NCBI RefSeq assembly: GCF_013085255.1
Contig: NZ_JABFCX010000003.1
Span: forward strand, 1,001,288-1,065,287
Direction: 5' to 3'
Source: Parvularcula mediterranea
GTDB taxonomy: Bacteria > Pseudomonadota > Alphaproteobacteria > Caulobacterales > Parvularculaceae
Length of the DNA stretch: 64,000 nt
Shown here: in pieces, positions 1 to 64,000 of the stretch
Numbering within the stretch: position 1 is the first letter of the stretch
Layout of the letters: every line of letters starts with the position of its first letter
Position numbers and translations under genes: made by a program
Notes under the pieces: model-generated
What the model saw: the letters and a program-made list of their open reading frames with translations, nothing else
Told to the model about the DNA's origin: nothing
Database searches by the model: none

Positions 1-294
1 GTCACCCTGCTTGCCACCAAGGTCGTGGAGCAGAAAGGCGCTCACGAGGTCATGCGCGATGTTATGGGACGCGCCTTCTCGGGCTCTATCCTTCCGACGG
101 CCCTCCTCGATTCCGCTGAGTTTGACACGGCGTCTGTTGAGATGCGTACCGTCTTCGAAGCTTCTGGCGGTCAGTCGCGCACAGCCCGTCGCTGCCGGAA
201 CAATCTCCTTGCCGTCATGGGGGATCTTGAACGCAAAGTCCGTGAGACCTGGCCAAGCCACCGGACAAAATTGCGCGCGGAGGGAATCGCGTAA
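1..294 (+). CDS. ParA/RepA-type partition ATPase, C-terminal fragment
   Basis: Open from the first base; only the last 97 codons are present, so the Walker motifs cannot be checked. The visible part resembles the C-terminal end of alphaproteobacterial plasmid RepA/ParA proteins: a short stretch with a new-substrate loop (SILPTALLDSAEFD), then helices ending in a basic tail. The family hydrolyses ATP to move replicon copies apart together with a ParB. The ParB-like gene 68 bp downstream on the same strand and the paired palindromes in between support this call. The identification rests on context and a weak family resemblance. Confidence 0.6.
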   Translation, partial: VTLLATKVVEQKGAHEVMRDVMGRAFSGSILPTALLDSAEFDTASVEMRTVFEASGGQSRTARRCRNNLLAVMGDLERKVRETWPSHRTKLRAEGIA

Positions 295-299
295 TCACT

Positions 300-313
300 G
301 TGCACATGTGCAC
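300..313. promoter_or_regulatory. Perfect 14-bp palindrome, copy 1 (possible parS/operator)
   Basis: GTGCACATGTGCAC is self-complementary over all 14 bases and lies just after the parA-like stop codon. An identical copy starts 33 bp further on, close to three helical turns, so two dimers could bind the same DNA face. Spacing and location suggest a ParB-type binding site or an autoregulatory operator; that function is inference. Confidence 0.6.
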
Positions 314-332
314 GGACCCATTTTGACCAAGC

Positions 333-346
333 GTGCACATGTGCAC
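333..346. promoter_or_regulatory. Perfect 14-bp palindrome, copy 2 (possible parS/operator)
   Basis: Second exact copy of GTGCACATGTGCAC, ending 16 bp before the parB-like start codon. It would overlap any leader or ribosome-binding region of that gene, so bound protein could also repress translation or transcription of parB. No further copy of the 14-mer was noticed in the window. Confidence 0.6.
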
Positions 347-362
347 GATGTGGAGATAGATC

Positions 363-1313
363 ATGGCCCGTAAACGCGCCCGCATTCTCGCCGACGCCAT
401 CAATGCCCGCCTCGAAAACACGGAAAAGCCCGAGGCTCCAAGACGCGAATACACTGCTGAGCGCGAGAGCCTAATCTCCGAAGCGTCGGACGGCCGGCTC
501 AAGAACGGGAAGCTCAGGCTCGTTGATCCCAAAGAGTGCCGGATGTGGGAGGGCCACAACCGTCTCTATGATCTCCTGACGCCGGAAAGCTGCTCTGACC
601 TCATCAAATCCATCAAGGCGGTGGGCCGTCAGGAGATGCCTGCGATTGTCCGGCCGGTGCAGGGAGAAAGCTACCAGTACGAAGTGATCTGCGGCGCGCG
701 ACGACACTTCGCGATCAGCCACCTCCGCGAAGCCGAGCACCGCACCGACATTCTCTACCTTGTCGATATTCGTGACATCACGGACGAAGAGGCCTTCAGA
801 CTATCCGATCTCGAGAACCGGGAGAGGGAAGACATCTCCGATTTCGAGCGGAGCAGGGACTATGGACGTGCGCTGACTGCCTACTATGACGACAACAAGG
901 CACTCATGGCGGAGCGCATTGGCGTCGAACGGACTTGGCTCAGCCGCTACCTGCGGATCGGGGAGCTGCCTGCGGCGATCCTCGATGCCTATGGCGATGT
1001 ACGCGGTATTGGCATCCGCCATGCCGCTGAATTGTCTCCGCTTTTGGCATCCGATGCGCGATCTGCCGTTCTTGCTGAGGCGTCCCGAATTGCGGAGGAG
1101 GGCGGCGAAAGAAGTCCTGCTAAAGTGCTCGCGGCTCTCAAAGGCGCTGCGAAGGCGCCCAAGGAGAAGGACGTTCAGACCTTCTTCGATGGTGAGGGCA
1201 GGACGCTCCTTTCGTCTGAGACCCGCGCCCGGACGAAAGTGCTGACCATACCCCGGGCGAAGCTCAAGGACCGCGAGGCGCTCCTCAAAGCAATCGAAGA
1301 AGCGCTCTTCTAA
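363..1313 (+). CDS. ParB-like partition protein (KorB/RepB type)
   Basis: 316 residues. The N-terminal half carries the ParB/sulfiredoxin-like fold signature GARRHFA (about residues 116-122) followed by NREREDISDFE, the usual order of ParB boxes I and II. A helix-turn-helix region follows around residues 178-200 (MAERIGVERTWLSRYLR). The family binds centromere sites and spreads or clamps on DNA to load the ParA partner. It sits 68 bp after the ParA-like gene, with two palindromes between. The 3' end overlaps the convergent gene by 4 bp. It looks more like plasmid or chromid RepB/KorB proteins than chromosomal ParB, but replicon type cannot be settled here. Confidence 0.8.
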   Translation: MARKRARILADAINARLENTEKPEAPRREYTAERESLISEASDGRLKNGKLRLVDPKECRMWEGHNRLYDLLTPESCSDLIKSIKAVGRQEMPAIVRPVQGESYQYEVICGARRHFAISHLREAEHRTDILYLVDIRDITDEEAFRLSDLENREREDISDFERSRDYGRALTAYYDDNKALMAERIGVERTWLSRYLRIGELPAAILDAYGDVRGIGIRHAAELSPLLASDARSAVLAEASRIAEEGGERSPAKVLAALKGAAKAPKEKDVQTFFDGEGRTLLSSETRARTKVLTIPRAKLKDREALLKAIEEALF

Positions 1314-2194
1314 GCGTCGTCCAGCCGAGCGGTCTTGTCGAGGGCGGCGTAAGCGTTCTCCAAGACCCGATCGATTTCCGACATATCCACAAGCTCTCGC
1401 GCCGGTTCGTTCTTCGTGATTTCGGGGACAACCGGCGCAGGCACATTTGCGGCGAGGTAGATCAGCCAGCGCTGCCGCGCCGTTGCGCGCTTCACAATCC
1501 CAAGGCTCTCGAGGCGCTTCAGGAGGCGCGCTGAGGCCTGGCGTGTCAGTCCTAAAGCATCACCGACATAGCGAGGGGTCAGCGCATGAGCCGTCCCTAA
1601 AAGCACGACCGCATCCCCAAGCCGGCTGTCTGAGCGGGCAGGGGGAAGTAGCGACCGCCATCTTCCAAAGTCCCGCTCGATGGACCTGAGGCGCTCATGA
1701 GCGCCCTCAAGCTCCTCGATAAGAGCAGGAACGAAGGCCATCTCCCAGCTTTCATGCCCCTCAGGCGGTAGCGCCAGCGCGGCAGAGGGCAGGGGCCAGA
1801 GGCTTGCGGCAGCGAGCCTAAGCGGTGTCTCAAGGGCGAGGTCTCCAGGAGGAAGGCCCTCCTCGGAGAGATGCCGGAGGCGATTCGTGATTTCGGGGAC
1901 AGTTGCCGATGGCTCCATCGCCACCCGCGGCGACCAGAGCCGAAGCGCCTGGGTCCAGAAGCGCCTCGCTGCTGCCTCTTCGACCGACGGCATGTCTCCC
2001 GGCAGGCCCGCAGCCATGCCAAGGAGCTCAGGCGCCGAGATCGGCGCAGCACCCCGGCTGAAAAGCCGCGAGACAACCCGCGCCGTCTCGTGCGAGAGCC
2101 AGAGTGCGCGCAGGGAAGAGCGGTCGACCGCTGCGGAAAGCCGACCGATCGCAAGGCCGCAAGTCGCCCATTGGGAGGGTTCGAGTTGATCCAT
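1310..2194 (-). CDS. Winged-helix DNA-binding domain protein
   Basis: 294 residues, read from the ATG giving MDQLEPSQW. The C-terminal third has a clear winged-helix pattern: an ALTPRYVGDALGLTRQ helix-turn-helix, then a recognition helix with RLLKRLESLGIV and a wing RATARQRW. The remaining residues are helical and Leu/Ala-rich with no motif I recognise. The arrangement of a helical body with a C-terminal HTH recalls plasmid proteins of the DUF1403/DUF1612 (RHE_PE00001) type found near repABC loci, but the resemblance is weak. It is convergent with parB and overlaps it by 4 bp. The open frame continues upstream across serC and serA as an antisense shadow; that part is excluded. Confidence 0.6.
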   Translation of the reverse strand: MDQLEPSQWATCGLAIGRLSAAVDRSSLRALWLSHETARVVSRLFSRGAAPISAPELLGMAAGLPGDMPSVEEAAARRFWTQALRLWSPRVAMEPSATVPEITNRLRHLSEEGLPPGDLALETPLRLAAASLWPLPSAALALPPEGHESWEMAFVPALIEELEGAHERLRSIERDFGRWRSLLPPARSDSRLGDAVVLLGTAHALTPRYVGDALGLTRQASARLLKRLESLGIVKRATARQRWLIYLAANVPAPVVPEITKNEPARELVDMSEIDRVLENAYAALDKTARLDDA

Positions 2195-2323
2195 CGGAAC
2201 CGCTATAGACGCTATCGGTTCCTCTGCCACCCCTGCGCAGGAATCTATCCAGAATCGCCTCGTGCTAACGGGGATCGCCTGCAATTCTCTTGCACTGCAA
2301 TATAAAGCGTTCAAACAGAGCCT

Positions 2324-3472
2324 ATGGACAAGCCGAGCATCAAGCCAACCAACCCGTCTTTCTCGTCCGGACCCTGCGCCAAGCGGCCAGGCTGGAGCGC
2401 CGCTGCGCTCGCCTCGCCGACTCTTGGCCGCTCCCACCGCTCCTCGATCGGCAAGGCGCGGCTCAAGGAAGCCATCGACAAGACCCGCGCCATCCTCGGC
2501 GTGCCGGACACTCACCTTATCGGCATCGTGCCCGCGTCCGACACCGGCGCTGTCGAGATGGCGATGTGGAACTTCCTCGGTGCACGGCCAGTCACGGTTG
2601 CCGCGTGGGAGAGCTTTGGCCTCGATTGGGTCAAGGATGCCGTTGACGAGCTTGGTCTTGAACCGAACGTGCTGAAGGCCGGGTACGGAGAGCTTCCGGA
2701 CCTTGGGTCGGTCGACCCCGCCCACGATGTGGTTTTCACGTGGAACGGCACGACCTCGGGCGTGCGTGTTCCGAATGCGGACTGGATCTCTGACGACCGC
2801 GAGGGCCTCACCATTTGCGACGCGACGTCGGCTGCGTTTGCGCAGGACCTCCCCTGGGAGAAGCTCGATGTGGTGACCTACTCCTGGCAGAAGGTGCTGG
2901 GCGGTGAGGCGCAGCACGGTGTGCTGATCATCGGACCCAAGGCCATCGAGCGCGCCGCGAGCTACAAGCCAAGCTGGCCACTCCCCAAGATCTTCCGCAT
3001 CCGGAAAGGGGAGGGGGTCAATGAAGGCATCTTCCGCGGGGAGACGATCAACACGCCGTCCATGCTGGCGGTTGAGGATTACATCGACGCACTCGACTGG
3101 TCCGAAGGGCTTGGCGGGCTCGAAGCCCTGAAAGCACGAGCGGACAAGAACCTGTCCGTGCTCGAGGCATGGGCGGCAGAGCGGGATTGGATCGACTTTC
3201 TTGCGCCCAAAAAGATCCGCTCGAACACCTCCGTATGCCTCAAGATTACCGACCCCCGCGTCGCAGGCCTGCCCGCCGATGATCAGCAGGCCTTCATCAA
3301 GGCGCTGGTCAAGACACTGGCAGACGAAGAAGCGGCCTACGACATTTCCGGCTATCGCGCGGCGCCTCCGGGGCTCCGCATCTGGTGCGGCGCGACCGTG
3401 GAAAGCGGCGACATTGAAATCCTGACGCAATGGCTCGACTGGGCCTTCGCGCAGCACGCTGACAAACTCTGA
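2324..3472 (+). CDS. serC: Phosphoserine aminotransferase
   Basis: Step 2 of L-serine synthesis: glutamate-dependent conversion of 3-phosphohydroxypyruvate to phosphoserine, cytosolic, PLP-dependent. 382 residues, typical of the longer form seen in Alphaproteobacteria and archaea. The N-terminus FSSGPCAKRPGW, the stretch WNGTTSGVRVP (140-150), CDATSA (165-170) and SWQKVLGGE with the PLP lysine at about 190 are all present. It is first in a serC-serA-serB run with gaps of 21 and 7 bp, so probably one transcript. The start is the ATG 21 bases after the end of TGCACTGCAATATAAAGCG, with only a weak ribosome-binding site. Confidence 0.95.
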   Translation: MDKPSIKPTNPSFSSGPCAKRPGWSAAALASPTLGRSHRSSIGKARLKEAIDKTRAILGVPDTHLIGIVPASDTGAVEMAMWNFLGARPVTVAAWESFGLDWVKDAVDELGLEPNVLKAGYGELPDLGSVDPAHDVVFTWNGTTSGVRVPNADWISDDREGLTICDATSAAFAQDLPWEKLDVVTYSWQKVLGGEAQHGVLIIGPKAIERAASYKPSWPLPKIFRIRKGEGVNEGIFRGETINTPSMLAVEDYIDALDWSEGLGGLEALKARADKNLSVLEAWAAERDWIDFLAPKKIRSNTSVCLKITDPRVAGLPADDQQAFIKALVKTLADEEAAYDISGYRAAPPGLRIWCGATVESGDIEILTQWLDWAFAQHADKL

Positions 3473-3493
3473 CCGAACCGAAGGATCAATCTC

Positions 3494-5074
3494 ATGGTCA
3501 AAGTCGTTATCTCCGACAAGCTGGGCGAGGATGCCGTCCGCATTCTCGAGGCCCGCAAGATCGACGTGGTCTTCAACCCGGATCTCGCCAAGGATCCCGA
3601 AGCTCTGCGTAAAGAGCTTGCCGATGCCGATGGACTGGCCATTCGGTCGGCCACCAAGGCCACGGCCGAGGTCATTGCCAATGCGCCGAAGCTGAAGGTC
3701 ATCGGCCGGGCAGGGATCGGTGTCGACAATATCGATATCGATGCCGCCACCGGTGCAGGAATCGCGGTGATGAACACACCGTTCGGTAATGCCGTGACGA
3801 CCGCAGAGCACGCTATCGCCATGATGTTTGCTGTCGCCCGGAAAATTCCGCAGGCGGACGCTTCGACCAAGCTGTCCAAGTGGGAGAAGTCGAAATTCAT
3901 GGGCCGCGAGCTCTTCGGCAAGACCCTCGGCCTCATCGGTGCGGGGAATATTGGCGGCATCGTCGCCAGTCGCGCCCAGGGCCTGCGCATGAAGGTCATC
4001 GCTTTCGATCCCTTCCTGTCGGAAGAAAAAGCGAAGGACATGGGTGTCGAGCTGGTCTCTCTCAATGAGCTGCTGACCCGAGCCAACTTCATCAGCCTGC
4101 ACACGCCCCTTAACGACAAGACGCGCAACATCATCAGCCGCGAAGCCCTCGAGGTCATTCGTCCGGGTGCGTTCATCGTGAACTGTGCCCGGGGCGGCCT
4201 GATCGATGAGGACGCGCTGGCCGAGGCTCTCGACGATGGCCGCGTCGCCGGTGCCGCGCTCGATGTGTTCCTCGAGGAACCTGCGAAAGAGCATCCGCTC
4301 TTCGATCGTGAGAACGTCGTGGTCACTCCGCACCTCGGTGCCTCGACCCAAGAAGCGCAGGAGAATGTCGCGGTTCAGATTGCCGAGCAGATCGCGGACT
4401 ACCTCCTGACGGGCGCGGTTCAGAACGCCCTGAACATGCCTTCGGTCACGGCCGAGGAGGCGCCGAAGCTGAAGCCCTTCATCAATCTCGGCGAAAAGGT
4501 CGGCTCGATGGCCGGCCAGCTCTCCGAGGGCGCGATCGAGGGGATCACGGTCCGCTTCGCTGGTGCCGTCAGTGCCCTGAAGATTGACCCCATCATCTCC
4601 GGTGTCGTCTCCGCAGCCCTCAAGACGCAGCTCGCGACGGTCAACGCTGTCAACGCGACGGCCCTTGCCAAGGATAGGGGCATTTCGATCACTGAGGAGA
4701 AAACTGAAACCTCTCCCAACTTCGGCAGCACGCTGAGCGTTCGTGTGACGACTTCCGAGGGTGAGTTCGCCGTGACCGGCGCTCTCTTCGGCGGTGAACC
4801 AAGGATCGTGCGTCTCGGCGGTGTTCGTCTGGAGGCAAGCGTCTCATCTTGCATGATCTACGTTGAAAACGAGGACAAGCCGGGCTTCATCGCTGGCCTT
4901 GGTGAAGTGCTCCGTGATGCAAACATCAACATCGCGACCTTCAACCTTGGCAGGCGGGAAGAGAGCGGCGACGCTGTCGCCCTCGTTGCTCTCGACTGCG
5001 GCAAGGATGAGCCGCCGCTCGAAGCCATCCGTGCACTGCCGCAAATCAAGAAGGCTTCAACCCTGAGGTTCTGA
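3494..5074 (+). CDS. serA: D-3-phosphoglycerate dehydrogenase
   Basis: First step of serine synthesis: NAD-dependent oxidation of 3-phosphoglycerate. 526 residues, the long bacterial form. It shows the substrate-domain motif GRAGIGVDNID (71-81), the Rossmann GAGNIG (149-154), the active-site region NCARGGLIDEDAL, and PHLGAST near the catalytic His. After about residue 320 come the intervening ASB domain and a C-terminal ACT domain (about 454-526) that in relatives binds serine for feedback control. Start ATG preceded by GAAGGATC. It lies between serC and serB in the same orientation. Confidence 0.97.
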   Translation: MVKVVISDKLGEDAVRILEARKIDVVFNPDLAKDPEALRKELADADGLAIRSATKATAEVIANAPKLKVIGRAGIGVDNIDIDAATGAGIAVMNTPFGNAVTTAEHAIAMMFAVARKIPQADASTKLSKWEKSKFMGRELFGKTLGLIGAGNIGGIVASRAQGLRMKVIAFDPFLSEEKAKDMGVELVSLNELLTRANFISLHTPLNDKTRNIISREALEVIRPGAFIVNCARGGLIDEDALAEALDDGRVAGAALDVFLEEPAKEHPLFDRENVVVTPHLGASTQEAQENVAVQIAEQIADYLLTGAVQNALNMPSVTAEEAPKLKPFINLGEKVGSMAGQLSEGAIEGITVRFAGAVSALKIDPIISGVVSAALKTQLATVNAVNATALAKDRGISITEEKTETSPNFGSTLSVRVTTSEGEFAVTGALFGGEPRIVRLGGVRLEASVSSCMIYVENEDKPGFIAGLGEVLRDANINIATFNLGRREESGDAVALVALDCGKDEPPLEAIRALPQIKKASTLRF

Positions 5075-5081
5075 ACCTGAC

Positions 5082-5939
5082 ATGAGCCACGCTGTTCTCC
5101 TTCTCGGCCCCGGCGCTCCTGGAGCGCTCCGGGTCGCCGTGCGCAGTCTTGAGCTCTCGGTTGTCACGATGAGCGATCAGGCTGCCGAGGTTCATTTGCC
5201 CGAGGGGAACGCCGCGAAGCTGGCCAACGCGCTGCTTGAGCGCGGCGGCTTTGATGTTGGTCTCGTCCCCTTGGAAGGCCGTGAAAAGAAGCTCCTTCTC
5301 TGCGATATGGACTCCACCATGATCGGAGAGGAAAGCCTCGACGAACTGGCCGAAGCCTTTGGATTTGGAAAAAAAGTCAGAGATATCACCGAGAAGGCCA
5401 TGCGTGGGGAGCTTGCCTTTGACGAAGCGCTCCGTGCACGGGTGAAACTCTTTGCCGGCCTCTCCATTGATGCTGCTGCCACAGCCCTGAGAGAGCGTAT
5501 CACAGTCAATGAAGGCGCGGATATCCTTGTGCGGACGATGGTCGCACGGGGAGCGAGGGCTGCGCTGGTGACAGGCGGTTTTGATATCTTTGCGGCTCCT
5601 GTCGGGGAGAAGCTCGGTTTCCATGATGTCTATGCCAATCGCCTGCGGTCAGCAGACGGAGTGCTTTCAGGCGAGGTGGCCGAGCCGATCCTTGGGCCTA
5701 ATGCGAAGAAGGCCCGGCTTGATGATCTTTGTGCCGAACTTTCGCTGGAGCCTTCGGATGTGGTGGCCGTTGGTGATGGTGCCAATGATAAGGCGATGAT
5801 TGAGGCGGCGGGGCTTGGTATTGGCTACAGGCCCAAGCCGGTTCTGGCGAAGGCTTCGGACGCTGTTCTTCAGCATGCTGATCTGACGGCTATTCTTTCA
5901 CTTCAGGGTGTTCCGCAGGCTGACTGGGTGATGCCCTGA
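5082..5939 (+). CDS. serB: Phosphoserine phosphatase
   Basis: Last step of serine synthesis. 285 residues: a short N-terminal regulatory region (about 1-70), then a HAD phosphatase domain with motif I DMDSTMIGEE (nucleophile D75, acid D77), motif II VTGGF, and motif III GDGANDKAMIEAAGLG. It begins 7 bp after serA, consistent with translational coupling. The last 50 bases overlap the 3' end of the convergent sodium:solute symporter gene, an unusually deep tail overlap. Confidence 0.95.
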   Translation: MSHAVLLLGPGAPGALRVAVRSLELSVVTMSDQAAEVHLPEGNAAKLANALLERGGFDVGLVPLEGREKKLLLCDMDSTMIGEESLDELAEAFGFGKKVRDITEKAMRGELAFDEALRARVKLFAGLSIDAAATALRERITVNEGADILVRTMVARGARAALVTGGFDIFAAPVGEKLGFHDVYANRLRSADGVLSGEVAEPILGPNAKKARLDDLCAELSLEPSDVVAVGDGANDKAMIEAAGLGIGYRPKPVLAKASDAVLQHADLTAILSLQGVPQADWVMP

Positions 5940-7287
5940 ACCTGAGGGCGATGTGCCCAAGTGCGAAGGCCGCTGCTCCGCCCGCAAGGGCGTAGAGGAA
6001 GGCGCCCGGAACCCCTGCGATCCAGTCGAGCCAGGCCGTGAGCGCTAGCGAGGTGGCGAGGGCCATGAGGATCGGGATGCGCCCGCCCTTTGGCATCAGG
6101 AGCCCGACCAGCACCGGAATGACGAGAAGGCCGACAATGCCTTCGCCGGTGAGGACAATGGCCCTGATTGAGTCGCCGCCTGCCGCGACGGCGAGGGCGG
6201 CGACGGCGGCGCAGGCTGAGACCGTCCGTGCCATGACGAGGCGGGCTTTGCCGTTCGTCTCGGGACGCAGCTTTGCCAGCACGTTCTCCGTCGCCACTGC
6301 GGACACCGCAAGGAGGGCGCTATCGACCGATGAGAGGATCGCCGAGACCATGGCCCCGGCGATGATAACATAGAGCCAGGCGGGGAGGAGTGTCTTCGCA
6401 AGCGAGGTGAAGAACCCATCTCCATCGGCAAGCTCCAACCCGAGACCCGGACCGATGAGGCCCAAGGTAACAGGGATCATCCCGACCAAGAGGAAGAGAC
6501 CTGCCCCGAGAAGCGTTCCACGCCGGGCAACCTCCGGGGATCTCGCGCCGAGGGTTCTGGCGATGACTTCCTGACTGACGATCGTGCCGAGGATCGGCAG
6601 GGACCAAAGCTCAATCCTCGTGAGCCAGCCCTCGCCCTCCTTTTTCATGGAGAGCGAGCCTTCGGGGATGGCGGAAAACGCGCCGCCAACTCCGCCTGCC
6701 TCCCTGAACACAAGGACGAGGAGGATCAGCAGCACGAGGATGATAACCCCGCCCTGCAGGACGTCGGTAACAACGTCGCCTTTGAGGCCGCCGACCCATG
6801 CGTAGGTGAGGACGATTCCCGTGCTGACGATGAGCATGAGGCCTGTGCCGAGCCCCGTCGCCTCCGACAGGATGACGGCGAGGGCGCTGAGCTGGGCGGC
6901 GGCCCAGACGGTGGCGCTCATGGCCGTGAAGAGGGCGGCCGCGACCTCTACATGCGGGCCGAACCTCGAGCCTAAGAAGCTGGCGAGGGTCATGTGGCCT
7001 TCGGACCTCAGGCGGAAGGCGATGAAGGTGCCGAGGACCACGAGGCCTAGCGCGTATCCGAAGGGCTCGACCCTTGCGCCGGCGAGGCCATCGGCTGCGA
7101 CTTCGGCGGAGGTGGCGATGACGGTTTCGGCTGCGAACCATGTGGCGAAGACGGAGAAGGCGATGGGCCAGACGCCGAGGGTTCGCCCAGCGACAAGGTA
7201 GTCCTCGTCGGTCTTGGTGCCCCTCGCGGCCCAGGCGGCGATGGCGATCTGGAGGAGGACGTAGGCCCCGAGGAACAGCGCGGTCAT
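5890..7287 (-). CDS. Sodium:solute symporter family protein (SSS)
   Basis: About 465 residues read from the ATG giving MTALFLGAYVLL; a longer start 36 bases upstream adds a basic tail that does not look like part of the first membrane helix. The protein is almost wholly hydrophobic with around 12-13 transmembrane segments. It has SSS-type features: YLVAGRTLG in the first cytoplasmic loop, ATWFAAETVI in TM2, AYAWVGGLKGDVVTDVLQGG in the middle, and SSVDSALLAVS in the Na2-site helix. The substrate cannot be read from sequence. It is convergent with serB, whose tail it overlaps. Confidence 0.85.
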   Translation of the reverse strand: MTALFLGAYVLLQIAIAAWAARGTKTDEDYLVAGRTLGVWPIAFSVFATWFAAETVIATSAEVAADGLAGARVEPFGYALGLVVLGTFIAFRLRSEGHMTLASFLGSRFGPHVEVAAALFTAMSATVWAAAQLSALAVILSEATGLGTGLMLIVSTGIVLTYAWVGGLKGDVVTDVLQGGVIILVLLILLVLVFREAGGVGGAFSAIPEGSLSMKKEGEGWLTRIELWSLPILGTIVSQEVIARTLGARSPEVARRGTLLGAGLFLLVGMIPVTLGLIGPGLGLELADGDGFFTSLAKTLLPAWLYVIIAGAMVSAILSSVDSALLAVSAVATENVLAKLRPETNGKARLVMARTVSACAAVAALAVAAGGDSIRAIVLTGEGIVGLLVIPVLVGLLMPKGGRIPILMALATSLALTAWLDWIAGVPGAFLYALAGGAAAFALGHIALRFRASPSQPAEHPEVKE

Positions 7288-7528
7288 GGGCGGGGAGATT
7301 GCCCGGTGCCGGGAGGCGCGCAAGCGAAAATCTCAGGACCTGAACGGAGCTGGGAGCCTTGCGATTCTACTGTGAACTGCGGGTTGGGAGGGTAAGTGTC
7401 CGGTGTGTGCTCAGGAAAAGGCTGCACGTGGGGCATGTATTGATGATGCCGGTGCACGGTGCGCTTAAGGAAAGTCTTAGGAATTATCACGGCTGCGTGA
7501 TAGCGTTTCAGAGACCTTGGGGGTTCTT

Positions 7529-8137
7529 ATGAAGAAGTCGCTGTTTTCCGCTCTCTTTTCTGTTGGCGCTTTGAGTGCTGCGGCCTCTGCTGCGCCGATC
7601 TCGAATGCTTCGAGCGGCATTGCGAATGCTGACCAGACGATCACGTTTGACGAGGTGGCGCTGGCGCCGGGGACGGTGGTCACGGACCAGTACGAGGCGC
7701 TGGGCGTCACGTTTTCGCCGAACCTTTTCTACATCGAGAACTTCAGCAACCGTCCGAACCTTGATGATCCGGGGCTTGCTAGCTTTGGCAGCTCGGGCAC
7801 GCTGACGACGTACACGATCAACTTTACCGATGCGGTGAGCGCGGCGAGCCTCGCTTTCTCCGCAAATTTCGGGAATTTCACCTTCACGGCGCTTGATGGC
7901 GGCTCGACGGTGGAGAGCTTCAACTTCGATGCGGGGTTCAGCTCGACGACGGCGTTCTTCGGCTTCGAAGGGATCGTGTTTGACGCGATTGAGATCCAGA
8001 GCAGCAACGCCTTCACGATCATCGACAATCTCTCCTATTCGGAGGTGCCGGTTCCTGCGGCGCTTCCGATCTATCTCGGCGGTCTGGCTGTAGGCGGAGT
8101 GATCATGCGTCGCCGGAAGAAGGCGCGGGCGGCGTAA
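7529..8137 (+). CDS. Exported protein with VPxxPA-CTERM sorting signal
   Basis: 202 residues from ATG MKKSLFSALF; a TTG 12 bases upstream is less likely. An N-terminal signal peptide ends near AAASAAP. The body is a Thr/Ser/Phe-rich beta-type domain (TITFDEVALAPGT...). The C-terminus has VPVPAALPIYLGG, a hydrophobic helix and an RRRKK tail, the tripartite signal recognised by exosortase/archaeosortase-like enzymes (VPLPA-CTERM type). Such proteins are cut and handed to the cell surface or matrix. No exosortase gene is in the window. A strong terminator follows at 8207. Confidence 0.8.
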   Translation: MKKSLFSALFSVGALSAAASAAPISNASSGIANADQTITFDEVALAPGTVVTDQYEALGVTFSPNLFYIENFSNRPNLDDPGLASFGSSGTLTTYTINFTDAVSAASLAFSANFGNFTFTALDGGSTVESFNFDAGFSSTTAFFGFEGIVFDAIEIQSSNAFTIIDNLSYSEVPVPAALPIYLGGLAVGGVIMRRRKKARAA

Positions 8138-8206
8138 GGCCCTTCAGGCAAGGGTAATCCTCAGCCTGCGGAAGAGCAGGACTGTCGTCTGACATGGGAA
8201 GCCCGG

Positions 8207-8232
8207 GCGCGACTTCGGTCGCGCTCTTTTTT
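8207..8232 (+). terminator. Rho-independent terminator after the CTERM gene
   Basis: Perfect 7-bp stem GCGCGAC / GTCGCGC with a TTCG tetraloop, then TCTTTTTT. It lies 69 bp after the CTERM stop codon. Confidence 0.9.
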
Positions 8233-8598
8233 GTTATGTGCGCTGGCCGAAGCCGCGCCCGGCGACGCCATTATGCGAGGGGCCAGCTCCGCGGGAGGGG
8301 ATCTTCAGACCCTCGTGCGCGGGTAAGCACTTCAAACCCTCGGCAGGCGGCTGGTGAATGGCTGAGGCCGCGTCATCTCGATCCCTCAGCCAACGGAGGG
8401 TCACTCCGCCAACACACCCGCAGGCGCCGCCCCAGAGCCGATCCCGCGACGACCGGTCCGTCCCATGATGCTCCGGGGACGGAAGGGAGCTTAGAGGATG
8501 GGGGCGGGGCGGGGATAAGTTGTTAACGTGTCCTAAATGCCTCAGATGCTCCGCTGATTGAACGACGAAAATTCACGCGCGGAGCGAGGTGAGGCAGA
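8233..8598. other. Non-coding stretch with several hairpins
   Basis: No convincing gene. The sequence has several strong inverted repeats: TGGCTGAGG at 8359-8367 pairs exactly with 8384-8392; CGGAG/CTCCG at 8394-8408; CCGTCCC at 8458-8464 pairs with 8476-8482; GCTGGCC near 8239 pairs with GGCCAGC near 8282. A purine-rich run follows at about 8490-8516. This could be a structured small RNA or a repeat-derived spacer. The promoter and ribosome-binding site of the DUF488 gene (GAGGTGAGG before 8599) lie at its right end. Confidence 0.4.
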
Positions 8599-9084
8599 AT
8601 GCCCAGACTACTCACGATTGGCTACGAAGGTGCGAGCCTTGAGGACTTCATTGCTACTCTGAAGCACGACAATGTCTCGGTCTTAGCAGATGTCAGGGAG
8701 TTCGCTGGTTCGCGACGGCGAGGTTTCGCCAAAACGGCCCTTTCTGAAGCGCTTTCCAACGCTGGAATCGACTACGTCCACTTCCGCGAATTAGGTGACC
8801 CAAAACCAGGTCGAGATGCAGCACGCGCAGGGGATTATCCGCAGTTCAGAGAAATTTTCTCCGACCACCTTCAGAGTGAAGCAGCCCAAAAGCAGCTATC
8901 CGAGCTTGATCGCCTTTCAAAAAAATATGTTGTGTGTTTAATGTGTTACGAACGTGAGCCGAAGCAGTGCCATAGGTCGATCCTAGTTGATGAACTGCGT
9001 CGTGCCTCGGAACGTGAAGTGAGACACTTAGGGGTTAAAGCTGGAATCTCGTCAGGACAGAGATCGAACAAGCAAGCTGCCTGA
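8599..9084 (+). CDS. DUF488 family protein
   Basis: 161 residues, normal for the family. It has the opening IGYEGASLEDF, the core LADVREFAGSRRRGFAK, HFRELGDP, and the C-terminal CLMCYEREPKQCHRS, in which the two Cys and the CHR triad are the family hallmark. The biochemical function is not established; members are often next to DNA-repair-like or unknown partners. The start ATG has a good site (GAGGTGAGGCAGA). The next gene begins 26 bp later in the same direction. Base composition is visibly AT-richer than the flanking genes, suggesting transfer. Confidence 0.85.
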   Translation: MPRLLTIGYEGASLEDFIATLKHDNVSVLADVREFAGSRRRGFAKTALSEALSNAGIDYVHFRELGDPKPGRDAARAGDYPQFREIFSDHLQSEAAQKQLSELDRLSKKYVVCLMCYEREPKQCHRSILVDELRRASEREVRHLGVKAGISSGQRSNKQAA

Positions 9085-9109
9085 ACGCGAGGGTACAAAA
9101 GAAGCGACT

Positions 9110-9844
9110 GTGCTCGTGAAAGCGACGCCCGTGATCGGACAACAGCACGGCGAGACAGTTTGCTGCGCGGCAGTAGATGACTATGGAAACTGGCTCAGGC
9201 TCTATCCCGTTTCCTTTCGCACTCTCGAGGACGCCCAAAAGTTTGGGCGCTGGGATCGAATACGCTTCCGGTGGCGTTCGCCGCGGGATGACCTTCGGAA
9301 AGAGAGCCACCGAGTTGCTGCGGACTCTCTAGAAATTGTGGGCCGGATGAAAGAGTCCGAGCGTTCCTCTTTCCTGTCTAGGATAGAGGTCAATGCGCTG
9401 GAGACAGAGAGACGAGAGGGTCGAAGTTTCGCCCTTCTACGGCCGCGCCGGGTGATCTCCTTTTCAGCGGAGCGGAAAACTCTCGACAGACTAAAAACTG
9501 AAGAAGCCGCAATTTTATCCTTCCATTCACAGGATGACCTCTTTTCAGCTAAGCCCCTGATCCCACGCGATCCCTGTCCGTATACGTTCTACTACAAATA
9601 CGAGACTGAGGACGGAGAGCGCCGGAGCAGATGTCAGGATTGGGAAACTGAGGCGACTTTTTTCAAATGGCGGCAGCGTTACGGGGAACAAGACGCTATC
9701 GACCGGATGATCGAAAGATTTGGCAGAGAGTATCCAGAGAAGGGTGTCGTGTTTGCCATGGGAACGCATTCGCGGTGGCCTGACACTTGGTTGCTGAACG
9801 GTGTTATCCGGTTGAATAAGACGCGACAAGCTGCACTTCTTTGA
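9110..9844 (+). CDS. Conserved protein paired with DUF488
   Basis: 244 residues from GTG (a second GTG six bases on is equally possible). I recognise a pattern rather than a named family: KATPVIGQQHGETVCCAAVDDYGNWLRLYPV at the N-terminus, split here as an initial beta region, then FGRWDRIRFRWR, a charged middle with LLRPRRVISF, and a C-terminal half with FYYKYETEDG and MGTHSRWPDTWLLNGV. The last motif suggests a small beta domain. It shares low GC with DUF488 and probably its transcript, so they likely act together. Function unknown. Confidence 0.75.
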   Translation: MLVKATPVIGQQHGETVCCAAVDDYGNWLRLYPVSFRTLEDAQKFGRWDRIRFRWRSPRDDLRKESHRVAADSLEIVGRMKESERSSFLSRIEVNALETERREGRSFALLRPRRVISFSAERKTLDRLKTEEAAILSFHSQDDLFSAKPLIPRDPCPYTFYYKYETEDGERRSRCQDWETEATFFKWRQRYGEQDAIDRMIERFGREYPEKGVVFAMGTHSRWPDTWLLNGVIRLNKTRQAALL

Positions 9845-9878
9845 AGACAGCTTGGTTGGACATGTTTGGTCCATGGGT

Positions 9879-9902
9879 CCCGGACCGCCTTTGGCGTCCG
9901 GG
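9879..9902. terminator. Hairpin between convergent genes
   Basis: CCCGGAC pairs with GTCCGGG around a 10-nt loop, midway between the DUF488 partner and the convergent lipoprotein gene. No T-run follows on either strand, so intrinsic termination is uncertain. Confidence 0.45.
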
Positions 9903-9946
9903 AGAGCGTTGGGGTGGCGGATCGCTCTCGCGTTCCGCCCTGCGGT

Positions 9947-10402
9947 TTAGAGCTTGGCGTTGAGGTCCGCGAGAAGTTGCTCCACGCGCTTTTTGTTGAC
10001 GCCCATGTCGGAGTAGCCGACGCGGCTTCTTGAGAAGATGGCGAGGGTGGAGCCTTCCGGGTGCGGAAGGACAGACACGTCGACATCGTCCTTGAAGATG
10101 AAGACTTTCGCGACGTAGGCGATGTGGCCGCTTTCTTTTGAGGCCCTCACGTTCTCGGTGCCGCTGGTCTCGTCGAGGACGGCGAGGAGGGCGGTGAAGA
10201 GGTCGTCCGTTCCCTGATTGAAGACTGGTGCCGTAGCGTCGGCGGTCTCGGTGACGAGGTAGCCTTCGGGGGCGACGAGATACTGGTTCGGCTTGCCGGA
10301 CTTGGTGACGGTCTTGAGGTCGAGCATGGTGGTATCCTTGAGGGTTGTCGCGCAGGCGGCGAGGGACAGGAGCACTGCGGCAATAAGGGTAAGTCGTTTC
10401 AT
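9947..10402 (-). CDS. DUF1499 family lipoprotein
   Basis: 151 residues from ATG MKRLTLIAAV. The leader ends in LSLAACATT, a lipobox with the lipid-modified Cys at about residue 18. The body matches DUF1499: HIAYVAKVFIFKDDVDVSVLP, then SRSRVGYSDMGVNKKRVEQLLADL near the end, the family's most conserved block. Function of the family is unknown. It is last of three co-directional genes (fpr, small membrane protein, this); its ATG overlaps the preceding stop in an ATGA junction, so it is translationally coupled. Confidence 0.85.
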   Translation of the reverse strand: MKRLTLIAAVLLSLAACATTLKDTTMLDLKTVTKSGKPNQYLVAPEGYLVTETADATAPVFNQGTDDLFTALLAVLDETSGTENVRASKESGHIAYVAKVFIFKDDVDVSVLPHPEGSTLAIFSRSRVGYSDMGVNKKRVEQLLADLNAKL

Positions 10403-10641
10403 GCGGAACCTCCGCTTACGTAGTATCTGAACATCGGCATGATGGTGGCGAGCCTCAACGCGATGAGGCTTCCGAGCAGGATGAAACCTGCGCCGTAGAG
10501 AAGCCTTGCGCGGCCCTCTCTCCTGACGGCTCTTACGGCGCAGAGAACTGCGCCCATGATGAGGGCCAGGTAGACGGCGATGGCGAGCCACACCTCGGGA
10601 TGGGAGAGGAGCCAGACGAGATGCTGTCCTCTCCCTGACAT
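10399..10641 (-). CDS. Small two-helix membrane protein
   Basis: 80 residues. Two hydrophobic segments are visible: VWLAIAVYLALIMGAVLCAV (about 17-36) and LLYGAGFILLGSLIALRLA (about 47-65), separated by a basic loop RAVRREGRAR, giving an inside loop. No family recognised. It begins 4 bp after the fpr stop codon and ends overlapping the next start, so it belongs to the fpr operon. Confidence 0.7.
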   Translation of the reverse strand: MSGRGQHLVWLLSHPEVWLAIAVYLALIMGAVLCAVRAVRREGRARLLYGAGFILLGSLIALRLATIMPMFRYYVSGGSA

Positions 10642-10645
10642 CGGG

Positions 10646-11458
10646 CTAGCCTGCGAAGGCTTTCTCGATGACGTATTCGGCGGGCTTGGCGTTGGAGCCT
10701 TCGGTAAGGCCTGCCTTGTCGAGGAGTGCGGCGGTGTCCTTGATCATCTCCATCGAGCCGCAAATCATGGCGCGGTCCGTGGCGGGATCGAGGGGCGGAA
10801 CGCCGAGGTCCTCGAACATCTTGCCGCTCTCGATGAGGTCGGTGATCCGGCCCTTGGTCGGGTGCTCCTCACGGGTGCAGGTCGTGTAGTGGCGGAGCTT
10901 GCCTTCGACCATCTCGCCGATGAGGGGGTCATTAATCAGTCCCTCCACCATCTCCACCGAATAGGCGAGCTCGTTCACCTGGCGGCAGGTGTGGGTGACG
11001 ATGACCTCGTCGAACTTCTCATAGGTCTCAGGATCGCGGATCACGCTGGCGAAGGGCGCGAAGCCCGTGCCTGTGGAGAACATGTAGAGGCGCTTGCCCG
11101 GGGTGAGGGCGTCATGGACCAAGGTGCCGGTCGGCTTCTTGCCGAGGAGGATGTCGTCGCCGGGCTGGATCTTCTGGAGCTTGGAGGTCAGCGGGCCGTC
11201 GGGGACCTTGATCGAGAAGAACTCAAGCTCCTCGTCCCAGCTGGGGGAGGCGACCGAATAGGCGCGGAGGAGCGGTTTGCCGTCGTCCTGGAGGAGGCCG
11301 ATCATCACGAACTCGCCCGAGCGGAAGCGGAAGCTCTGCGGACGGGTGCAGCGGAACTTGAACAGCCGGTCGGTATAGTGATGGACCGAAAGCACCTTCT
11401 CGACGGTGGCGAGCTTGGGGTTCACGTTGGGTTTTTCGGCAGCGGCAGTCTGGCTCAC
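10646..11458 (-). CDS. fpr: Ferredoxin--NADP(+) reductase
   Basis: About 270 residues from GTG (MSQTAAAEK), which has GAGAGAC just upstream; an in-frame GTG 33 bases earlier is possible. The FAD-binding part has LFKFRCTRP, the RAYSVASP flavin motif and KKPTGTL; the NADP part has FSTGTGFAPF and ICGSMEMIKD, and the C-terminus ends EYVIEKAFAG. The family passes electrons between NADPH and ferredoxin or flavodoxin and is commonly linked to oxidative stress. Here it lies next to soxR on the same strand, which fits that role, though the SoxR box found is on the far side of soxR. Confidence 0.93.
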   Translation of the reverse strand: MSQTAAAEKPNVNPKLATVEKVLSVHHYTDRLFKFRCTRPQSFRFRSGEFVMIGLLQDDGKPLLRAYSVASPSWDEELEFFSIKVPDGPLTSKLQKIQPGDDILLGKKPTGTLVHDALTPGKRLYMFSTGTGFAPFASVIRDPETYEKFDEVIVTHTCRQVNELAYSVEMVEGLINDPLIGEMVEGKLRHYTTCTREEHPTKGRITDLIESGKMFEDLGVPPLDPATDRAMICGSMEMIKDTAALLDKAGLTEGSNAKPAEYVIEKAFAG

Positions 11459-11542
11459 GGGCGGTCTCTCACATTCTCTATTGCGGCGCACATAGAGGTT
11501 CGGGGCCTCTTGCGAAAGAGTTTCAGGATGGTGGGGGTGGGT

Positions 11543-11998
11543 TTAGCTTTTCTCATCGATGAGTCGCGGGCCTGATCCGGCGGAGCCCTGGACATCGTCC
11601 GGATTGTAGAGCGGGCAACGGTCCGTGGAGAGGCAGCCGCAGCCGATGCAGCCTTCGAGATAGTCCCTCAGGCGCGTGAGGCGCTCGATCCGGCTGGTCA
11701 GGTCCTCGCGCCAGTCTGCTGCGACGTTCGCCCAGTCGGCCTTGGATGCGGCTTTGTCGTGGGGGAGGCTATCCAAGCGTCGTTTGATCTCCGAAAGGGG
11801 AATGCCGAGGCTCTGGGCCGCTCGGATGACGCCGAGGCGGCGAAGGGTCGCGCGGTCGTAGCGGCGCTGGTTTCCGGCTGTGCGGGCTGAGCGAATGAGG
11901 CCCTCGCGCTCGTAATAATGGAGGGCGGAGACCGAGAAGCCTGAGCGGGTGGCGGCCTGGCCGGGGGTAAGCTCGCGGGGGAGGGGGCCTGAATTCAT
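11543..11998 (-). CDS. soxR: Redox-sensing transcriptional regulator SoxR
   Basis: 151 residues, MerR family. The N-terminal winged helix reads LTPGQAATRSGFSVSALHYYEREGL, followed by the RRYDRATLRRLGVI region and the dimerisation helix. Four cysteines CIGCGCLSTDRC (Cx2CxCx5C) hold the 2Fe-2S cluster that senses superoxide or redox-cycling compounds. The gene is divergent from a 68-residue ORF; a perfect SoxR box starts 8 bp upstream of its ATG. SoxR probably represses or controls its own start and activates the divergent transcript. Confidence 0.95.
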   Translation of the reverse strand: MNSGPLPRELTPGQAATRSGFSVSALHYYEREGLIRSARTAGNQRRYDRATLRRLGVIRAAQSLGIPLSEIKRRLDSLPHDKAASKADWANVAADWREDLTSRIERLTRLRDYLEGCIGCGCLSTDRCPLYNPDDVQGSAGSGPRLIDEKS

Positions 11999-12001
11999 AG
12001 C

Positions 12002-12032
12002 TTGACCTCAACTAAGGTTGAGGTTCCATAGA
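12002..12032 (+). promoter_or_regulatory. SoxR-dependent promoter with SoxR box
   Basis: The box CCTCAACTAAGGTTGAGG (12006-12023) keeps the CCTCAA-N6-TTGAGG core of characterised SoxR sites. It overlaps a -35 element TTGACC (12002-12007) and is followed after exactly 19 bp by CATAGA (12027-12032), a weak -10. The overlong 19-bp spacer is what MerR-family activators act on. It points toward the ORF at 12068. Confidence 0.85.
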
Positions 12033-12067
12033 GCTGTCTCCGAAGCTTTGTCGAGAGGAGACAGACC

Positions 12068-12274
12068 ATGCTGAGCAGACTTGCCGAGCCGAAACGCCTT
12101 GCCGGGCATCCCGCCACCATGCCGAGTGCCAAGCCGCGCGGACTGAGCGTTTTGGGCGCTCTGACGAGCAAAGACCCTGAGCGGTTCGCGACGCGGACGC
12201 GGGAGGCGCCCGAGCGGGGGCGCTGGTGGGAGCCGATCGGGCGGATGGGGAGGCTGGGCCTTCCGTGGAAGTGA
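12068..12274 (+). CDS. 68-residue basic protein downstream of a SoxR promoter
   Basis: Small ORF with a strong ribosome-binding site (GAGGAG at 12055-12060, 7 bp before ATG). The product is basic, rich in Arg, Pro and Gly, with no membrane segment or signal peptide; it reads MLSRLAEPKRLAGHPA and ends RMGRLGLPWK. I recognise no family. Its only clear context is the SoxR promoter 36 bp upstream, which implies induction under redox stress. It might be a leader or a non-conserved ORF, but the ribosome-binding site argues for translation. Confidence 0.55.
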   Translation: MLSRLAEPKRLAGHPATMPSAKPRGLSVLGALTSKDPERFATRTREAPERGRWWEPIGRMGRLGLPWK

Positions 12275-12458
12275 GCGGTGGGTTGCTGCCTCGTCCTTGC
12301 GGCTTCGACTTGGAGAAGGGTGGTGCCGCTCGCGGGCCTCCCTTCAGGGGCGCGGCAACAAACGTGTTGACCTTGCCCCGGGTTCGCCGCTTCCTCCCTC
12401 CCAAACAATGAGATGAAGGCCCGCTGCCCGATGGCGCGGGCCTCAATAGGAGGAAGCC

Positions 12459-13373
12459 ATGTCCATCAGTTTCAATGACCGTGTTGCCATCGTTACGGGG
12501 GCCGGGGCTGGCCTTGGGCGGAGCCATGCGCTGGCGCTGGCGAAGCGTGGGGTGAAGGTCGTGGTGAATGACCTTGGCGGCTCCGTTGATGGGAAGGGCG
12601 CCTCGTCGGACGCGGCCCTCAAAGTGGTCGAGGAGATCAAGGCGGCTGGCGGCGAGGCGATTGCCAATGGCGCGTCGGTCACGGACCCTGACGCTGTCGG
12701 CGCGATGGTCGAGGAGGCCATGTCGGCCTTCGGCCAGGTGGATATCTTGGTGAACAATGCCGGGGTGCTCCGTGACAAGAGCTTCTCCAAGATGACCCTC
12801 GATGACTTCCGGTTTGTGCTCGATGTGCACCTGATGGGGTCGGTGATCTGCACCAAGGCCGTGTGGGACCATATGCGCGAGCGTGAGTATGGCCGGGTGG
12901 TGATGACCTCGTCGTCGTCAGGGCTCTACGGGAATTTCGGGCAGTCCAATTATGGCGCAGCGAAGATGGGCCTCGTTGGGCTGATGAATGTCCTGCACAT
13001 CGAGGGCGCGAAGAAGGGTGTGCACGTCAACACGCTGGCGCCGACGGCGGCCACGCGGATGACTGAGGGGCTGATCCCCGAGAACATCCTTGCACTGATG
13101 ACCCCTGAGTCGGTGACGGCGGCGCTACTTTACCTTGCGTGTGACGAGGCGCCATCGCGGCTCATCCTCGCCGCGGGCGCGGGCGGTTATGCGGCGACAC
13201 GGATCACCGAGACCGATGGCATCTCACTGGAGACGGATCATCAGCTGCCAGAGGAAATCCTCGCGCAGATGGACAAGATCCTCGATGAGACCGGTGAGCA
13301 GCTGCTCGAGGATGGTTCAGGCCAGACGATGAAGTTCGTCCAGAAGGCGATGGCACGGGAAGGCGCTTCTTAA
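12459..13373 (+). CDS. SDR family dehydrogenase (MFE-2-type hydroxyacyl-CoA dehydrogenase-like)
   Basis: 304 residues. Classical short-chain dehydrogenase features: TGAGAGLGRSHA cofactor loop (about 14-25), VVVNDLGG, NNAGVLRDKSF (about 99-109), and the catalytic YGAAK with an upstream Ser cluster SSSSG. The NDLGGSVDGKG loop and the C-terminal extension beyond 240 residues are typical of the hydroxyacyl-CoA dehydrogenase part of multifunctional enzyme 2 and related fatty or steroid acyl-CoA enzymes. Start ATG has AGGAGGAAGCC. A GC hairpin lies just upstream (GGCCCGC / GCGGGCC) without a T-run. Confidence 0.88.
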   Translation: MSISFNDRVAIVTGAGAGLGRSHALALAKRGVKVVVNDLGGSVDGKGASSDAALKVVEEIKAAGGEAIANGASVTDPDAVGAMVEEAMSAFGQVDILVNNAGVLRDKSFSKMTLDDFRFVLDVHLMGSVICTKAVWDHMREREYGRVVMTSSSSGLYGNFGQSNYGAAKMGLVGLMNVLHIEGAKKGVHVNTLAPTAATRMTEGLIPENILALMTPESVTAALLYLACDEAPSRLILAAGAGGYAATRITETDGISLETDHQLPEEILAQMDKILDETGEQLLEDGSGQTMKFVQKAMAREGAS

Positions 13374-13385
13374 AGCGCCAACCGT

Positions 13386-14330
13386 TCAGACCGCCGTCTG
13401 GGGCATCGCCATGCCGAGCTCTGGCTGGTGGGCGCGTCCGCGCGTCCGCTCGCGGGGCATGGCTTCCTGGTTTGCAAGCCACAGCCTGAGCGGCGCGATG
13501 GGGTCGCGGGCGCCAAGATCGTCCCAGGGAAGGGCCCCTTCGCTAGCATCAAAGGCTGCATTGAAGCTCGAGACGGGGCCTGCTTCTCCCTGACGGAGGG
13601 CGAGGTCCAGGCAACGGCTGAGCTCGATGATCAGAGGGGCTGCGTCGCTTGAGTCCCTGAGGTTGGCATGACTGTCATGGCCACGGCCACAGATCGGAAC
13701 GCCGCGTTCTCTGGCGAGGTCGAAAATGGCGGGCGCTTCGCTCACATGGCTCGGGGAGAATTGGGCGTAGGGAAGCCCAGCGTCGATGGCAGCGTAGGCG
13801 TAGAGAACAGCGGGGCTGATCTCCTCCGACTGGTCGTCGAGTGCGTCTTCGAGCGCACTGCGCCGATTGAGGACGGCTGGCCGAACGGCTGGCGCGTTCT
13901 CCGGCGAGGCGAGGTTCAGGACCACGGCCCGGCCCCCGGTTCTCGCGGTAAGGGCATCCATGTCGTCCTGCAGGCACTCGATCTTCTCGCGCAGGGTCAG
14001 CTCCTCACGGCGGTTGCTGCCGCGGTTCGCGCCGCAGAACCCGTCGTGCCCCAATGCGGGGAGCGCTTTGATGGCGTCCATCGCTGCTTCGATGGGGCCG
14101 AGATCGCGTTCGGCCACGGCGCCCTGGCGCTGGGCTGCGCTGAAGCAGGTGGAGGGATCGAGGTCCCAGCCTGCGAACTGGATGCCCCGGTAGTTCGCGA
14201 GGTGATCGTGACTGCCGATCGGGAGGGCGGAGCGGTCGGACCTGTTCCTGCGAAGAAGCTCAATGGTTGCTGCTGCCGTCGACGCGGCCCGGCCGCACAG
14301 TCCGACGGCCAGGATACCCAGTTGCCGCAT
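13386..14330 (-). CDS. Inositol-3-phosphate synthase-like protein (non-canonical)
   Basis: 314 residues. The N-terminus LGILAVGLCGRAASTAAATIE resembles the NAD-binding start of myo-inositol-1-phosphate synthases, and the middle has VVLNLASPE and VLYAYAAIDAGLPYAQFSPS, both placed as in the short archaeal/actinobacterial forms. In those enzymes the next stretch holds catalytic lysines in a GKDGKTG-type loop; here the equivalent reads CGRGHDSHANLRD with no lysine, and the whole protein has only two or three lysines. So it may be a redeployed or inactive homologue. ATG start has GGGAGAGAGACC. The 3' end faces the SDR gene 12 bp away. Confidence 0.6.
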   Translation of the reverse strand: MRQLGILAVGLCGRAASTAAATIELLRRNRSDRSALPIGSHDHLANYRGIQFAGWDLDPSTCFSAAQRQGAVAERDLGPIEAAMDAIKALPALGHDGFCGANRGSNRREELTLREKIECLQDDMDALTARTGGRAVVLNLASPENAPAVRPAVLNRRSALEDALDDQSEEISPAVLYAYAAIDAGLPYAQFSPSHVSEAPAIFDLARERGVPICGRGHDSHANLRDSSDAAPLIIELSRCLDLALRQGEAGPVSSFNAAFDASEGALPWDDLGARDPIAPLRLWLANQEAMPRERTRGRAHQPELGMAMPQTAV

Positions 14331-14649
14331 GGTCTCTCTCCCTCACACGCAATGGCGCTGCCCCGGACCTTGGGGAAGGAGAGGGGAAGCTGAGCGAAGA
14401 ACAACACAAGTGCGCGAGCGGTTCCGCGTCGCTGTGTCTTTTTTTCCAGCATCTCTCCATTTCCTCTGCCCTGTGACTGTTTCACGGTTGACTTGGGGCG
14501 GGCAGGTCGGCATCTGCCGCGCCTCGCGGACGACACACCGTCCGAGGAAAGGTCAGTATGCTAACGAGCAAGAACGAGAGCGCCCACGCGCGCCAGACAA
14601 TCAAATAGCTCCCTGACCGGCGCTGCCGTCAGGGAAAGACAATCCCACG
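14331..14649. other. Divergent intergenic region
   Basis: Lies between the inositol-synthase-like gene (leftward) and the PcfJ-like gene (rightward), so it should hold both promoters. A hairpin CCCTGAC (14610-14616) / GTCAGGG (14627-14633) precedes the right-hand gene. I see no gene; a possible start at 14558 with GGAAAGG runs out of frame through the next gene and was dropped. Confidence 0.4.
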
Positions 14650-15633
14650 GTGGCTATCATGATCACGACCATCACGCGCGGGCGTGCCGGCGAGGCGCGG
14701 CCTATCCGTACACACCCCTTCGGCTGGATGACGCCTGTCATCGCGAGCGCGCTCGAAGAGCGTCCGGAGCGGATCTTCGACTGGCTCGGCGCAAGCCGGG
14801 CGGAGCTTCACTTTGCAGGGCTGGTCTTTGCCCTTTGCGAGAGCGATGTCGCGCGGGCGGCGATCGAGCCTGATCTCTTCGTCCTCAAGAAGAGGAAGGT
14901 TCTGGAGAAAGTCGCGCCTGATGTTCCGATTACGGTCATTGCGCTGACGGCCAAGCTGTCAGGCGGGCTGTGGCGGCCGCAATCCTACCGGTTCCTCGCG
15001 GAGTGCTGCCGGAAGACACCGCTCCTGATGGCGCTTCGCAAGATGCGCCGGATCGAGCGGCGGAAGCTGATGGCCTTCGCGAGCCTGCCAGAGGCGCTCC
15101 AGCAACCGTTCGTCTACGAACGGCTGAGGAACCGGAGTGATGCCAAGGCGCTCGTCTTTGCCCTGACGGTTGTCGAGCGGATGCGGCCAGACCTCTCGAT
15201 GCAGGAGATCCTCCGCAGCCTCGAGAATGCAGGGCCGAAGGTCTCCGTCGAGGTCTGGGTGAGGCGGCAGACGCAACCTGCCTTCTTTCCGGATCCGCCA
15301 TGGCAGGGCACCGAGAGGCTGAAGCCGATCAGGAACTGGGAGCAGCTGAAGGAGGTGGCACTCGCCTTCGACAATTGCGTCAGGACCTACGTCCACGACA
15401 TCCGTACGGGGACGTCGTTCCTCTATGTCTATGAGGACGAACAGGGGCTCAAAGCCTGCGTGGAGTTCGAGCGCATGGCGCCGGACCTCTGGGCGATCGG
15501 CGAGATCAACGGTGTCGCGAACAAGCCGCTGAAGGCCAGTGAGCGGCAACGGGTGATCGACGAGGCGGCGGGCGCGGCGCTTGTCATGCCTGACTGCAAC
15601 TCGGCCGAACGCTGGCTGAACCCGCACTGGTAA
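14650..15633 (+). CDS. PcfJ-like conserved protein
   Basis: 327 residues from GTG (ATG nine bases later is possible). No membrane segment. The N-terminal two thirds are helical and basic (LKKRKVLEKVAPD, KMRRIERRKLMAF). The C-terminal part has FDNCVRTYVHDIRTG, FLYVYEDEQGLKACVEFERM and WAIGEINGVANKPL, the order seen at the end of PcfJ-like proteins, where a Cys/His segment is followed by a short beta region and a G-x-x-N-x-P turn. Molecular function is unknown in the family. A terminator-like hairpin follows at 15636 before the flagellar genes. Confidence 0.6.
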   Translation: MAIMITTITRGRAGEARPIRTHPFGWMTPVIASALEERPERIFDWLGASRAELHFAGLVFALCESDVARAAIEPDLFVLKKRKVLEKVAPDVPITVIALTAKLSGGLWRPQSYRFLAECCRKTPLLMALRKMRRIERRKLMAFASLPEALQQPFVYERLRNRSDAKALVFALTVVERMRPDLSMQEILRSLENAGPKVSVEVWVRRQTQPAFFPDPPWQGTERLKPIRNWEQLKEVALAFDNCVRTYVHDIRTGTSFLYVYEDEQGLKACVEFERMAPDLWAIGEINGVANKPLKASERQRVIDEAAGAALVMPDCNSAERWLNPHW

Positions 15634-15635
15634 GA

Positions 15636-15665
15636 GGGGAGGGGGCGATGGCTCCCTCCCTTTAA
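15636..15665 (+). terminator. Hairpin after the PcfJ-like gene
   Basis: GGGAGGG (15637-15643) pairs with CCCTCCC (15654-15660), followed by TTTAAA. The T-tract is short. It overlaps the TTAA box of the next promoter. Confidence 0.5.
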
Positions 15666-15676
15666 ACTCACCCAAA
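15662..15676 (+). promoter_or_regulatory. TTTAAAC flagellar box upstream of fliK
   Basis: TTAA-N7-CAAA (15662-15676), 40 bp before the fliK start. It is one of the TTTAAAC-type sites found before several flagellar operons here, with a weak right half. Possible CtrA-type site; inference. Confidence 0.45.
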
Positions 15677-15716
15677 GGTGGATCTGGTCTTCTCGAAGCT
15701 CGACGGAGGACCGTTG

Positions 15717-16691
15717 ATGGCTAGTGCAGCGATCATAGTACCAAACAACAATGCCGTGACGCCTATGAAGGGCCTCGGGCAAGGACAGAGACAACCCGGT
15801 CAGGGCGGCGAAGAAGCTGCGGCTGGCTTCACTGCGCTTCTGGTGCAGGTGGAGGAGATCGCGGCCCTCGCAGGCCAGGCGATCACCGGTGAAGTGCTGC
15901 CGCAGCAACCCGTTCTTCAAAATGCTCCGCAGGGCAACGCTCTTGGCTTTGAGACCCGTGGTCTCGGCCGGGACCTGACCCTGCCCCAGGGACAGGCGCA
16001 GCCGGTTCAGGCTTCTCAGGTGCCAGGCCAGCAGCTCCGCCCCGGAGAGCTTCGTCCGATTGGTCAGCTCCCAGACGGTGCGGTCCGCCGTGAAGCCGTC
16101 CTGCAGCAGCCTCTTGCCCAAAACGGACCTGTGACGCCCCTCGACCCTGCGATGATCGCGGTGGAAGAGGCGAAGCTCGCCGATCAGCGCCTTGCGCCGC
16201 CGCCGAAGCTTGAGACCCAGATTGCCGCTGCGCCGCGCGTTGATGCCGTCATCCAGCAGCAAGCGACGCCTGAGACCTCGAACCCTGTGGTCCGGCAGGT
16301 TGCAGCGAACCTTCAGTATATGGCCCGTGGTGACATGGAGCGGGTGCGCTTCGACCTCTTCCCTGAAGAGCTTGGCCGGGTGCAGATCCAGCTCCAGAAA
16401 TCAGGCGCTGTGACCCGAGTGACGATTGTCACTGAGACCGCGCAGGCTTTCGAAGCCCTGGCCCGCGGCTCAACGGCCCTCCAGCAGAACCTCGCCCAGT
16501 CAGGCTTTGATCCTGACGAGCTGAACTTCATGAGCCGCGATGGCCGTGAGGAGCAGCGCGAAGCCTTTGCCGACGAGCGCCGCGAGCGTCGTGAGGATGC
16601 GCGCCGGGAAGGCGATGGCGAGGAAGCTCCGCGCCGCGAGATCCATGTGCGCGCTGCTTCCACCCCTCAAGACCGCCTCCTCTTTCTTTAA
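15717..16691 (+). CDS. fliK: Flagellar hook-length control protein FliK
   Basis: 324 residues from ATG MASAAIIVPNNN, chosen because GGAGGA lies 6 bp upstream; a GTG at 15678 has no such site. The first 200 residues are low-complexity, rich in Gln, Pro and Leu. Residues about 205-300 form the FliK C-terminal domain: RVRFDLFPEELGRVQIQLQKSG, the LxPExLGxVxV block that contacts the export gate. The tail is Arg/Glu-rich. FliK is secreted as a ruler and switches export from hook to filament. It is followed 25 bp on by flgD, the usual partner. Confidence 0.88.
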   Translation: MASAAIIVPNNNAVTPMKGLGQGQRQPGQGGEEAAAGFTALLVQVEEIAALAGQAITGEVLPQQPVLQNAPQGNALGFETRGLGRDLTLPQGQAQPVQASQVPGQQLRPGELRPIGQLPDGAVRREAVLQQPLAQNGPVTPLDPAMIAVEEAKLADQRLAPPPKLETQIAAAPRVDAVIQQQATPETSNPVVRQVAANLQYMARGDMERVRFDLFPEELGRVQIQLQKSGAVTRVTIVTETAQAFEALARGSTALQQNLAQSGFDPDELNFMSRDGREEQREAFADERRERREDARREGDGEEAPRREIHVRAASTPQDRLLFL

Positions 16692-16716
16692 TCATTCAGT
16701 AGACTGAGACCATACG

Positions 16717-17406
16717 ATGTCGACCATCACGCCGATTGCCCAGACCCCGACAAGCGTTGCCGATGAGACGCCGAGCCGCGCTTCGGTCGCCCGCTCTGCG
16801 CTGACGGACAATCTCGACACGTTCCTGACGCTGCTGACCAAGCAGCTCCAGAACCAGGACCCGCTGCAGCCGATGGACACGAACCAGTTCGTCGACCAGC
16901 TGACGCAGTTCTCCGAGCTTGAGCAGGGTGTCGAGCAGTCTGCGACCCTTGAGAAGATCGCGGCGAGCCTTGATTCCGACGACCGCCAGACGGACCTCAA
17001 CCTCCTTGGCACGGTCGTGGAAGCAGAGAATGAGCAGATCGCCCTTGGCGATACGCCGGCTCGCTTCGCCTTCGAGATCAATGCGCCTACGGATGATGCC
17101 GAGATGCGCATCTTCGATACCGCCGGCAATCTCGTGGCCAAGTTCGATGTCGAGGGTGATGTCGGCCGCTACGAAGCTGGCTGGGACGGCAGGACGCTTG
17201 ATGGCGGCCAGGCTGCGCCGGGTCTCTACCGTGCTCAGGTCGTCGCCAAAGGCGGTGAGCAGGAGCGCCTGGCGGGCCGTATTCTCTCTGGTGGCCTCGT
17301 TGAGGAAGTGCGCTTCGAGAATGGCGAGACGCGCCTTATTCTCCAGCAGGGCATGCAGATTTCGGCCGACGATGTCCGCCGGGTTGGGCTTCCCCGCGCC
17401 GCTTAA
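16717..17406 (+). CDS. flgD: Flagellar hook capping protein FlgD
   Basis: 229 residues. The N-terminal block FLTLLTKQLQNQDPLQPMDTN, split as FLTLLTKQLQNQDP then LQPMDTNQFVDQLTQFS, is the diagnostic FlgD region. The C-terminal half has the FlgD Ig-like/tudor fold with the FDTAGNLV and GLYRAQV strands. FlgD sits at the tip of the growing hook to allow FlgE assembly and then leaves. In an operon with fliK; followed by a hairpin-rich spacer. Confidence 0.95.
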   Translation: MSTITPIAQTPTSVADETPSRASVARSALTDNLDTFLTLLTKQLQNQDPLQPMDTNQFVDQLTQFSELEQGVEQSATLEKIAASLDSDDRQTDLNLLGTVVEAENEQIALGDTPARFAFEINAPTDDAEMRIFDTAGNLVAKFDVEGDVGRYEAGWDGRTLDGGQAAPGLYRAQVVAKGGEQERLAGRILSGGLVEEVRFENGETRLILQQGMQISADDVRRVGLPRAA

Positions 17407-17504
17407 GCGGTCCTTTCACGCATTCATACAATTGACGCAAAGCAGCTTTCCGCTGGCCGGGCTTTCTCAGCGCGGCTGCGGAGGCTAGCGCCAATAACCC
17501 CTTC

Positions 17505-17674
17505 GGGAACACCACGCTCCCTCTCCCCTCGAGCGTTCCCGATCGGTTCTGATCCGAGGGCCCTCTCCCCTCTTCGGCTTCGGTCGGCTGCCCCTCAGCC
17601 TTCCTGCCAGGCTCTCGGATTGCGGCCGGCGCTCCCTCTCCCCCCTGACACAGCGCCGGCCGCTCCATTTTCTT
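17505..17674. repeat. Hairpin-rich spacer with three CCCTCTCCCC copies
   Basis: The 10-mer CCCTCTCCCC occurs at 17519-17528, 17561-17570 and 17634-17643. The first sits in the loop of ACGCTC/GAGCGT and the third in the loop of a perfect 12-bp stem (17622-17633 with 17652-17663) followed by TCCATTTTCTT, which can terminate flgD transcription. The same 10-mer recurs at 46330, so this looks like a dispersed intergenic repeat family rather than a one-off. Confidence 0.6.
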
Positions 17675-17707
17675 GATGGTCCGGGCAATTTTTGAGACAG
17701 CGCAGCC

Positions 17708-20191
17708 ATGATGCGTCTCATCCTTCTGCTTCCGCTGCTTCTCGGTCTGGCCTGGGCTCAGACTTACTTGGAACCCGGGACCCCGGAGTTCAGGGCAGCG
17801 ATCGAAGCACGGGCTGCGCAGATCGCAGACATTCAGAGTGCGCTTGAGGATGAGAACCTCGCGAACGATCGGCTTCTCGAGCTTCGCGAAGAGGTCCGTG
17901 AGCTGCGGCTTGATGCAGCAGGTGCCGAGGAGCCGTTGGGCAGGCAGATCGAGATTGTCGAGAACGACCTCTCCCGCCTCGGCCCTGCACCGGGAGAAGG
18001 GCAACCCCCTGAAGCCGAAGATCTCGCAGCGCGGCGGGCGGACCTCACTGAGCGGCTGGTCCGGCTTCAGGCCTCACGGGCGGAGATTGAGCTGAACCTC
18101 GCGCGCTCCCTGCGGCTTGCCGAGGACATTGCTGACCGCAGGCGGGAAGCCTTCACAGGGCAGATCCTCGCCCGGGGCGCGTTCCTCTTTGACCCAAGCG
18201 TCTGGCGCGAAGCCGTCTCCACCTCTCTCGAGGGCGCAGGGGAAGCGCGCGACGTGGCCGAGCGCTGGCGCAGTGAGCTGCGGGAGAAGGGTCGCCTCAA
18301 CATTGCCTATGGCGCGATTGTCGGCGCGCTGGTGCTCGCGCTCCTTCTGATGATCCCGGCACGGCGCTTCCTCCAGCACATGATCTTTCGCCGGATCGAG
18401 GATCTCGAGCCGCTTCATTCGCGGCGGGTGATCCTTGCCGCGCTGAGGGCGCTCGCGCGGATCCTGCCCGGGGTCATTGGCGGGTTCCTCGTCCTTGAGG
18501 CCCTGTCTGTCGGCTCCGCCCTCCCCGGCGAAGCGCAGGCGCTGGCCACCTCGATCTGGGTCGGTTTCCTCATCCTTTTGATGACCGATGGTGCAGTCAC
18601 TGGCGTCTTCGCTCCGAAAAGCCCAGCATGGCGCGTGGCGCCGTTGCGCGATGACTCGGTGCTGATCGTCCGGGCGCTTGCCTTCTCGGCAGCGGCTGTG
18701 ATCGTGGCGGACCGTGTGCTGATGACGGGAGCGGAGGAGTTCGGGACGTCCGCTGCGCTCGATTTCGTCCGCGAGGCGATCACGGCCATAGCGCTTGGCG
18801 CGCTCCTCTTCACCCTCGCGCAGGAACGTCTCTGGGCGGGGCCTGAACGTGAAGACGAGCCTGAAGTCGAGCCGACCCTTGGGAAGGGCGAAGCACCGCC
18901 CGGTGCACCGGAGCGGCCAACCGTTGCTGCGGCAACACCGCTCAGCCCGGCAGCGACGCGGAAGATGTGGCCGAGGGCGCGCTTTATCGGGCGGCTTGTG
19001 GGGATCGCGGCGATCCTCGCGGTGATCCTGGGTTGGGTGAACCTTGGATATTATGCGACGACACGGAGCTTTTCGCTCCTGGCACTAACGGGTCTGGTCG
19101 CGGCGATCAGGGCGCTCCTCCGTGAGGGCGTGCGCCTCCTCGACCAGAAGTTCGGCAGCCGACCGCCCGAAGGCGAGGAGCATGATGAGAGCGACCGGGT
19201 GCTCTATTCGTGGATCGGGATCGCGATCGACATTATCGCGCTGGTCCTCTTCGTCCCGCCTGCGCTGCTCGTACTGGGCGCCGAGTGGGTGGATGTGCGC
19301 GGATGGATTGTCGACGCCTTTGTCGGATTCCAGATCGGCTCGGTACGGATCAGTTTTGCCAAGATCCTGAGCGCGATCGCGATGTTCCTCGTCCTCCTCT
19401 GGGTGACGAGGCTCGTGCAGAAGACCGCCGATACGCAGTTCTTCCCGCGGTCACGTATGGATCCGGGGGTGCAGAACTCGCTGCGCACCCTGATGGGCTA
19501 TATCGGCCTGATCATTGCGTTTGTCGTGTCGGTGGGGACCCTCGGGTTTGACCTTTCCAACCTTGCGATCATTGCAGGTGCGCTGTCGGTCGGCATTGGC
19601 TTTGGCCTGCAGTCCATCGTCAACAATTTCGTCAGCGGGCTGATCCTCCTCTTCGAAAGGCCGATCAAGGTCGGCGACTGGATCATTACCAATTCAGGCG
19701 AGGGGATCGTGAAGAAGATCTCGGTCCGCTCGACGGAGATCGAGACGTTCGACCGGTCGTCCGTGATCGTTCCGAACTCGGAGCTCATTTCGTCGGCGGT
19801 GACGAACTGGACCCATAAGGACAAGATGGGCCGTATGCTGATCCGCATCGGTGCCGCCTATGACAGTGATGCGCCGACCGTGATCAGGATCCTCGAGCGG
19901 GTGGCGCGGGAAAACCCTGACACGCTCTCGACCCCTGCGCCCATCGTGGTGTTCGAGGACTTTGGCGCATCGAGCCTCGACTTCTCGCTCAGGACCTACA
20001 TCCGCGACGTTGGCAGCAGTCTCCGGGTGCGGACGGCCTTGAGGCTCGCGATCCACAAGGCATTCCGCGAGGAGGGGATCGAAATCCCCTTCCCGCAACA
20101 GGACGTGCATCTGCGCGATGTGCCCGAAGGGTTCGGCGGGGCGAAGGCTGACGAGCCGAAGCCCGATCAGCCGCCTGAGCTTTCCGAGTAG
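17708..20191 (+). CDS. MscS-family mechanosensitive channel (DUF3772/large type)
   Basis: 827 residues. Signal peptide at the N-terminus (LLLPLLLGLAWAQ), then a periplasmic coiled-coil region of about 170 residues (many Glu/Arg/Leu heptads) as in DUF3772-containing MscS proteins, about 8-11 transmembrane helices, and the MscS pore helix with GALSVGIGFGLQSIVNNFVSG and the beta domain IKVGDWI...RSTEIETFDRSSVIVPNS. The C-terminus ends in an acidic/Pro tail. It opens on membrane tension to release osmolytes. Its last 25 bases overlap the 3' end of the convergent amidohydrolase gene. Confidence 0.9.
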   Translation: MMRLILLLPLLLGLAWAQTYLEPGTPEFRAAIEARAAQIADIQSALEDENLANDRLLELREEVRELRLDAAGAEEPLGRQIEIVENDLSRLGPAPGEGQPPEAEDLAARRADLTERLVRLQASRAEIELNLARSLRLAEDIADRRREAFTGQILARGAFLFDPSVWREAVSTSLEGAGEARDVAERWRSELREKGRLNIAYGAIVGALVLALLLMIPARRFLQHMIFRRIEDLEPLHSRRVILAALRALARILPGVIGGFLVLEALSVGSALPGEAQALATSIWVGFLILLMTDGAVTGVFAPKSPAWRVAPLRDDSVLIVRALAFSAAAVIVADRVLMTGAEEFGTSAALDFVREAITAIALGALLFTLAQERLWAGPEREDEPEVEPTLGKGEAPPGAPERPTVAAATPLSPAATRKMWPRARFIGRLVGIAAILAVILGWVNLGYYATTRSFSLLALTGLVAAIRALLREGVRLLDQKFGSRPPEGEEHDESDRVLYSWIGIAIDIIALVLFVPPALLVLGAEWVDVRGWIVDAFVGFQIGSVRISFAKILSAIAMFLVLLWVTRLVQKTADTQFFPRSRMDPGVQNSLRTLMGYIGLIIAFVVSVGTLGFDLSNLAIIAGALSVGIGFGLQSIVNNFVSGLILLFERPIKVGDWIITNSGEGIVKKISVRSTEIETFDRSSVIVPNSELISSAVTNWTHKDKMGRMLIRIGAAYDSDAPTVIRILERVARENPDTLSTPAPIVVFEDFGASSLDFSLRTYIRDVGSSLRVRTALRLAIHKAFREEGIEIPFPQQDVHLRDVPEGFGGAKADEPKPDQPPELSE

Positions 20192-21741
20192 GAGGCGGCG
20201 ACCCGGTCGCGTGCTTCCTTCAGCATGCGTTCGATGTCCTTGCGACCGTAGACCATTCCGCCTGCGATGACGTAGTCGGGCTCCTTCAGGATCGAGAGGT
20301 CCTTGGTGGGGTCGCCCTTGACGATGATCAGGTCGGCCCTCGTGCCCGGCTTGACCCGGCCGAAGGTGTCGTCCTTGCCGAGGAAATCGGCAGCGCCCGC
20401 GGTGGCGATCTTCAGGACCTCCGCACGCGGAATGCCTGCATCGGCGAAGGCCTGGAGCTCGTCATGGATCGAGAAGCCTTGCACGACGAAGGGGTTCGGC
20501 GTGTCGGTGCCGATAAGGAGCCCTGCGTCAGCGTCATAGAGCGCCTTGATGAAGCGAAGCTGCTTCTGCCGCGCCTCGGAGACGAGGCTTTGCGAAAGGC
20601 TCGGGAGCGCGCGGCTGGCCGAGTCCGACCACCAGCTCTTGATGCCTTTGGGAACGTATTTGCCCTGCTCGGAAGCGAAATATCCGTCCGCATCCAGCAT
20701 ATATCGGTAGCGGCCGAGGACCACCGCGAGGGTGGCTGAGCTCGTCACGCCGTTCTCGGCAAAGGATTGCGCCAGCGGTGCCATCTTCGCGTCATCGGCC
20801 GCACCCCAACGGAAGAGGCGACCCTTGTTCGCTTCGAGGTCGAAACCATCAGGGAGGAGCGAGACGTTCACCCCGTCGAGATGCTCGATGCTGTCGACCT
20901 GAAGGGCGACGACGTCCTCGAGGGTCAGCGAGCCCGGGACGTGGGTGTAGACCTGCATCTCCTGCGCTTTGGCTTCGGCGACGCCTGCGCGGTAGCTCTC
21001 GGCGGAGAGGGTTTCGTAGAGCTTCACAGCTTCGTAGCCGGAAGCCTTCTGGGCACGGACGGCACCGCGCATCTCGTCCGGGTTGAGGACCGAAAGTGAG
21101 CCCTCGCCCCAGATGGGATCAGGCCCATCGGTGAGGGGGCCAGGTGAGAAGATCCGTGGACCGATATAGTCGCCATCCTCTGCGCCGCGGTCGAGGCTGA
21201 TCGTCTGGTTGGTGCCCCAGAGGTTCCTGACGGTCGTGACACCATTGGCGATGAAGAGGGGGCCTTCATTCTCGGAATAGTGGTGGACGTGCATGTCGGC
21301 GAGACCGGGCATGACGGTCAGGCCCTTGGCCTTCAGGCGCTCTGCGCCCTTCGGGATTTCGATGTCCCGGCCCACGGCGACGATCTTGCCGTCGTCGATG
21401 AGGATGGTGCCGCCCTCGATAATGCTGCCTGCCATCGTCAGGATGCGCCCGCCCGTAATGGCGAGATCGGCCTCGGTGACGGCTGGGGTAGGATCGGTGA
21501 GGGCCGTCTGGACAGGCTTGGCCTCAGGCTCTTCGAGGTCCTCGACGGCATCCTCGAGGTCGGAGAGGTCGCCTACGTCCTCGGCCTCTTCAGTCTTGTC
21601 TTTTTTGGGCTTTTTCGTTCCGTCGCGCTTGAGGTGCTCAGGCACCGGCTCGGCCGAGGGGCCAATGTGCCACGTTACGTCACTGCATGCGCTGAGCACC
21701 AATGCGCTCGCGGTCAGGCCAAGAAGGATTTCCTTCCTCAT
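20167..21741 (-). CDS. Amidohydrolase-family lipoprotein
   Basis: About 524 residues from MRKEILLGL; an ATG 15 bases upstream is also possible. The leader ends LVLSACSD, a lipobox. A low-complexity acidic/Lys linker (about 30-90) follows. The catalytic domain has GLADMHVHHYS (metal-binding HxH), YTHVPG, SIEHLDG, GTDTPNP and the C-terminal composite strand RADLIIVKGDP, matching imidazolonepropionase-like amidohydrolases. The carbamylated-Lys position is not obvious. Likely a secreted, membrane-anchored metal-dependent hydrolase of unknown substrate. Nothing links it functionally to the flagellar genes around it. Confidence 0.85.
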   Translation of the reverse strand: MRKEILLGLTASALVLSACSDVTWHIGPSAEPVPEHLKRDGTKKPKKDKTEEAEDVGDLSDLEDAVEDLEEPEAKPVQTALTDPTPAVTEADLAITGGRILTMAGSIIEGGTILIDDGKIVAVGRDIEIPKGAERLKAKGLTVMPGLADMHVHHYSENEGPLFIANGVTTVRNLWGTNQTISLDRGAEDGDYIGPRIFSPGPLTDGPDPIWGEGSLSVLNPDEMRGAVRAQKASGYEAVKLYETLSAESYRAGVAEAKAQEMQVYTHVPGSLTLEDVVALQVDSIEHLDGVNVSLLPDGFDLEANKGRLFRWGAADDAKMAPLAQSFAENGVTSSATLAVVLGRYRYMLDADGYFASEQGKYVPKGIKSWWSDSASRALPSLSQSLVSEARQKQLRFIKALYDADAGLLIGTDTPNPFVVQGFSIHDELQAFADAGIPRAEVLKIATAGAADFLGKDDTFGRVKPGTRADLIIVKGDPTKDLSILKEPDYVIAGGMVYGRKDIERMLKEARDRVAASYSESSGG

Positions 21742-21814
21742 CGCCAGTTCTCCCATACCCGCCTCTATGGTCCCACGCAGCGGGTGCGCGGGCAAGGGGT
21801 GCAGGGTTAACGGC

Positions 21815-22897
21815 CTAGAGGGTCAGGCTGCGTTTGCCGGTGGAGTAGACGTAATTGATGACCTCGGCGACGGCCTTGAAGAACTGCGGCGGGATCGGCT
21901 GGCCTTCTTCGATGCCTGCATGGAGGGCGCGGGCGAGGGGCGGGTTCTCGACCACGGGGACATTATGCTCCCGGGCCTTGTCGCGCATCTTGAGGGCGAT
22001 GAGGTTGCGGCCCTTGGCGATACAGATCGGGGCGTCGCTCTCCTCAGGCACATAGCGCAGGGCGACCGCGTAGTGGGTCGGGTTCATGACGAGGACCGTG
22101 GCGTTCGGGACCTGGTTCATGGAGTCCTGGCGCGCCTTGTTGCGGCGGATCTCGCTCATGCGCTGCTTGACCTGCGGGTCGCCTTCGGTCTGCTTGAACT
22201 CGTCCTTGACCTCCTGCTTGGTCATGCGTTGCTTCTTCTTGTACTCCATGTTCTTCCAGATGACGTCGATGGCAGCGATCAGCACCATGACGATCAGGAC
22301 GGCGGAGAGAAGCTTGATGACCATGCCCTGCATGCGGCGGGGGATCTCGTTGAGGTCGTAGGTCGCCATCGCGGTGAAGTTCTCAAGCTCGTTCACGGTG
22401 AAGAGCGCGACGACGCCGGTGACGACGGCCACTTTCGCGAGGTTCTTGCCAAGCTCGACGAGGCTGTCCTGGCTGAAGATCCGCTTGAGGCCCTTCATTG
22501 GGTTGAGGCGCTCGGCCTTGGGCTTGATGCGGTCGGTAGCGAAGACGAGAGCGTTCTGGCCGAAGGCTGCGAGGAGCGCGGCTCCCGCAAAGGCGAGGAA
22601 CAGCGGCGACATGGCCGCGAAGATCTTGAAGAAGAGATCGCCGAGCGCAGCCGTCACGTCATAGGTGTTGTCCTGCACGCGAATGTCGTGAACGGACGTC
22701 ACGAATGGTCTGGAGGCGGAGGAAATTTGCCTGACCAGCGGCGGGCCCGCAAAGGCGATCAAGAGGATCGAGGCGACCATCGACCCAAGGACAGCGACTT
22801 CTTTCGATACGGGAACGTCGCCTTTCTTTCGGGCGTCGGCCAGTTTCTTTGGGGAGGGTTCTTCTGTCTTCTGACTTTCGTCCGGCTGCTCGCTCAT
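21815..22897 (-). CDS. flhB: Flagellar export switch protein FlhB
   Basis: 360 residues. The N-terminus EKTEEPSPKKLADARKKGDVPVSKE, split as EPSPKKLADARKKGDVP then the first TM, is diagnostic. Four transmembrane helices follow, then the cytoplasmic domain with the autocleavage site NPTH in NPTHYAVALRY. Cleavage there helps change substrate class together with FliK. It is last of four leftward genes flhA, formyltransferase, fliR, flhB; the gap to fliR is 9 bp. Confidence 0.97.
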   Translation of the reverse strand: MSEQPDESQKTEEPSPKKLADARKKGDVPVSKEVAVLGSMVASILLIAFAGPPLVRQISSASRPFVTSVHDIRVQDNTYDVTAALGDLFFKIFAAMSPLFLAFAGAALLAAFGQNALVFATDRIKPKAERLNPMKGLKRIFSQDSLVELGKNLAKVAVVTGVVALFTVNELENFTAMATYDLNEIPRRMQGMVIKLLSAVLIVMVLIAAIDVIWKNMEYKKKQRMTKQEVKDEFKQTEGDPQVKQRMSEIRRNKARQDSMNQVPNATVLVMNPTHYAVALRYVPEESDAPICIAKGRNLIALKMRDKAREHNVPVVENPPLARALHAGIEEGQPIPPQFFKAVAEVINYVYSTGKRSLTL

Positions 22898-22906
22898 GGC
22901 GCCCCC

Positions 22907-23671
22907 TTATGAGAACGGCGCCAGGAGCCAGCTTGAAAAAGCGGCCCTGAAAGCGGCGAGGATCGGGCCGATCGCGAAGGCGAGGACATACATGCCCCCT
23001 AAGATCGAGATCGGCATGGCGACAAAGTAAAGCGGCAGCGACTGGAGCATGCGGTTGGTGAGACCGACGCCTAAGTTGAAGATGACGGACAGGAGGATGA
23101 AAGGCGCCGCCATCTGGATCCCGAGGGCGAAGACGCCCGCGAAGACCTTGACCAGCGCATCGGCCGCGTCCGCCATGTTCGGGAAGCCGCCGAGCGGGAT
23201 GACATTGTAGCTGAACGCCATCGCGTCGATCATCAGATAGTGGAGCCCACTGACGAAGGTGAAGAGGATCGCTCCGACCACGAACCACGCGCCGAGGATC
23301 GAGCTGGCTTCCATGAGTTGCGCGCCTGATGCGAAGATGTTCGAGAGGGAGGTGAGCTGGGAAGTCAGCTGGCCTGCGATCTGGGGCGCTGCGAGGAAGA
23401 GGCGCATGGCCGTGCCGAAGATGAGGCCTGAGGCGATCTCGGAGGTCATGGCCATGATGACGTCATCGAACCCGGCCATCTCGGGCAGGCGCCAGCGGAC
23501 GGCAACGGAAACGATGAGGGAGAAGCCGAAGGCGATGCCGAGGCGGACGTTCATCGGCACGTAGCTCTCGCCAACGCCAGGCATCAGCATACAGATCGTC
23601 CCGACCCGCGCGAAGGTGAGCAGGAGCACTGTCAATTGGTCTGCCGCACCGCCGAGCGGGATCTCAACCAT
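22907..23671 (-). CDS. fliR: Flagellar export gate protein FliR
   Basis: 254 residues, wholly membrane. Typical FliR features: FARVGTICMLMPGVGE in the first helices, GLIFGTAMRLFLAAPQIAGQL in the middle, and NLGVGLTNRMLQSLP in the cytoplasmic loop between the last helices. It forms the export gate with FliP and FliQ. Its start overlaps the end of the formyltransferase gene by 8 bp, tying the latter to flagellar expression. fliP is not in the window. Confidence 0.95.
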   Translation of the reverse strand: MVEIPLGGAADQLTVLLLTFARVGTICMLMPGVGESYVPMNVRLGIAFGFSLIVSVAVRWRLPEMAGFDDVIMAMTSEIASGLIFGTAMRLFLAAPQIAGQLTSQLTSLSNIFASGAQLMEASSILGAWFVVGAILFTFVSGLHYLMIDAMAFSYNVIPLGGFPNMADAADALVKVFAGVFALGIQMAAPFILLSVIFNLGVGLTNRMLQSLPLYFVAMPISILGGMYVLAFAIGPILAAFRAAFSSWLLAPFS

Positions 23672-24314
23672 GGCTGCTGGTCGCTCTCTTCTCCAAATCG
23701 AGGAGGGGGCCGCATGCCCTGATCAGCCGCGCCCTGTCCTGGGGAGTGAGATAATCAACCGCGGTCATCAAATTCTTAAGGCGCCTCTTCGTGCAGTGGT
23801 TGTCCGTCCACTGCTCCCGCATAGCGTGCGGCATGGGTCCGTCGGTCTTCACGCAATGGTGGATGACGTGATCGACCAAGGCGACTGATCGTGCGTAGAC
23901 CTCGTTTCCGTAAGAGACGATTTCCGCGTCGCTGGGCAGGGCGAAGCGGTCGACCATGATGATCGGGCCGTCATCGACCTTGGCGGTCATCTCATGGACC
24001 GTGACGCCGAACTCCTTCGCCTCGTTGAATATGGCGAAGCTGAGGCCGTGAGCGCCCGGGAACTCCGGCGGTCCGGGATGGACATTAATGGGGCGCGGGC
24101 GAAGCCTCTCCAGGATCGTTTTGGGAACGATCTGGTCGGTGAGGAAGCTGATGACCCGGGTCCTGTGCCCGCCTGAGCGCGTGACGAAGTCGAGCGCCGC
24201 CACCGTCGAGCACCAGACGGTTTCGAGGTTCGGATCGAGCCTTGCGACATGTCCTCGGAAGGCCTCTCCCTCGGCTTCGCCGCAGAGGAAGATCAGCCTG
24301 CGTTCGAAGCTCAT
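23664..24314 (-). CDS. Formyltransferase-fold protein within the flagellar export operon
   Basis: 216 residues, shorter than methionyl-tRNA formyltransferase (about 310) and lacking its C-terminal tRNA-binding domain. The formyl-transfer triad is intact: N77 and H79 in RPINVHPGPPEFPGAHG and D114/D115 in VDDGPII, each in family order. It overlaps flhA by 4 bp (ATGA) and fliR by 8 bp, so it is made with the export apparatus. Acceptor unknown: sugar-nucleotide N-formylation, as in surface-glycan enzymes, or modification of a flagellar component are both possible. It is not the housekeeping fmt. Confidence 0.8.
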   Translation of the reverse strand: MSFERRLIFLCGEAEGEAFRGHVARLDPNLETVWCSTVAALDFVTRSGGHRTRVISFLTDQIVPKTILERLRPRPINVHPGPPEFPGAHGLSFAIFNEAKEFGVTVHEMTAKVDDGPIIMVDRFALPSDAEIVSYGNEVYARSVALVDHVIHHCVKTDGPMPHAMREQWTDNHCTKRRLKNLMTAVDYLTPQDRARLIRACGPLLDLEKRATSSHG

Positions 24315-26377
24315 CCAATCTGGTCCACGGTTTTGATGGCGACGGAGCTGTGAAGCTCATTGTGCGAAATGATCGGCACGTGCGGTGCTGCGCGCTCGAG
24401 CAGTGAACGGACGAACGGTCTTGCATCGGCGGAGGTGAGGATGACGGGCATGGCCTCGGCGTCCTTGTACTTCGCAAGAAGCGTCCGGGCGGCCGTGATG
24501 AACTCCTGAACCTGCGCAGGCTGCATGGCGAAGATGCGCTCGCCGCCCTCGCCCTGCTGGAGGCTTTCGATGAAGGCGCGTTCCCAGCGGCCCGAAAGGG
24601 CGATGACGGCGACGAAGCCATCGTCGCCCTGAACGCTCGTCGAGATCTGCTTGGCGAGGCGCTGGCGCACGGCCTCGCCGATGGTCGCCGGGTTGCGGGT
24701 CCAGCCGGTGGCTTCGGCCACGGCTTCGAGGATCGCTGGCAGGTTCCTGATCGAGACACGCTCGGCGAGGAGGGTCTGGAGGACCCGCTGGAGTGCGATC
24801 TGGCTCAGCTGCGCCGGGACGATGTCCGAGAGGAGCTTGCGATATTCCGGGTCCAGTGTTTCGATGAGCTTCTGCATCGCCGAATAGGTGAGAAGGCTCG
24901 GCAGGTGGTCCTTGATCGTCTCCGAGAGGTGGGTGATCAGCACACTGTCAGCAGAGACCACCGTGTAGCCCTTGCCTTCAGCTTCTTCGGCAGAAGCCTC
25001 GCCAACCCAGCGGGCGGGCATGTCGAAGCTCGGGTCGCGGGTCGGCTCGCCGGGCATGTCCACATCGCCGCCCGCGGGGTCGATGGCCATGACACAGCCG
25101 GGGCGCACGATGCCTTTCGAGACTTCCACGTCCTGTACGGAAATTCTGTACTCGTCAGGCGGGACGTAGAGATTGTCCTTGATCCTGACCGGGGGTAGCA
25201 GGAAGCCGAACTCTGAGGCAAAGCGGCGGCGCAGGCTCTTGACCTTGTTGGGCAATCCGCGCTCGGGGTTCGAGATCATGGTGAGGAGGCGGCTGCCAAC
25301 TTCGAGCTGCAGGTCCTCGATCTTGAGGCTCTCCTCCGCCGGGATCTCCTTCGGCGCGACGGTGGTTTCCTGCTGGGCCGCGACGAGGGCTGCGGCCTCT
25401 TTCTTCCGGTTGGGCAAGACCACCCCGGCTATCGCGATGAAGGCGGCTATCCCGAAGAACGGAAGGAAAGGCAGGCCCGGGACGAGGCCCATGACGGCCA
25501 TCATGCCGGAGACCATCAGGAGCGCCTTGGGATACTCGCCCAGCTGCGCCATCACCGCCTTGTCGGTGGAGCCGACGTTCCGGCCCTTGGTGACGAGGAG
25601 GCCGGCGGCGAGAGAGATGACGAGGGCCGGGATCTGCGAGGCGAGGCCGTCGCCGATCGTCAGTGTGGTGTAGGAACTCGCCGCATCGCCCATCGTGATG
25701 CCCATCTGGGCCGTGCCCACGATGATGCCGCCGATGATGTTGATGAAGACGATGATCATGCCCGCAATGGCGTCACCGCGGACGAACTTCGAAGCACCGT
25801 CCATGGCGCCGAAGAAGGCGCTTTCGTCTTCGAGTTCCTTGCGCCGGTTGCGCGCCTCGACATCGTCGATGAGGCCTGCGGAAAGGTCGGCGTCGATGGC
25901 CATCTGCTTGCCGGGGATCGCATCGAGGGTGAAGCGCGCGCCGACCTCTGCGATCCTTGTCGCACCCTTGGTGATGACGACGAAGTTGATGATCACGAGG
26001 ATCGCGAAGACGATCAGGCCGATGACGTAATTGCCGCCGATCATCAGCTGGCTGAAGCCGTAGATGACGCCGCCGGCCGCATCGGTGCCCTGGTGCCCGT
26101 TGGAGAGAATGAGCCGCGTCGAGGCGATGTTGAGGGCCAGCCTCAAGATCGTCGCGATCAGCAGGACCGTCGGAAAGGAGCTGAAATCAAGCGGCTTCTC
26201 GATCCACAGGGCGACCATCAGGATCAGGATCGAGAAGGCGAGGGAGAAGGTGAGCCCCATATCGAGGGCCCAGGCTGGCAACGGCGCGAAGAGCACCACC
26301 AGGATGCCGATCACCCCGAGCGCGAAGACCACGTCACGGTTATTGTCATTGCCGATCAGGCGAAGCGCTGCGTCCAC
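24311..26377 (-). CDS. flhA: Flagellar export protein FlhA
   Basis: 688 residues from GTG. Eight N-terminal transmembrane helices with the FHIPEP-family loop, including GATRIAEVGARFTLDAIPGKQMAIDADLSAG, here cited by its parts RFTLDAIPGKQMAIDAD; then the cytoplasmic domains with FGFLLPPVRIKDN and QPAQVQEFITAARTLLAKY. FlhA forms the nonameric ring that receives export chaperones. First gene of the flhA-formyltransferase-fliR-flhB run. The start follows CTGGACGAGAAC; no TTAA box was found upstream. Confidence 0.97.
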   Translation of the reverse strand: MDAALRLIGNDNNRDVVFALGVIGILVVLFAPLPAWALDMGLTFSLAFSILILMVALWIEKPLDFSSFPTVLLIATILRLALNIASTRLILSNGHQGTDAAGGVIYGFSQLMIGGNYVIGLIVFAILVIINFVVITKGATRIAEVGARFTLDAIPGKQMAIDADLSAGLIDDVEARNRRKELEDESAFFGAMDGASKFVRGDAIAGMIIVFINIIGGIIVGTAQMGITMGDAASSYTTLTIGDGLASQIPALVISLAAGLLVTKGRNVGSTDKAVMAQLGEYPKALLMVSGMMAVMGLVPGLPFLPFFGIAAFIAIAGVVLPNRKKEAAALVAAQQETTVAPKEIPAEESLKIEDLQLEVGSRLLTMISNPERGLPNKVKSLRRRFASEFGFLLPPVRIKDNLYVPPDEYRISVQDVEVSKGIVRPGCVMAIDPAGGDVDMPGEPTRDPSFDMPARWVGEASAEEAEGKGYTVVSADSVLITHLSETIKDHLPSLLTYSAMQKLIETLDPEYRKLLSDIVPAQLSQIALQRVLQTLLAERVSIRNLPAILEAVAEATGWTRNPATIGEAVRQRLAKQISTSVQGDDGFVAVIALSGRWERAFIESLQQGEGGERIFAMQPAQVQEFITAARTLLAKYKDAEAMPVILTSADARPFVRSLLERAAPHVPIISHNELHSSVAIKTVDQIG

Positions 26378-26595
26378 GTTCTCGTCCAGCTCTCTGTCGC
26401 TCCGCGGACGGTTCTGCCGCGCGGAGAGGGATTCCCTCAGGGCCGGTTGTGGGGGCGTTATGGTTTAGAAGGGGTGAATGGCTCGACTGGTGCCAAGCCG
26501 AGAAGCTGCTTCTGATAATGTGGGCACTGCGTTGCTTGTTTGACGAATTCGCTCCCCAACTCTTCTCTTGAGGGTGGAACGAAGGGGAGAATGAA

Positions 26596-28404
26596 ATGCG
26601 CAACATCATCACTGCGGCTCTGGCCGTCCTGTTGCTGACAGCGGGGTCAGCGCTGGGGCAGGAGCTCAAGTCTTTCGGATACGGAACGATGTGGAACTCG
26701 CCATTGACGGCGTCCCGCCCCACCGTTGTCGTGTTCATCAACACCATCGAGGCCCAGGCTCCGCGTGTTACCGCCCAGACCAGGGTCTTCACCTCGATCC
26801 CGGCTATGATTTGGGGGCCGGGAGCGAACAACGCGAACGCTTATTACAACCATGCCTCGGCAGGGAGGTTCCAGTGGACGAGGGCGCAGAACGGCGTCTA
26901 CGGACCCTACCAGTCCCAGAACGGGCACTGTCTCAGGCGCGCGAATGGAGCGACCTTCAGCGCGGGACGGACGATCCTCCGGCATGAAGCCGTCCGCTTC
27001 CTGATGTCCGACCCCAACATGAACATGCGGCAGTTCGATACGAACGGAAACGGCATCGTCAGCCACCGCGAACTTGCGATCCATATCGTCTATAACTGCC
27101 CGCCCAGCACGTCCGCCAACCCCCACACTCCGACCTCAGGGGAAGTGCGGGAGGTCGATGTCACGGTCAGGGGGCTGAGGTTCGCGGGAAAGGTCTCGAG
27201 CAGCAAAACGACGGTGTCCATCCCGACCTTGCACCATGAGCTGGCGCATCTCCTGGGCACCTATGATCTTTATACCGACCGGATGGATTGCGATTGCCGC
27301 AGCGTCTCGCTGATGCATGTCAGGAACCACCAGATGCTGAGCGATCTGGACGGTCCTCACAAATTCGCCCTCGGATGGACGAGGACTTCAGTCATCGACA
27401 TTGCAAAGCTCAGCCGCAGGTCGATCAACGAAGCGCTTGGCCGCAATGTCCACTACCTGATCTACGACTCTCGCCGATCGCAGAAGGAATATTTCTATAC
27501 GGAGTTCCGCCGGTCGAACGATCCCTTTGAAGCAGGGCTGTTCCAGAGCGGGCTCGCGGTCTGGCGGGTCACGCAAAGGGCGGACGGCAAGATTGACCGG
27601 ATTCGTCTCCTGAGCCCGAATATCCTCGCTCTATCAAGGGTCTCGCGCGCTGCGGATCTTGGGAACAGGGTCGACAGGCTCCTCTTTGAGGAGGCGGACG
27701 GAAGCTTCACGCCCGTGTGGGAGAACGGCGAACCCGCAGACTTCGCCTTTCGCGTGACTGACCCCGCAGCGAACGGTGCACGCCGGTACTTCGCCGAACG
27801 CGACATCTTCACGGCCGCAGCAACGCTACCGTCAACGAAGAAGGGCTATTTCTTCCAGCAAGAGGATTACTTCAGGTTCGACTATGCGCGTGACCGGTTC
27901 GACCGGAAGCGACGCGCAGGGGAAGACGGGAAGAACTGGTCCGCATACGCACAGCATGCAGATGGCGCTTTCGCGCGTGCCGCTAACGGAGAAACCCAGG
28001 TCTACTTCCTCCGCGGCTCGCGCTATTATCGCTATAGCTTGGACCGTGATCAGGTGGATCAGATCGGCAATATCTCCACCCTGTTCAGAGGTGTGCCGAA
28101 CAATATCGATGCAGCGATCCACCACCCAACCAACGGGAAGACGTACTTCTTCAAGGGCAATCAGTACTATCGATATGATTGGGATGACCGCCGGGTCGAT
28201 GCCACGCGGACGATCTCCGATATCGGCTGGAAGGGCGTTCCGTCAGACCTGAACGCGGCGCTCATGCATCCCAACGGCAAGGCTTACTTCTTCAAGCTGG
28301 ACCGCGGGCGAATGGCCTATCATCGCTATGACTTTGGCCAGCAGGGGGTCGACCGGACCGGCATCATGGGCACCGACGGCTGGCTCGGAAAGAGCAGCCT
28401 CTAG
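26596..28404 (+). CDS. Secreted M6-like metalloprotease with EF-hand loop and hemopexin repeats
   Basis: 602 residues. Signal peptide to about residue 21 (AGSALGQ). An EF-hand loop DTNGNGIVSHRE (148-159) has ligands at positions 1, 3, 5 and 12. The zinc site is HELAHLLGTYDLY (HExxH at 214-218), with SLMHVRNHQ and FALGW after it, as in immune-inhibitor-A-like M6 peptidases. Four hemopexin-like repeats follow (about 417-460, 468-508, 515-555, 562-600), each with a YFFxxxxYYRY core. The order protease then hemopexin mirrors animal matrix metalloproteinases. Likely degrades extracellular protein. It is divergent from flhA. Confidence 0.8.
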   Translation: MRNIITAALAVLLLTAGSALGQELKSFGYGTMWNSPLTASRPTVVVFINTIEAQAPRVTAQTRVFTSIPAMIWGPGANNANAYYNHASAGRFQWTRAQNGVYGPYQSQNGHCLRRANGATFSAGRTILRHEAVRFLMSDPNMNMRQFDTNGNGIVSHRELAIHIVYNCPPSTSANPHTPTSGEVREVDVTVRGLRFAGKVSSSKTTVSIPTLHHELAHLLGTYDLYTDRMDCDCRSVSLMHVRNHQMLSDLDGPHKFALGWTRTSVIDIAKLSRRSINEALGRNVHYLIYDSRRSQKEYFYTEFRRSNDPFEAGLFQSGLAVWRVTQRADGKIDRIRLLSPNILALSRVSRAADLGNRVDRLLFEEADGSFTPVWENGEPADFAFRVTDPAANGARRYFAERDIFTAAATLPSTKKGYFFQQEDYFRFDYARDRFDRKRRAGEDGKNWSAYAQHADGAFARAANGETQVYFLRGSRYYRYSLDRDQVDQIGNISTLFRGVPNNIDAAIHHPTNGKTYFFKGNQYYRYDWDDRRVDATRTISDIGWKGVPSDLNAALMHPNGKAYFFKLDRGRMAYHRYDFGQQGVDRTGIMGTDGWLGKSSL

Positions 28405-28418
28405 AGCCCCGGCGTGGG

Positions 28419-28448
28419 TCGGCGGCGCGCCTCTTCGCGGGCCGCCGA
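28419..28448. terminator. Hairpin between convergent protease and zur genes
   Basis: TCGGCGGC (28419-28426) pairs with GCCGCCGA (28441-28448). It lies in the 52-bp gap between two convergent genes. No T-run; bidirectional termination is plausible only. Confidence 0.4.
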
Positions 28449-28456
28449 GGAGCGTC

Positions 28457-28876
28457 CTAGTGCTTCCGGCAGCCCGGTGAGCAGACCACTTTCAGCTCGA
28501 TGGATGCGTCGAGGATGGGGCGGTCTGGCAGGAGGCTTTCGACCCAGCCTGCGTCCACCTTCTGGAACTCGACCGAGCCGCAGGTCTGGCAGAGGAGGAA
28601 GGCGCCGCTGGCGTCTTCGGCTTCTGGCGGTATGGCGTAAAAGGCGTTGAGGGACTCTATCTTCCTGACCTTCCCCTTCTCCGCGAGGCGGGAGAGGGCT
28701 CGGTAGACGGTCATCGGTGCGTTGATGCCTTCATGGCGCAGGCTTTCGAGGAGGTCGAAGGCCTTCATGGGGCGCCCGAAGCCCCTGAGGCTGTCGAGGA
28801 CCATTCGGTCGTTGCGGGTAAGCTTGGCACGCTCGGGAAGAGCGCGCGGACTGTCCGCGATGGCGGTGAGTGACAT
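28457..28876 (-). CDS. zur: Fur-family zinc regulator (Zur-like)
   Basis: 139 residues. The winged-helix half has GRPMKAFDLLESLRHEGINAPMTVYRALSRL; the second half has CQTC (metal-site cysteines) and CSPGC near the end, the paired Cys pattern of Fur/Zur structural zinc sites. Fur-type HHxH histidine clusters are lacking, and the first Cys pair with VEFQKV is closer to Zur, which represses zinc uptake when zinc is plentiful. The next leftward-read gene upstream encodes a His/Cys-rich small membrane protein, which supports zinc. Confidence 0.75.
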   Translation of the reverse strand: MSLTAIADSPRALPERAKLTRNDRMVLDSLRGFGRPMKAFDLLESLRHEGINAPMTVYRALSRLAEKGKVRKIESLNAFYAIPPEAEDASGAFLLCQTCGSVEFQKVDAGWVESLLPDRPILDASIELKVVCSPGCRKH

Positions 28877-28927
28877 GATGATGTTCCCTGATCGAATGTC
28901 TTCCGAAAAATGATGGAGAGCAGTCGA

Positions 28928-29242
28928 TCAGGCAGGCGGGCCCCGGCAGGTCAGCCCGTCAGGCAGGCTCGCTTCCGTGCACGGCTGGACGGACCAGGCG
29001 AGCTCGGCGGGGAGAAGGGAGGTGGCTGGCTTCGTGGCCCCGCTCTCAGGCGGGACATCGAGCGGATCATCGGAGCTTGCCGAGCAGAGAAGGCAGGCGC
29101 CGAGATGGACCGCGTGGTTGTCGGCGTCATGGTCGTGCTCGGCGGCAACAAAGAACGCCAAAATGAAGGCCAGCACCGCTCCTGCGCAGAGCGCGCGGAG
29201 GGGACCTGAGGGGTCCCGCAGATACTGGCTAACGTTAACCAT
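28928..29242 (-). CDS. Small exported His/Cys-rich protein upstream of zur
   Basis: About 104 residues from MVNVSQYLRD; a TTG 39 bases earlier is possible. One hydrophobic helix (LCAGAVLAFILAFFVAA) is followed by HDHDADNHAVH and CLLC, both likely metal ligands, then a Pro/Ser tail with another Cys. This layout resembles DUF2946-type small proteins found near zinc or copper genes. Being just upstream of zur and co-directional (51 bp gap), it is a candidate zinc-responsive envelope protein. No certain family assignment. Confidence 0.55.
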   Translation of the reverse strand: MVNVSQYLRDPSGPLRALCAGAVLAFILAFFVAAEHDHDADNHAVHLGACLLCSASSDDPLDVPPESGATKPATSLLPAELAWSVQPCTEASLPDGLTCRGPPA

Positions 29243-29320
29243 GAAAATCCCATACACGTTCTTGGGGCGCTTGACGAGCAATACCCGCCCTGCCCCTCGT
29301 CGAATGTGGTGTTGTGCCGC

Positions 29321-30862
29321 TTAGTCCTGCACCGCCTCCCACTTGGGAAGCTCTCCCTCGAGGAAGGCGCGCATGTCCTTCATCAGGGCCTCGCGGGCGG
29401 GTTCGTGGACATACATCATGTGGCCGGCCTCGTAGTAGGTCATGCTGACCCGCTTGGCCGGAATGCCGTGCCTCGCAAAGGTCATTTCGGCGTCGAAAAA
29501 GGGCGTGACGAGGTCGTAGATGCCGTTGGCGACCCAGACGTCGAGGTCCTTGTTGACCCGCATGGCGTCCGAGAGCTTGCGGGCGACATTGACGTAGCTC
29601 GGCTCCCACCAGCTGCCTTCGGCGTTCGGGCGATAGATCCAGTTCCGCGACGCGTCGGAGCTCGAGAAATTGTAGGGGCGCTCCATCTCGACGTCGAGCT
29701 CGCCGGTGATGTGGGCCATGAAGCTTGAGGCGTAGGCTGCGCCAATGGAGGCCGATGCGGGGTCCACGGAGGGGCGCTCGGCCACGTCATCGGCTTCATC
29801 GACCATGTAGCGGCTGTCGAGGCTGCCGATCGCAACGCCTTTGTCGCGCAGGATTTCCTTGCGGTAGCGGTCCTTCAGCACCCGGAGGTCCGAGCGGAGG
29901 ATGTAGTCGGTGGAGAGGCCCGTCAGATCGCTGAAGGTCTCGGCCACTTCGCGGCGTTCGGAGGCGGAGAGCATCTGCCCGCGAAGGAGTGCTGTCGCGT
30001 AGGCTCCGCCAGCGAACGCCCGCGCTTCGTCCATCCAGTCCTCAAGGCTTTCGCCCTCGCCGACCACGCCGTGATAATGCGAGGTGGCGGCCATGGTCGG
30101 CAGGTAGGTGACGTAGGAATAGAAATTGTCGTGCACGGAGGTCGAGCCCTCATAGTCGAGGGCGTTCGAGATGAGCGCGAGACCGTTGAGGGCCATGTTG
30201 TGCTGGCTCGATGTGGTCAGGTGATGGGCGATCTGCACCGCGCGCATGGTGCCGAAGCTCTCGCCGACGATGTATTTGGGTGCGTTCCAGCGACCTTGCT
30301 CCCTGATCCACTGGCGCATGAACTCAGAAATGGATTCGGTGTCGCCTGACTGGCTCCAATAGTCCTTGGGGTCGCCCTCGCCGACGGTGCGGCTCCAGCC
30401 GGTGCCGATGGGGTCGATGAAGACGAGGTCCGTGAGGTCGAGGGGGCTCTCGGGGTTCGCCACCATCTCGTAGGGCGCGGCGCCATCATCTTCGTCCGCA
30501 TCCGAGGCCACGACCACCCGCTGGGGTCCGAGCATGCCCATGTGCAGCCAGACCGATGCTGACCCGGGGCCGCCGTTGAAGACGAAGGTCACGGGGCGGT
30601 CGGGGCCTGCGTCTTTCTTGACGTAGGAGAAGGAGAAGAAGCTCGCGACGGCATCGCCAGCTTCGTTTTTCAGGTGGGTCTCGCCAGCCTTGGCAATGTA
30701 GGAGACAGTTTCGCCTCCGAACCGGCCTCGGTGTTCACTGGTGAATGACACAGGAGGCGCCACAGGCAGCGCGGCGACCTCGCTCTCAGCGGCATGGTCG
30801 TCTGCGAAGGCGCTGGTCAGCGCTGCGCTTGCGGCGAACCCCAAAATGGCGAGTGATTTCAC
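29321..30862 (-). CDS. Secreted serine carboxypeptidase (peptidase S10)
   Basis: 513 residues. Signal peptide ends near SAFADDH. Alpha/beta-hydrolase of family S10: FVFNGGPGSASVW (oxyanion region), FIDPIGTGWSR, GESFGTMRA with the nucleophile Ser, VWVANGIYDLVTPF with the catalytic Asp, and YEAGHMMY with the catalytic His. Such enzymes trim C-terminal residues from peptides in the periplasm or outside. Own transcription unit; start preceded by GAGGAGAGCG. Confidence 0.9.
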   Translation of the reverse strand: MKSLAILGFAASAALTSAFADDHAAESEVAALPVAPPVSFTSEHRGRFGGETVSYIAKAGETHLKNEAGDAVASFFSFSYVKKDAGPDRPVTFVFNGGPGSASVWLHMGMLGPQRVVVASDADEDDGAAPYEMVANPESPLDLTDLVFIDPIGTGWSRTVGEGDPKDYWSQSGDTESISEFMRQWIREQGRWNAPKYIVGESFGTMRAVQIAHHLTTSSQHNMALNGLALISNALDYEGSTSVHDNFYSYVTYLPTMAATSHYHGVVGEGESLEDWMDEARAFAGGAYATALLRGQMLSASERREVAETFSDLTGLSTDYILRSDLRVLKDRYRKEILRDKGVAIGSLDSRYMVDEADDVAERPSVDPASASIGAAYASSFMAHITGELDVEMERPYNFSSSDASRNWIYRPNAEGSWWEPSYVNVARKLSDAMRVNKDLDVWVANGIYDLVTPFFDAEMTFARHGIPAKRVSMTYYEAGHMMYVHEPAREALMKDMRAFLEGELPKWEAVQD

Positions 30863-30943
30863 GGCGACGCTCTCCTCATTCCCGTTCCTTGGGGAGGAGC
30901 GTGCGGCAGCAAAGGCGCTGGGTCCAGTGGCTGGGCGCGAGGG

Positions 30944-33508
30944 TCAGCCCTTGAGAATCGTTCCCAAGGCGTGACTCAGGCTTCCATCATCCACAGGCTT
31001 GGTCAGGATCGGGATGTCCCGCAGCTCCGGAGGCACATCGATGCGTGAGCCGTAGCCGGTGACGAAGATGAAGGGGATCTGCAGCTCGATCAGTCGCTCG
31101 GCGATTTCGAAGGAGACCGTGCCGCGCAGGTTCATGTCGAGCACGGCGAAGTCGAACTTGTGCATCTTCAGCTCACGGAGAGCCGTCTCCACGGTCGCGG
31201 CCGTCTCGATATGCTCTGCGCCAAGGCGGGAGATGCTGTCGACCATATCCATGGCGAGGACCAGATTGTCCTCCACGAGAAGCGCGGTCTGGTCCGACGC
31301 AACGCGCTTGATCTCACCGACCTTGCCCGTGAGCTCGACCTTGGTGTCTTCCTCGAGGTCAACAAGGCAGTCCGTGGGGAGAGTAAATCGGAACTCGAGG
31401 CCCTGGGGTTTGTATTCAAGATCAACGGTGCCGTCAAACTCGTAAGGGATGGCGCGTTCAATCAGTGTGCGCCCGAAGCCGTGACGCTTTGGCGGCTCAA
31501 CCGGAGGCCCGCCGACTTCGCGCCAGCGGAAGTTGATGCCTCTTTCCTCGAGCTCCCAGCGGACCTGAATGATGCCGTCGCCGTTGGAGAGGGCGCCATA
31601 CTTCGCAGCATTGGTGACAATCTCGTGGAAGACGAGGGCGATCATCGGTGCGACGTCCGGGCGAAGACCGACGACGGGTCCCGACATCAGGACCTGGGAA
31701 AGGTCCGGCTTGGTGTAGGGAACAAGTTCCGTATCGAGAATGCCCTTGAGGCCGACGCCTTGCTTCGATCCGGAGACCGCGAGGTCGTGCGCAGCGGCGA
31801 GGGCTGCGATGCGTTGCTCGAGCGCAAGAGCATAGCTTTCCAGCGACGCCGAGCTCTCCTTGGCTTGCCGCGAAAGCGACCGGATCAGTGCAAGGATGTT
31901 CTTTACACGGTGGTTGAGCTCGGCGATCATCAGGTCCTGCTGACGCTGATGAGTCACAAGGTCCTTGTGACGCGAGAGCTGCTGGCGTTCGCCCTTCGCC
32001 GTGATCTGCGTGAGCATGATCTGGATTTCGCGGGCACTCGTCAGATCGAAGAGCTGCCACGGTTCGGACCGACCGCACTGCTCGTCCTGATACGCATCAA
32101 AGGAACCACGGGGCGAGATTCGCGGGCCGAAGGGGCTGTCCTCGACCTTTTTCTCGGGCTTTCCGCCCCATAGGACTTTCTTGATTTTCTCATCACGGAA
32201 GAACATGAGCTGGAGTGGATAGGCGGCCGTTGCCCGCACGATCAGACATCCGGCAGTGTCGCCGAGGTCGTGACCGTTGTGCCAGCCATCAGCCTGCAGA
32301 GAGTCTGTCCCCTTGAGCAAATCTTCGTCATGGGGGTTAAAACCACCGACTGCGCGGATGGCTTCTGAACTCGGTACAGAAGCATCTGTCTGCAGCTTGT
32401 CGTCACGCAAGATGGCCATACCATCACAATTAATAAGCTTACGGAAGACTTTTGAAATGCTCGGAAAGGCCTTCAGAAGGTCCGTCGTCGCATCGGTCTC
32501 GGCGATGATCTGCTGGCGGGCGGCGGCGGCTCTTGCGCGCGCCGCGACTTGCTCGCTTTCTGTCTTCTCCTTCACGAGAAGCGACATGATCTGTCCGAAG
32601 AGCTCGCATGCAATCCTGACATCCGAGGTGATGACCCGCGGGCTCATATGGTGGCAGGCGAACATGCCCCAGAGCTTGCCGTCGACAACAAGGCCAATCG
32701 TCAGCGTACCGCCGACACCCATGTTCTTGAGGTACTGAACGTGGATGGGTGAGACGCCCCTTGTGTGTGCAAGCGACATGTCGAGCGGATCGAGATCGGC
32801 GGTCCGGGCCAGCACGGTGACGGGCTCCTGATAGACGTCGCTGGTGATCCGGACGGGGTTCTTGACCTGAAGTGCCCTTGCCTGCGCAGGAACATCCCAT
32901 GCGGGATAGCGCAGTCCGAGATAGCTCGGGACATCAGGCGCGCGCGCTTCAGCGACGACCTCGCCACTGCCATCATCATCATAGCGATAGGCCTTCACCC
33001 GATCGTAGCCCGAGAGGGACCGCAGTCCGACAACGGCGGCTTTGAGCATGCGGTCGACGGTCTGCTCGGCGCCGGCACGCGCGATGAACAGGCGGGCCTG
33101 TTCGAGGGCGGACCGGTTGGTGTGAAGCGGTTGAGCTTCGCCGCGCTCGAACTCAACAATGGCGCGTTCGCCGGGGGACCGATGGGCGTAGACCTCGATC
33201 TTGTTGCCGCGGAGCTCATACTGACCGACCCGCTCGCGCTGGGCGGCGGATGTGGAGAAGGAGAGGACGTTGCGAATGTCGTGGAGGACATCGTCGGGAA
33301 GAACTGACGACCATTCGTTGCCGAGCACTGACTTGGCCTCGATGCCAAGGAACTCGGCCAGGTTCTCACTGGCGAAGTCGACGGTATCGAGGGAAAGTGG
33401 TCCTGCGATCAGGGCCGCGAAGGGCTGGACCGTTCCTGGGATGTGGATCGGTTCCTTGTCGCAATTCTCAACCGACAGCTCTTCGACTGTCATTTCACCG
33501 TCTGCCAT
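30944..33508 (-). CDS. bphP: Bacteriophytochrome HWE histidine kinase with C-terminal receiver
   Basis: 854 residues. PAS-GAF-PHY photosensor: chromophore Cys at 16 (VENCDKEPIHIPGTVQP), GAF motif RYPAWDVPAQAR (D205 kept; the usual Ser is Trp), SPIHVQYLKNMGV, FACHH, and the PHY tongue PRGSF (466-470). Then an HWE kinase with phospho-His 533 in ELNHRVKN and FRWREVGG, the WxE motif. A receiver (about 735-850) ends the protein, with VLDMNLRG as the Asp site. It binds biliverdin and responds to red/far-red light. Downstream of fliQ but with a 116-bp gap, so probably separate. Confidence 0.93.
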   Translation of the reverse strand: MADGEMTVEELSVENCDKEPIHIPGTVQPFAALIAGPLSLDTVDFASENLAEFLGIEAKSVLGNEWSSVLPDDVLHDIRNVLSFSTSAAQRERVGQYELRGNKIEVYAHRSPGERAIVEFERGEAQPLHTNRSALEQARLFIARAGAEQTVDRMLKAAVVGLRSLSGYDRVKAYRYDDDGSGEVVAEARAPDVPSYLGLRYPAWDVPAQARALQVKNPVRITSDVYQEPVTVLARTADLDPLDMSLAHTRGVSPIHVQYLKNMGVGGTLTIGLVVDGKLWGMFACHHMSPRVITSDVRIACELFGQIMSLLVKEKTESEQVAARARAAAARQQIIAETDATTDLLKAFPSISKVFRKLINCDGMAILRDDKLQTDASVPSSEAIRAVGGFNPHDEDLLKGTDSLQADGWHNGHDLGDTAGCLIVRATAAYPLQLMFFRDEKIKKVLWGGKPEKKVEDSPFGPRISPRGSFDAYQDEQCGRSEPWQLFDLTSAREIQIMLTQITAKGERQQLSRHKDLVTHQRQQDLMIAELNHRVKNILALIRSLSRQAKESSASLESYALALEQRIAALAAAHDLAVSGSKQGVGLKGILDTELVPYTKPDLSQVLMSGPVVGLRPDVAPMIALVFHEIVTNAAKYGALSNGDGIIQVRWELEERGINFRWREVGGPPVEPPKRHGFGRTLIERAIPYEFDGTVDLEYKPQGLEFRFTLPTDCLVDLEEDTKVELTGKVGEIKRVASDQTALLVEDNLVLAMDMVDSISRLGAEHIETAATVETALRELKMHKFDFAVLDMNLRGTVSFEIAERLIELQIPFIFVTGYGSRIDVPPELRDIPILTKPVDDGSLSHALGTILKG

Positions 33509-33624
33509 CGGTGCTCCCCATGAGGTTCCAAAGGGAAACTAGATCGGCAAGGCATGGAGGCGAGTGGCCTGCGACACACAGGCCTGAAAAACAGCAGTTT
33601 TTACTTAGGTTAAGGCTGATCCGA

Positions 33625-33900
33625 TCAGCCGCCTGCCTGGCTCCTGATGATCTTGTCGCCAATCAGGGCGGCGTACATCGAGATGCGCTGGAAGGTCAGC
33701 GGCAGGCAGAAGACGATGGTGATGAAGATCGCCGCGAACTTCGGAACGAAGGTCAGGGTCATCTCCTGCACCTGGGTCAGGGCCTGGAAGAGGGCGACGC
33801 CGAGGCCTGTGATCGTGCCTGCGATCAGCGGCGGGCCGCAGATGATCATGGCGGTGAGGAAGCCCTCACGGATGATTTGAATGACGTCGGCCTCGGTCAT
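33625..33900 (-). CDS. fliQ: Flagellar export gate protein FliQ
   Basis: 91 residues, two transmembrane helices: AMIICGPPLIAGTITGLGVALFQALTQ and FVPKFAAIFITIVFCLPLTF, here as the parts GPPLIAGTITGLGVALFQA and KFAAIFITIVFCLP. Typical N-terminus MTEADVIQIIREGF. Forms the gate with FliP and FliR. Last gene of flgB-flgC-fliE-fliQ, 24 bp after fliE. Confidence 0.95.
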   Translation of the reverse strand: MTEADVIQIIREGFLTAMIICGPPLIAGTITGLGVALFQALTQVQEMTLTFVPKFAAIFITIVFCLPLTFQRISMYAALIGDKIIRSQAGG

Positions 33901-33924
33901 GGTCTGCCCCTTGGCGCGGACGCC

Positions 33925-34230
33925 TTAGATCGGCATCCGCATGATTTCCTGATAGGCCTCGATCATCTTGTTCCTGATCGCCAGGGATGTCTCGACGGCC
34001 AGCTCAGCCTGCACGGTCGACTGAACGACATCCTGCAGCGAGGCTTTTCCGTGCATGGCGTTCATGGTCATCGCCTCGGAAGCCTGCACGGTCTCGATCT
34101 GCTGCACGGCGGTCGATTTCAGCGCTTCGGTGAAACTCATCGCCGGAACGTTCTTAACAGACTGTGAACTCTGAACGGCGGAGGCGCCGCCCATCTGGGT
34201 CCCGCTGATGGCTGCAATCGCTTCGATCAT
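33925..34230 (-). CDS. fliE: Flagellar hook-basal body protein FliE
   Basis: 101 residues. C-terminal helix pair of FliE is clear: GKASLQDVVQSTVQAELAVE, then RNKMIEAYQEIMRMPI at the end. FliE joins the MS ring to the proximal rod. Between flgC and fliQ, gaps of 11 and 24 bp. Confidence 0.93.
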   Translation of the reverse strand: MIEAIAAISGTQMGGASAVQSSQSVKNVPAMSFTEALKSTAVQQIETVQASEAMTMNAMHGKASLQDVVQSTVQAELAVETSLAIRNKMIEAYQEIMRMPI

Positions 34231-34241
34231 GGGGTTAGTCC

Positions 34242-34655
34242 TTAATTGTCGAGGAGGGCGAGGGTGGCCATAGCCATGCCGCGCGCCTGTTCGATGACGT
34301 TGAGGTTGGCGTCATAGGAGCGGGTCGCCTCGCGCATGTCGGTCATTTCGATCAGCGTGTTGACGTTCGGAACCTTGACGTAGCCCTTCTGGTCCGCAGC
34401 CGGATGGCTTGGATCGTAGGAGAGGGTGAACTCGCCGGGATCGACGCCGATCTTCTTGACCGTGACCGTGTCAGCGCCGAGGGCGCGGTCGAACTCAGGT
34501 TGGAAGACGATAGTCTTGCGGCGGTAGGGATCTGCGCCAGGGGCCGAGCCGAGCGAGTTGGCGTTGGCGATGTTCTCGGAGACCATCCGGACACGAAGCG
34601 ACTGCGCTTCGAGGCCGGAGCCTGCGATCTTCATGGCTGCTGAAATGGCGTCCAT
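34242..34655 (-). CDS. flgC: Flagellar proximal rod protein FlgC
   Basis: 137 residues. Rod-protein N-terminus AMKIAGSGLEAQSLRVRMVSENIANANS and C-terminal EMTDMREATRSYDANLNVIE, both standard. Its central ANSLGSAPGADPYRRK segment is the FlgC-specific loop. Assembles above FliE/FlgB. Starts 15 bp after flgB. Confidence 0.97.
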   Translation of the reverse strand: MDAISAAMKIAGSGLEAQSLRVRMVSENIANANSLGSAPGADPYRRKTIVFQPEFDRALGADTVTVKKIGVDPGEFTLSYDPSHPAADQKGYVKVPNVNTLIEMTDMREATRSYDANLNVIEQARGMAMATLALLDN

Positions 34656-34670
34656 TGGTCAGTGCTTCCC

Positions 34671-35063
34671 TTAGGTGCGCGTGTTGAGGACGGCTTTCAT
34701 CATGCCGACGTGCTTTTTCATGAGTTGGGTAGAGAGCTGATAGTCCCGCGCGTTGTCCGCTGCGTTGATCATCTGCTCTTCGAGGGTGACCTGGTTGCCC
34801 GAAGGAGCCGTCTCCCAACCGCCGACCGCATTGTCCTCGCGGAAGGTCGTGTTGCCCAGCTCTGCAATCATGTGCCGACCGTGGGTGGCCAGCATCCCTG
34901 CGGGCTTCACGGTGCGGAGGGCTTCGGTGAAATTCTTGAGGTCCTGCGCCTTGTAGCCGGGCGTATCGGCGTTCGCGACGTTCTGCGCCAGCAGCGTATG
35001 CCGTGTCGTCAGGTAGTCCATCTTGTTCGTCATGGTCGTGAACAGGCTGATGCCGTCGATCAT
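34671..35063 (-). CDS. flgB: Flagellar proximal rod protein FlgB
   Basis: 130 residues from ATG MIDGISLFTTM, which has GAGGAG 10 bp upstream; the GTG 18 bases earlier is unlikely. RHTLLAQNVANADTPGYKAQDLKNF is the rod motif. The C-terminal LEEQMINAADNARDYQLS is standard. First gene of flgB-flgC-fliE-fliQ and divergent from fliI, with a TTAA-N7-TAAA box between the two. Confidence 0.95.
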   Translation of the reverse strand: MIDGISLFTTMTNKMDYLTTRHTLLAQNVANADTPGYKAQDLKNFTEALRTVKPAGMLATHGRHMIAELGNTTFREDNAVGGWETAPSGNQVTLEEQMINAADNARDYQLSTQLMKKHVGMMKAVLNTRT

Positions 35064-35112
35064 GGTGGGAGTTCTCCTCACGGGGTTCGTCCCTCAGATG
35101 ACCAGCACGAGC

Positions 35113-35127
35113 TTAAACCTGCATAAA
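35113..35127. promoter_or_regulatory. TTAA-N7-TAAA flagellar box between flgB and fliI
   Basis: TTAAACCTGCATAAA. It is 50 bp from the flgB start and 46 bp from the fliI start, so it could serve both. Near-consensus for a CtrA-type site (TTAA-N7-TTAA), and shares ACC-G with the sites at 50683 and 54209. Confidence 0.6.
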
Positions 35128-35172
35128 AGATTAGGGGGTCAGAAAGGCTCTGCTTTCGAGAAGGAGAGCCTG

Positions 35173-36621
35173 ATGAGCGAGAGAAACGCCGCTTCCCGTG
35201 CCCTTGATGAGGCCGCATCGCGCCTGCGCGGACTACCGGGTCCTGTGTGGGAGGGTGAGATTGCATCGGCCCTCGGAATGATCCTGAAGGTTCGGGGGCT
35301 GTCGGGGGTTCTCTCCGCAGGCGACCTCTGCACTGTCGAGCGGCGGGACATGAAGCCGATCCAGTGCCAGGTGGTGGGGGTCGAGCAGGACCAGTCGCTC
35401 CTCATGAGCTTCGAGGATACCGAAGGGGTCGCCTCGGGTGCTCGCGTCACTTTCCCTGAAAAACGTTTCCGTATCCGCGTGTCCGATGGCTGGCTCGGCC
35501 GGGTGATCGGTCCGATGGCCCAGCCCATCGATGGCAAAGGTCCGCTGCCTGAAGGTCCGTTTGCGACGCCTTTGAAGGGCACCCCGCCGCCAGCTTTTGC
35601 AAGGCGCAGGGTTGGCGCGATGCTCGATACGGGCGTCCGGGCCATTGATGCTTTCACGCCGATCTGCCGTGGGCAGAGGATGGGCATCTTCGCAGGCTCG
35701 GGCGTTGGTAAGTCGACGCTTCTTTCGATGCTGGCGCGGTCGAGCGCAGCGGACGTCAACGTCATCGGCCTGATCGGCGAGCGGGGGCGCGAGGTGCAGG
35801 AGTTCCTGCAGCGCGACCTTGGTGAGGAGGGCCTGAAGCGCACCATCGTCGTCGTGGCGACTTCGGACGAAAGCCCGCTGGCGCGGCGGCAGGCGGCTTA
35901 CCTCACCATGGCCGTGGCTGAGGACCAGCGCAAACGTGGACGCCATGTCTTCTGCATGATGGATTCGGTGACGCGCTTTGCTCACGCCCTGCGCGAAATC
36001 GGCCTTGCCGTAGGCGAGCCCCCCTCGGCGCGGGGTTTCCCGCCTTCGGTGTTCGGAGAGCTGGCACATCTGCTGGAACGCTCCGGGCCCGGAATGGATG
36101 AGCAGGGGGACATCACCCTCTGCGCGACGGTGCTTGTCGACGGCGACGACCATGAAGACCCGATCGCTGACGCAACGCGCGGTATTCTCGACGGTCACTT
36201 GGTCCTGTCACGCAACATCGCAACCCGCGGGCGTTTTCCGGCGATTGACGTGCCGGGTTCGGTGTCGCGCCTCGCGCCAGACTGTTATGTCGGTGAGAAC
36301 GATGCTCTCGCAGCCGCTGAAGCACGGCGGCTTCTCTCCGTCTACGAAGAAAAGCGCGACATCATCTCGATTGGTCTCTACAAAAAAGGTTCCGACCCCG
36401 AGGCCGACAAGGCGATTGCGAAGGTCCCCGGTCTCGAGACCTTCTGCCACCAGGACCGCAATGAAAGCATGCGCGCGTCCGAGGGCATGAAGTTCCTGAA
36501 GAGCCACCTCGATATCGAAGAAGCTCCTCAGGCTGGCGATGCGGCGCAGGAGAGCGTCGCCACGGAACCTGAAAACCTGCCCGCCATGGTGAGCCCAGGC
36601 GAGCAGGCATTGGCTTCTTAG
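35173..36621 (+). CDS. fliI: Flagellum-specific ATPase FliI
   Basis: 482 residues from ATG MSERNAASR, with AAGGAGAGCC just upstream; the frame is open 150 bases earlier but that part is non-coding. P-loop GSGVGKSTL, Walker B region VFCMMDSVTRFAHALREIGLA, here as FCMMDSVTRFAHAL, and the SRNIATRGRFPAIDV region all match FliI/type III ATPases. It unfolds or delivers export substrates with FliH and FliJ, which are not seen here. The last 4 bases overlap the convergent esterase gene. Confidence 0.97.
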   Translation: MSERNAASRALDEAASRLRGLPGPVWEGEIASALGMILKVRGLSGVLSAGDLCTVERRDMKPIQCQVVGVEQDQSLLMSFEDTEGVASGARVTFPEKRFRIRVSDGWLGRVIGPMAQPIDGKGPLPEGPFATPLKGTPPPAFARRRVGAMLDTGVRAIDAFTPICRGQRMGIFAGSGVGKSTLLSMLARSSAADVNVIGLIGERGREVQEFLQRDLGEEGLKRTIVVVATSDESPLARRQAAYLTMAVAEDQRKRGRHVFCMMDSVTRFAHALREIGLAVGEPPSARGFPPSVFGELAHLLERSGPGMDEQGDITLCATVLVDGDDHEDPIADATRGILDGHLVLSRNIATRGRFPAIDVPGSVSRLAPDCYVGENDALAAAEARRLLSVYEEKRDIISIGLYKKGSDPEADKAIAKVPGLETFCHQDRNESMRASEGMKFLKSHLDIEEAPQAGDAAQESVATEPENLPAMVSPGEQALAS

Positions 36622-38684
36622 AACCGGAAGGCTGCGTTCAGCTCCACAACGTGGTCCGCACCCTGAAGGGTTTGTACCCCTGCCGCGCGGGCCGCGAAGC
36701 TCATCCGGTCTGACTTCGAGAACTGAAGGCTGGCGGAGCCGAAAAGGCCCTCCTGCCCCACACCGCGCATCGGGTCCTGGCGGGAGATCGCGTCGGGCAT
36801 GGAACCGAAGAGCAGCGCGTCACCGACGACACCGGCATAGCCGAGGGTGCGGTCGCTACCGGCAACCGGGCCAGTCTGGAAGGTAAGCTGACCATAGCCG
36901 AACGCCCGGGGCAGGGCGCGTGAGGCCTTGAGGCCAAGATAGGCACTATACCCGGTGATGCTCTGATCACGGACGGACCTGTCAAGAAGGCCCCGGCTTC
37001 CCTCTTCTTCGAAGGCATCGAGATCAAGAACGGCTGCCGCTGCCCTTGCCACCGCGCCTAGCCGCCATGCGCCGAGCTCCTTTCCGTAGTCAGCTTCTGC
37101 TGTGACCTCGCGGAGCGCCGAGCGGCTATCCGAGTTCACGAAGGGCTGGTAGCGGAAGAAGGTCTGACGCCTCGTCTGCTGCTCATTGATCGTCGACGAA
37201 GCCTTGAGCGTGTAGGTCATCGGCCCACGGAACATGGCGCCATAGACGGTGACCGCGCGGGTCTCGTCGTAGCTGAGCGCACCGAAGTTCTGGCGGTCGA
37301 AGCTGCCCCTCGTCATGTTTGCTCCGATGGCCACATCGCTTGGCAGGAGATAGTCCGCACCCATGGTGAAGGTCGTCTCACCCGGCGTCAGGCCCAGCGT
37401 TCCCGACAAGAACTCCGTCTGCGGAGCGAGGTCGCGGCCTGCGGCAGCCAGCTCGCTCCACGAGCCTTCGGCAAAGCTGTAGACCGAGAAGCGTTGCTCG
37501 CCGAGGACCTGGCCGGGGATGGTCTGCATGCCGAGATTGCCCTCCGCGATGCCGGAAAAGTTCGGCGTACTGAAGGGATCGGTAAGTATGGCCGAGCCCG
37601 TCAGGCCCAGCTTGAGCGCCTGTACACGGTTGGCGACAACACGGGACGATGTCGATGTCGTCTGCTTCGAGGTCGACGTCCGGGCCAGGGGCTCAGCGAA
37701 CCCGTAGAGCTTGGCCTGGAAGGTCGCGATGGCGAGGTCCGCCACGATGTAGTGAGCTGGCGCCGTGGGGTGGATATCGTCGTAGAAGAGATACCCCCTC
37801 GGACAGGCCGAAAGGACGAGGCCATCGCCGAGGCAGTTGCCCGTCGTCCCCGCCCCCGGCTGGACGTTGGTGAAGCCGTAGACGGCGCCGCCATTGAGGA
37901 GCGCATCCTCCCGGACGAGCTCGAACAACCTTGCCGCGGGTACGACGGCAAGGATCGATCCGGGGTTAGCGGCTTCGTATAGAAGCGCCCGGTCGCGAAG
38001 GAGGACATTGTGGCTCTGGGACAGGGCGTTGAGCTGCGCCTGGCCGCTGGTCCCGAAGTTCGCAGGCGTGTCGCCGACATTGGGAACGTCGAGGAGGAAG
38101 AAGCTCCTGATCCCGCCATCGTCGATATAGTCGATCGCCTGAAAGATGTTGTTCACAACACGGACGACGTCGGTCTCGCCAGCGAAATAGTCGTTCCCGC
38201 CCGCTGAGATCGTCGCATAATCGAGGGAGCTTGACCGGAATGTCCGTCCAAAGAAGCTCTGGTCACGGAAGTGCTTGGCCTGATCGACCACGCGGAAAGC
38301 TGCGATGTTCGACAGGAAACCGAGCCCTGACAGAAGCCCTGTATTGACGCTCGAGCTGAGCTTGCCGGACACCGCGCCGCCATGGGCGAAGTTGTAGGGC
38401 CGGGAAGTGCGGGTGAAGTAAGGACCGATGAGCCCGGGGTTCTTGCGCTGTAGCTCACCCGTAGAGGAATAGGATATATAGTCAGTCCACAGATAGCCGT
38501 TCGAGAAGCGGCCATCGAAATAGTCGCCGCCTGCCACGAGGCCGAGAGAGAAGTCGTTGGCATTGCCTGTATCGGACAGGCTATCGCCAAAGCTATAGAC
38601 CTGCTGGGCGGACGCCGTGCCCAGTAGGCCCGTCGCCGCTCCTGCCATGAGCAGCCCGCGAAGGGTTTTCTTTTGAAGTTTCAA
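36618..38684 (-). CDS. GDSL esterase autotransporter (EstA/EstP-like)
   Basis: About 688 residues. I chose TTG (MKLQKKTLRGLLMAG) because GGAGG lies 8 bp before it; the ATG at 38699 has no ribosome-binding site. Signal peptide ends TASAQQ. GDSL domain: SFGDSLSDTGN (block I), ISAGGNDYF, and DDIHPTAPAHY (DxxH, block V). From about residue 420 a C-terminal beta-barrel follows with alternating strands, ending in AAFRF, the usual C-terminal Phe. Outer-membrane anchored lipase/esterase; relatives affect motility and surfactant. It lies between fliI and the flagellin block. Confidence 0.87.
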   Translation of the reverse strand: MKLQKKTLRGLLMAGAATGLLGTASAQQVYSFGDSLSDTGNANDFSLGLVAGGDYFDGRFSNGYLWTDYISYSSTGELQRKNPGLIGPYFTRTSRPYNFAHGGAVSGKLSSSVNTGLLSGLGFLSNIAAFRVVDQAKHFRDQSFFGRTFRSSSLDYATISAGGNDYFAGETDVVRVVNNIFQAIDYIDDGGIRSFFLLDVPNVGDTPANFGTSGQAQLNALSQSHNVLLRDRALLYEAANPGSILAVVPAARLFELVREDALLNGGAVYGFTNVQPGAGTTGNCLGDGLVLSACPRGYLFYDDIHPTAPAHYIVADLAIATFQAKLYGFAEPLARTSTSKQTTSTSSRVVANRVQALKLGLTGSAILTDPFSTPNFSGIAEGNLGMQTIPGQVLGEQRFSVYSFAEGSWSELAAAGRDLAPQTEFLSGTLGLTPGETTFTMGADYLLPSDVAIGANMTRGSFDRQNFGALSYDETRAVTVYGAMFRGPMTYTLKASSTINEQQTRRQTFFRYQPFVNSDSRSALREVTAEADYGKELGAWRLGAVARAAAAVLDLDAFEEEGSRGLLDRSVRDQSITGYSAYLGLKASRALPRAFGYGQLTFQTGPVAGSDRTLGYAGVVGDALLFGSMPDAISRQDPMRGVGQEGLFGSASLQFSKSDRMSFAARAAGVQTLQGADHVVELNAAFRF

Positions 38685-38898
38685 CGCTGTTTCCTCCATT
38701 TTTATGGTTGAGGAAACGATGGGTCATCCTGACAGAGGAGCAATCTTTTCGTGCGGTGGTTGTTTGCGCAGCCGAAACGAACGCGGCAAGCGTTCAGCTT
38801 CCGGCCCTAGCCGAAGACTGTGCTGCGCTGCCACGAAAACGTTATAGACTTCAAGAACTTGCCCCGAAGTGATCTGGTCACGGCAAATTTCCGGCCGC

Positions 38899-40437
38899 TT
38901 AGAAGAACGTCGCGCCGAGGGTGCCTGGGTCGATCGAGACCACGCCGTTTCCGCCGCCGCCTGCGTCAGGGAAGATCCCGTAGAGGCTGAGCGTGTTGGA
39001 GGCGAAGCCCGGGGCGCCGTTCTTGATATCGTAGAGCAGGGTGAACCGCTGGATGAACTTCTGGCGCTCTTGAGGATTGTTGAGGTCCTCAAGCTTGAGG
39101 CGCTTCTCGAAGATCTCGGCCAGCTTGTCCGGGTTCGTCTTCTGCATCTCATCGGGCAGGTCGAGGGCCGTGAAGACGACCTCGCGCAGGGCCCGGTCAC
39201 CCAGGATCTGGAACCAGCTGTTGAGATTGTTCGCCTTGCGATCGAAATAGGCGGCGAGGCGGACGCCAATATTGTCCTCACCCGCACCATCTTCGACCTT
39301 TACCCGTTTGAACTTCTCGATAACGTCATCGACGAAGTTGGGATTTCGGGTCTTGAGGTCGCCATCTTCGGCGAGCCTGAAGGCTGCTGCGAAGTCGCGG
39401 AATTTCTTGTCGACCAGCTTGTTCGCGAGGCCGTTCTCGTCATCGACGCCTTCATCGAGCACCTTCTTGACGAGGGCGCGGCTGTCGACCTGGCTTTCGA
39501 GGTCGAATGCCGTGAGTGCGAAACGATAGAGGCGTTCGTCCGCAAGGAGATCTTCAGCAGTCGCCACTTTTGAGATGTTCTCGCGGAAGTACTGAATCTC
39601 GCGCTCATTGAACCTCTGGAGGGGCACCTGACGACCGGTCTCTCGGCTGGCTTTGGCCTCGGCGGAGAGGGTCTCGCGGTTGTAGCGCTCAACGACACTG
39701 TCGAGGAAGCTCGGGTTACGGACGTTGCCGTCACCGATTTCTGCAAAGGCAAAGGCGCGGGCGAAGCTGCCCCAGCGGCTATCGACCAGCGTGTTGGCTG
39801 GCGAGTCGACGGCGCGGATGCCTGCGGAAGGATTGTAGAAGCCCGCATCGAGCGCCTTGCCGATCAGCTCCGAATTGCCCTCTTCGCCGTCGAGCTTGAA
39901 GGCGGTCAGGACAAAGCCAAGAAGGCGCTCGTTCCGGACGAGGTCTTCGCCGGAATTCACCAGCTTGATGTTGTCGCGGAAATAGTCGAGCTCGGCCTGG
40001 GCTTCGGTGATGCCGAGCTGGGTGTTGAGCGCGAACTTGCCGACCACGTTCTGGATGGCTGCGTCTTTTTCGAAGTCGAAGACGAGGCTGTCGGAGAACC
40101 AGAAAGCGTTGGCAAGGGTGTCGATGTCGTTCTTCGGACCGCCAGCCAGCTTGGCTTCATCCGCAAACGGATCGAAGATACCGCCATCGAGGACAGCGAT
40201 GATCTGCTCGGTGCTCTCCACCTGGTCAGAAAGACCAAAGGCGGTGAGCGCGTAGTTCAGGAGGCGCTCATCCTTGACGAGCTCGGCGCCGGTCGAAACC
40301 TTGCCGATGTTCTTCTTGAAGTAGACCGCTTCCTCCGTGAGGTCGCGACGGCCCTCGGCCTCGGTGAAGTCCACGGGGCCGAGTGGGCGTCCGTAGTTTC
40401 TCTCGAAGGTCAGATATCCAAGATAGGTCGAGGTCAT
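38899..40437 (-). CDS. DUF1217 flagellar-associated protein with repeated units
   Basis: 512 residues, no signal peptide. Matches alphaproteobacterial DUF1217 proteins found in flagellar loci. Three related units are visible: YFKKNIGKVSTGAELVKDERL, YFRDNIKLVNSGEDLVRNERL and YFRENISKVATAEDLLADERL, each followed by an LTAF region; cited here as YFxxNI-ERL-LTAF. The C-terminus carries QRFTLLYDIKNG. Function is not defined; context after fliC-flaF-flbT suggests filament export or assembly. Ends DPGTLGATFF. Confidence 0.85.
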   Translation of the reverse strand: MTSTYLGYLTFERNYGRPLGPVDFTEAEGRRDLTEEAVYFKKNIGKVSTGAELVKDERLLNYALTAFGLSDQVESTEQIIAVLDGGIFDPFADEAKLAGGPKNDIDTLANAFWFSDSLVFDFEKDAAIQNVVGKFALNTQLGITEAQAELDYFRDNIKLVNSGEDLVRNERLLGFVLTAFKLDGEEGNSELIGKALDAGFYNPSAGIRAVDSPANTLVDSRWGSFARAFAFAEIGDGNVRNPSFLDSVVERYNRETLSAEAKASRETGRQVPLQRFNEREIQYFRENISKVATAEDLLADERLYRFALTAFDLESQVDSRALVKKVLDEGVDDENGLANKLVDKKFRDFAAAFRLAEDGDLKTRNPNFVDDVIEKFKRVKVEDGAGEDNIGVRLAAYFDRKANNLNSWFQILGDRALREVVFTALDLPDEMQKTNPDKLAEIFEKRLKLEDLNNPQERQKFIQRFTLLYDIKNGAPGFASNTLSLYGIFPDAGGGGNGVVSIDPGTLGATFF

Positions 40438-40470
40438 CGCTCTTGCTCCGGCGGAAGATGTGCCTACGGA

Positions 40471-40953
40471 CTAGCCGTGGGCGCGCTCCATGGATTTGCT
40501 TGTCATGCGCTCCTGCACGGCCGCGTGGAACGCCTGGTTCTCGGCTTCGAGTTCGGAAGGAACTTCGGTTGCTTCCTCAGCCTCCTGACCAAGCTCGAGA
40601 AGCGGGTGAAGCTTCACCAGGGCTTTGTAGAAGTCGCGAAGGTGGACCATGTCCATCGCCTGGAGGAGGTCAGCGCGTTCGTCGTCATCCTCCATGTGCG
40701 TGAAGACAAAGGCGCCAAGCTTGGAGGCGTGGCGGAGCATTTTGTCGTCGCAGCCGGAGATCAGCAGCATCTGGATGGTGAAGTAGAGCCGGCGGATCGG
40801 CGTCTTCGCATCTTCTGGCTGCAGGACATATTTGCCGCGCAGGACCTGACCGAAGCTGGACACGGTGATCGTGTTCCTACGGTCGCCATTGGTCAGCACA
40901 CAACCATTGACGATGATGCGCTCATTGGGGCGCAGTCTCAATCGAAGTCCCAT
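40471..40953 (-). CDS. flbT: Flagellin mRNA repressor FlbT
   Basis: 160 residues. N-terminus MGLRLRLRPNERIIVNGCV and NGDRR...QPEDAKTPIRRLYF are the FlbT signature. In Caulobacter FlbT binds the flagellin leader and controls translation; it acts with FlaF. It starts 2 bp after flaF and lies downstream of the flagellin gene, the usual neighbourhood. Confidence 0.95.
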   Translation of the reverse strand: MGLRLRLRPNERIIVNGCVLTNGDRRNTITVSSFGQVLRGKYVLQPEDAKTPIRRLYFTIQMLLISGCDDKMLRHASKLGAFVFTHMEDDDERADLLQAMDMVHLRDFYKALVKLHPLLELGQEAEEATEVPSELEAENQAFHAAVQERMTSKSMERAHG

Positions 40954-40955
40954 GG

Positions 40956-41357
40956 TCAGCCTGCTTCCTGAAGGACGCTGGCGTCCGCGCCTTGGCCGGT
41001 GAGACCCTTGATGATGTTGCGGTTGATTTCGAGCAGCGGCTCGATCGTCTTGTCGCCTGAAATGACTTCTGGCGTATGCCGATCAACGAATAGCGCGAGC
41101 GAGATGATGCCGGCTTTCAGTTGGTCGGGGAGGGGGTTATCCTTGAAAGCGCAATCGAACATCAGCTCACCCCAGAGCTTCTGATTGCGGTTGAGTGCGT
41201 CGAGCGCCGGACCTGAAAGAGGTCTCGTATCTTCTTTCGAAGCGCGTTCGAGTTCGCCCGTGATCTGAAGGAAAACTTTGCGTTCGATCTCGCGAGGCTC
41301 CTCCGTCTCGGTGATCGTTTTCCTGTAGGCTTCTCGCGCCCGTGCCCTGCCGTACAT
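40956..41357 (-). CDS. flaF: Flagellin assembly/translation factor FlaF
   Basis: 133 residues from ATG MYGRARAREAYRK; the TTG six bases earlier is less likely. LDALNRNQKLWGELMFDC and LALFVDRHTPEVISG are standard FlaF blocks. FlaF helps flagellin synthesis or secretion and works opposite FlbT. It starts 93 bp after the flagellin stop, beyond a terminator hairpin. Confidence 0.93.
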   Translation of the reverse strand: MYGRARAREAYRKTITETEEPREIERKVFLQITGELERASKEDTRPLSGPALDALNRNQKLWGELMFDCAFKDNPLPDQLKAGIISLALFVDRHTPEVISGDKTIEPLLEINRNIIKGLTGQGADASVLQEAG

Positions 41358-41404
41358 AGACAATTCTCGTCCTTACTATTCTTGGTTTGATACCTAAGAA
41401 GGGT

Positions 41405-41432
41405 GGGACCCGGAGCTTTTGCTCCGGGTCCC
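41405..41432 (-). terminator. Flagellin terminator hairpin
   Basis: Perfect 12-bp stem GGGACCCGGAGC / GCTCCGGGTCCC with a TTTT loop, 18 bp after the flagellin stop codon. The tract after it on the minus strand is ACCCTTCTTA, so termination may be partial, letting some transcripts reach flaF. Confidence 0.75.
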
Positions 41433-41449
41433 GGTAGTCTGTATTCCGA

Positions 41450-42769
41450 TTAACGGAAGAGGCTCAGGAGCGACTGCGGACGCTGGTTCGCAATCGAGAG
41501 AGCCTGGGTAGCGAGCTGCTCCTGGACCTGGAAGGACTGGAGGCGGCTCGACTCTTCCGTGAGGTCGGCTTCGATCAGGGCAGCAACGCCGAGCTCGAGC
41601 GAGTCGGTCAGGTCGCTCAGGAAGTCCTGACGCGAGCTGAGGGTCGACTCGAAGACACCGATGACGGTCTGCGAGATGTTGACGCGCGAGATGAGCGAGT
41701 CAGCAACAACGAAGCCAGCCTGGACGTTGCCCGAGGTCGGGTCAGCGACTTCGATCTGACGTGCAACGGCGCGGAAGCCCGAGTCGTTGGCGAAAGCGCG
41801 GAGGTTCTCGTCGGAGAACACAGCGCGTTCGAGGACGTCCTGCACCGAAGCGAAGGCCGTGTCAGCACCAGCTGCTTTCGAAGCAACATAGTCGGACGCA
41901 GCATCGGTTGCGCCAGGCTGGATGTTGGTCGTCGGAGCAGCAGCGATGTCAGCGATCTGGATCACGTCACGGCTGACGTCGTCGCCGATTTTGCCGAGGT
42001 TCGTTGCCGTCACGCCAACCGAAGCGAGGAACGCGATGTCATCGTCGGTGCCGTAGAAGGTGAATTCACCAGCAGCTTCTGCACCTGCGCCGCCTTCGAC
42101 CGTCAGGATCGAGTCGGTGCCAGCAGTGGCGCTGTCGAGGTTCACCGAGCCGTCGCCATTGGCGTCGAGACGGTCAGCAAAGCCGGAGTTGAACGCACGG
42201 TAGAGAGCGTCGAACTGAGCTTCAGCCTGAACCTGGGTGTAGACAGCGGTTTCGACACCAGCGAGCTCGAGGCTGTCGAGGTTCTGGCCTTGCAGGGTGA
42301 AGGTCGAGAGCTCGAACGAACCGTTGTCGCGGGTGATGGTCGTGGTGATCGTGGTGGTGTCGTTGCCAGCCAGCAGGTTCACACCGTTGAACGACGTAGC
42401 GTCGATCTGACCTTCGATCTGCTCAACGACCTGGCCGATGGCGAACTGAACTTCCTTCAGCGCGGTACCGGTTTGAGCCGTGGTCAGAGCCGACTGGATC
42501 TGGTTGATGTCTTCGGTGATGCCGTTGAGACCAGCCGTTGCGGTCTTGGCGGTGTTGACGCCAACCGTCAGGTTGTCCTTCAGGCCGTCGAGAACAGCAA
42601 CGTCGCCCTTGACGGTCTGCGAGACCAGGAAGAACGCCGGGTTTTCTTTCGGGCTACGGACTTTAAGACCGGTCGAAATACGGTCCTGAGTCTCCTGCAG
42701 GTTCGACTGAACGTTGCGGAGAGTACGAAGCGCGGTTTGCGCAGACGCGTTAGTAAGCAGAGATGCCAT
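41450..42769 (-). CDS. fliC: Flagellin with central calcium-type loop
   Basis: 439 residues, longer than the 270-300 of common alphaproteobacterial flagellins. N-terminal D0/D1: ALRTLRNVQSNLQETQDRI and STGLKVRSPKENPAF; C-terminal D1/D0: SLELGVAALIEADLTEES and LATQALSIANQRPQSLL, ending LFR. The central insert (about 130-330) holds DANGDGSVNLDS (202-213; bases 42131-42166), an EF-hand or dockerin-like loop with D, N, D at positions 1, 3, 5. Secreted subunit of the filament. Start has AGGAGCCC. One flagellin gene only in this window. Confidence 0.95.
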   Translation of the reverse strand: MASLLTNASAQTALRTLRNVQSNLQETQDRISTGLKVRSPKENPAFFLVSQTVKGDVAVLDGLKDNLTVGVNTAKTATAGLNGITEDINQIQSALTTAQTGTALKEVQFAIGQVVEQIEGQIDATSFNGVNLLAGNDTTTITTTITRDNGSFELSTFTLQGQNLDSLELAGVETAVYTQVQAEAQFDALYRAFNSGFADRLDANGDGSVNLDSATAGTDSILTVEGGAGAEAAGEFTFYGTDDDIAFLASVGVTATNLGKIGDDVSRDVIQIADIAAAPTTNIQPGATDAASDYVASKAAGADTAFASVQDVLERAVFSDENLRAFANDSGFRAVARQIEVADPTSGNVQAGFVVADSLISRVNISQTVIGVFESTLSSRQDFLSDLTDSLELGVAALIEADLTEESSRLQSFQVQEQLATQALSIANQRPQSLLSLFR

Positions 42770-42997
42770 GATTATGGGCTCCTTGGGTTCTCAAGTTTTC
42801 AGGAGCGCCTTCTGACGCCGGGCGAAGCGGTCCCTCACGAACCGAGTGCTGGAGCCAAGCTAGGGAAATGAGATTAAGCGTGGGTGAAACCTGATCCCTG
42901 AATTCTTGGTACGTATTAGTATCAACGCTCTGTAAAGACTGGTGTCTGGAGTCTTGATCAGTGTTCATACTCTCTTCACCATGATCTTCAGGCTGAG
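42770..42997 (-). promoter_or_regulatory. Flagellin upstream region and leader
   Basis: No gene. It should hold the flagellin promoter and a leader that FlbT could bind. One TTAA (with TCTCATT after it, read leftward) is about 110 bp before the start codon. I could not find a clean sigma-54 or sigma-28 site. Confidence 0.35.
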
Positions 42998-43032
42998 AAT
43001 AAAGAAACCGCGCCAAGCTTGGCTTGGCGCGG
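42998..43032 (-). terminator. Terminator of the flgI-flgJ-flgN operon
   Basis: CCGCGCCAAG (43008-43017) pairs with CTTGGCGCGG (43023-43032); read leftward it is followed by TTTCTTTATT. It ends the flgI group 32 bp after the last stop codon. Confidence 0.8.
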
Positions 43033-43063
43033 CGCACTGTTCCGTATCGGGACTGTCCCGGAT

Positions 43064-43585
43064 CTAGAGTTTGACCTTGTTCCCCGAGAGCGGGAGGTGA
43101 TGAAGGGACTTCTTTTCTCCGTCTTTGGAGTAGACCCCGTCGCCTTTTTCTTCCTCGAGCTTCCGAATCGCAGCGGTTCGAACGTGCGTAACGGCATCTT
43201 TTACAGCGCCGATGGAGCGCATGTTGGCCTCAACCGTGCCGTTGAAGCTTTCGAGCTTTGCCTGCAGCGATTCGGGATCGAGACCCTCGACGGCCTGGAG
43301 GTTGCGCTGGGAGTTCTCAAGGCGCTCGGCCTGGCGGATGAGCTGGCCCTTTTCGCGCTGGATCGCTGCGAAGCCTTCGAAATCGCCCTCACGGATGAGA
43401 CGCGTTTCCTCGGCAAGGACGTGGGCGAGCTTGGACATCACGGTGAGGATGACCGGCTCTTTCTTCGGACGGGCAGGGGCTTCGGCCTGCTGCTCGTCAG
43501 TCTGCGGCGCATCCTCGTCGCGGCGGAATTCGGGGAAGAGGCTGTCGCGGGCCTCTTCATCAAGACGCGTCATCATCTTGCTCAT
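43064..43585 (-). CDS. FlgN-like flagellar chaperone
   Basis: 173 residues, mostly helical and charged. The region LTVMSKLAHVLAEETRLIREGDF and QREKGQLIRQAERLE, cited as LAHVLAEETRLIREGDF and EKGQLIRQAERL, is the FlgN pattern (a helix with L-x-x-E-x-x-L and repeated Gln/Lys). Such proteins hold FlgK and FlgL before export. Overlaps the rod-binding gene by 4 bp. The first 40 residues are acidic and specific to this group. Confidence 0.7.
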   Translation of the reverse strand: MSKMMTRLDEEARDSLFPEFRRDEDAPQTDEQQAEAPARPKKEPVILTVMSKLAHVLAEETRLIREGDFEGFAAIQREKGQLIRQAERLENSQRNLQAVEGLDPESLQAKLESFNGTVEANMRSIGAVKDAVTHVRTAAIRKLEEEKGDGVYSKDGEKKSLHHLPLSGNKVKL

Positions 43586-43911
43586 TCTGGGACCTCGGAA
43601 GTCTTGTTGATTTCGGCCATCACCATATCGGCGATGCCGATGCCGCCGCGCTGGGCAAACGAATCAGCGATGTGCTGGACGAGAAAGCCCTGCCACATCT
43701 TCTCTCCCTGGCCACCGCCAAAAAGACCATCGGTCTTCATGCCGCTGAACATGGAGGAGACGAACTGGTTGAGAAAAACAGCTTCGAACCCTTCGGCGGC
43801 CTTGCGGGCCTCGTCGGGTTTCGCCGCTGCTAGCTTACGCGCTGCGCCGGCGATATCGAGCTCAGGCTTGATGTCTGCACCAGCGGGGAGCGCGGAGATT
43901 TCAGAGATCAC
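43582..43911 (-). CDS. flgJ: Rod-binding protein (FlgJ N-terminal domain only)
   Basis: 109 residues from GTG. EGFEAVFLNQFVSSMFSGM and GGGQGEKMWQGFLVQHIADS are the FlgJ rod-capping signature. The muramidase domain of enterobacterial FlgJ is absent, as usual in Alphaproteobacteria; a separate wall hydrolase must serve. Overlaps both flgI and the flgN-like gene by 4 bp. Confidence 0.9.
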   Translation of the reverse strand: MISEISALPAGADIKPELDIAGAARKLAAAKPDEARKAAEGFEAVFLNQFVSSMFSGMKTDGLFGGGQGEKMWQGFLVQHIADSFAQRGGIGIADMVMAEINKTSEVPE

Positions 43912-45095
43912 TGGACGACAAGCTCCGCCTGAAGAGCACCTGACGATTTGATCGTCTGGAGGATCGAGATCATGTCCCGGGGCGTCACGCCCATGGCGTT
44001 GAGGCCATCGACGAGTTCTTGCAGGGTGACGTTCGGTTCGATGACGCGGAAGCCATTGCCAAGGTCTTCTTCCACTTGAATATCCGTCCGCGGAACGACC
44101 ACCGTCTCACCGACCCGGCTGAAGGGCGAGGGCTGGGACGGGATTGGACGCTCGGAGATGCGGATCGTGATATTGCCGTGGGCAATCGCGACCGGCGAGA
44201 CACGGACATTGTTGCCGATGACGATCGTGCCCGAGCTTTCGTCGACAACGACACGGGCGACTTCGTCCGTCTCAATATCAACGCTTTCGAGATCTGCGAG
44301 CATGGTCGTCACTTCGCCGCGATAGTCCGAAGGCACCTGAACTTCGACCGTAGCCAGATCAATCGCGCGGGCGAAACGGCCTGACAGGCGGTTGTCGATG
44401 GCGCTGGCGATGCGGTTGGCTGTCGTGAAGTCGGGGTTCTTGAGGATCAGGCGGACGGTGTCGAGGTCATTGATCGGGAACGCCAATTCACGTTCGACCG
44501 TGGCGCCCTCAGGGACGCGGCCCTGGGTTGGGACGCCGCGGCTGATCGAGCCTGCTGCGCCCTGTGCCTGGAAGCCGCCAATGATGAGCTGGCCTTGCGC
44601 GACCGCATAAACATTGCCGTCGGCTGCCGTCAGCGGGGTCACGAGAAGCGTGCCGCCTTGAAGGCTGCGGGCATCGCCAAGGGCGGAGACGGTAACGTCA
44701 ATCTTGTCGCCCGCGCGAGAGAAGCCGGGGAGGGCTGCGGTCACCATGACAGCGGCAACGTTCCGTGTCTGGAGGATCTGGTCGGCATCGAGGGCCACGC
44801 CGAAGCGCTCCAACATCGAGCGAACCGACTGCTCTGTAAAAAGAGCGTTCTGGGCACGGTCACCGGAACCTGGAAGGCCGACCACGAGGCCATAACCGAT
44901 GAGCTGGTTCTCGCGCACCCCTTCAATCTTGGTGATATCCTTGAGCCGTGACGACGCTGCGGCCGGCTGGGCCAGGAGCGACGTGATGCAAAGGAAGATG
45001 GCCACGGCGGCAAGCGCGTGGCTGAGGGCGGTTCTCCGCCGACGGAGGAGTGTCTCCGCCGCACTGACATGCAAGGTCATCATGCCGCCGATCAT
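43908..45095 (-). CDS. flgI: Flagellar P-ring protein FlgI
   Basis: 395 residues; starts at 45095, 45083 or 45080 are all possible. Signal peptide ends AAASSRLKDI. GVRENQLIGYGLVVGLPGSGD is the standard block (parts ENQLIGYGLVVGL and GSGDRAQN). PGTLLVTPLT-type and YAVAQGQLIIGG strands follow; C-terminus TPRDMISILQTIKSSGALQAELV. Periplasmic ring around the rod. Divergent from the CtrA-like regulator, with a TTAA box between. Confidence 0.96.
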   Translation of the reverse strand: MIGGMMTLHVSAAETLLRRRRTALSHALAAVAIFLCITSLLAQPAAASSRLKDITKIEGVRENQLIGYGLVVGLPGSGDRAQNALFTEQSVRSMLERFGVALDADQILQTRNVAAVMVTAALPGFSRAGDKIDVTVSALGDARSLQGGTLLVTPLTAADGNVYAVAQGQLIIGGFQAQGAAGSISRGVPTQGRVPEGATVERELAFPINDLDTVRLILKNPDFTTANRIASAIDNRLSGRFARAIDLATVEVQVPSDYRGEVTTMLADLESVDIETDEVARVVVDESSGTIVIGNNVRVSPVAIAHGNITIRISERPIPSQPSPFSRVGETVVVPRTDIQVEEDLGNGFRVIEPNVTLQELVDGLNAMGVTPRDMISILQTIKSSGALQAELVVQ

Positions 45096-45106
45096 ACCCA
45101 GCGAGA

Positions 45107-45121
45107 TAAAACGGGCTTTAA
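45107..45121. promoter_or_regulatory. TAAA-N7-TTAA box between flgI and the CtrA-like gene
   Basis: TAAAACGGGCTTTAA, only 12 bp before the flgI start and about 190 bp from the regulator start. It is the reverse-orientation form of the shared flagellar box. Confidence 0.5.
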
Positions 45122-45310
45122 GGATCCCAAATCTTCAGACTCTGTTAGTCTTCCCTAACCGTTTCATTTCCAAAGAATTTCTGAATCCCTTGGTGACTCT
45201 TTTTCTACTTTCTCCCGTCATGGTGAACGTCGATCCCGTACCGGCAGAAGCCAAGGGCGAGGATCGCCGCCCCAGGGCAAAACGGGCGGACAACATAGTG
45301 GTGAGAGAGC

Positions 45311-46063
45311 ATGCGGATTATCCTGTTGGAACCCAACCCGATTATCGCCGAGGCACTGGTCTCGCGATGCAAGTCTTCCAAGATCGATGTGGACGTCCTG
45401 TCTTCGGCTGAAGAGCTCGAAGTCGTGGCCGGGAAGGATCTTACTCATTATGGCGGCATCCTTGTCGGCTCGGTCGAGGACCCTTGCGAGCTGATCGAAG
45501 AGCTGCACAAGGATGCAGGCGGTACGCCGATCATTCTTCTCTCGGACGTCAAGAACCCGCAGCTCGCGATCAGAGCGTTCAGCGCGGGTGCCGACGACTT
45601 CGTCGTCAAACCTTTCAATGCCGAAGAGCTGAAAGCCCGGATCCTGGCGCGTGGCCGCCGGACGCTGGGCAAGGCGTCGACCGCCTTCAAGCTCGGCAAG
45701 CTCACCATTTTCTATGATGGCCGTGACCCCGAAGTCGCTGGCCAGCGTATCAAGCTCTCCCACCGGGAGCATGCGATCTTCACCTACCTCGCCAAAAATG
45801 TTGGCCGGGTTGTCTCGAAGGAAAGCGTCTACTCGGCCGTTTACGGATCGATGGACTGCGAGCCTTTCGACAAGGTGATCGACGTTTACATCTGCAAGCT
45901 GCGCAAGAAGCTCTCGGACGCGACCGAAGGTCAGCAGTTCATCGAGACGGTCTACTGCCGCGGCTACAAGATGGACAAGCCGGAGAACACCGTCGTCCAA
46001 CGCCTCGGCGGAGGTGGCCGCAAAGCCCTGCCGAAGCCGGAGAAGAAAAGCTCCGCAGCTTAA
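45311..46063 (+). CDS. CtrA/FtcR-like response regulator with degenerate receiver
   Basis: 250 residues. The DNA-binding domain (about 140-220) is CtrA-like: LSHREHAIFTYLAKNVGRVVSKE, YGSMDCEPFDKVIDVYICKLRKKL and ETVYCRGYKM, in parts. The receiver is not standard: the acidic pocket is EPN where CtrA has EDD, and the strand that should end in the phospho-Asp reads GGILVGS, with Gly53 in its place; only Lys100 (VVKPF) is kept. So it probably works without phosphorylation, as FtcR/Rem-type flagellar regulators do. Divergent from flgI; a perfect terminator follows. Confidence 0.85.
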   Translation: MRIILLEPNPIIAEALVSRCKSSKIDVDVLSSAEELEVVAGKDLTHYGGILVGSVEDPCELIEELHKDAGGTPIILLSDVKNPQLAIRAFSAGADDFVVKPFNAEELKARILARGRRTLGKASTAFKLGKLTIFYDGRDPEVAGQRIKLSHREHAIFTYLAKNVGRVVSKESVYSAVYGSMDCEPFDKVIDVYICKLRKKLSDATEGQQFIETVYCRGYKMDKPENTVVQRLGGGGRKALPKPEKKSSAA

Positions 46064-46124
46064 GAGCTACTGGCGGGAAGCCGCTCAAGCTCAGCTCACC
46101 AAGCTTTTGTAGCGTAGTCTTATC

Positions 46125-46156
46125 AAACCCGCCGTCGCCCTGACGGCGGGTTTTTT
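46125..46156 (+). terminator. Terminator after the CtrA-like gene
   Basis: AAACCCGCCGTC pairs with GACGGCGGGTTT around GCCCT, then TTTTTT. Strong intrinsic terminator 62 bp after the stop codon. Confidence 0.93.
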
Positions 46157-46160
46157 GATT

Positions 46161-46365
46161 CGGTGCTGCGCGCTTCGTTTCTCGATGGATCCTGAATCGA
46201 GTTCAGGATGACGATAATGGAGAGGGGGTCTCTTTCGCCTCGGCCATGCCCTCACCCGAAGCCTTTCTGGCGAAAGTCTTCGACCTCTCCCCGAGGGAGA
46301 GGTGACGCCGGAGCTCGCAAGTACCGCCTCCCTCTCCCCCCGGGAGAGGGACCGAGGGTGAGGGG
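46161..46365. repeat. Intergenic palindromic repeat elements
   Basis: Two parts. First, ATCCTGAA/TTCAGGAT at 46189-46209, a form common in alphaproteobacterial intergenic repeats. Second, 46249-46365, with outer arms CCCTCACCC / GGGTGAGGG and inner hairpins ACCTCTCC/GGAGAGGT and CCCTCTCCC/GGGAGAGGG. The 10-mer CCCTCTCCCC (46330) also occurs three times near 17.5 kb. No ORF is supported here. Confidence 0.7.
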
Positions 46366-46433
46366 TTCGGTGCGAAGCGCCAGAGCACTGGCCTAGAAGA
46401 AACCCACAGAACGAGGCTCCGCCCCCTGCCCAT

Positions 46434-46470
46434 AACAAAAACCCGCCCCGGCTTCTTCAGCCAGGGCGGG
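46434..46470 (-). terminator. Terminator of flgE-flgK-flgL
   Basis: CCCGCCC (46442-46448) pairs with GGGCGGG (46464-46470); read leftward the stem is followed by TTTTTGTT. It lies 64 bp after the flgL stop codon. Confidence 0.85.
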
Positions 46471-46533
46471 ATCCGCATGCGCAAGTTTGGGGGTGGTGGT
46501 GGGGGTGGTCTCTCGCGCGATACTCGCGGATAT

Positions 46534-47661
46534 CTACCGGACGTAGTTGAAGAGCCTGAGCTGCAGAACTCTTCCGGTCACGGCGTAACTCGCTTCCAGT
46601 TGGTTTTCGATGTCGAGGAGACGGGTTGTCACCTCGGCACGGTCGACGCCTTCGAGGGCGACGATCTGGTTGTTGAGAAGGGCGTTCTGGGCACGGACGG
46701 CTTCTTCGGCAGCGTCCACGACGTTGAACCTGAGGCCGAGGTCAGCACGGCTGCGCTGGATGGCGGCGAGGCCCGAGGTGATACGGTCCAGCGCACCTTG
46801 GCGGCCGAAATCGTCGCCAGTCATCAGCTGGCGGTAGGCATCGTCATCGTCGATTGACTCAAGGTCCACCGAAGCGAGGATATAGGCGCCCTGGAACACA
46901 TCGCGTAGACCATTGATCAGCTCGTCATTCAGCTGGGTCTCGATCGTGTTGTTCGGCAGACGGATTTCCAGGAGGCTGCCGTCGATCTCACCATTATAGA
47001 TGGTGTTCTCGAAGCTGTAGGCTTGGGCCGCCGGGTCAGCACTCGCAGCGTTGGTGCCGTAGAAGACATCTTCGAACCGCTGGAGAAGCTCATCTGCTTC
47101 AGCAACTGTGGTCACGGTCGTGAGGTCGGTCGCGGCGAAGCCTGCAACGCCGGTCGTGCCGGTGGTGATGTTGTTCGCGATATCAAGCGGGGTCACACCG
47201 CCGGCGCCATTCTTTTCGATCGGCTGGAGGGCCTGCTGGTCAACGCGGGCACCGCCGAAGAGATAGCGGCCGCCGACCTGCACGTTCAGTGCTGTGACGA
47301 TCCGGTCGAGAAGGCTCTCGGCGACAAGCTTTACCGAACCTGCCGAGTCCAGCGGTTCTGCTGCGTTGAGGGCCGCGACCTTCGTCAGGTCTTCAACCGC
47401 TGCTTCGGCCTCGGCAAGGGCGCCGTCCATCAGGTCGGAGCGCTGCTTGAAGATGCTGATCGAGCGCAGGTAGGCGTTGTTCTCAGTGAACTGATTGCGC
47501 ACGCCCTGCAGGTTGATGAGTTCGGAGCCGATGGTCTTGGCCACGTCTTCCTTCTTTCCGGTCGCAAGTTCGTTGGTCGCGGTGGCGATTTCGCCCTCGA
47601 GACGGCGGAGTTGCGCATTACGGAGCGCGGTCTGGCCGAAGGTGGAGATCGGTTTCATCAT
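46534..47661 (-). CDS. flgL: Flagellar hook-associated protein 3 (FlgL)
   Basis: 375 residues. Flagellin-like N-terminus TALRNAQLRRLEGEIATATNELATGKKED, in parts ALRNAQLRRLEGEI and NELATGKKEDV, and a C-terminal ENQLEASYAVTGRVLQLRLFNYV. It links hook to filament above FlgK. 11 bp after flgK in a flgE-flgK-flgL run. Ends 64 bp before a terminator. Confidence 0.93.
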   Translation of the reverse strand: MMKPISTFGQTALRNAQLRRLEGEIATATNELATGKKEDVAKTIGSELINLQGVRNQFTENNAYLRSISIFKQRSDLMDGALAEAEAAVEDLTKVAALNAAEPLDSAGSVKLVAESLLDRIVTALNVQVGGRYLFGGARVDQQALQPIEKNGAGGVTPLDIANNITTGTTGVAGFAATDLTTVTTVAEADELLQRFEDVFYGTNAASADPAAQAYSFENTIYNGEIDGSLLEIRLPNNTIETQLNDELINGLRDVFQGAYILASVDLESIDDDDAYRQLMTGDDFGRQGALDRITSGLAAIQRSRADLGLRFNVVDAAEEAVRAQNALLNNQIVALEGVDRAEVTTRLLDIENQLEASYAVTGRVLQLRLFNYVR

Positions 47662-47672
47662 CAGGGTCCGCC

Positions 47673-49283
47673 TTATGCAATCCGTGCCAGGAGTTCGTCG
47701 AACATCCGGGCAATGATGTTGATGACCTGCGCGTTCGCAGCGTAGGCCTGTTCAAGTTCAAGGAGCTTCTCGCTCTCTTCGTCGATGTTCACGCCGTTCT
47801 CGTTGTAGCGGCGGTTCTCGAGCGTATCGAAGATCGTCCGTGTCCGGTCTGCTAGGTTCTCAAGGTTCGCGCGGTCCGTCTGGATGCCGGAGGCGAGGTC
47901 CGCTGCGAAGTTCTGGAGCGTGACGTTGGACGTCAGGCCGCCATTCGGGACGAGGGGACGGGTCGAGCTCAGGCCATCGAGGAAGTCAGCAAGCTGATCC
48001 TTGAAGCCTGCAAGCTGGGCCGAGGCGGGGTTGGTGTAGGCTGCCGTCGCCGTGGCAACGCCTGCGCCGCCGGAGAAATCGACCTCTGCCGCGTCATCGC
48101 GGAAGGTAGCCACGACGCCGGTCCTGATCCGCGACAGGTCGCCGCCTGCTTCGGGATCGACGAGGTCATTGACCGCGATCCGCCCTGCAAGGCCGATAAT
48201 GTCGACATCGGTCGCCGCCGGATCAACACCTGCGCCAAGGTCGGTGAAGAGGCCTGGCACGTCGACCACTGCTTCTGGTCCGCCCGTGAAGGCGCCGTAG
48301 CGGAGGGCCGCGACCTGCGCGTCGGCCTGCTGGAAGAGAACGATCGTCTCTTTGGCGAGGGCATCGATTTGCGACTGGTACTGAATAAGGTCGACGTCAC
48401 GGGCGAGGAAGTTGCCTGCGATGGCGCCCGAGCGAAGAGCCTGCGGCCCGCCAAGGGGGCCTGGCTCAATGTTGAAGCCGTCGACCTGAAGGCCGGAAAG
48501 GCCCGACGGAATGCTGTCGATCCGCGTCGAGGCATCGATGACCGTGGTGCGGGTGAAGGTCAGCTCGCGCGGTTCACCATCAAGGAGGGTCACGCCTTCG
48601 GTCGTGGTGATGACAACTTCGCCCTGGTCGCGGGTGAAGGTCCGGATACCGATCTGTTCCGCGACAACGTCGATGAGGCGATCGCGCTCGTCGAGAATAC
48701 CGGAAATGTCGATCGAAGGATCAGCCATGCCCTCGGCAACCTTGCGGTTGAGGTCAGCTATGCCTTCAAGGGCCGTGTTGACGGAGTTGACGCCTTCTTC
48801 GATGCGGCGGTCAGCAGCCTCACGGCCGGTTTGAACAGCGCCTTGCGCCGTACCAAGACGTTCGGTCAGCTCGCGCGCTGCGAAAAAGACCTGACGCTGA
48901 AGATCCGTACGCTCCGGAGCATCGTAAAGCTCCTGGAACGCCGTCTCCAGCTTCGTCACTGCGAAAGCGACAGAGCGCTCGTCTTCTGGGTTGCCCGAGG
49001 CGGTTGCCAGCGGGCTGAGGGCAGCTGCGCGGACATCGAAGGTGCCGAGCTTTGCAGCTTCGAGACGAACATCCCGGAGGAGGATCGAGTCGACAGGGCT
49101 CCTGACCACATCGGCCGACACGCCGGTACCGATACCGGCGGTGTTGTTGGCCGAGATGCGTGCTTCCTTCGCAACATAGCCAGGCGTCCGCGCATTGGCG
49201 ATGTTGTCCGAAGCGCCCGCGACCTGCCTCTGGGTCGAGGCGAGGCCGGACTTGGCGTTGAAGAGTGCTGTGGTCAGTGACAT
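47673..49283 (-). CDS. flgK: Flagellar hook-associated protein 1 (FlgK)
   Basis: 536 residues. N-terminus AKSGLASTQRQVAGASDNIANARTPGYV is the rod/hook motif; the C-terminus SEKLLELEQAYAANAQVINI is standard. Central region (about 90-430) is variable, with RERDRLIDVVAEQIG-type helix at ILDERDRLIDVVAEQIG. First junction protein on the hook. 25 bp after flgE. Confidence 0.95.
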   Translation of the reverse strand: MSLTTALFNAKSGLASTQRQVAGASDNIANARTPGYVAKEARISANNTAGIGTGVSADVVRSPVDSILLRDVRLEAAKLGTFDVRAAALSPLATASGNPEDERSVAFAVTKLETAFQELYDAPERTDLQRQVFFAARELTERLGTAQGAVQTGREAADRRIEEGVNSVNTALEGIADLNRKVAEGMADPSIDISGILDERDRLIDVVAEQIGIRTFTRDQGEVVITTTEGVTLLDGEPRELTFTRTTVIDASTRIDSIPSGLSGLQVDGFNIEPGPLGGPQALRSGAIAGNFLARDVDLIQYQSQIDALAKETIVLFQQADAQVAALRYGAFTGGPEAVVDVPGLFTDLGAGVDPAATDVDIIGLAGRIAVNDLVDPEAGGDLSRIRTGVVATFRDDAAEVDFSGGAGVATATAAYTNPASAQLAGFKDQLADFLDGLSSTRPLVPNGGLTSNVTLQNFAADLASGIQTDRANLENLADRTRTIFDTLENRRYNENGVNIDEESEKLLELEQAYAANAQVINIIARMFDELLARIA

Positions 49284-49308
49284 GGTTTATCCAAGCCCCA
49301 AGGTGCGT

Positions 49309-50616
49309 TTATCGGCCGAGACGGGTGACTTCTTCGAGCATCTCGTCAGCAGTCTGAACGATGGTTGCGTTCGAAGAGTAGGCCCGCTGGGTTTCGATCA
49401 GCGTGGTGAGTTCTTCGGCCACATCAACGTTGGCGCCTTCAAGCGCGCCCGAGGAGATGGTGCCGGTGTTGTTGGTCCCGGCGGTGGCCACGCGAAGGTC
49501 GCCTGAGTCAGCCGAGAGGGTGAAGGCGTTGCCGTCGACCGGGTCGAGGCCTTCAGGGTTGATCACGTCAACCAGCGGGATCTGGTAGACAGGGCGGATC
49601 TCGCCATTGTCGAAGATCGCAACGAGCGTGCCGTCTTCCTGAATGTCGATCTGCTGCAGCTCACCAAGAGCCGAGCCGTCAACGTTGGTCTGCGGGGTGA
49701 AGTCGCCGCCGAACTGGGTGACGCCGTTGAGCTGGTTCTCCGCACCGAAGCCAAGCTCGATGGTCTGGCCAGCTGCGCCGGGGAGGACGATCTCGAAGGT
49801 GCCGTCAGCTTCGCTATAGTTCTGGACCGTGTAGCCAGCTGCTGCTGCAACAGGAGCGGCTGCCGGATAGTCCGGGGTTCCCGCAACTGCGCCGGCGCCA
49901 CCGCCGGTGAAGTCGATGCCTGCGAGGGTCGTGACGAGGGTGCCGCCGACTGGGCCGTCATAGATCTCGACGTCCCAGACGTTCGAGCCTGCGCCGCCAT
50001 TCGGGACCCAGTTGAAGGTCAGGGTCTGGGTTGCGCCAAATTCGTCAAAGTACTGAACACCGGCCTGGAAGGGGCCTGCGCTGCCAGCCGGCACGTTGCC
50101 ATTGTAGAGGACCTGCGTCGTCGGACGAGCTGCACCCTGGATCGCGTTGATGTTGACGGTTTCCATCGAGTCGAAGGTGGTCAGGCTCGGTGCGCCGTTG
50201 GTGTAAGTGCCATCGGGGTTCAGAGGGAAGCCCTGAAGGAAGAAGCCGCCTGAGTTCTGGAGGTTGCCGAACTGGTCAGGACGGAAGCTGCCCGCCCGGG
50301 TGAGGGCGGCGCCGGAGCCGTCGACCTGGTTGGCGACAGCGAAGAAGCCGCGGCCTGCGATGGCGAGGTCGGTGACGGAGTCCGAAGCGAGGATGGTGCC
50401 GGCTTTCGACACTTCCGTACGGATCTGGGTGGTCACACCGCCCGCCGTGTACGAACTGTCAGAGCCCGTATTGATGACGAGGGTCGAAAACTGAGCCGTC
50501 GAGCGCTTGTAGCCGACCGTCGACGAGTTCGCGATGTTATCTGAAATCGTCGCGAGTTTCGTTGCTTGGGCCCTCAGGCCATTGACGCCGGTTTGAAGCG
50601 CACTGCCAATCGACAT
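49309..50616 (-). CDS. flgE: Flagellar hook protein FlgE
   Basis: 435 residues. GVNGLRAQATKLATISDNIANSSTVGYK at the N-terminus and VAEELTTLIETQRAYSSNATIV at the C-terminus define it. The FlgE middle with GRGFFAV and RAGSFRPDQFGNL is present; the D2 part is rich in Gly/Ala. It forms the hook, capped by FlgD. A TTAA-N7-TAAA site is 67-81 bp upstream, so flgE-flgK-flgL probably has its own promoter rather than motB read-through. Confidence 0.96.
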   Translation of the reverse strand: MSIGSALQTGVNGLRAQATKLATISDNIANSSTVGYKRSTAQFSTLVINTGSDSSYTAGGVTTQIRTEVSKAGTILASDSVTDLAIAGRGFFAVANQVDGSGAALTRAGSFRPDQFGNLQNSGGFFLQGFPLNPDGTYTNGAPSLTTFDSMETVNINAIQGAARPTTQVLYNGNVPAGSAGPFQAGVQYFDEFGATQTLTFNWVPNGGAGSNVWDVEIYDGPVGGTLVTTLAGIDFTGGGAGAVAGTPDYPAAAPVAAAAGYTVQNYSEADGTFEIVLPGAAGQTIELGFGAENQLNGVTQFGGDFTPQTNVDGSALGELQQIDIQEDGTLVAIFDNGEIRPVYQIPLVDVINPEGLDPVDGNAFTLSADSGDLRVATAGTNNTGTISSGALEGANVDVAEELTTLIETQRAYSSNATIVQTADEMLEEVTRLGR

Positions 50617-50682
50617 TGATCCGTCCTCGGTAAACTTGCCGGAGCTTTATGCTCCCATCAGTTCTGACCTAGGACAGCCCGT

Positions 50683-50697
50683 TTAAACCGGGATAAA
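50683..50697. promoter_or_regulatory. TTAA-N7-TAAA flagellar box upstream of flgE
   Basis: TTAAACCGGGATAAA on the plus strand; read toward flgE it is TTTATCCCGGTTTAA. It lies between motB (3' end 50732) and flgE. Shares TTAAACC-G with the 35113 and 54209 sites. Confidence 0.6.
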
Positions 50698-50731
50698 ATC
50701 GAGAATTGTGCCGATCTGGGACAGCAGCTTT

Positions 50732-51583
50732 TTACTGACCGAAGAGGAGGTCGCCCGACTGCGCAACGTTAGCGTGCACACTGACGGTGATCCGGCGGTT
50801 GCGCGGGTCTTCAGGACGAGCAGGGACGAAGAGTTCGCGCGAGCCGCGGCCTTCGACAGCCTCGATGCGGTCACCCTGGAGGCCTGCGCCTTCCATCGTC
50901 CGGCGGGCAGCATTGGCGCGCTCGGAAGAGAGCTCCCAGTTGCCGCGTTGGGACTGGTTGAAGCCCGAAGCATCCGTATGCCCAGCAATGCGAACCACGT
51001 TCGGCACGGCGCGCAGGGTTTCCCCAAGGGCCTTGAAGAGCTGCTCAGCCTGAGGCGTCAGGTTCGACTGGCCGACATTGAACATGGCGAAGGCACGGTC
51101 GTCATGGATCTGGATGTAGATCGCATCATCGCGCCGCTCGATATAGACGACGTCGTTGAGGCCCAGGGGGTCAACCCGTTGTTCGAGCGCGACTTTCAGC
51201 TTCTGCTCGAGGGCAGCAAGGCCGTCCTCGGCACCAGAATCGCCAGAGCCGACCGAGGTATCCTCGAGGGTCGAGGGACCCGTTTCGGTCATCGTCTCGA
51301 GAGCGGCGCCCATGGGGAGCTGCTCCTGGCTCTCAGCCTTATCGTTCGTCTGTACACCGCTCTCGTCATTGGCCTTGCCAGAGAGGACGCCGTCGGTCCC
51401 CGACTTGTCACGGCTGATCGAGATCGGGTTGAAATAGTCAGCCAGGAGATCGCGCTCCGCATCCGAAGCGGTGTTGGCAAGCCAGAGGATCAGGAAGAAG
51501 GCCATCATCGCGGTCGTAAAGTCCGCGTAGACCATTTTCCAAATGCCGGAATTGGCGCCGTCGTCGTTCGCAGCTTTTGCCAT
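50732..51583 (-). CDS. motB: Flagellar motor stator protein MotB
   Basis: 283 residues. One N-terminal helix with the ion-binding Asp: WKMVYADFTTAMMAFFLILWL. Then a plug/linker about 40-130 with several Ser/Thr/Asp residues, and an OmpA-like peptidoglycan-binding domain: VRIAGHTDASGF, LSSERANAARR, and GRGSRELFVP. Proton or sodium specificity cannot be decided. 23 bp after motA. Confidence 0.95.
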   Translation of the reverse strand: MAKAANDDGANSGIWKMVYADFTTAMMAFFLILWLANTASDAERDLLADYFNPISISRDKSGTDGVLSGKANDESGVQTNDKAESQEQLPMGAALETMTETGPSTLEDTSVGSGDSGAEDGLAALEQKLKVALEQRVDPLGLNDVVYIERRDDAIYIQIHDDRAFAMFNVGQSNLTPQAEQLFKALGETLRAVPNVVRIAGHTDASGFNQSQRGNWELSSERANAARRTMEGAGLQGDRIEAVEGRGSRELFVPARPEDPRNRRITVSVHANVAQSGDLLFGQ

Positions 51584-51606
51584 GGCTCGCCTCCTGGTCT
51601 CTTGTC

Positions 51607-52485
51607 TTAGACCGCGTCAGCGGCAGCCGAACGGATGGCCTCGGAGGTCGCTTTCTCGACAGCGTCGAAGGAAGGCTGGACCTCGTCGAACAGCACCTTG
51701 CGCGAGTATTCGATGGCGATCTGCGGCGGATAGCCATGCAGGAAGGCCACGAGACCCGACTTGATGCAGCTGTAATAGTTGACCATTTCGTCGCGGCGGG
51801 TCGCCATCAGCGAAGCCAGCGGCATAACGAGGGAGTAGGAGAGAAGAACGCCAAGGAACGTGCCGCAAAGCGCGCCGCCGATCATCTTCCCGAGGATCTC
51901 GGTTGCCTGGTTCACGTAAGCCATCGCCTTGATGATACCGAGAACGGCCGCGACGATACCGAAGGCAGGAAGCGCTTCACCCACTGCGTTGAGGGCCTGC
52001 ACCGGGCGCGAGAGGTCCTTGGTGATCGTATGGATCTCTTCGTCCATCAGGCCTTCGAGTTCCTTCGGGTCCTCAGCACCAAGAGAGATGAGGCGAAGAT
52101 AGTCGCAGATGAAGGCCACCGAACGCTTGCGCTGAAGGGCGCGTGGGTACTTCTGGAAGAGCGCACTCTCATAGGGGTGCTCAATATCGTTCTCGAGGCT
52201 CATCACGCCTTTGGCCTTCCCCTCACGGAAGATCGTGAAGAGGAGGGAGAGAAGCTCGATATAGTCCTCGTCCTTCAGACCTTCGCCCTTGATCGAGCTG
52301 GCAAGCGTCGAACCGGTCGAGAAAATGATGTGCTTGGGGTTCGAGATCACGAAGGCACCGATAGCCGAGCCCACAATGATAACGATTTCATAGGGCTGCC
52401 ACAGGACGCCGAGCTTGCCGCCCACGCCAAGGTACCCGCCGATCACCGAGATGGTGATGATAATCAGTCCAACGCCAAACTTCAT
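51607..52485 (-). CDS. motA: Flagellar motor stator protein MotA
   Basis: 292 residues, four transmembrane helices. N-terminus KFGVGLIIITISVIGGYLGVGGKL; the cytoplasmic loop has EDPKELEGLMDEEIHTI; TM3 region AFGIVAAVLGIIKAM and TM4 PLASLMATRRDEMVNY are standard. Forms the stator with MotB. Its ATG overlaps the stop of the exported helical-repeat gene (4 bp), so the three genes form a unit. Confidence 0.96.
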   Translation of the reverse strand: MKFGVGLIIITISVIGGYLGVGGKLGVLWQPYEIVIIVGSAIGAFVISNPKHIIFSTGSTLASSIKGEGLKDEDYIELLSLLFTIFREGKAKGVMSLENDIEHPYESALFQKYPRALQRKRSVAFICDYLRLISLGAEDPKELEGLMDEEIHTITKDLSRPVQALNAVGEALPAFGIVAAVLGIIKAMAYVNQATEILGKMIGGALCGTFLGVLLSYSLVMPLASLMATRRDEMVNYYSCIKSGLVAFLHGYPPQIAIEYSRKVLFDEVQPSFDAVEKATSEAIRSAAADAV

Positions 52486-54167
52486 CGTGAGCTCTCATCG
52501 TTCGTTTCGGCGCCTTCAACGGATGTCTCCGGAGCCTCTTCAGACAGGTCTTGCCCTATTTGGGTTAAAGTGGCTCGTAAGCCTGCAACTTCTGCGCTAG
52601 GGTCGAGAAGAGGACGCAGATCATTTGCGTAGTAAACGGAAGGTTTCGGTGCTGACGACAATGCCTTCAATCGAGGATCGGTCACGCCATCATTGATATC
52701 GCGGTCCAGACGCTCGCCCCGGGCAAGGTAGGACGCAGTCGGATCTTTCCATGTCGGCGCGGTATCGGAGTAAGCGCGGGCAGCCTCATAAAGACCATAG
52801 GCTTCAGCCTTCCACGACCTATCAAGGATAATAGCCAGCACTTCGCGGCGGATGCCGGGGCCGAGGAGGCTCTTGAGGTCCTCGACCTCGGCCGCCTTGG
52901 CTTCGAGCTTCGCGAAAGTCTCGACATCATTGCCGATCAGGGATTGCCTTGGAATTTCAGCGAGGAAGCTGCGCGCTGCTGGCCGCTCCTCGAAATCGAT
53001 CATCAGCTGCGCGCCAAGAAGAAGGGCTTCGGTGCCGCCAGCTTCGCGGATCTCCGTAGGGCTAGCGCCCTCCATCAGCGTTGCGGCGCGGGCCATGAGG
53101 CCGGCCTGTACGAGGATCTCGGAGAGCTTGAGATCGCCCATCCAGAACTCCGTCGGCTTGGCGACCATGGGGCGCACCAGCTCGTAGACGTCCATCAGGT
53201 CGCCGATCGTCGCGGGGTCCAGCCTGCGGACAAAGAGGTCTTCGGAGATCGCGCGGATGCGACGCTCCGCCTCAAGACGAATCTCTTCGGGGGCGTTCGA
53301 GCCGGCAACGCTGGCCAGAAGCCGAAGCGATTGGGGAAGCTGCTGGTCAAAATAGTAAGCGCGGGCGAGGGCCAGGGTGATGCCTGCGCCAAGATTTTCT
53401 CCGCGCCAGATGGTCACGAGCTCGCGGAGCACGGCCACGGCTTCATCGGTCTGAATATAGCCCGTCCGCCACATCAGCGCGATCTTGCGCAGCTCGGCTT
53501 CAGCGGAGAGCCGGTCAGCGCCAAGCTCGCTGGCTTCTTCATAAAGAGCGACGGCTTCGTCGGTGGAGCCGAAGCGTTCAATGACCCGGGCCTGGATCAT
53601 GGCGGCTTCTGCGATTTCATGGTCGCCTTCGGCGATCGTGCGGAGTGCCGTCGCGAGGGTCAGGGCAGCGCGGCTGTCGCCTTCGGCAAGCAAGGCATCG
53701 GCGAGCTTCGCGCCATAGGCTGAGCGGGCCCAGTTGGGCAGAGCCACGAAAATGGTCACCGCAGCGGCGCGGGAACGCCTGTCGGAAGCCTCAAGGCCCG
53801 TCTCGCCGCGAGAGATCAGCATCCACATGACGGCTTCATCCATGCCCTTCGCGATCTCGTCTTCGAAGAACGCGTTGGCTTCAGGCGAGTTCTCGACCAT
53901 CAGCTCAAGGAGCATGCGGAGGCGCTGGCGATCTTCGTCCATGCGCCCACCGATCCGGGGGAGGGCCTCTTCAAAGAACCCGGCGCCTGCGAGACAGGAC
54001 AGGTCATCCTGGCCGGCGCGCTTGATCCGTTTGATGAAGAGATCGCCCTCTTCATAGCCGCACTGCCAGTTGACGCCGTAGGCACTTCTTTGGGCGTGCG
54101 CGCCAAGCGGCATCATGCCGATCAGCATCGCGATGGCGAAAGCCGGAATTCTCGTCAGCTTGAGCAT
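52482..54167 (-). CDS. Exported helical-repeat protein translated with motA
   Basis: 561 residues. Signal peptide (LTRIPAFAIAMLIGMMPLGAHAQ). The mature part is an array of helix pairs rich in Ala, Leu and Glu, TPR- or Sel1-like in look (e.g. RFGSTDEAVALYEEASELGA and AGITLALARAYYFDQQLPQSL), with no catalytic motif. Tail is acidic. No named family recognised. Position first in an operon with motA-motB recalls MotC-type periplasmic motility proteins of Rhizobiales that contact MotB; this is inference from layout, not from sequence match. It is divergent from flgF. Confidence 0.75.
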   Translation of the reverse strand: MLKLTRIPAFAIAMLIGMMPLGAHAQRSAYGVNWQCGYEEGDLFIKRIKRAGQDDLSCLAGAGFFEEALPRIGGRMDEDRQRLRMLLELMVENSPEANAFFEDEIAKGMDEAVMWMLISRGETGLEASDRRSRAAAVTIFVALPNWARSAYGAKLADALLAEGDSRAALTLATALRTIAEGDHEIAEAAMIQARVIERFGSTDEAVALYEEASELGADRLSAEAELRKIALMWRTGYIQTDEAVAVLRELVTIWRGENLGAGITLALARAYYFDQQLPQSLRLLASVAGSNAPEEIRLEAERRIRAISEDLFVRRLDPATIGDLMDVYELVRPMVAKPTEFWMGDLKLSEILVQAGLMARAATLMEGASPTEIREAGGTEALLLGAQLMIDFEERPAARSFLAEIPRQSLIGNDVETFAKLEAKAAEVEDLKSLLGPGIRREVLAIILDRSWKAEAYGLYEAARAYSDTAPTWKDPTASYLARGERLDRDINDGVTDPRLKALSSAPKPSVYYANDLRPLLDPSAEVAGLRATLTQIGQDLSEEAPETSVEGAETNDESSR

Positions 54168-54189
54168 CAGGGTTCCTCGAAATCCTGAT

Positions 54190-54223
54190 TTAAACTGGCC
54201 CGGCTAGTTTAAACCTGCGTTTC
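54190..54223. promoter_or_regulatory. Two TTTAAAC flagellar boxes between motA operon and flgF
   Basis: TTTAAAC at 54189-54195 and again at 54208-54214, 19 bp apart. The second continues as TTAAACCTGCG, nearly identical to the 35113 site, with TTTC in place of the right TAAA. Sits between divergent flagellar operons and could serve both. Confidence 0.6.
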
Positions 54224-54295
54224 AGGCCGAACCCGCCGTTTTCCTTCGCTTGCGAGGGGCGTGAGGGGGCGAGGCAATCAAGAGGATAAAGACCC

Positions 54296-55036
54296 TTGGA
54301 TACCTCACTCTACGTGAATCTGTCGTATCAGAGCTCGCTGACCCGTCGGCTTGAGCTTATCGCGAACAACATTGCGAACGTAAACACGACAGCCTTCAAG
54401 GCAGAACGCGTCATGTTCGATGACGTGAACACCGGCGGCCGGGGCAAGGAGAACATCTCCTTCGTCATCGACCGTGCTTCTTATACGGACTTTCAGTCAG
54501 GCTCGATCAACCGAACGGGCAACCAGCTCGACGTGGCTGTAGTCGGCGAGGGCTGGCTCTCGGTCGAAACCGATCAGGGCACGAAGTATACCCGCGACGG
54601 CCGGATGGTCATCAATGCCGACCAGATCCTGACCAATGTCGACGGCGCGCCCGTCCTGGACAGCGGCGGCGGGCAGATCCGCGTTCCGGAGCAGGCGCGC
54701 GATGTGACCATCTCCAAGTCCGGCACCGTCTCGGTCAGCCTTGCCGGTGAGCCGCTCCCTATCGAGATCGCGCGCATTGGCATCTTCGACTTCGAGAACC
54801 CCGAACAGCTGATCCGCGAGGAATCAGGCCGCTTCACAGGTGAAGATGCCAATGTCTTCGTCTCCGAAGAGGCTGGCCTGCAGCAGTTCTCCCTTGAAGG
54901 CTCGAACATCAACCCGATCAAGGAAATCATTAAACTGATGGAATTGTCGCGGGCTTATTCATCGGTCGCGGAGTCGTCCAACGACATCCACAAGACCAAA
55001 AAAGATTCCATCGCTCGTCTGTCGAAGAACCAGTAA
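54296..55036 (+). CDS. flgF: Flagellar proximal rod protein FlgF
   Basis: 246 residues from TTG (MDTSLYVNLSYQ), which has AGAGGATAAAG upstream. RLELIANNIANVNTTAFKAER at the N-terminus and IKLMELSRAYSSVAESSNDI at the C-terminus match rod proteins; length and order before flgG give FlgF. Leads flgF-flgG-flgA-flgH-fliL2. Confidence 0.94.
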   Translation: MDTSLYVNLSYQSSLTRRLELIANNIANVNTTAFKAERVMFDDVNTGGRGKENISFVIDRASYTDFQSGSINRTGNQLDVAVVGEGWLSVETDQGTKYTRDGRMVINADQILTNVDGAPVLDSGGGQIRVPEQARDVTISKSGTVSVSLAGEPLPIEIARIGIFDFENPEQLIREESGRFTGEDANVFVSEEAGLQQFSLEGSNINPIKEIIKLMELSRAYSSVAESSNDIHKTKKDSIARLSKNQ

Positions 55037-55060
55037 CGACTGCACACTGAGGAGTAACCC

Positions 55061-55846
55061 ATGCGCATTCTCGAAATCGCCGCCACCGGCATGATGGCCC
55101 AGCAGACGAATGTCGAAGTCATCTCGAACAACATCGCGAACATCAACACGACCGCCTTCAAACGTGGCCGCGCCGAGTTCTCGGACCTCATCTATCAAAG
55201 CCAGCAGCGTCAGGGCACTTTCTCCTCCGACGCCGGAACGATTGTCCCGGTCGGCGTGCAGGTTGGCCTCGGCGTGAAGCCGGCAGCCGTTGCGCGGATC
55301 ACCGAGCAGGGTTCGCTCCAGCAGACCGGCAACAAGCTCGACGTCGCCATCCAAGGCCGCGGCTTCTTCGTCGTCCGCATGCCCGACGGTACCAATGGCT
55401 ACACCCGCACGGGCACGTTCCAGCTGTCACCGGACGGCGCCATCGTGACGCCGGAAGGCTTTGAGCTTGATCCGGGCGTGACGCTTCCTGAGAACGTCTC
55501 GGACATCGAGATCAACCGCTCGGGCGAAGTCTTTGCCTTTACTCCGGACAATGAGGAACCTGTCCTCTCCGGCCGCCTCAACCTCGCGACCTTCATCAAC
55601 GAAGCGGGCCTCGAGGCACGCGGCGACAACATGTTCACCGAGACGCTGGCATCGGGCCAGCCGTTCATCGGCCTGCCTGATGAAGAGGGCGTCGGCTCCC
55701 TCCGTCAGGGCTATGTCGAGAACTCGAACGTCAACGTCGTCGAGGAAGTGACCGACCTCATCAGCGCCCAGCGCGCCTATGAGATGAACGCCAAGGTGAT
55801 CGAGACCGCCGACCAGATGTCGCAGCGCGTCGCGAACATGCGGTAG
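55061..55846 (+). CDS. flgG: Flagellar distal rod protein FlgG
   Basis: 261 residues. N-terminus MRILEIAATGMMAQQTNVEV and NNIANINTTAFKRGRAEFSDL, centre RITEQGSLQQTGNKLDVAIQG, and C-terminus VVEEVTDLISAQRAYEMNAK are near-canonical. 24 bp after flgF, with GAGGAG before its start. Confidence 0.98.
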   Translation: MRILEIAATGMMAQQTNVEVISNNIANINTTAFKRGRAEFSDLIYQSQQRQGTFSSDAGTIVPVGVQVGLGVKPAAVARITEQGSLQQTGNKLDVAIQGRGFFVVRMPDGTNGYTRTGTFQLSPDGAIVTPEGFELDPGVTLPENVSDIEINRSGEVFAFTPDNEEPVLSGRLNLATFINEAGLEARGDNMFTETLASGQPFIGLPDEEGVGSLRQGYVENSNVNVVEEVTDLISAQRAYEMNAKVIETADQMSQRVANMR

Positions 55847-55850
55847 ACTG

Positions 55851-56492
55851 ATGATCAGGCTCTTCCTTGTCATCTTCGCCGCCTTCGGGTCGGCCTTCGC
55901 ACAAGCTCCGCTGACGGAGCGTGTGGGCGATGCCATCCGCTCGGCCGCGCTTCTCCCCGACGCAGCCGACGTCCGGCTTCTCTCCATGACCCCCGTCCGC
56001 GGCGCCGTGGAGCAGGTGGAGATCACCAATTTCGACCGCCGCTCTGGCCGCTTCGAAGCCGTCATCGCCAATGGTCCGCGCAAGGCACAGATTTCAGGCC
56101 GCGCCGCTGTCACCCTTCCGGTGGTTGTGGCCGCGAGAAACCTTGGCCGCGATCATACGCTCGCCGCAGGTGACCTCGAGGTCCGGCACGTGCCGATCCA
56201 GCAGGTCCCATCGACCGCCTACAACGAGCCGCAGGAAGCTTTCGGCATGGCCGTTCGCAGGTCCCTCGCCGCGGGCCGTCCGGTCCGCCAGGAGGACCTC
56301 GGCCAGCCGCTCATCATTCGGAAGAACGAAGTCATCGAAATCACCTACGAGACTGCAGGCATGGTTCTTTCTGCCCGCGGCCGCTCCCTCGACGAGGGCG
56401 CGCGCGGTGATTTCATCAGGGTCGTGACCGAAGGTCAGGGCCGTACCGTCAGTGCCGAGATCGTCGCCCCCGGGCGCGTTGTCGTGCGTTAA
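55851..56492 (+). CDS. flgA: P-ring assembly chaperone FlgA
   Basis: 213 residues, signal peptide (FLVIFAAFGSAFAQAP). The SAF-like C-terminal half has LAAGDLEVRHVPIQQVP, RRSLAAGRPVRQEDLGQP and VIEITYETAGMVLSARGRS, all FlgA features. Periplasmic helper for FlgI polymerisation. Starts 4 bp after flgG. Confidence 0.93.
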   Translation: MIRLFLVIFAAFGSAFAQAPLTERVGDAIRSAALLPDAADVRLLSMTPVRGAVEQVEITNFDRRSGRFEAVIANGPRKAQISGRAAVTLPVVVAARNLGRDHTLAAGDLEVRHVPIQQVPSTAYNEPQEAFGMAVRRSLAAGRPVRQEDLGQPLIIRKNEVIEITYETAGMVLSARGRSLDEGARGDFIRVVTEGQGRTVSAEIVAPGRVVVR

Positions 56493-56507
56493 ACCTAGGA
56501 GAGACCC

Positions 56508-57236
56508 ATGCGGAAGAATCCCATCACTCTCAGCCTTCTCGGCGCCCTTGTGCTTTCCGCCTGTGCCAGCGTGAACAACCCGCTGACCGGCCCGCACCTG
56601 TCCGATGTCGCTAACCCTGCCCAGCAGCAGGAAGCCCGCGTCGTCAGGATGCCGATGCCCATCGACCACACCCCGATGAGCTCGCCCAATTCACTTTGGG
56701 AAGCCAACAAGCGCAGCTTCTTCCGTGACCAGCGCGCCAATAATGTCGGCGATATACTCACGGTACTGATCGACATCCGTGACGAGGCCCGCCTCCGCAA
56801 TACGACAAGCCGTGGCCGCGACACCGCGAACGAGCTTCAGGTCGGCCAGCTCTTCGGCATCGTCGACTATCTCCAGGACAATCTGCCTGACCGCTGGGAG
56901 CCGAACGCGAACCTCGAAGGCTCGACGGACACCCGCGGCACTGGCGAGATCAACCGGAACGAGGAGATCTCGCTCAGGATCGCAGCCGTGGTCACCGACC
57001 GGCTTCCCAACGGCAACTTCGTGATCGCGGGCCGTCAGGAAGTCCAGGTCAACAAGGAACTTCGTGAGCTGAGGATCGCAGGTGTCATCCGTCCCGAGGA
57101 TATCACCGCGGACAACGCCATTCCCTACTTCAAGATCGCAGAAGCGCGCATCGCCTATGGCGGCCGCGGCACGATCTCCACGGTGCAGCAGCCTCCCTAC
57201 GGCCAGCGCCTCTACGAATTCGTCGTCCCGTTCTAA
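56508..57236 (+). CDS. flgH: Flagellar L-ring protein FlgH
   Basis: 242 residues. Lipoprotein leader LGALVLSACAS. NSLWEANKRSFFRDQRANNVGDILTV and GRQEVQVNKELRELRIAGVIRPEDI, in parts SLWEANKRSFFRDQRA and NKELRELRIAGVIRP, are the FlgH signature. Outer-membrane ring. 15 bp after flgA. Confidence 0.97.
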   Translation: MRKNPITLSLLGALVLSACASVNNPLTGPHLSDVANPAQQQEARVVRMPMPIDHTPMSSPNSLWEANKRSFFRDQRANNVGDILTVLIDIRDEARLRNTTSRGRDTANELQVGQLFGIVDYLQDNLPDRWEPNANLEGSTDTRGTGEINRNEEISLRIAAVVTDRLPNGNFVIAGRQEVQVNKELRELRIAGVIRPEDITADNAIPYFKIAEARIAYGGRGTISTVQQPPYGQRLYEFVVPF

Positions 57237-57254
57237 GAACCTGAAGAGCGCATC

Positions 57255-57713
57255 ATGCCCAAGCCTCTCCTTCTCCTGATCACCCTCTTCGTCTGCGCAG
57301 GCGGCGGTTTCGCCCTTGGCGAAATCAGCAAGATGTCTGCATCACAGCGTGACAAGGGGACCACGGAGGAAGCGCAGAACGTCGTCTTCGCGGCAGGCCA
57401 GTTCGTGGTGCCTCTTTTCGAAGGCGGCAAGGTGCCGTTCTTCCTCCTTGCAGAGATCAATATCGGAGTGGAAACCTATGACGAGGTCTCCCTCCTCTCG
57501 AACAACCGCCCCCACGTCCGCGCGACGGTTCTTGAGACCCTCTTCGAGCTGGAACGCCGGGGTGATATCAAGCCTGGCACCGTGAAGCCTGAGGTCATCA
57601 AGAAGGCGATCAAGGAAGACCTCGAAGCGACCTTCGATCTTGAGGGCGTCTCGGATGTCCTCGTGAACCGCCTGCTGATTCAGGAAACCGGTGGCCGCCG
57701 CCAGACGGGTTGA
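57255..57713 (+). CDS. FliL-like protein at the end of the flgF operon
   Basis: 152 residues. Signal-anchor helix LLLLITLFVCAGGGFALGE, then a periplasmic domain with FVVPLFEGGKVPFFLLAEINI and a C-terminal helical part ending DVLVNRLLIQE. The order of an uncleaved helix, two strands starting V-V-P-L, and an alpha region ending in R-x-L-I fits FliL, which steadies stators. A second, more canonical FliL is at 62006. So this organism may have two FliL-type proteins, one tied to the L ring operon. Confidence 0.6.
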   Translation: MPKPLLLLITLFVCAGGGFALGEISKMSASQRDKGTTEEAQNVVFAAGQFVVPLFEGGKVPFFLLAEINIGVETYDEVSLLSNNRPHVRATVLETLFELERRGDIKPGTVKPEVIKKAIKEDLEATFDLEGVSDVLVNRLLIQETGGRRQTG

Positions 57714-57716
57714 TCC

Positions 57717-59549
57717 CTACCAGTAGCGCCTGAAGGCGAGGCCGATCTCCGTCGCGCCTTCGTGGCGCACCGTCAGGCCGAAGTCCGATTGCACACCTTT
57801 CCGCAGACGGATCTCTCCCTCAACATAGGGCTCGTTGGCATCGGTATCGATGATGCCCTGTTGGAAGCCTGCTTCCAGCCAGATCCCGCCATGCTTGCCG
57901 CGGAACACGGTCCCTAGGGCGGCCGTCGCGCTGAAGCTATCGGTGATCTGATCGCCCCCTTCGAGCCTCCCACCGGCAAGCCCATAGACCGCGAGCCCCG
58001 GCATCAGCTCGACCGCTTCCCCGAAGCTCGCTTCAGCATAGCCAAGAAGGCAGCTGTCGCACGTCAGATCCAGCGTCTCGACGCCAATCTGGGTACGGAA
58101 CGCAAGCCCCGGCCTGTTCGGTGCGCCATCACCTGCGAGACCCAGTGAGGCGACACGTACGATCTCAAGCTGGCGGAGGTGCAGATTATCTTCGCGCAGG
58201 ACGAGGCGGAGGTCAGCCATGCTGAGCTCCGCATAGGCCGCGGTCCCTTCGGTCGCCGAGAGGAAGTCGAAATAGGCAGGCCTTGCCCGTAGCTCGATCC
58301 CCTCTCCGAGTTCGTCGTTGGAGAGCACAGTCACTGACAGCATCGAGGGGGGCTGGCCCTCATGGGGCGGCACGGGCTGTGGGATGTCATCGCCAGCATC
58401 GGGCGGCAATTGGAAACGCGCCGCGAGAACTTCGGCCTTGCGCGCCTCCACGGTAGGGGCGGCCTCCTGAAAGGCGTAATAGTCCACGAGGACATTGAGA
58501 GGTGCTGCGGAAAGCTCCGCACCCTGTTCTTCCGCGACATCGCGCAGCGGTTTATCAGGCGCGCTGGTCGCGGCGTCCACCAGCCTTCGGTCTCGCCGGC
58601 CAAGGAGCCTGTAGCCGTCGCGGTAGGCTGTCTCACGAGACGGAAGCCGCCCCGCTGCGCTGATCGCCGGGCCAGCATCAGGATCCTCCGCGCCCAGAGC
58701 GTGGAATACATCAACCGGCGCAGCCCAGAACTTGTTGTGGGGGACCAAGTCGCGGTCGATGACCAGCTCAAGGAGCTCAGCAATCCGGTAGCCGCAGTTC
58801 TGAAGCAGGAAATAGTAGCGGTTCTCGGTCCGCAGAAGCTCCCAAATATGGGCGGAGAGGAGCCGGACTTCGCCGTCAGAGAGGTCGAGCCGGTACTGCC
58901 AGATATCCCTGAGCTGCTCTTCCCGGAAACGCTCATTGTGGTGATAGAAATCGAGGGTCGAGTAGGTCGACTGGTATCGCCCCGTGAGCCCCCGATAGAT
59001 GTAGGGGATCATCCCGTCTTCTTCGGACTGACGGGCGCCGTAATTGATGGCGTTGTCGAGGACGTCCTGCACGTCGACATTCCCCTCGCCGGTATGAAGC
59101 CGGAGGAGGAGATGGCCGAAGGCTGACCCTGGGTTCGCGAAATAGCCAGCCACGAAGAGGACGCTGACCCCATCAAGCGATCCGTTCCCGGACCATGCGC
59201 GAAGCTCCGGACAGACAGCAAAGGGATCGGGCAGGCCGAGCTGCATCTCTCGGTCGAGAAAGAGCGCGCGGCCCGGATAGCGGCAGAGAGCGTGCCCATC
59301 TGGTTCAGGCCCCAACGGCCCGACAAGCCCGGCGAGCGTTGCATCGAGCTCGGCCTCGGGGGCGCGGCGGCCATCCTCGGCGAGGAAGAAGTCCTCGGTG
59401 ATGATGTTGCTGACGTAGCGCGCGGGGAGGCGCTTCTTCTCCCAGCGTCCGAGCTTCAGCCATTGCTGATGCTGCCACAGCTCCGTGCTCGCCCAGGCGG
59501 CCGGGGACGATGCGAAGAGCATCGCGATGACAAGAAGAACCCTACCCAT
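57717..59549 (-). CDS. DUF4105 (Lnb N-terminal periplasmic domain) protein
   Basis: About 610 residues from ATG MGRVLLVIAML. Signal peptide ends AAWASTE. The DUF4105 region has VAGYFANPGSAFGHLLLRLH, with the His of the proposed catalytic set, and LLQNCGYRIAELLELV with the Cys. A beta-rich C-terminal part follows, with GLAVYGLAGGRLEGG and AFRRYW at the end. Related enzymes act on lipids or peptides in the envelope. It ends 4 bp from the FliL-like gene. Confidence 0.8.
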   Translation of the reverse strand: MGRVLLVIAMLFASSPAAWASTELWQHQQWLKLGRWEKKRLPARYVSNIITEDFFLAEDGRRAPEAELDATLAGLVGPLGPEPDGHALCRYPGRALFLDREMQLGLPDPFAVCPELRAWSGNGSLDGVSVLFVAGYFANPGSAFGHLLLRLHTGEGNVDVQDVLDNAINYGARQSEEDGMIPYIYRGLTGRYQSTYSTLDFYHHNERFREEQLRDIWQYRLDLSDGEVRLLSAHIWELLRTENRYYFLLQNCGYRIAELLELVIDRDLVPHNKFWAAPVDVFHALGAEDPDAGPAISAAGRLPSRETAYRDGYRLLGRRDRRLVDAATSAPDKPLRDVAEEQGAELSAAPLNVLVDYYAFQEAAPTVEARKAEVLAARFQLPPDAGDDIPQPVPPHEGQPPSMLSVTVLSNDELGEGIELRARPAYFDFLSATEGTAAYAELSMADLRLVLREDNLHLRQLEIVRVASLGLAGDGAPNRPGLAFRTQIGVETLDLTCDSCLLGYAEASFGEAVELMPGLAVYGLAGGRLEGGDQITDSFSATAALGTVFRGKHGGIWLEAGFQQGIIDTDANEPYVEGEIRLRKGVQSDFGLTVRHEGATEIGLAFRRYW

Positions 59550-59583
59550 GCCATCGAAACTGACGGGCTGCCCGCTGGCGATC

Positions 59584-59610
59584 AAGAAAAAAGGGGCGCC
59601 GGAGCGCCCC
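59584..59610 (-). terminator. Terminator after the DUF3015 gene
   Basis: GGGGCGC / GCGCCCC with a CGGA-type loop (59593-59610); read leftward it is followed by TTTTTTCTT. It ends the exported DUF3015 gene and lies just upstream of the DUF4105 start. Confidence 0.9.
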
Positions 59611-59636
59611 TTCGATCCATTCGAAGATGGAGAGCC

Positions 59637-60119
59637 TTAGGCGGAAATCGCCTCAGCTGCGAAGTACAGCTTCTGGGCTTTTTCGTCGGCGCTCAGCGCG
59701 GCAAATTCCGGCTTGGCGACTTCTTCAGCCATACGCGCACGCAGCGTGGCGACGAAGACGGCTTCGTCTTCAGCTTCGAAGATCGCAGCAAGAGCGGTGA
59801 GGTTTTCACCCTGGCCCTTGGCAAGCTCGGTCTCGAGCGTCGGGTAGGTGCGCTTGATGAAAGCAGCGCCCGTGACGTTGTCGAGGCCGTTGCAGGTCTC
59901 AGGCGACGAAGCGGCCGAGGTCACGGCGGTGGTGCCGAGGTCCCAGATGATGTTCGAGATGGCTGCTGCGACTTCCAGGTTGGCGTCGGGGAAGATCATG
60001 GCGCCAATGCCGCAGTCGAGCCAAGGGTTCGGTTCGGCGCGGGTCGAAGTTTGAGCTTGAGCCGAAGCCGTCGCGACCATCGCAACAGCGGAAAGGGCGG
60101 CAACAGTTTTCATCGCCAT
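59637..60119 (-). CDS. Exported DUF3015 family protein
   Basis: 160 residues. Signal peptide (ALSAVAMVATASAQAQ). The block CGIGAMIFP and ISNIIWDLGTTAVTSAASSPETC, cited by its ends, matches DUF3015, where a Gly-rich strand, a Thr/Ser-rich strand and two Cys are conserved. Rest is helical and acidic. Periplasmic or surface; function unknown. Own terminator; upstream gap holds its promoter. Confidence 0.75.
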   Translation of the reverse strand: MAMKTVAALSAVAMVATASAQAQTSTRAEPNPWLDCGIGAMIFPDANLEVAAAISNIIWDLGTTAVTSAASSPETCNGLDNVTGAAFIKRTYPTLETELAKGQGENLTALAAIFEAEDEAVFVATLRARMAEEVAKPEFAALSADEKAQKLYFAAEAISA

Positions 60120-60270
60120 AGGGGTGTCTCCTGATCAGTGTCTGCCCGAAATGCCGAGACACGAGACCATCCCGTGCCGCATGCATGACGCGAAGATAAG
60201 GAGCGTCGCGGCGCAGTTCATCTGCTTTTTGCTCTTGATCTTGGAAAAAATTGCGCACGCGCAATGTCAA

Positions 60271-60300
60271 AGAGGCGAAAGCTTCAGGTGAGGCTTTCGC
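60271..60300 (-). terminator. Terminator-like hairpin after motE
   Basis: GCGAAAGC (60275-60282) pairs with GCTTTCGC (60293-60300); followed leftward by CTCTTTG. It lies directly beyond the motE stop and ends the fliL-fliM-motE unit. Confidence 0.6.
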
Positions 60301-60303
60301 TGA

Positions 60304-61023
60304 TCAGAAGGCCAGCTGCTCGTCCGGCCTGCCGCGCTCGGCCATCAGCTCCATGATCTCATTGGCCTTGTTGGTCTGCATGCGGCTCAGAATATCGGCA
60401 GCGTTGCGCTCGCCGACCTGGTCTAGGACTTCGACCACGAACTTCGGCTCGTTCTGCTGGAGGAGGCGGGCTGCGTTCTTCGCTGTCATGTTGCCGACGA
60501 CGGCGACGACCTGCTCGAGGTTTTCGTCCTGCTCGACTTCCAACTCGTCGATCAGCGCTGCGACTTCCGCGCGCAAATCTTCGAGGCGTTCGATTTCTTC
60601 AAGGGCCCGGCGGTTGGCGAGGGCGATCTCGGCCTTCTGATTCTCAAGCCTGTCCCATTCGACGGAGAGCTTTTCGCGCTCAGCGCTGATGGTGGCGAGA
60701 ACTTCCGTCACCGCTGCCATGGAAGAGACACGCGCTGCGGGCAACGGAAGCTCGTCCTGGGCCAGCATGTCCTGGATCTTTTCCTGGGACTGGGCGAGGC
60801 CACGGCGGATGACAGGGGTTTCGTCCTGACCCGAACGGTATTCGGGGGAGAGAACATTGTCCGCCCAAGGGCGGTCGTGGCTGCCGAATTCGCGAACCTC
60901 TTCGGACTTGTTCGCTTCGCGGGCGGAGATTTCGTCATCATCCGCCATCGGCGCTGCAATAATAAGTGCTGGGACCGCGAGCGACGCTGTCGAAACGCCG
61001 GCCATGAGAAGAATACGGATCAT
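60304..61023 (-). CDS. motE: MotE-like flagellar protein
   Basis: 239 residues. N-terminal helix or leader, a low-complexity acidic stretch, then a coiled coil (WDRLENQKAEIALANRRALEE), and a C-terminal repeat NMTAKNAARLLQQ / SRMQTNKANEIMELM. The last part is the MgtE-N-like pair found in MotE, the MotC chaperone of Rhizobiales. Its ATG overlaps the fliM stop by 4 bp. Possibly partners the exported helical-repeat protein near motA. Confidence 0.75.
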   Translation of the reverse strand: MIRILLMAGVSTASLAVPALIIAAPMADDDEISAREANKSEEVREFGSHDRPWADNVLSPEYRSGQDETPVIRRGLAQSQEKIQDMLAQDELPLPAARVSSMAAVTEVLATISAEREKLSVEWDRLENQKAEIALANRRALEEIERLEDLRAEVAALIDELEVEQDENLEQVVAVVGNMTAKNAARLLQQNEPKFVVEVLDQVGERNAADILSRMQTNKANEIMELMAERGRPDEQLAF

Positions 61024-62006
61024 AGACCCCCCAGACCGAAGCGGTCCTCTTCTTCCTCGGTGTCGAGATTGATCTCTTCAATCTGCGCAGCGATCTTCCC
61101 GCCCTTACGTCCCATCGGCCCACGGAAGAACTCAAGGTCCTCCATCATGAAGCGGACTTCTGTTTCGGCAGGCGTCTCGAAGGTCAGGGTCTGGCCCGGT
61201 TTCCAGGCGAGAATTTCCTGAAGCGTCGCCAGCTGGCTGTGCAGCACTGCGTCGAAGGAAAGCTCGGTCTTGTTGAGCGCGTCCTCGAAGTGGCGGTTCC
61301 AGCTGCGGTCGCCGCCGAACTGGTCGCCCACGAACATCTGGCTCAGATGCTCCTTCACCGGCTCCAGCGAGGAGTAGGGGAAGAGAACCTGAAGCTCGCC
61401 GCGGGCGCGGGCGATGTCGAGGCGGAAGGTCGAGCGAACACAAGCCGACGTGGTGCGTGTGATGGCCGCGAATTGCGGGTTCATCTCGAGGCGCTCGACA
61501 CGGAATTCGACCTCAGCGATCTGCTCGAAAGCCTCGGCAAGGCGTTCCGCGATCAGCTTGAAGATCCGTGTCGTCAGCTGCAGCTCGATCGAGGTCGGCC
61601 GTCTTTGCGCTGCACGCTGACGGGTCTCCGGGTTCGGCTGACCGCCGAGCAGGATCTCCACCAGAGTGAACACGAGGCTTCCGTCGATCATCAGGAGGAA
61701 GCTCTGGTCCCAGGCCACGGCGCGCACGATGGCGATCACCGGGGCTTCGGGGGGCTCCTTCATGAAGTCCTGAAAGCGGTTGTAGGAGATGTCTTCCAGC
61801 TGAACCGCCACTTCCTGCGACGTCAGATGGAGGAAACTCTCCGTCAGCATCTGGACAGTCCGGTCAAAGACGATGTCCAGCATTGGTAGGCGTTCGTGAG
61901 TCACCCCGCTATTCGCGAGGCGCTCCATCACCAGCCTGGGGCTCCCTGAGCCTTTTGTCATTCGACCCTCGTCATCGGTCCATCCGGATGCGAAAAGCTT
62001 TGTCAT
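61020..62006 (-). CDS. fliM: Flagellar switch protein FliM without the usual CheY-binding N-terminus
   Basis: About 328 residues from ATG at 62006. ERLPMLDIVFDRTVQMLTES, MKEPPEAPVIAIVRAVAWDQS and LEILLGG-type VEILLGGQPN mark FliM; the C-terminal SpoA-like part is present. The first 35 residues read TKLFASGWTDDEGRMTKG and show no LSQxEIDALL element, which normally binds CheY-P. That may mean a different direction control. Between fliL and motE, coupled to both by ATGA-type overlaps. No fliN is in the window. Confidence 0.9.
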   Translation of the reverse strand: MTKLFASGWTDDEGRMTKGSGSPRLVMERLANSGVTHERLPMLDIVFDRTVQMLTESFLHLTSQEVAVQLEDISYNRFQDFMKEPPEAPVIAIVRAVAWDQSFLLMIDGSLVFTLVEILLGGQPNPETRQRAAQRRPTSIELQLTTRIFKLIAERLAEAFEQIAEVEFRVERLEMNPQFAAITRTTSACVRSTFRLDIARARGELQVLFPYSSLEPVKEHLSQMFVGDQFGGDRSWNRHFEDALNKTELSFDAVLHSQLATLQEILAWKPGQTLTFETPAETEVRFMMEDLEFFRGPMGRKGGKIAAQIEEINLDTEEEEDRFGLGGL

Positions 62007-62566
62007 CACTCGACCAGAAGTTCGCCGATGAGGATGTCGTCAACGGCATCCCGGCCGAGAATACGTCTAGCTCTAAATAGGCAAGCGTTACGTAAATTAT
62101 AAAGCCCCATCGCTCCCTGCAATTCTCGTGAAGAAAGTTCACGAATGTACGTCTGGAGTGCGAATTCGAGCTCCGGGAGGCGCTTCCTGACCTCGGAGGC
62201 ACGGTTGATCGGCGTTTTGACGGTAAATTTTGCCATCACGTATTTCGCGCCTTCCTGGCGGTCGAGCTGGTAGATGGCTTTTTCGATCTCGATCCATTCA
62301 TGGGTCGGTTTGATCGATGCGTCGAGGTCGTTTTTCTCCTGACTTTCAAGGAGTTCAACGATTCCCTCTTGTCCGAGCGAGAGATACCCGCCGCCGACAA
62401 AGCCGCCGATCGCGCATAGAAATGCGAGTAACCCGAATGCCACGGGCCCCAACGAAGTGACTCGTTTCTTACTTTTTGCGGGCAATCCCGGCGTCTTGTT
62501 CAGGTTCTCTTCAGTTTCTTCCACGAATCCTTCTCCTCGGAAGGGTCGGCCTTCGGGCCACGTCAT
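62006..62566 (-). CDS. fliL: Flagellar basal body protein FliL
   Basis: 186 residues from ATG; a GTG 42 bases downstream has a better site (AGGAGAAGG) and may be the true start. Helix PVAFGLLAFLCAIGGFVGGGYL, then a periplasmic FliL domain: AIYQLDRQEGAKYVMAKFTV and RKRLPELEFALQTYIRELS, with the terminal ARRILGRDAVDDILIGELLVE. Stabilises stators. First gene of fliL-fliM-motE; divergent from fliF. Confidence 0.85.
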   Translation of the reverse strand: MTWPEGRPFRGEGFVEETEENLNKTPGLPAKSKKRVTSLGPVAFGLLAFLCAIGGFVGGGYLSLGQEGIVELLESQEKNDLDASIKPTHEWIEIEKAIYQLDRQEGAKYVMAKFTVKTPINRASEVRKRLPELEFALQTYIRELSSRELQGAMGLYNLRNACLFRARRILGRDAVDDILIGELLVE

Positions 62567-62596
62567 CTGAGGTACAGGGACCTCTTTGACGTCAGT

Positions 62597-62611
62597 TTAA
62601 AACGCTGAACC
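62597..62611. promoter_or_regulatory. TTTAAA flagellar box between fliL and fliF
   Basis: TTTAAAACGCTG, TTAA at 62597-62600, in the 71-bp gap between divergent fliL and fliF. Its right half (AACC) does not match TAAA. Weaker member of the shared box set. Confidence 0.4.
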
Positions 62612-62637
62612 TACGCAAATCCCTGCGGCTAGGCAGA

Positions 62638-64000
62638 ATGTCAGTGAGCGTGGAAAGCATACTTCAAAGATTCAAAGATCTGGGTGCGAACCGGCTAATG
62701 ATCGCCGGCGCCCTTGGTGCATTGGTGATCGCAGCCCTTGTCGCGATCATCTTTGCCTTCTCGAAACCTCAGATGACGGTCCTTTTCTCGGGCCTCACCG
62801 ATGCCGACGCCGGCGCGGTGGTGACCGAGCTCGAAAGCATGGACGTCCCTGTGAAAGTCTCCGGCGACGGACGCACGATTTACGCCCCTTCCGGTCGTGT
62901 GCCCCGGCTTCGGATGCTTCTTGCAGAGCAGGGGATCCCTGCGGGCGGTGCTGTCGGGTACGAATTGTTCGATGACAAATCGTCGCTGGGCCTCACGTCC
63001 TTTATGCAGGACATGACCCGTCTGCGCGCCCTCGAAGGCGAGCTGAGCCGCACGATCCAGACCCTTGATTCGGTCGAATCGAGCCGCGTCCACCTTGTTA
63101 TGGCCCGCCGTGATCCCTTCTCTCGCGAAAAAGCAGAGCCTACCGCTTCCGTGGTCGTCCGTATGCGCGGTGCGCGCAGCCTCGACGGTGACCAGGCAGC
63201 CGCCATCCGTCACCTCGTCGCTTCGGCCGTCCCGCAGCTCAGCCCGTCCCGCGTGTCCGTCCTTGATGCCCGCATGGGCGCCGTCTTCGCAGAAGAGAAC
63301 GGCCCGATGGCCGGTGCGGCGTCGGTCAATGGTCTGCAGACGGAGATCGAGACCCGCCTTGCGCGCGCAGCTGAAAGCGTCCTCGTCCCGACCCTGGGCG
63401 CAGGCCGCGTCGCCGTTCAGGTGAATGCCGACCTCCGCACAGAGAGAGAAGTGCGCCGCACGGAGAAGTTTGATCCCAAGGACACGGCCCTCCGCTCGCG
63501 CCAGATTATCGACGAAACCGAAGCTGCCCGTGAAAACGCCACCGAGCAGCCTGTCACCGTTGAGCAAAACCTGCCTGAGTCCCAGGTTGGCAATGTCGGT
63601 GATGGCCAGAACCTCTCCGAAATCGAACGCTCTGAAAGCGTCGTGAACTACGAGATCAGTTCCGAGCGCTCCGAAATGGTCATCGAGCCCGGCGATATTG
63701 AGCGCCTCTCGGTCTCGGTCATCGTCGACAATAAGCGCGTGACGGGTCCTGAAGGTCAGATTACCTACGAACCGCGCACGGAAGAAGAGCTTGCCAAGCT
63801 AGCGAGCCTCGTCCGTTCGGCTGTCGGCTTCAATGAGGGCCGCGGCGACTCGATCACCGTCGAGAACATGCCCTTCGTCGACCTCGAGGACACGATGCCG
63901 CGCTTTGCGCCGTCGACCATCACCGAAGTCGTCTACCGCAACTTCGATGCGATAACCCAGGCTGTCGCGCTTCTCCTTATTGGCGTCGCCATCATCTTCG
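62638..64000 (+). CDS. fliF: Flagellar MS-ring protein FliF, truncated by window edge
   Basis: 454 codons from ATG (MSVSVESILQRFKDLG), open at the right edge; full FliF is usually 530-570 residues. First TM helix, then FSGLTDADAGAVVTELE, ALEGELSRTIQTLDSVESSRVH (parts EGELSRTIQTLDSVE), GAVGYELFD, and the second TM starting QAVALLLIGVAIIF at the end. The C-terminal FliG-binding tail lies beyond the window. The export and switch genes fliG, fliH and fliN are likely further right. Confidence 0.96.
   Translation, partial: MSVSVESILQRFKDLGANRLMIAGALGALVIAALVAIIFAFSKPQMTVLFSGLTDADAGAVVTELESMDVPVKVSGDGRTIYAPSGRVPRLRMLLAEQGIPAGGAVGYELFDDKSSLGLTSFMQDMTRLRALEGELSRTIQTLDSVESSRVHLVMARRDPFSREKAEPTASVVVRMRGARSLDGDQAAAIRHLVASAVPQLSPSRVSVLDARMGAVFAEENGPMAGAASVNGLQTEIETRLARAAESVLVPTLGAGRVAVQVNADLRTEREVRRTEKFDPKDTALRSRQIIDETEAARENATEQPVTVEQNLPESQVGNVGDGQNLSEIERSESVVNYEISSERSEMVIEPGDIERLSVSVIVDNKRVTGPEGQITYEPRTEEELAKLASLVRSAVGFNEGRGDSITVENMPFVDLEDTMPRFAPSTITEVVYRNFDAITQAVALLLIGVAIIF

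Follow-up and report, generated by a model that had tools for sequence, protein, structure and literature searches.

The gene at 45311-46063 (+) of the window, which is the whole 64-kb stretch of Parvularcula mediterranea DNA that was analysed, encodes an OmpR-family regulator whose receiver has lost the phospho-acceptor aspartate. Most probably, the protein activates, independently of phosphorylation, the second flagellar cluster in which it resides, a cluster of fla2 type that is probably mobile. By the full-length tree, it belongs to a group that contains Rem and the regulators of plasmid-borne clusters and adjoins CtrA, and does not represent a mutated CtrA. Aspartate-less flagellar regulators are already known.

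Gene and domain architecture

The ORF covers exactly 45311-46063 (+), starts with ATG and encodes 250 AA. Pfam recognised Response_reg (E 1.3e-10, residues 56-111) and Trans_reg_C (E 2.3e-19), which is the architecture of a receiver with an OmpR/PhoB-type winged helix. A phmmer search matched PDB 2hqr (E 2.8e-17), which we take to be HP1043 (HsrA) of Helicobacter. The following features were assigned:

45311..46063, + strand: aspartate-less OmpR-family regulator (Rem/fla2 type), 250 AA (ORF, Pfam, alignment, tree)
45311..45664, + strand: pseudo-receiver domain, residues 1-118 (Pfam; within-genus dN/dS)
45686..45982, + strand: winged-helix DNA-binding domain, residues 126-224 (Pfam, CtrA comparison)
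45716..45733, + strand: DGRDPE (36-sequence alignment)
45863..45913, + strand: stretch with the recognition helix (13/17 identical to CtrA)

Past the winged helix, a C-terminal tail (45983-46030, ENTVVQRLGGGGRKAL) is identical in the four genus orthologs and partly kept in the homolog from another genus of the family (genome G147).

Flagellar cluster and second flagellar system

The original prediction that the regulator is encoded beside flgI was correct, as the divergent neighbour matches Pfam FlgI with E 1.2e-138. The regulator is placed between this gene and flgL-flgK-flgE:

43908..45095, - strand: flgI, divergent neighbour (Pfam)
46534..47661, - strand: flgL-like gene with Flagellin_C (Pfam)
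47673..49283, - strand: flgK (Pfam)
49309..50616, - strand: flgE (Pfam)

The cluster also has flagellin, flaF, flbT, DUF1217, motA, motB, fliM, fliL, fliF, flgB and fliI. The fla2-type order flgI/regulator/flgL-flgK-flgE, with flaF, flbT and DUF1217 as in Roseivivax, is present in the window.

A second flgI exists in the genome. When the window proteins were searched with tblastn against 530-620 kb of another contig (C1), 18 of the 20 rows mapped to 559-591 kb (26-52% identity) and the remaining two were a flagellin at 532 kb and CtrA at 615 kb. Because a separate flagellar cluster thus exists on C1, near ctrA, the window holds a second flagellar system. Two flgI genes were found in three of the four genus genomes with the regulator (the fourth being a draft with 89% completeness) and in three of the six without it; the presence of a second flgI has no simple tie to the regulator.

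Distribution of the regulator

With an E-value of 1e-38, the regulator was found in 4/10 genus genomes and 5/299 order genomes, its own included. The genus orthologs, among them those of Parvularcula lutaonensis KCTC 22245 and P. maris BGMRC 0090, are joined by the protein of G147, which is 61% identical and has the same gene order. Such a scattered distribution is in keeping with an accessory module, possibly one acquired by transfer. The synteny flgI/regulator/flgL-flgK-flgE recurs in P. lutaonensis, P. maris, a MAG and G147, and beyond the family in Roseivivax marinus, Sulfitobacter mediterraneus and Indioceanicola. A single scan of genome contigs gave three Parvularculaceae loci and one Corynebacterium locus, the latter a 30% partial match. 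The class-wide search at E 1e-56, in which seven candidates scored in most genomes shown, matched the own genome and no other among 385; the family is rare in the sample, or the threshold was strict. As another approach, a search at the DNA level for DGRDPE plus V/I/M, any residue and Gly was tried and rejected: it hit 6/385 genomes, and the five frames outside the window did not read as response regulators.

For plasmids, the best 60 of at least 5000 records were considered and six relatives were used. Among the matches listed, relatives scoring above CtrA were found in Azospirillum (42-49% identity), Indioceanicola (46%), Sulfitobacter (40-47%) and Roseivivax (40%). The six relatives used share 39-48% identity with the regulator, have a degenerate active site as well and occupy the same or a similar position. 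Roseivivax marinus and Sulfitobacter mediterraneus again carry the gene between flgI and a flagellin-like gene, with flgK and a hook gene coming next, while the record of S. pontiacus stops short of the flgI side. Azospirillum B510 has its relative beside flagellin within a plasmid flagellar cluster. The Indioceanicola record is unannotated at the locus and tblastn gave the same order there. The relative in A. brasilense Sp7 (L050:15001-15780) has no flagellar genes nearby.

Clusters of the fla2 type are reported to be horizontally mobile, with 21 of 43 located on plasmids, Sulfitobacter included (PMC12363192). A Roseivivax marinus strain is named in one description of fla2, in which a response regulator gene of the cluster is called cheY (PMC12843797); this gene is probably the counterpart of the regulator studied here.

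Comparison with CtrA and Rem

The regulator shares 44% identity (43/98) with CtrA in the DNA-binding half and 29% (34/116) in the receiver, and its stretch with the recognition helix is identical at 13 of 17 positions. The predicted closeness of the DNA-binding half to CtrA is therefore borne out. The true CtrA, for which the original prediction proposed a search elsewhere in the genome, was found intact at G000:C1:615414-616088, on a different contig from the window and 24 kb from the separate flagellar cluster. The regulator scored 154.6 bits against a cut-off of 350 with the NCBIfam CtrA equivalog model, whose name, RespRegCtrARhodob, suggests Rhodobacterales CtrA.

For the trees, nine of the CtrA sequences found, four of the 14 Rem records and the six plasmid relatives were included. 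The receiver-less proteins L009, L010 and L011 among the 11 winged-helix proteins of the genome were left out, as was L065 of S. meliloti. Support values (SH-aLRT/UFBoot) were taken from the unrooted newick. The regulators of Parvularculaceae, those of fla2 clusters and Rem were separated from CtrA and the other OmpR proteins with 100/99 for the full length and 99.5/100 for the receiver. A wider group of the family, Rem and CtrA against the rest received 98.3/99 for the full length and 96.8/100 for the DNA-binding half and is absent from the receiver tree, where CtrA does not adjoin the family. The tree of the DNA-binding half lacks the grouping with Rem (89.9/55 against it); there, CtrA falls inside with weak support and Rem outside. 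The branch of Rem is very long. A place of the regulator beside Rem is suggested with good support by two trees, full-length and receiver, and is not recovered from the DNA-binding half alone. The description "CtrA-like" holds for the DNA-binding half and does not extend to the whole protein.

Rem is a rhizobial flagellar activator of Sinorhizobium meliloti and Agrobacterium; that of S. meliloti was recognised by place and sequence beside flgE in CP090106.1. It shares with the regulator a receiver joined to an OmpR-type winged helix, the location beside flgE-flgK and the DGRDP motif, which occurs in 11/11 family members, 3/4 Rem sequences and 0/9 CtrA sequences of the 36-sequence alignment. 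By eye, the predicted third strand of Rem is also followed by a Gly, which is offset in the automatic alignment of the 36 sequences, with a Glu falling in the Asp column. Identity is 20% in the receiver and 38% in the DNA-binding part. As only 8 of 17 residues of the recognition stretch are identical, Rem likely has a different DNA target. Rem is described as aspartate-less and active without phosphorylation (PMC9812332), and MirA is reported to bind and inhibit it (PMC12632262).

Promoter motif and candidate regulon

The CtrA box is TTAA-N7-TTAA. No exact copy of it was found in the 64-kb window, where seven copies with one mismatch occur against 1.56 expected (0/100 shuffles reach seven), one of the seven lying outside the flagellar cluster. 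Genome-wide, the exact pattern is present in ten places (reversed control pattern: four).

A motif was searched de novo by expectation-maximisation in 47 promoter regions of the Parvularculaceae genomes G005, G003 and G147, with the genome of the window held out. The best 17-mer was TTTAAACcGGCaTtAAA, which has the spacing of TTAA-N7-TTAA; a width of 15 gave a similar, weaker consensus. The matrix was symmetrised and 7.5 bits was chosen by us as the threshold. Five sites in the held-out window reached at least 7.5 bits, and all five lie in flagellar promoters:

35112..35128, no strand assigned: operator-like site, divergent flgB/fliI promoter, score 8.9
45106..45122, no strand assigned: operator-like site, flgI/regulator promoter region, closer to flgI, score 9.9
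50682..50698, no strand assigned: operator-like site upstream of flgE, score 17.5
54208..54224, no strand assigned: operator-like site, divergent orf(52482)/flgF promoter, score 9.5
62585..62601, no strand assigned: operator-like site, divergent fliL/fliF promoter, score 15.8

The site at 45106 is located about 190 bp from the start of the regulator. At 7 bits, seven sites were found against 0.5 expected, and at 6 bits nine against 2.0; the expectation of a first-order Markov model for the window was about 0.5 at 7 as well as at 8 bits. Only 1 of 200 column-permuted matrices reached five intergenic sites in the window. The flagellar cluster on C1 has two matches in 90 kb. Of the "TTAA boxes" of the original prediction, the exact box is thus missing from the window, while the one-mismatch copies and the de novo motif in five flagellar promoters are present.

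Matches at the same five promoters were found in all four Parvularculaceae clusters, three of which are the training set; unlabelled matches in the training genomes amount to two rows in G005, one in G003 and six in G147. Because the promoters of the window are orthologous to the training set and had been read by eye before, the tests in Azospirillum and Indioceanicola are the only nearly independent ones. In Azospirillum B510, three sites were found, all intergenic (fliL/fliF, regulator/flagellin and fliI/flgB). None of 200 permuted matrices reached three intergenic sites there; for sites of any kind, the numbers were 2/200 at 7.5 bits and 0/200 at 9. Indioceanicola has five sites upstream of flgB/fliI, flaF, flagellin, flgE and motA (gene ends from tblastn), a number reached by 0/200 permuted matrices (Markov mean 0.23). 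Long open frames run across its sites at 3650 and 19951, so the starts of fliI and flgE are uncertain there. Upstream of the A. brasilense Sp7 copy, one site was found at a distance of about 150 bp; as it lies inside a small annotated ORF, it was scored as coding in the test. In the Rhodobacterales clusters L053 and L055, the regulator is present and no site reached 7.5 bits; S. pontiacus has two weak sites, and 20/200 permuted matrices do as well. That the promoters of the cluster in the window share a motif with CtrA spacing is supported.

Outside the cluster, no claim on the regulon is made, since YTTAAACNNGNNTNAAA with one mismatch occurs in six places genome-wide, three of them in the cluster, against four for the reversed control.

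In the promoters of L053, L055 and L052, TATTCTTG/CAAGAATA-like words were seen by eye to be repeated in place of the TTTAAA motif. A gene for a sigma-70 family factor is located near the Rhodobacterales fla2 clusters.

CtrA might also recognise the same boxes. We regard it as unlikely that CtrA, acting via CckA-ChpT, drives the cluster at the TTAA-N7-TTAA-like boxes and that the aspartate-less protein is a mere modulator or competitor. The genome does encode an intact CtrA with a closely similar recognition stretch, one exact TTAA-N7-TTAA (10.9 with the same matrix) is present at the flgE promoter of the primary cluster on C1, and flagella are under CtrA control in other Alphaproteobacteria (PMC12363192). 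However, none of the ten exact CtrA-type boxes of the genome falls in the window. The motif furthermore recurs alongside the regulator in the clusters of Azospirillum B510 and Indioceanicola, and upstream of the A. brasilense copy it is found away from flagellar genes.

Related regulators and direction of control

Going by the descriptions in the cited papers, several regulators resemble the one in the window. FtcR of Brucella and ActR of Azorhizobium are OmpR-type proteins encoded in or near flagellar genes and needed for flagella, and regulators of this type are reported in Rhizobiales and Rhodobacterales (PMC8639532). LafR, OmpR-like as well, acts as master regulator of the lateral flagella of Bradyrhizobium, which are a second flagellar system (PMC10888616). 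HP1043 is likewise an orphan OmpR-type protein with a degenerate receiver; it works without phosphorylation (PMC8345958). It differs in being an essential regulator, and it is not known to us as the resident of a flagellar cluster. Best supported is a mechanism resembling that of Rem and LafR, in which a phosphorylation-independent regulator residing in the cluster would activate the second flagellar system.

A repressor or silencer, which holds the second system off until a signal removes it, is a quite improbable alternative to the activator. The sign of regulation is unreadable from sequence, and some second flagella are silent under usual laboratory conditions, for instance fla2 of Cereibacter sphaeroides (PMC11999139); yet ActR, FtcR, Rem and LafR are all described as needed for flagella or for flagellar gene expression.

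Receiver active site and selection

The active site was compared with CtrA of the same genome and with the orthologs at the following positions:

45329..45337, + strand: E7-P8-N9, replacing the acidic pocket (ortholog alignment, CtrA comparison)
45467..45469, + strand: codon of Gly53, position of the phospho-acceptor Asp (36-sequence alignment)
45608..45610, + strand: Lys100, the conserved receiver lysine, retained (CtrA comparison)

Residues 7-9 read EPN in the regulator and EDD in CtrA, which confirms the predicted replacement of the acidic pocket. In the 36-sequence alignment, Gly53 is aligned with Asp51 of CtrA, in agreement with the predicted exchange of the acceptor. Two smaller alignments open a gap at this point and align Ser54 to Asp51 instead; as both Gly53 and Ser54 are non-acidic, the loss of the acceptor stands under either alignment. 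CtrA thus keeps EDD and Asp51, both gone from the regulator, which retains Ser78 in addition to Lys100. The three genus orthologs (84-91% identity) retain the degenerate site, and E7-P8-N9, G53 and S54 are invariant across all four, which excludes a sequencing error; Ser78 and Lys100 do not vary among them either. These alignments support the conclusion that phosphorylation of the receiver by the usual route would be impossible. The regulator belongs to the aspartate-less or pseudo-receiver class, as its receiver fold is recognised by Pfam and phosphotransfer residues are missing.

Across the 11 family members of the 36-sequence alignment, the Asp column holds Gly in ten and Ala in one, and the acidic pair is incomplete or absent in every member. 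The receiver Lys is gone in three, namely those of Rhodobacterales. In five of the 11 (B510, Indioceanicola, both Sulfitobacter and Roseivivax), an Asp or Glu follows directly after the Gly/Ala, and the smaller alignment places this acid under CtrA Asp51; loss of the acceptor is therefore less certain in these relatives than in Parvularcula. That a kinase still switches the receiver via another residue or the neighbouring acid is very improbable: the retained Lys100 and Ser78 and the acid of the five members would allow for it, whereas Parvularcula has the non-acidic Ser54 at that place and no acidic pair for Mg2+.

Within the genus, dN/dS was 0.12-0.17 for the receiver and 0.026-0.043 for the DNA-binding half (one of six pairs was saturated), so that the value of the receiver is about 3 to 5.5 times higher. 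A receiver with 0.12-0.17 is maintained and does not drift freely, as expected of a domain that still dimerises or binds a partner. All 11 family members share G93, A94, D95, D96, E106 and R110, which presumably belong to the dimer face; this is consistent with dimerisation, although the same residues are common among ordinary OmpR receivers. The reading as a decaying gene, in which the receiver degenerates by drift in a protein without a role, can be dismissed almost entirely, since against the faster receiver stand these low values in both halves, the retention of the ORF in five Parvularculaceae genomes and the recurrence of the same position in flagellar clusters of other orders.

The structure prediction proposed for the receiver was run with AlphaFold2 on four close sequences and gave a poor model (mean pLDDT 49.5). 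Only the order of secondary structures was used, and weakly; it places, at low confidence, a strand at 48-52 ahead of Gly53.

Proposed mechanism

For the regulator as phosphorylation-independent activator, the following course is proposed. The receiver would dimerise without phosphate via the alpha4-beta5-alpha5 face, and the protein would bind TTTAAACcGGCaTtAAA-type boxes before fliL/fliF, flgB/fliI, flgE, flgF and flgI. Once bound, it may activate the second flagellar cluster. In place of a kinase, its abundance or a partner protein, comparable to MirA for Rem, would then set its output. The protein may be "constitutive" and, as the original prediction put it, a candidate "master regulator" of the cluster.

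In a broader reading, which we offer tentatively and hold to be possible rather than likely, a CtrA-family DNA-binding head, freed from the cell-cycle phosphorelay, travels together with matched operators inside a flagellar cluster that moves horizontally. The second flagellum would then reach a new host as a self-wired regulon, which host CtrA may take over or from which it may be displaced; the boxes have CtrA spacing and thus offer a possible entry point for host CtrA. In the literature search, which covered its sources in part, neither the function of the fla2-type regulator nor a CtrA-type operator set moving with a mobile second flagellum was described. With its predicted regulon and with CtrA for comparison in one cell, the family forms a natural series in which phosphorylation-free control of CtrA-type promoters is directly testable. 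It also suggests how a transferable second flagellum keeps its coordination in a new host.

Other genes of the cluster

Inside the flagellar cluster, the product of 30944-33508 (-) was recognised by eye as a histidine kinase that resembles bacteriophytochromes and ends in a receiver. Partial matches of 29-32% were all that the searched stretches of G003 and G005 contained, which is unlike a conserved partner. Between the presumed fliR and flhA lies a gene for a formyltransferase-like protein (23664-24314, -; Pfam Formyl_trans_N), which is retained with 75% in G003 and 72% in G005. Beside the presumed flhA, a protein with hemopexin-like repeats (by eye), presumably secreted, is encoded at 26596-28404 (+). 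Where the window has a single flagellin-like ORF, three lie next to each other in P. lutaonensis (L043:3140-7631).
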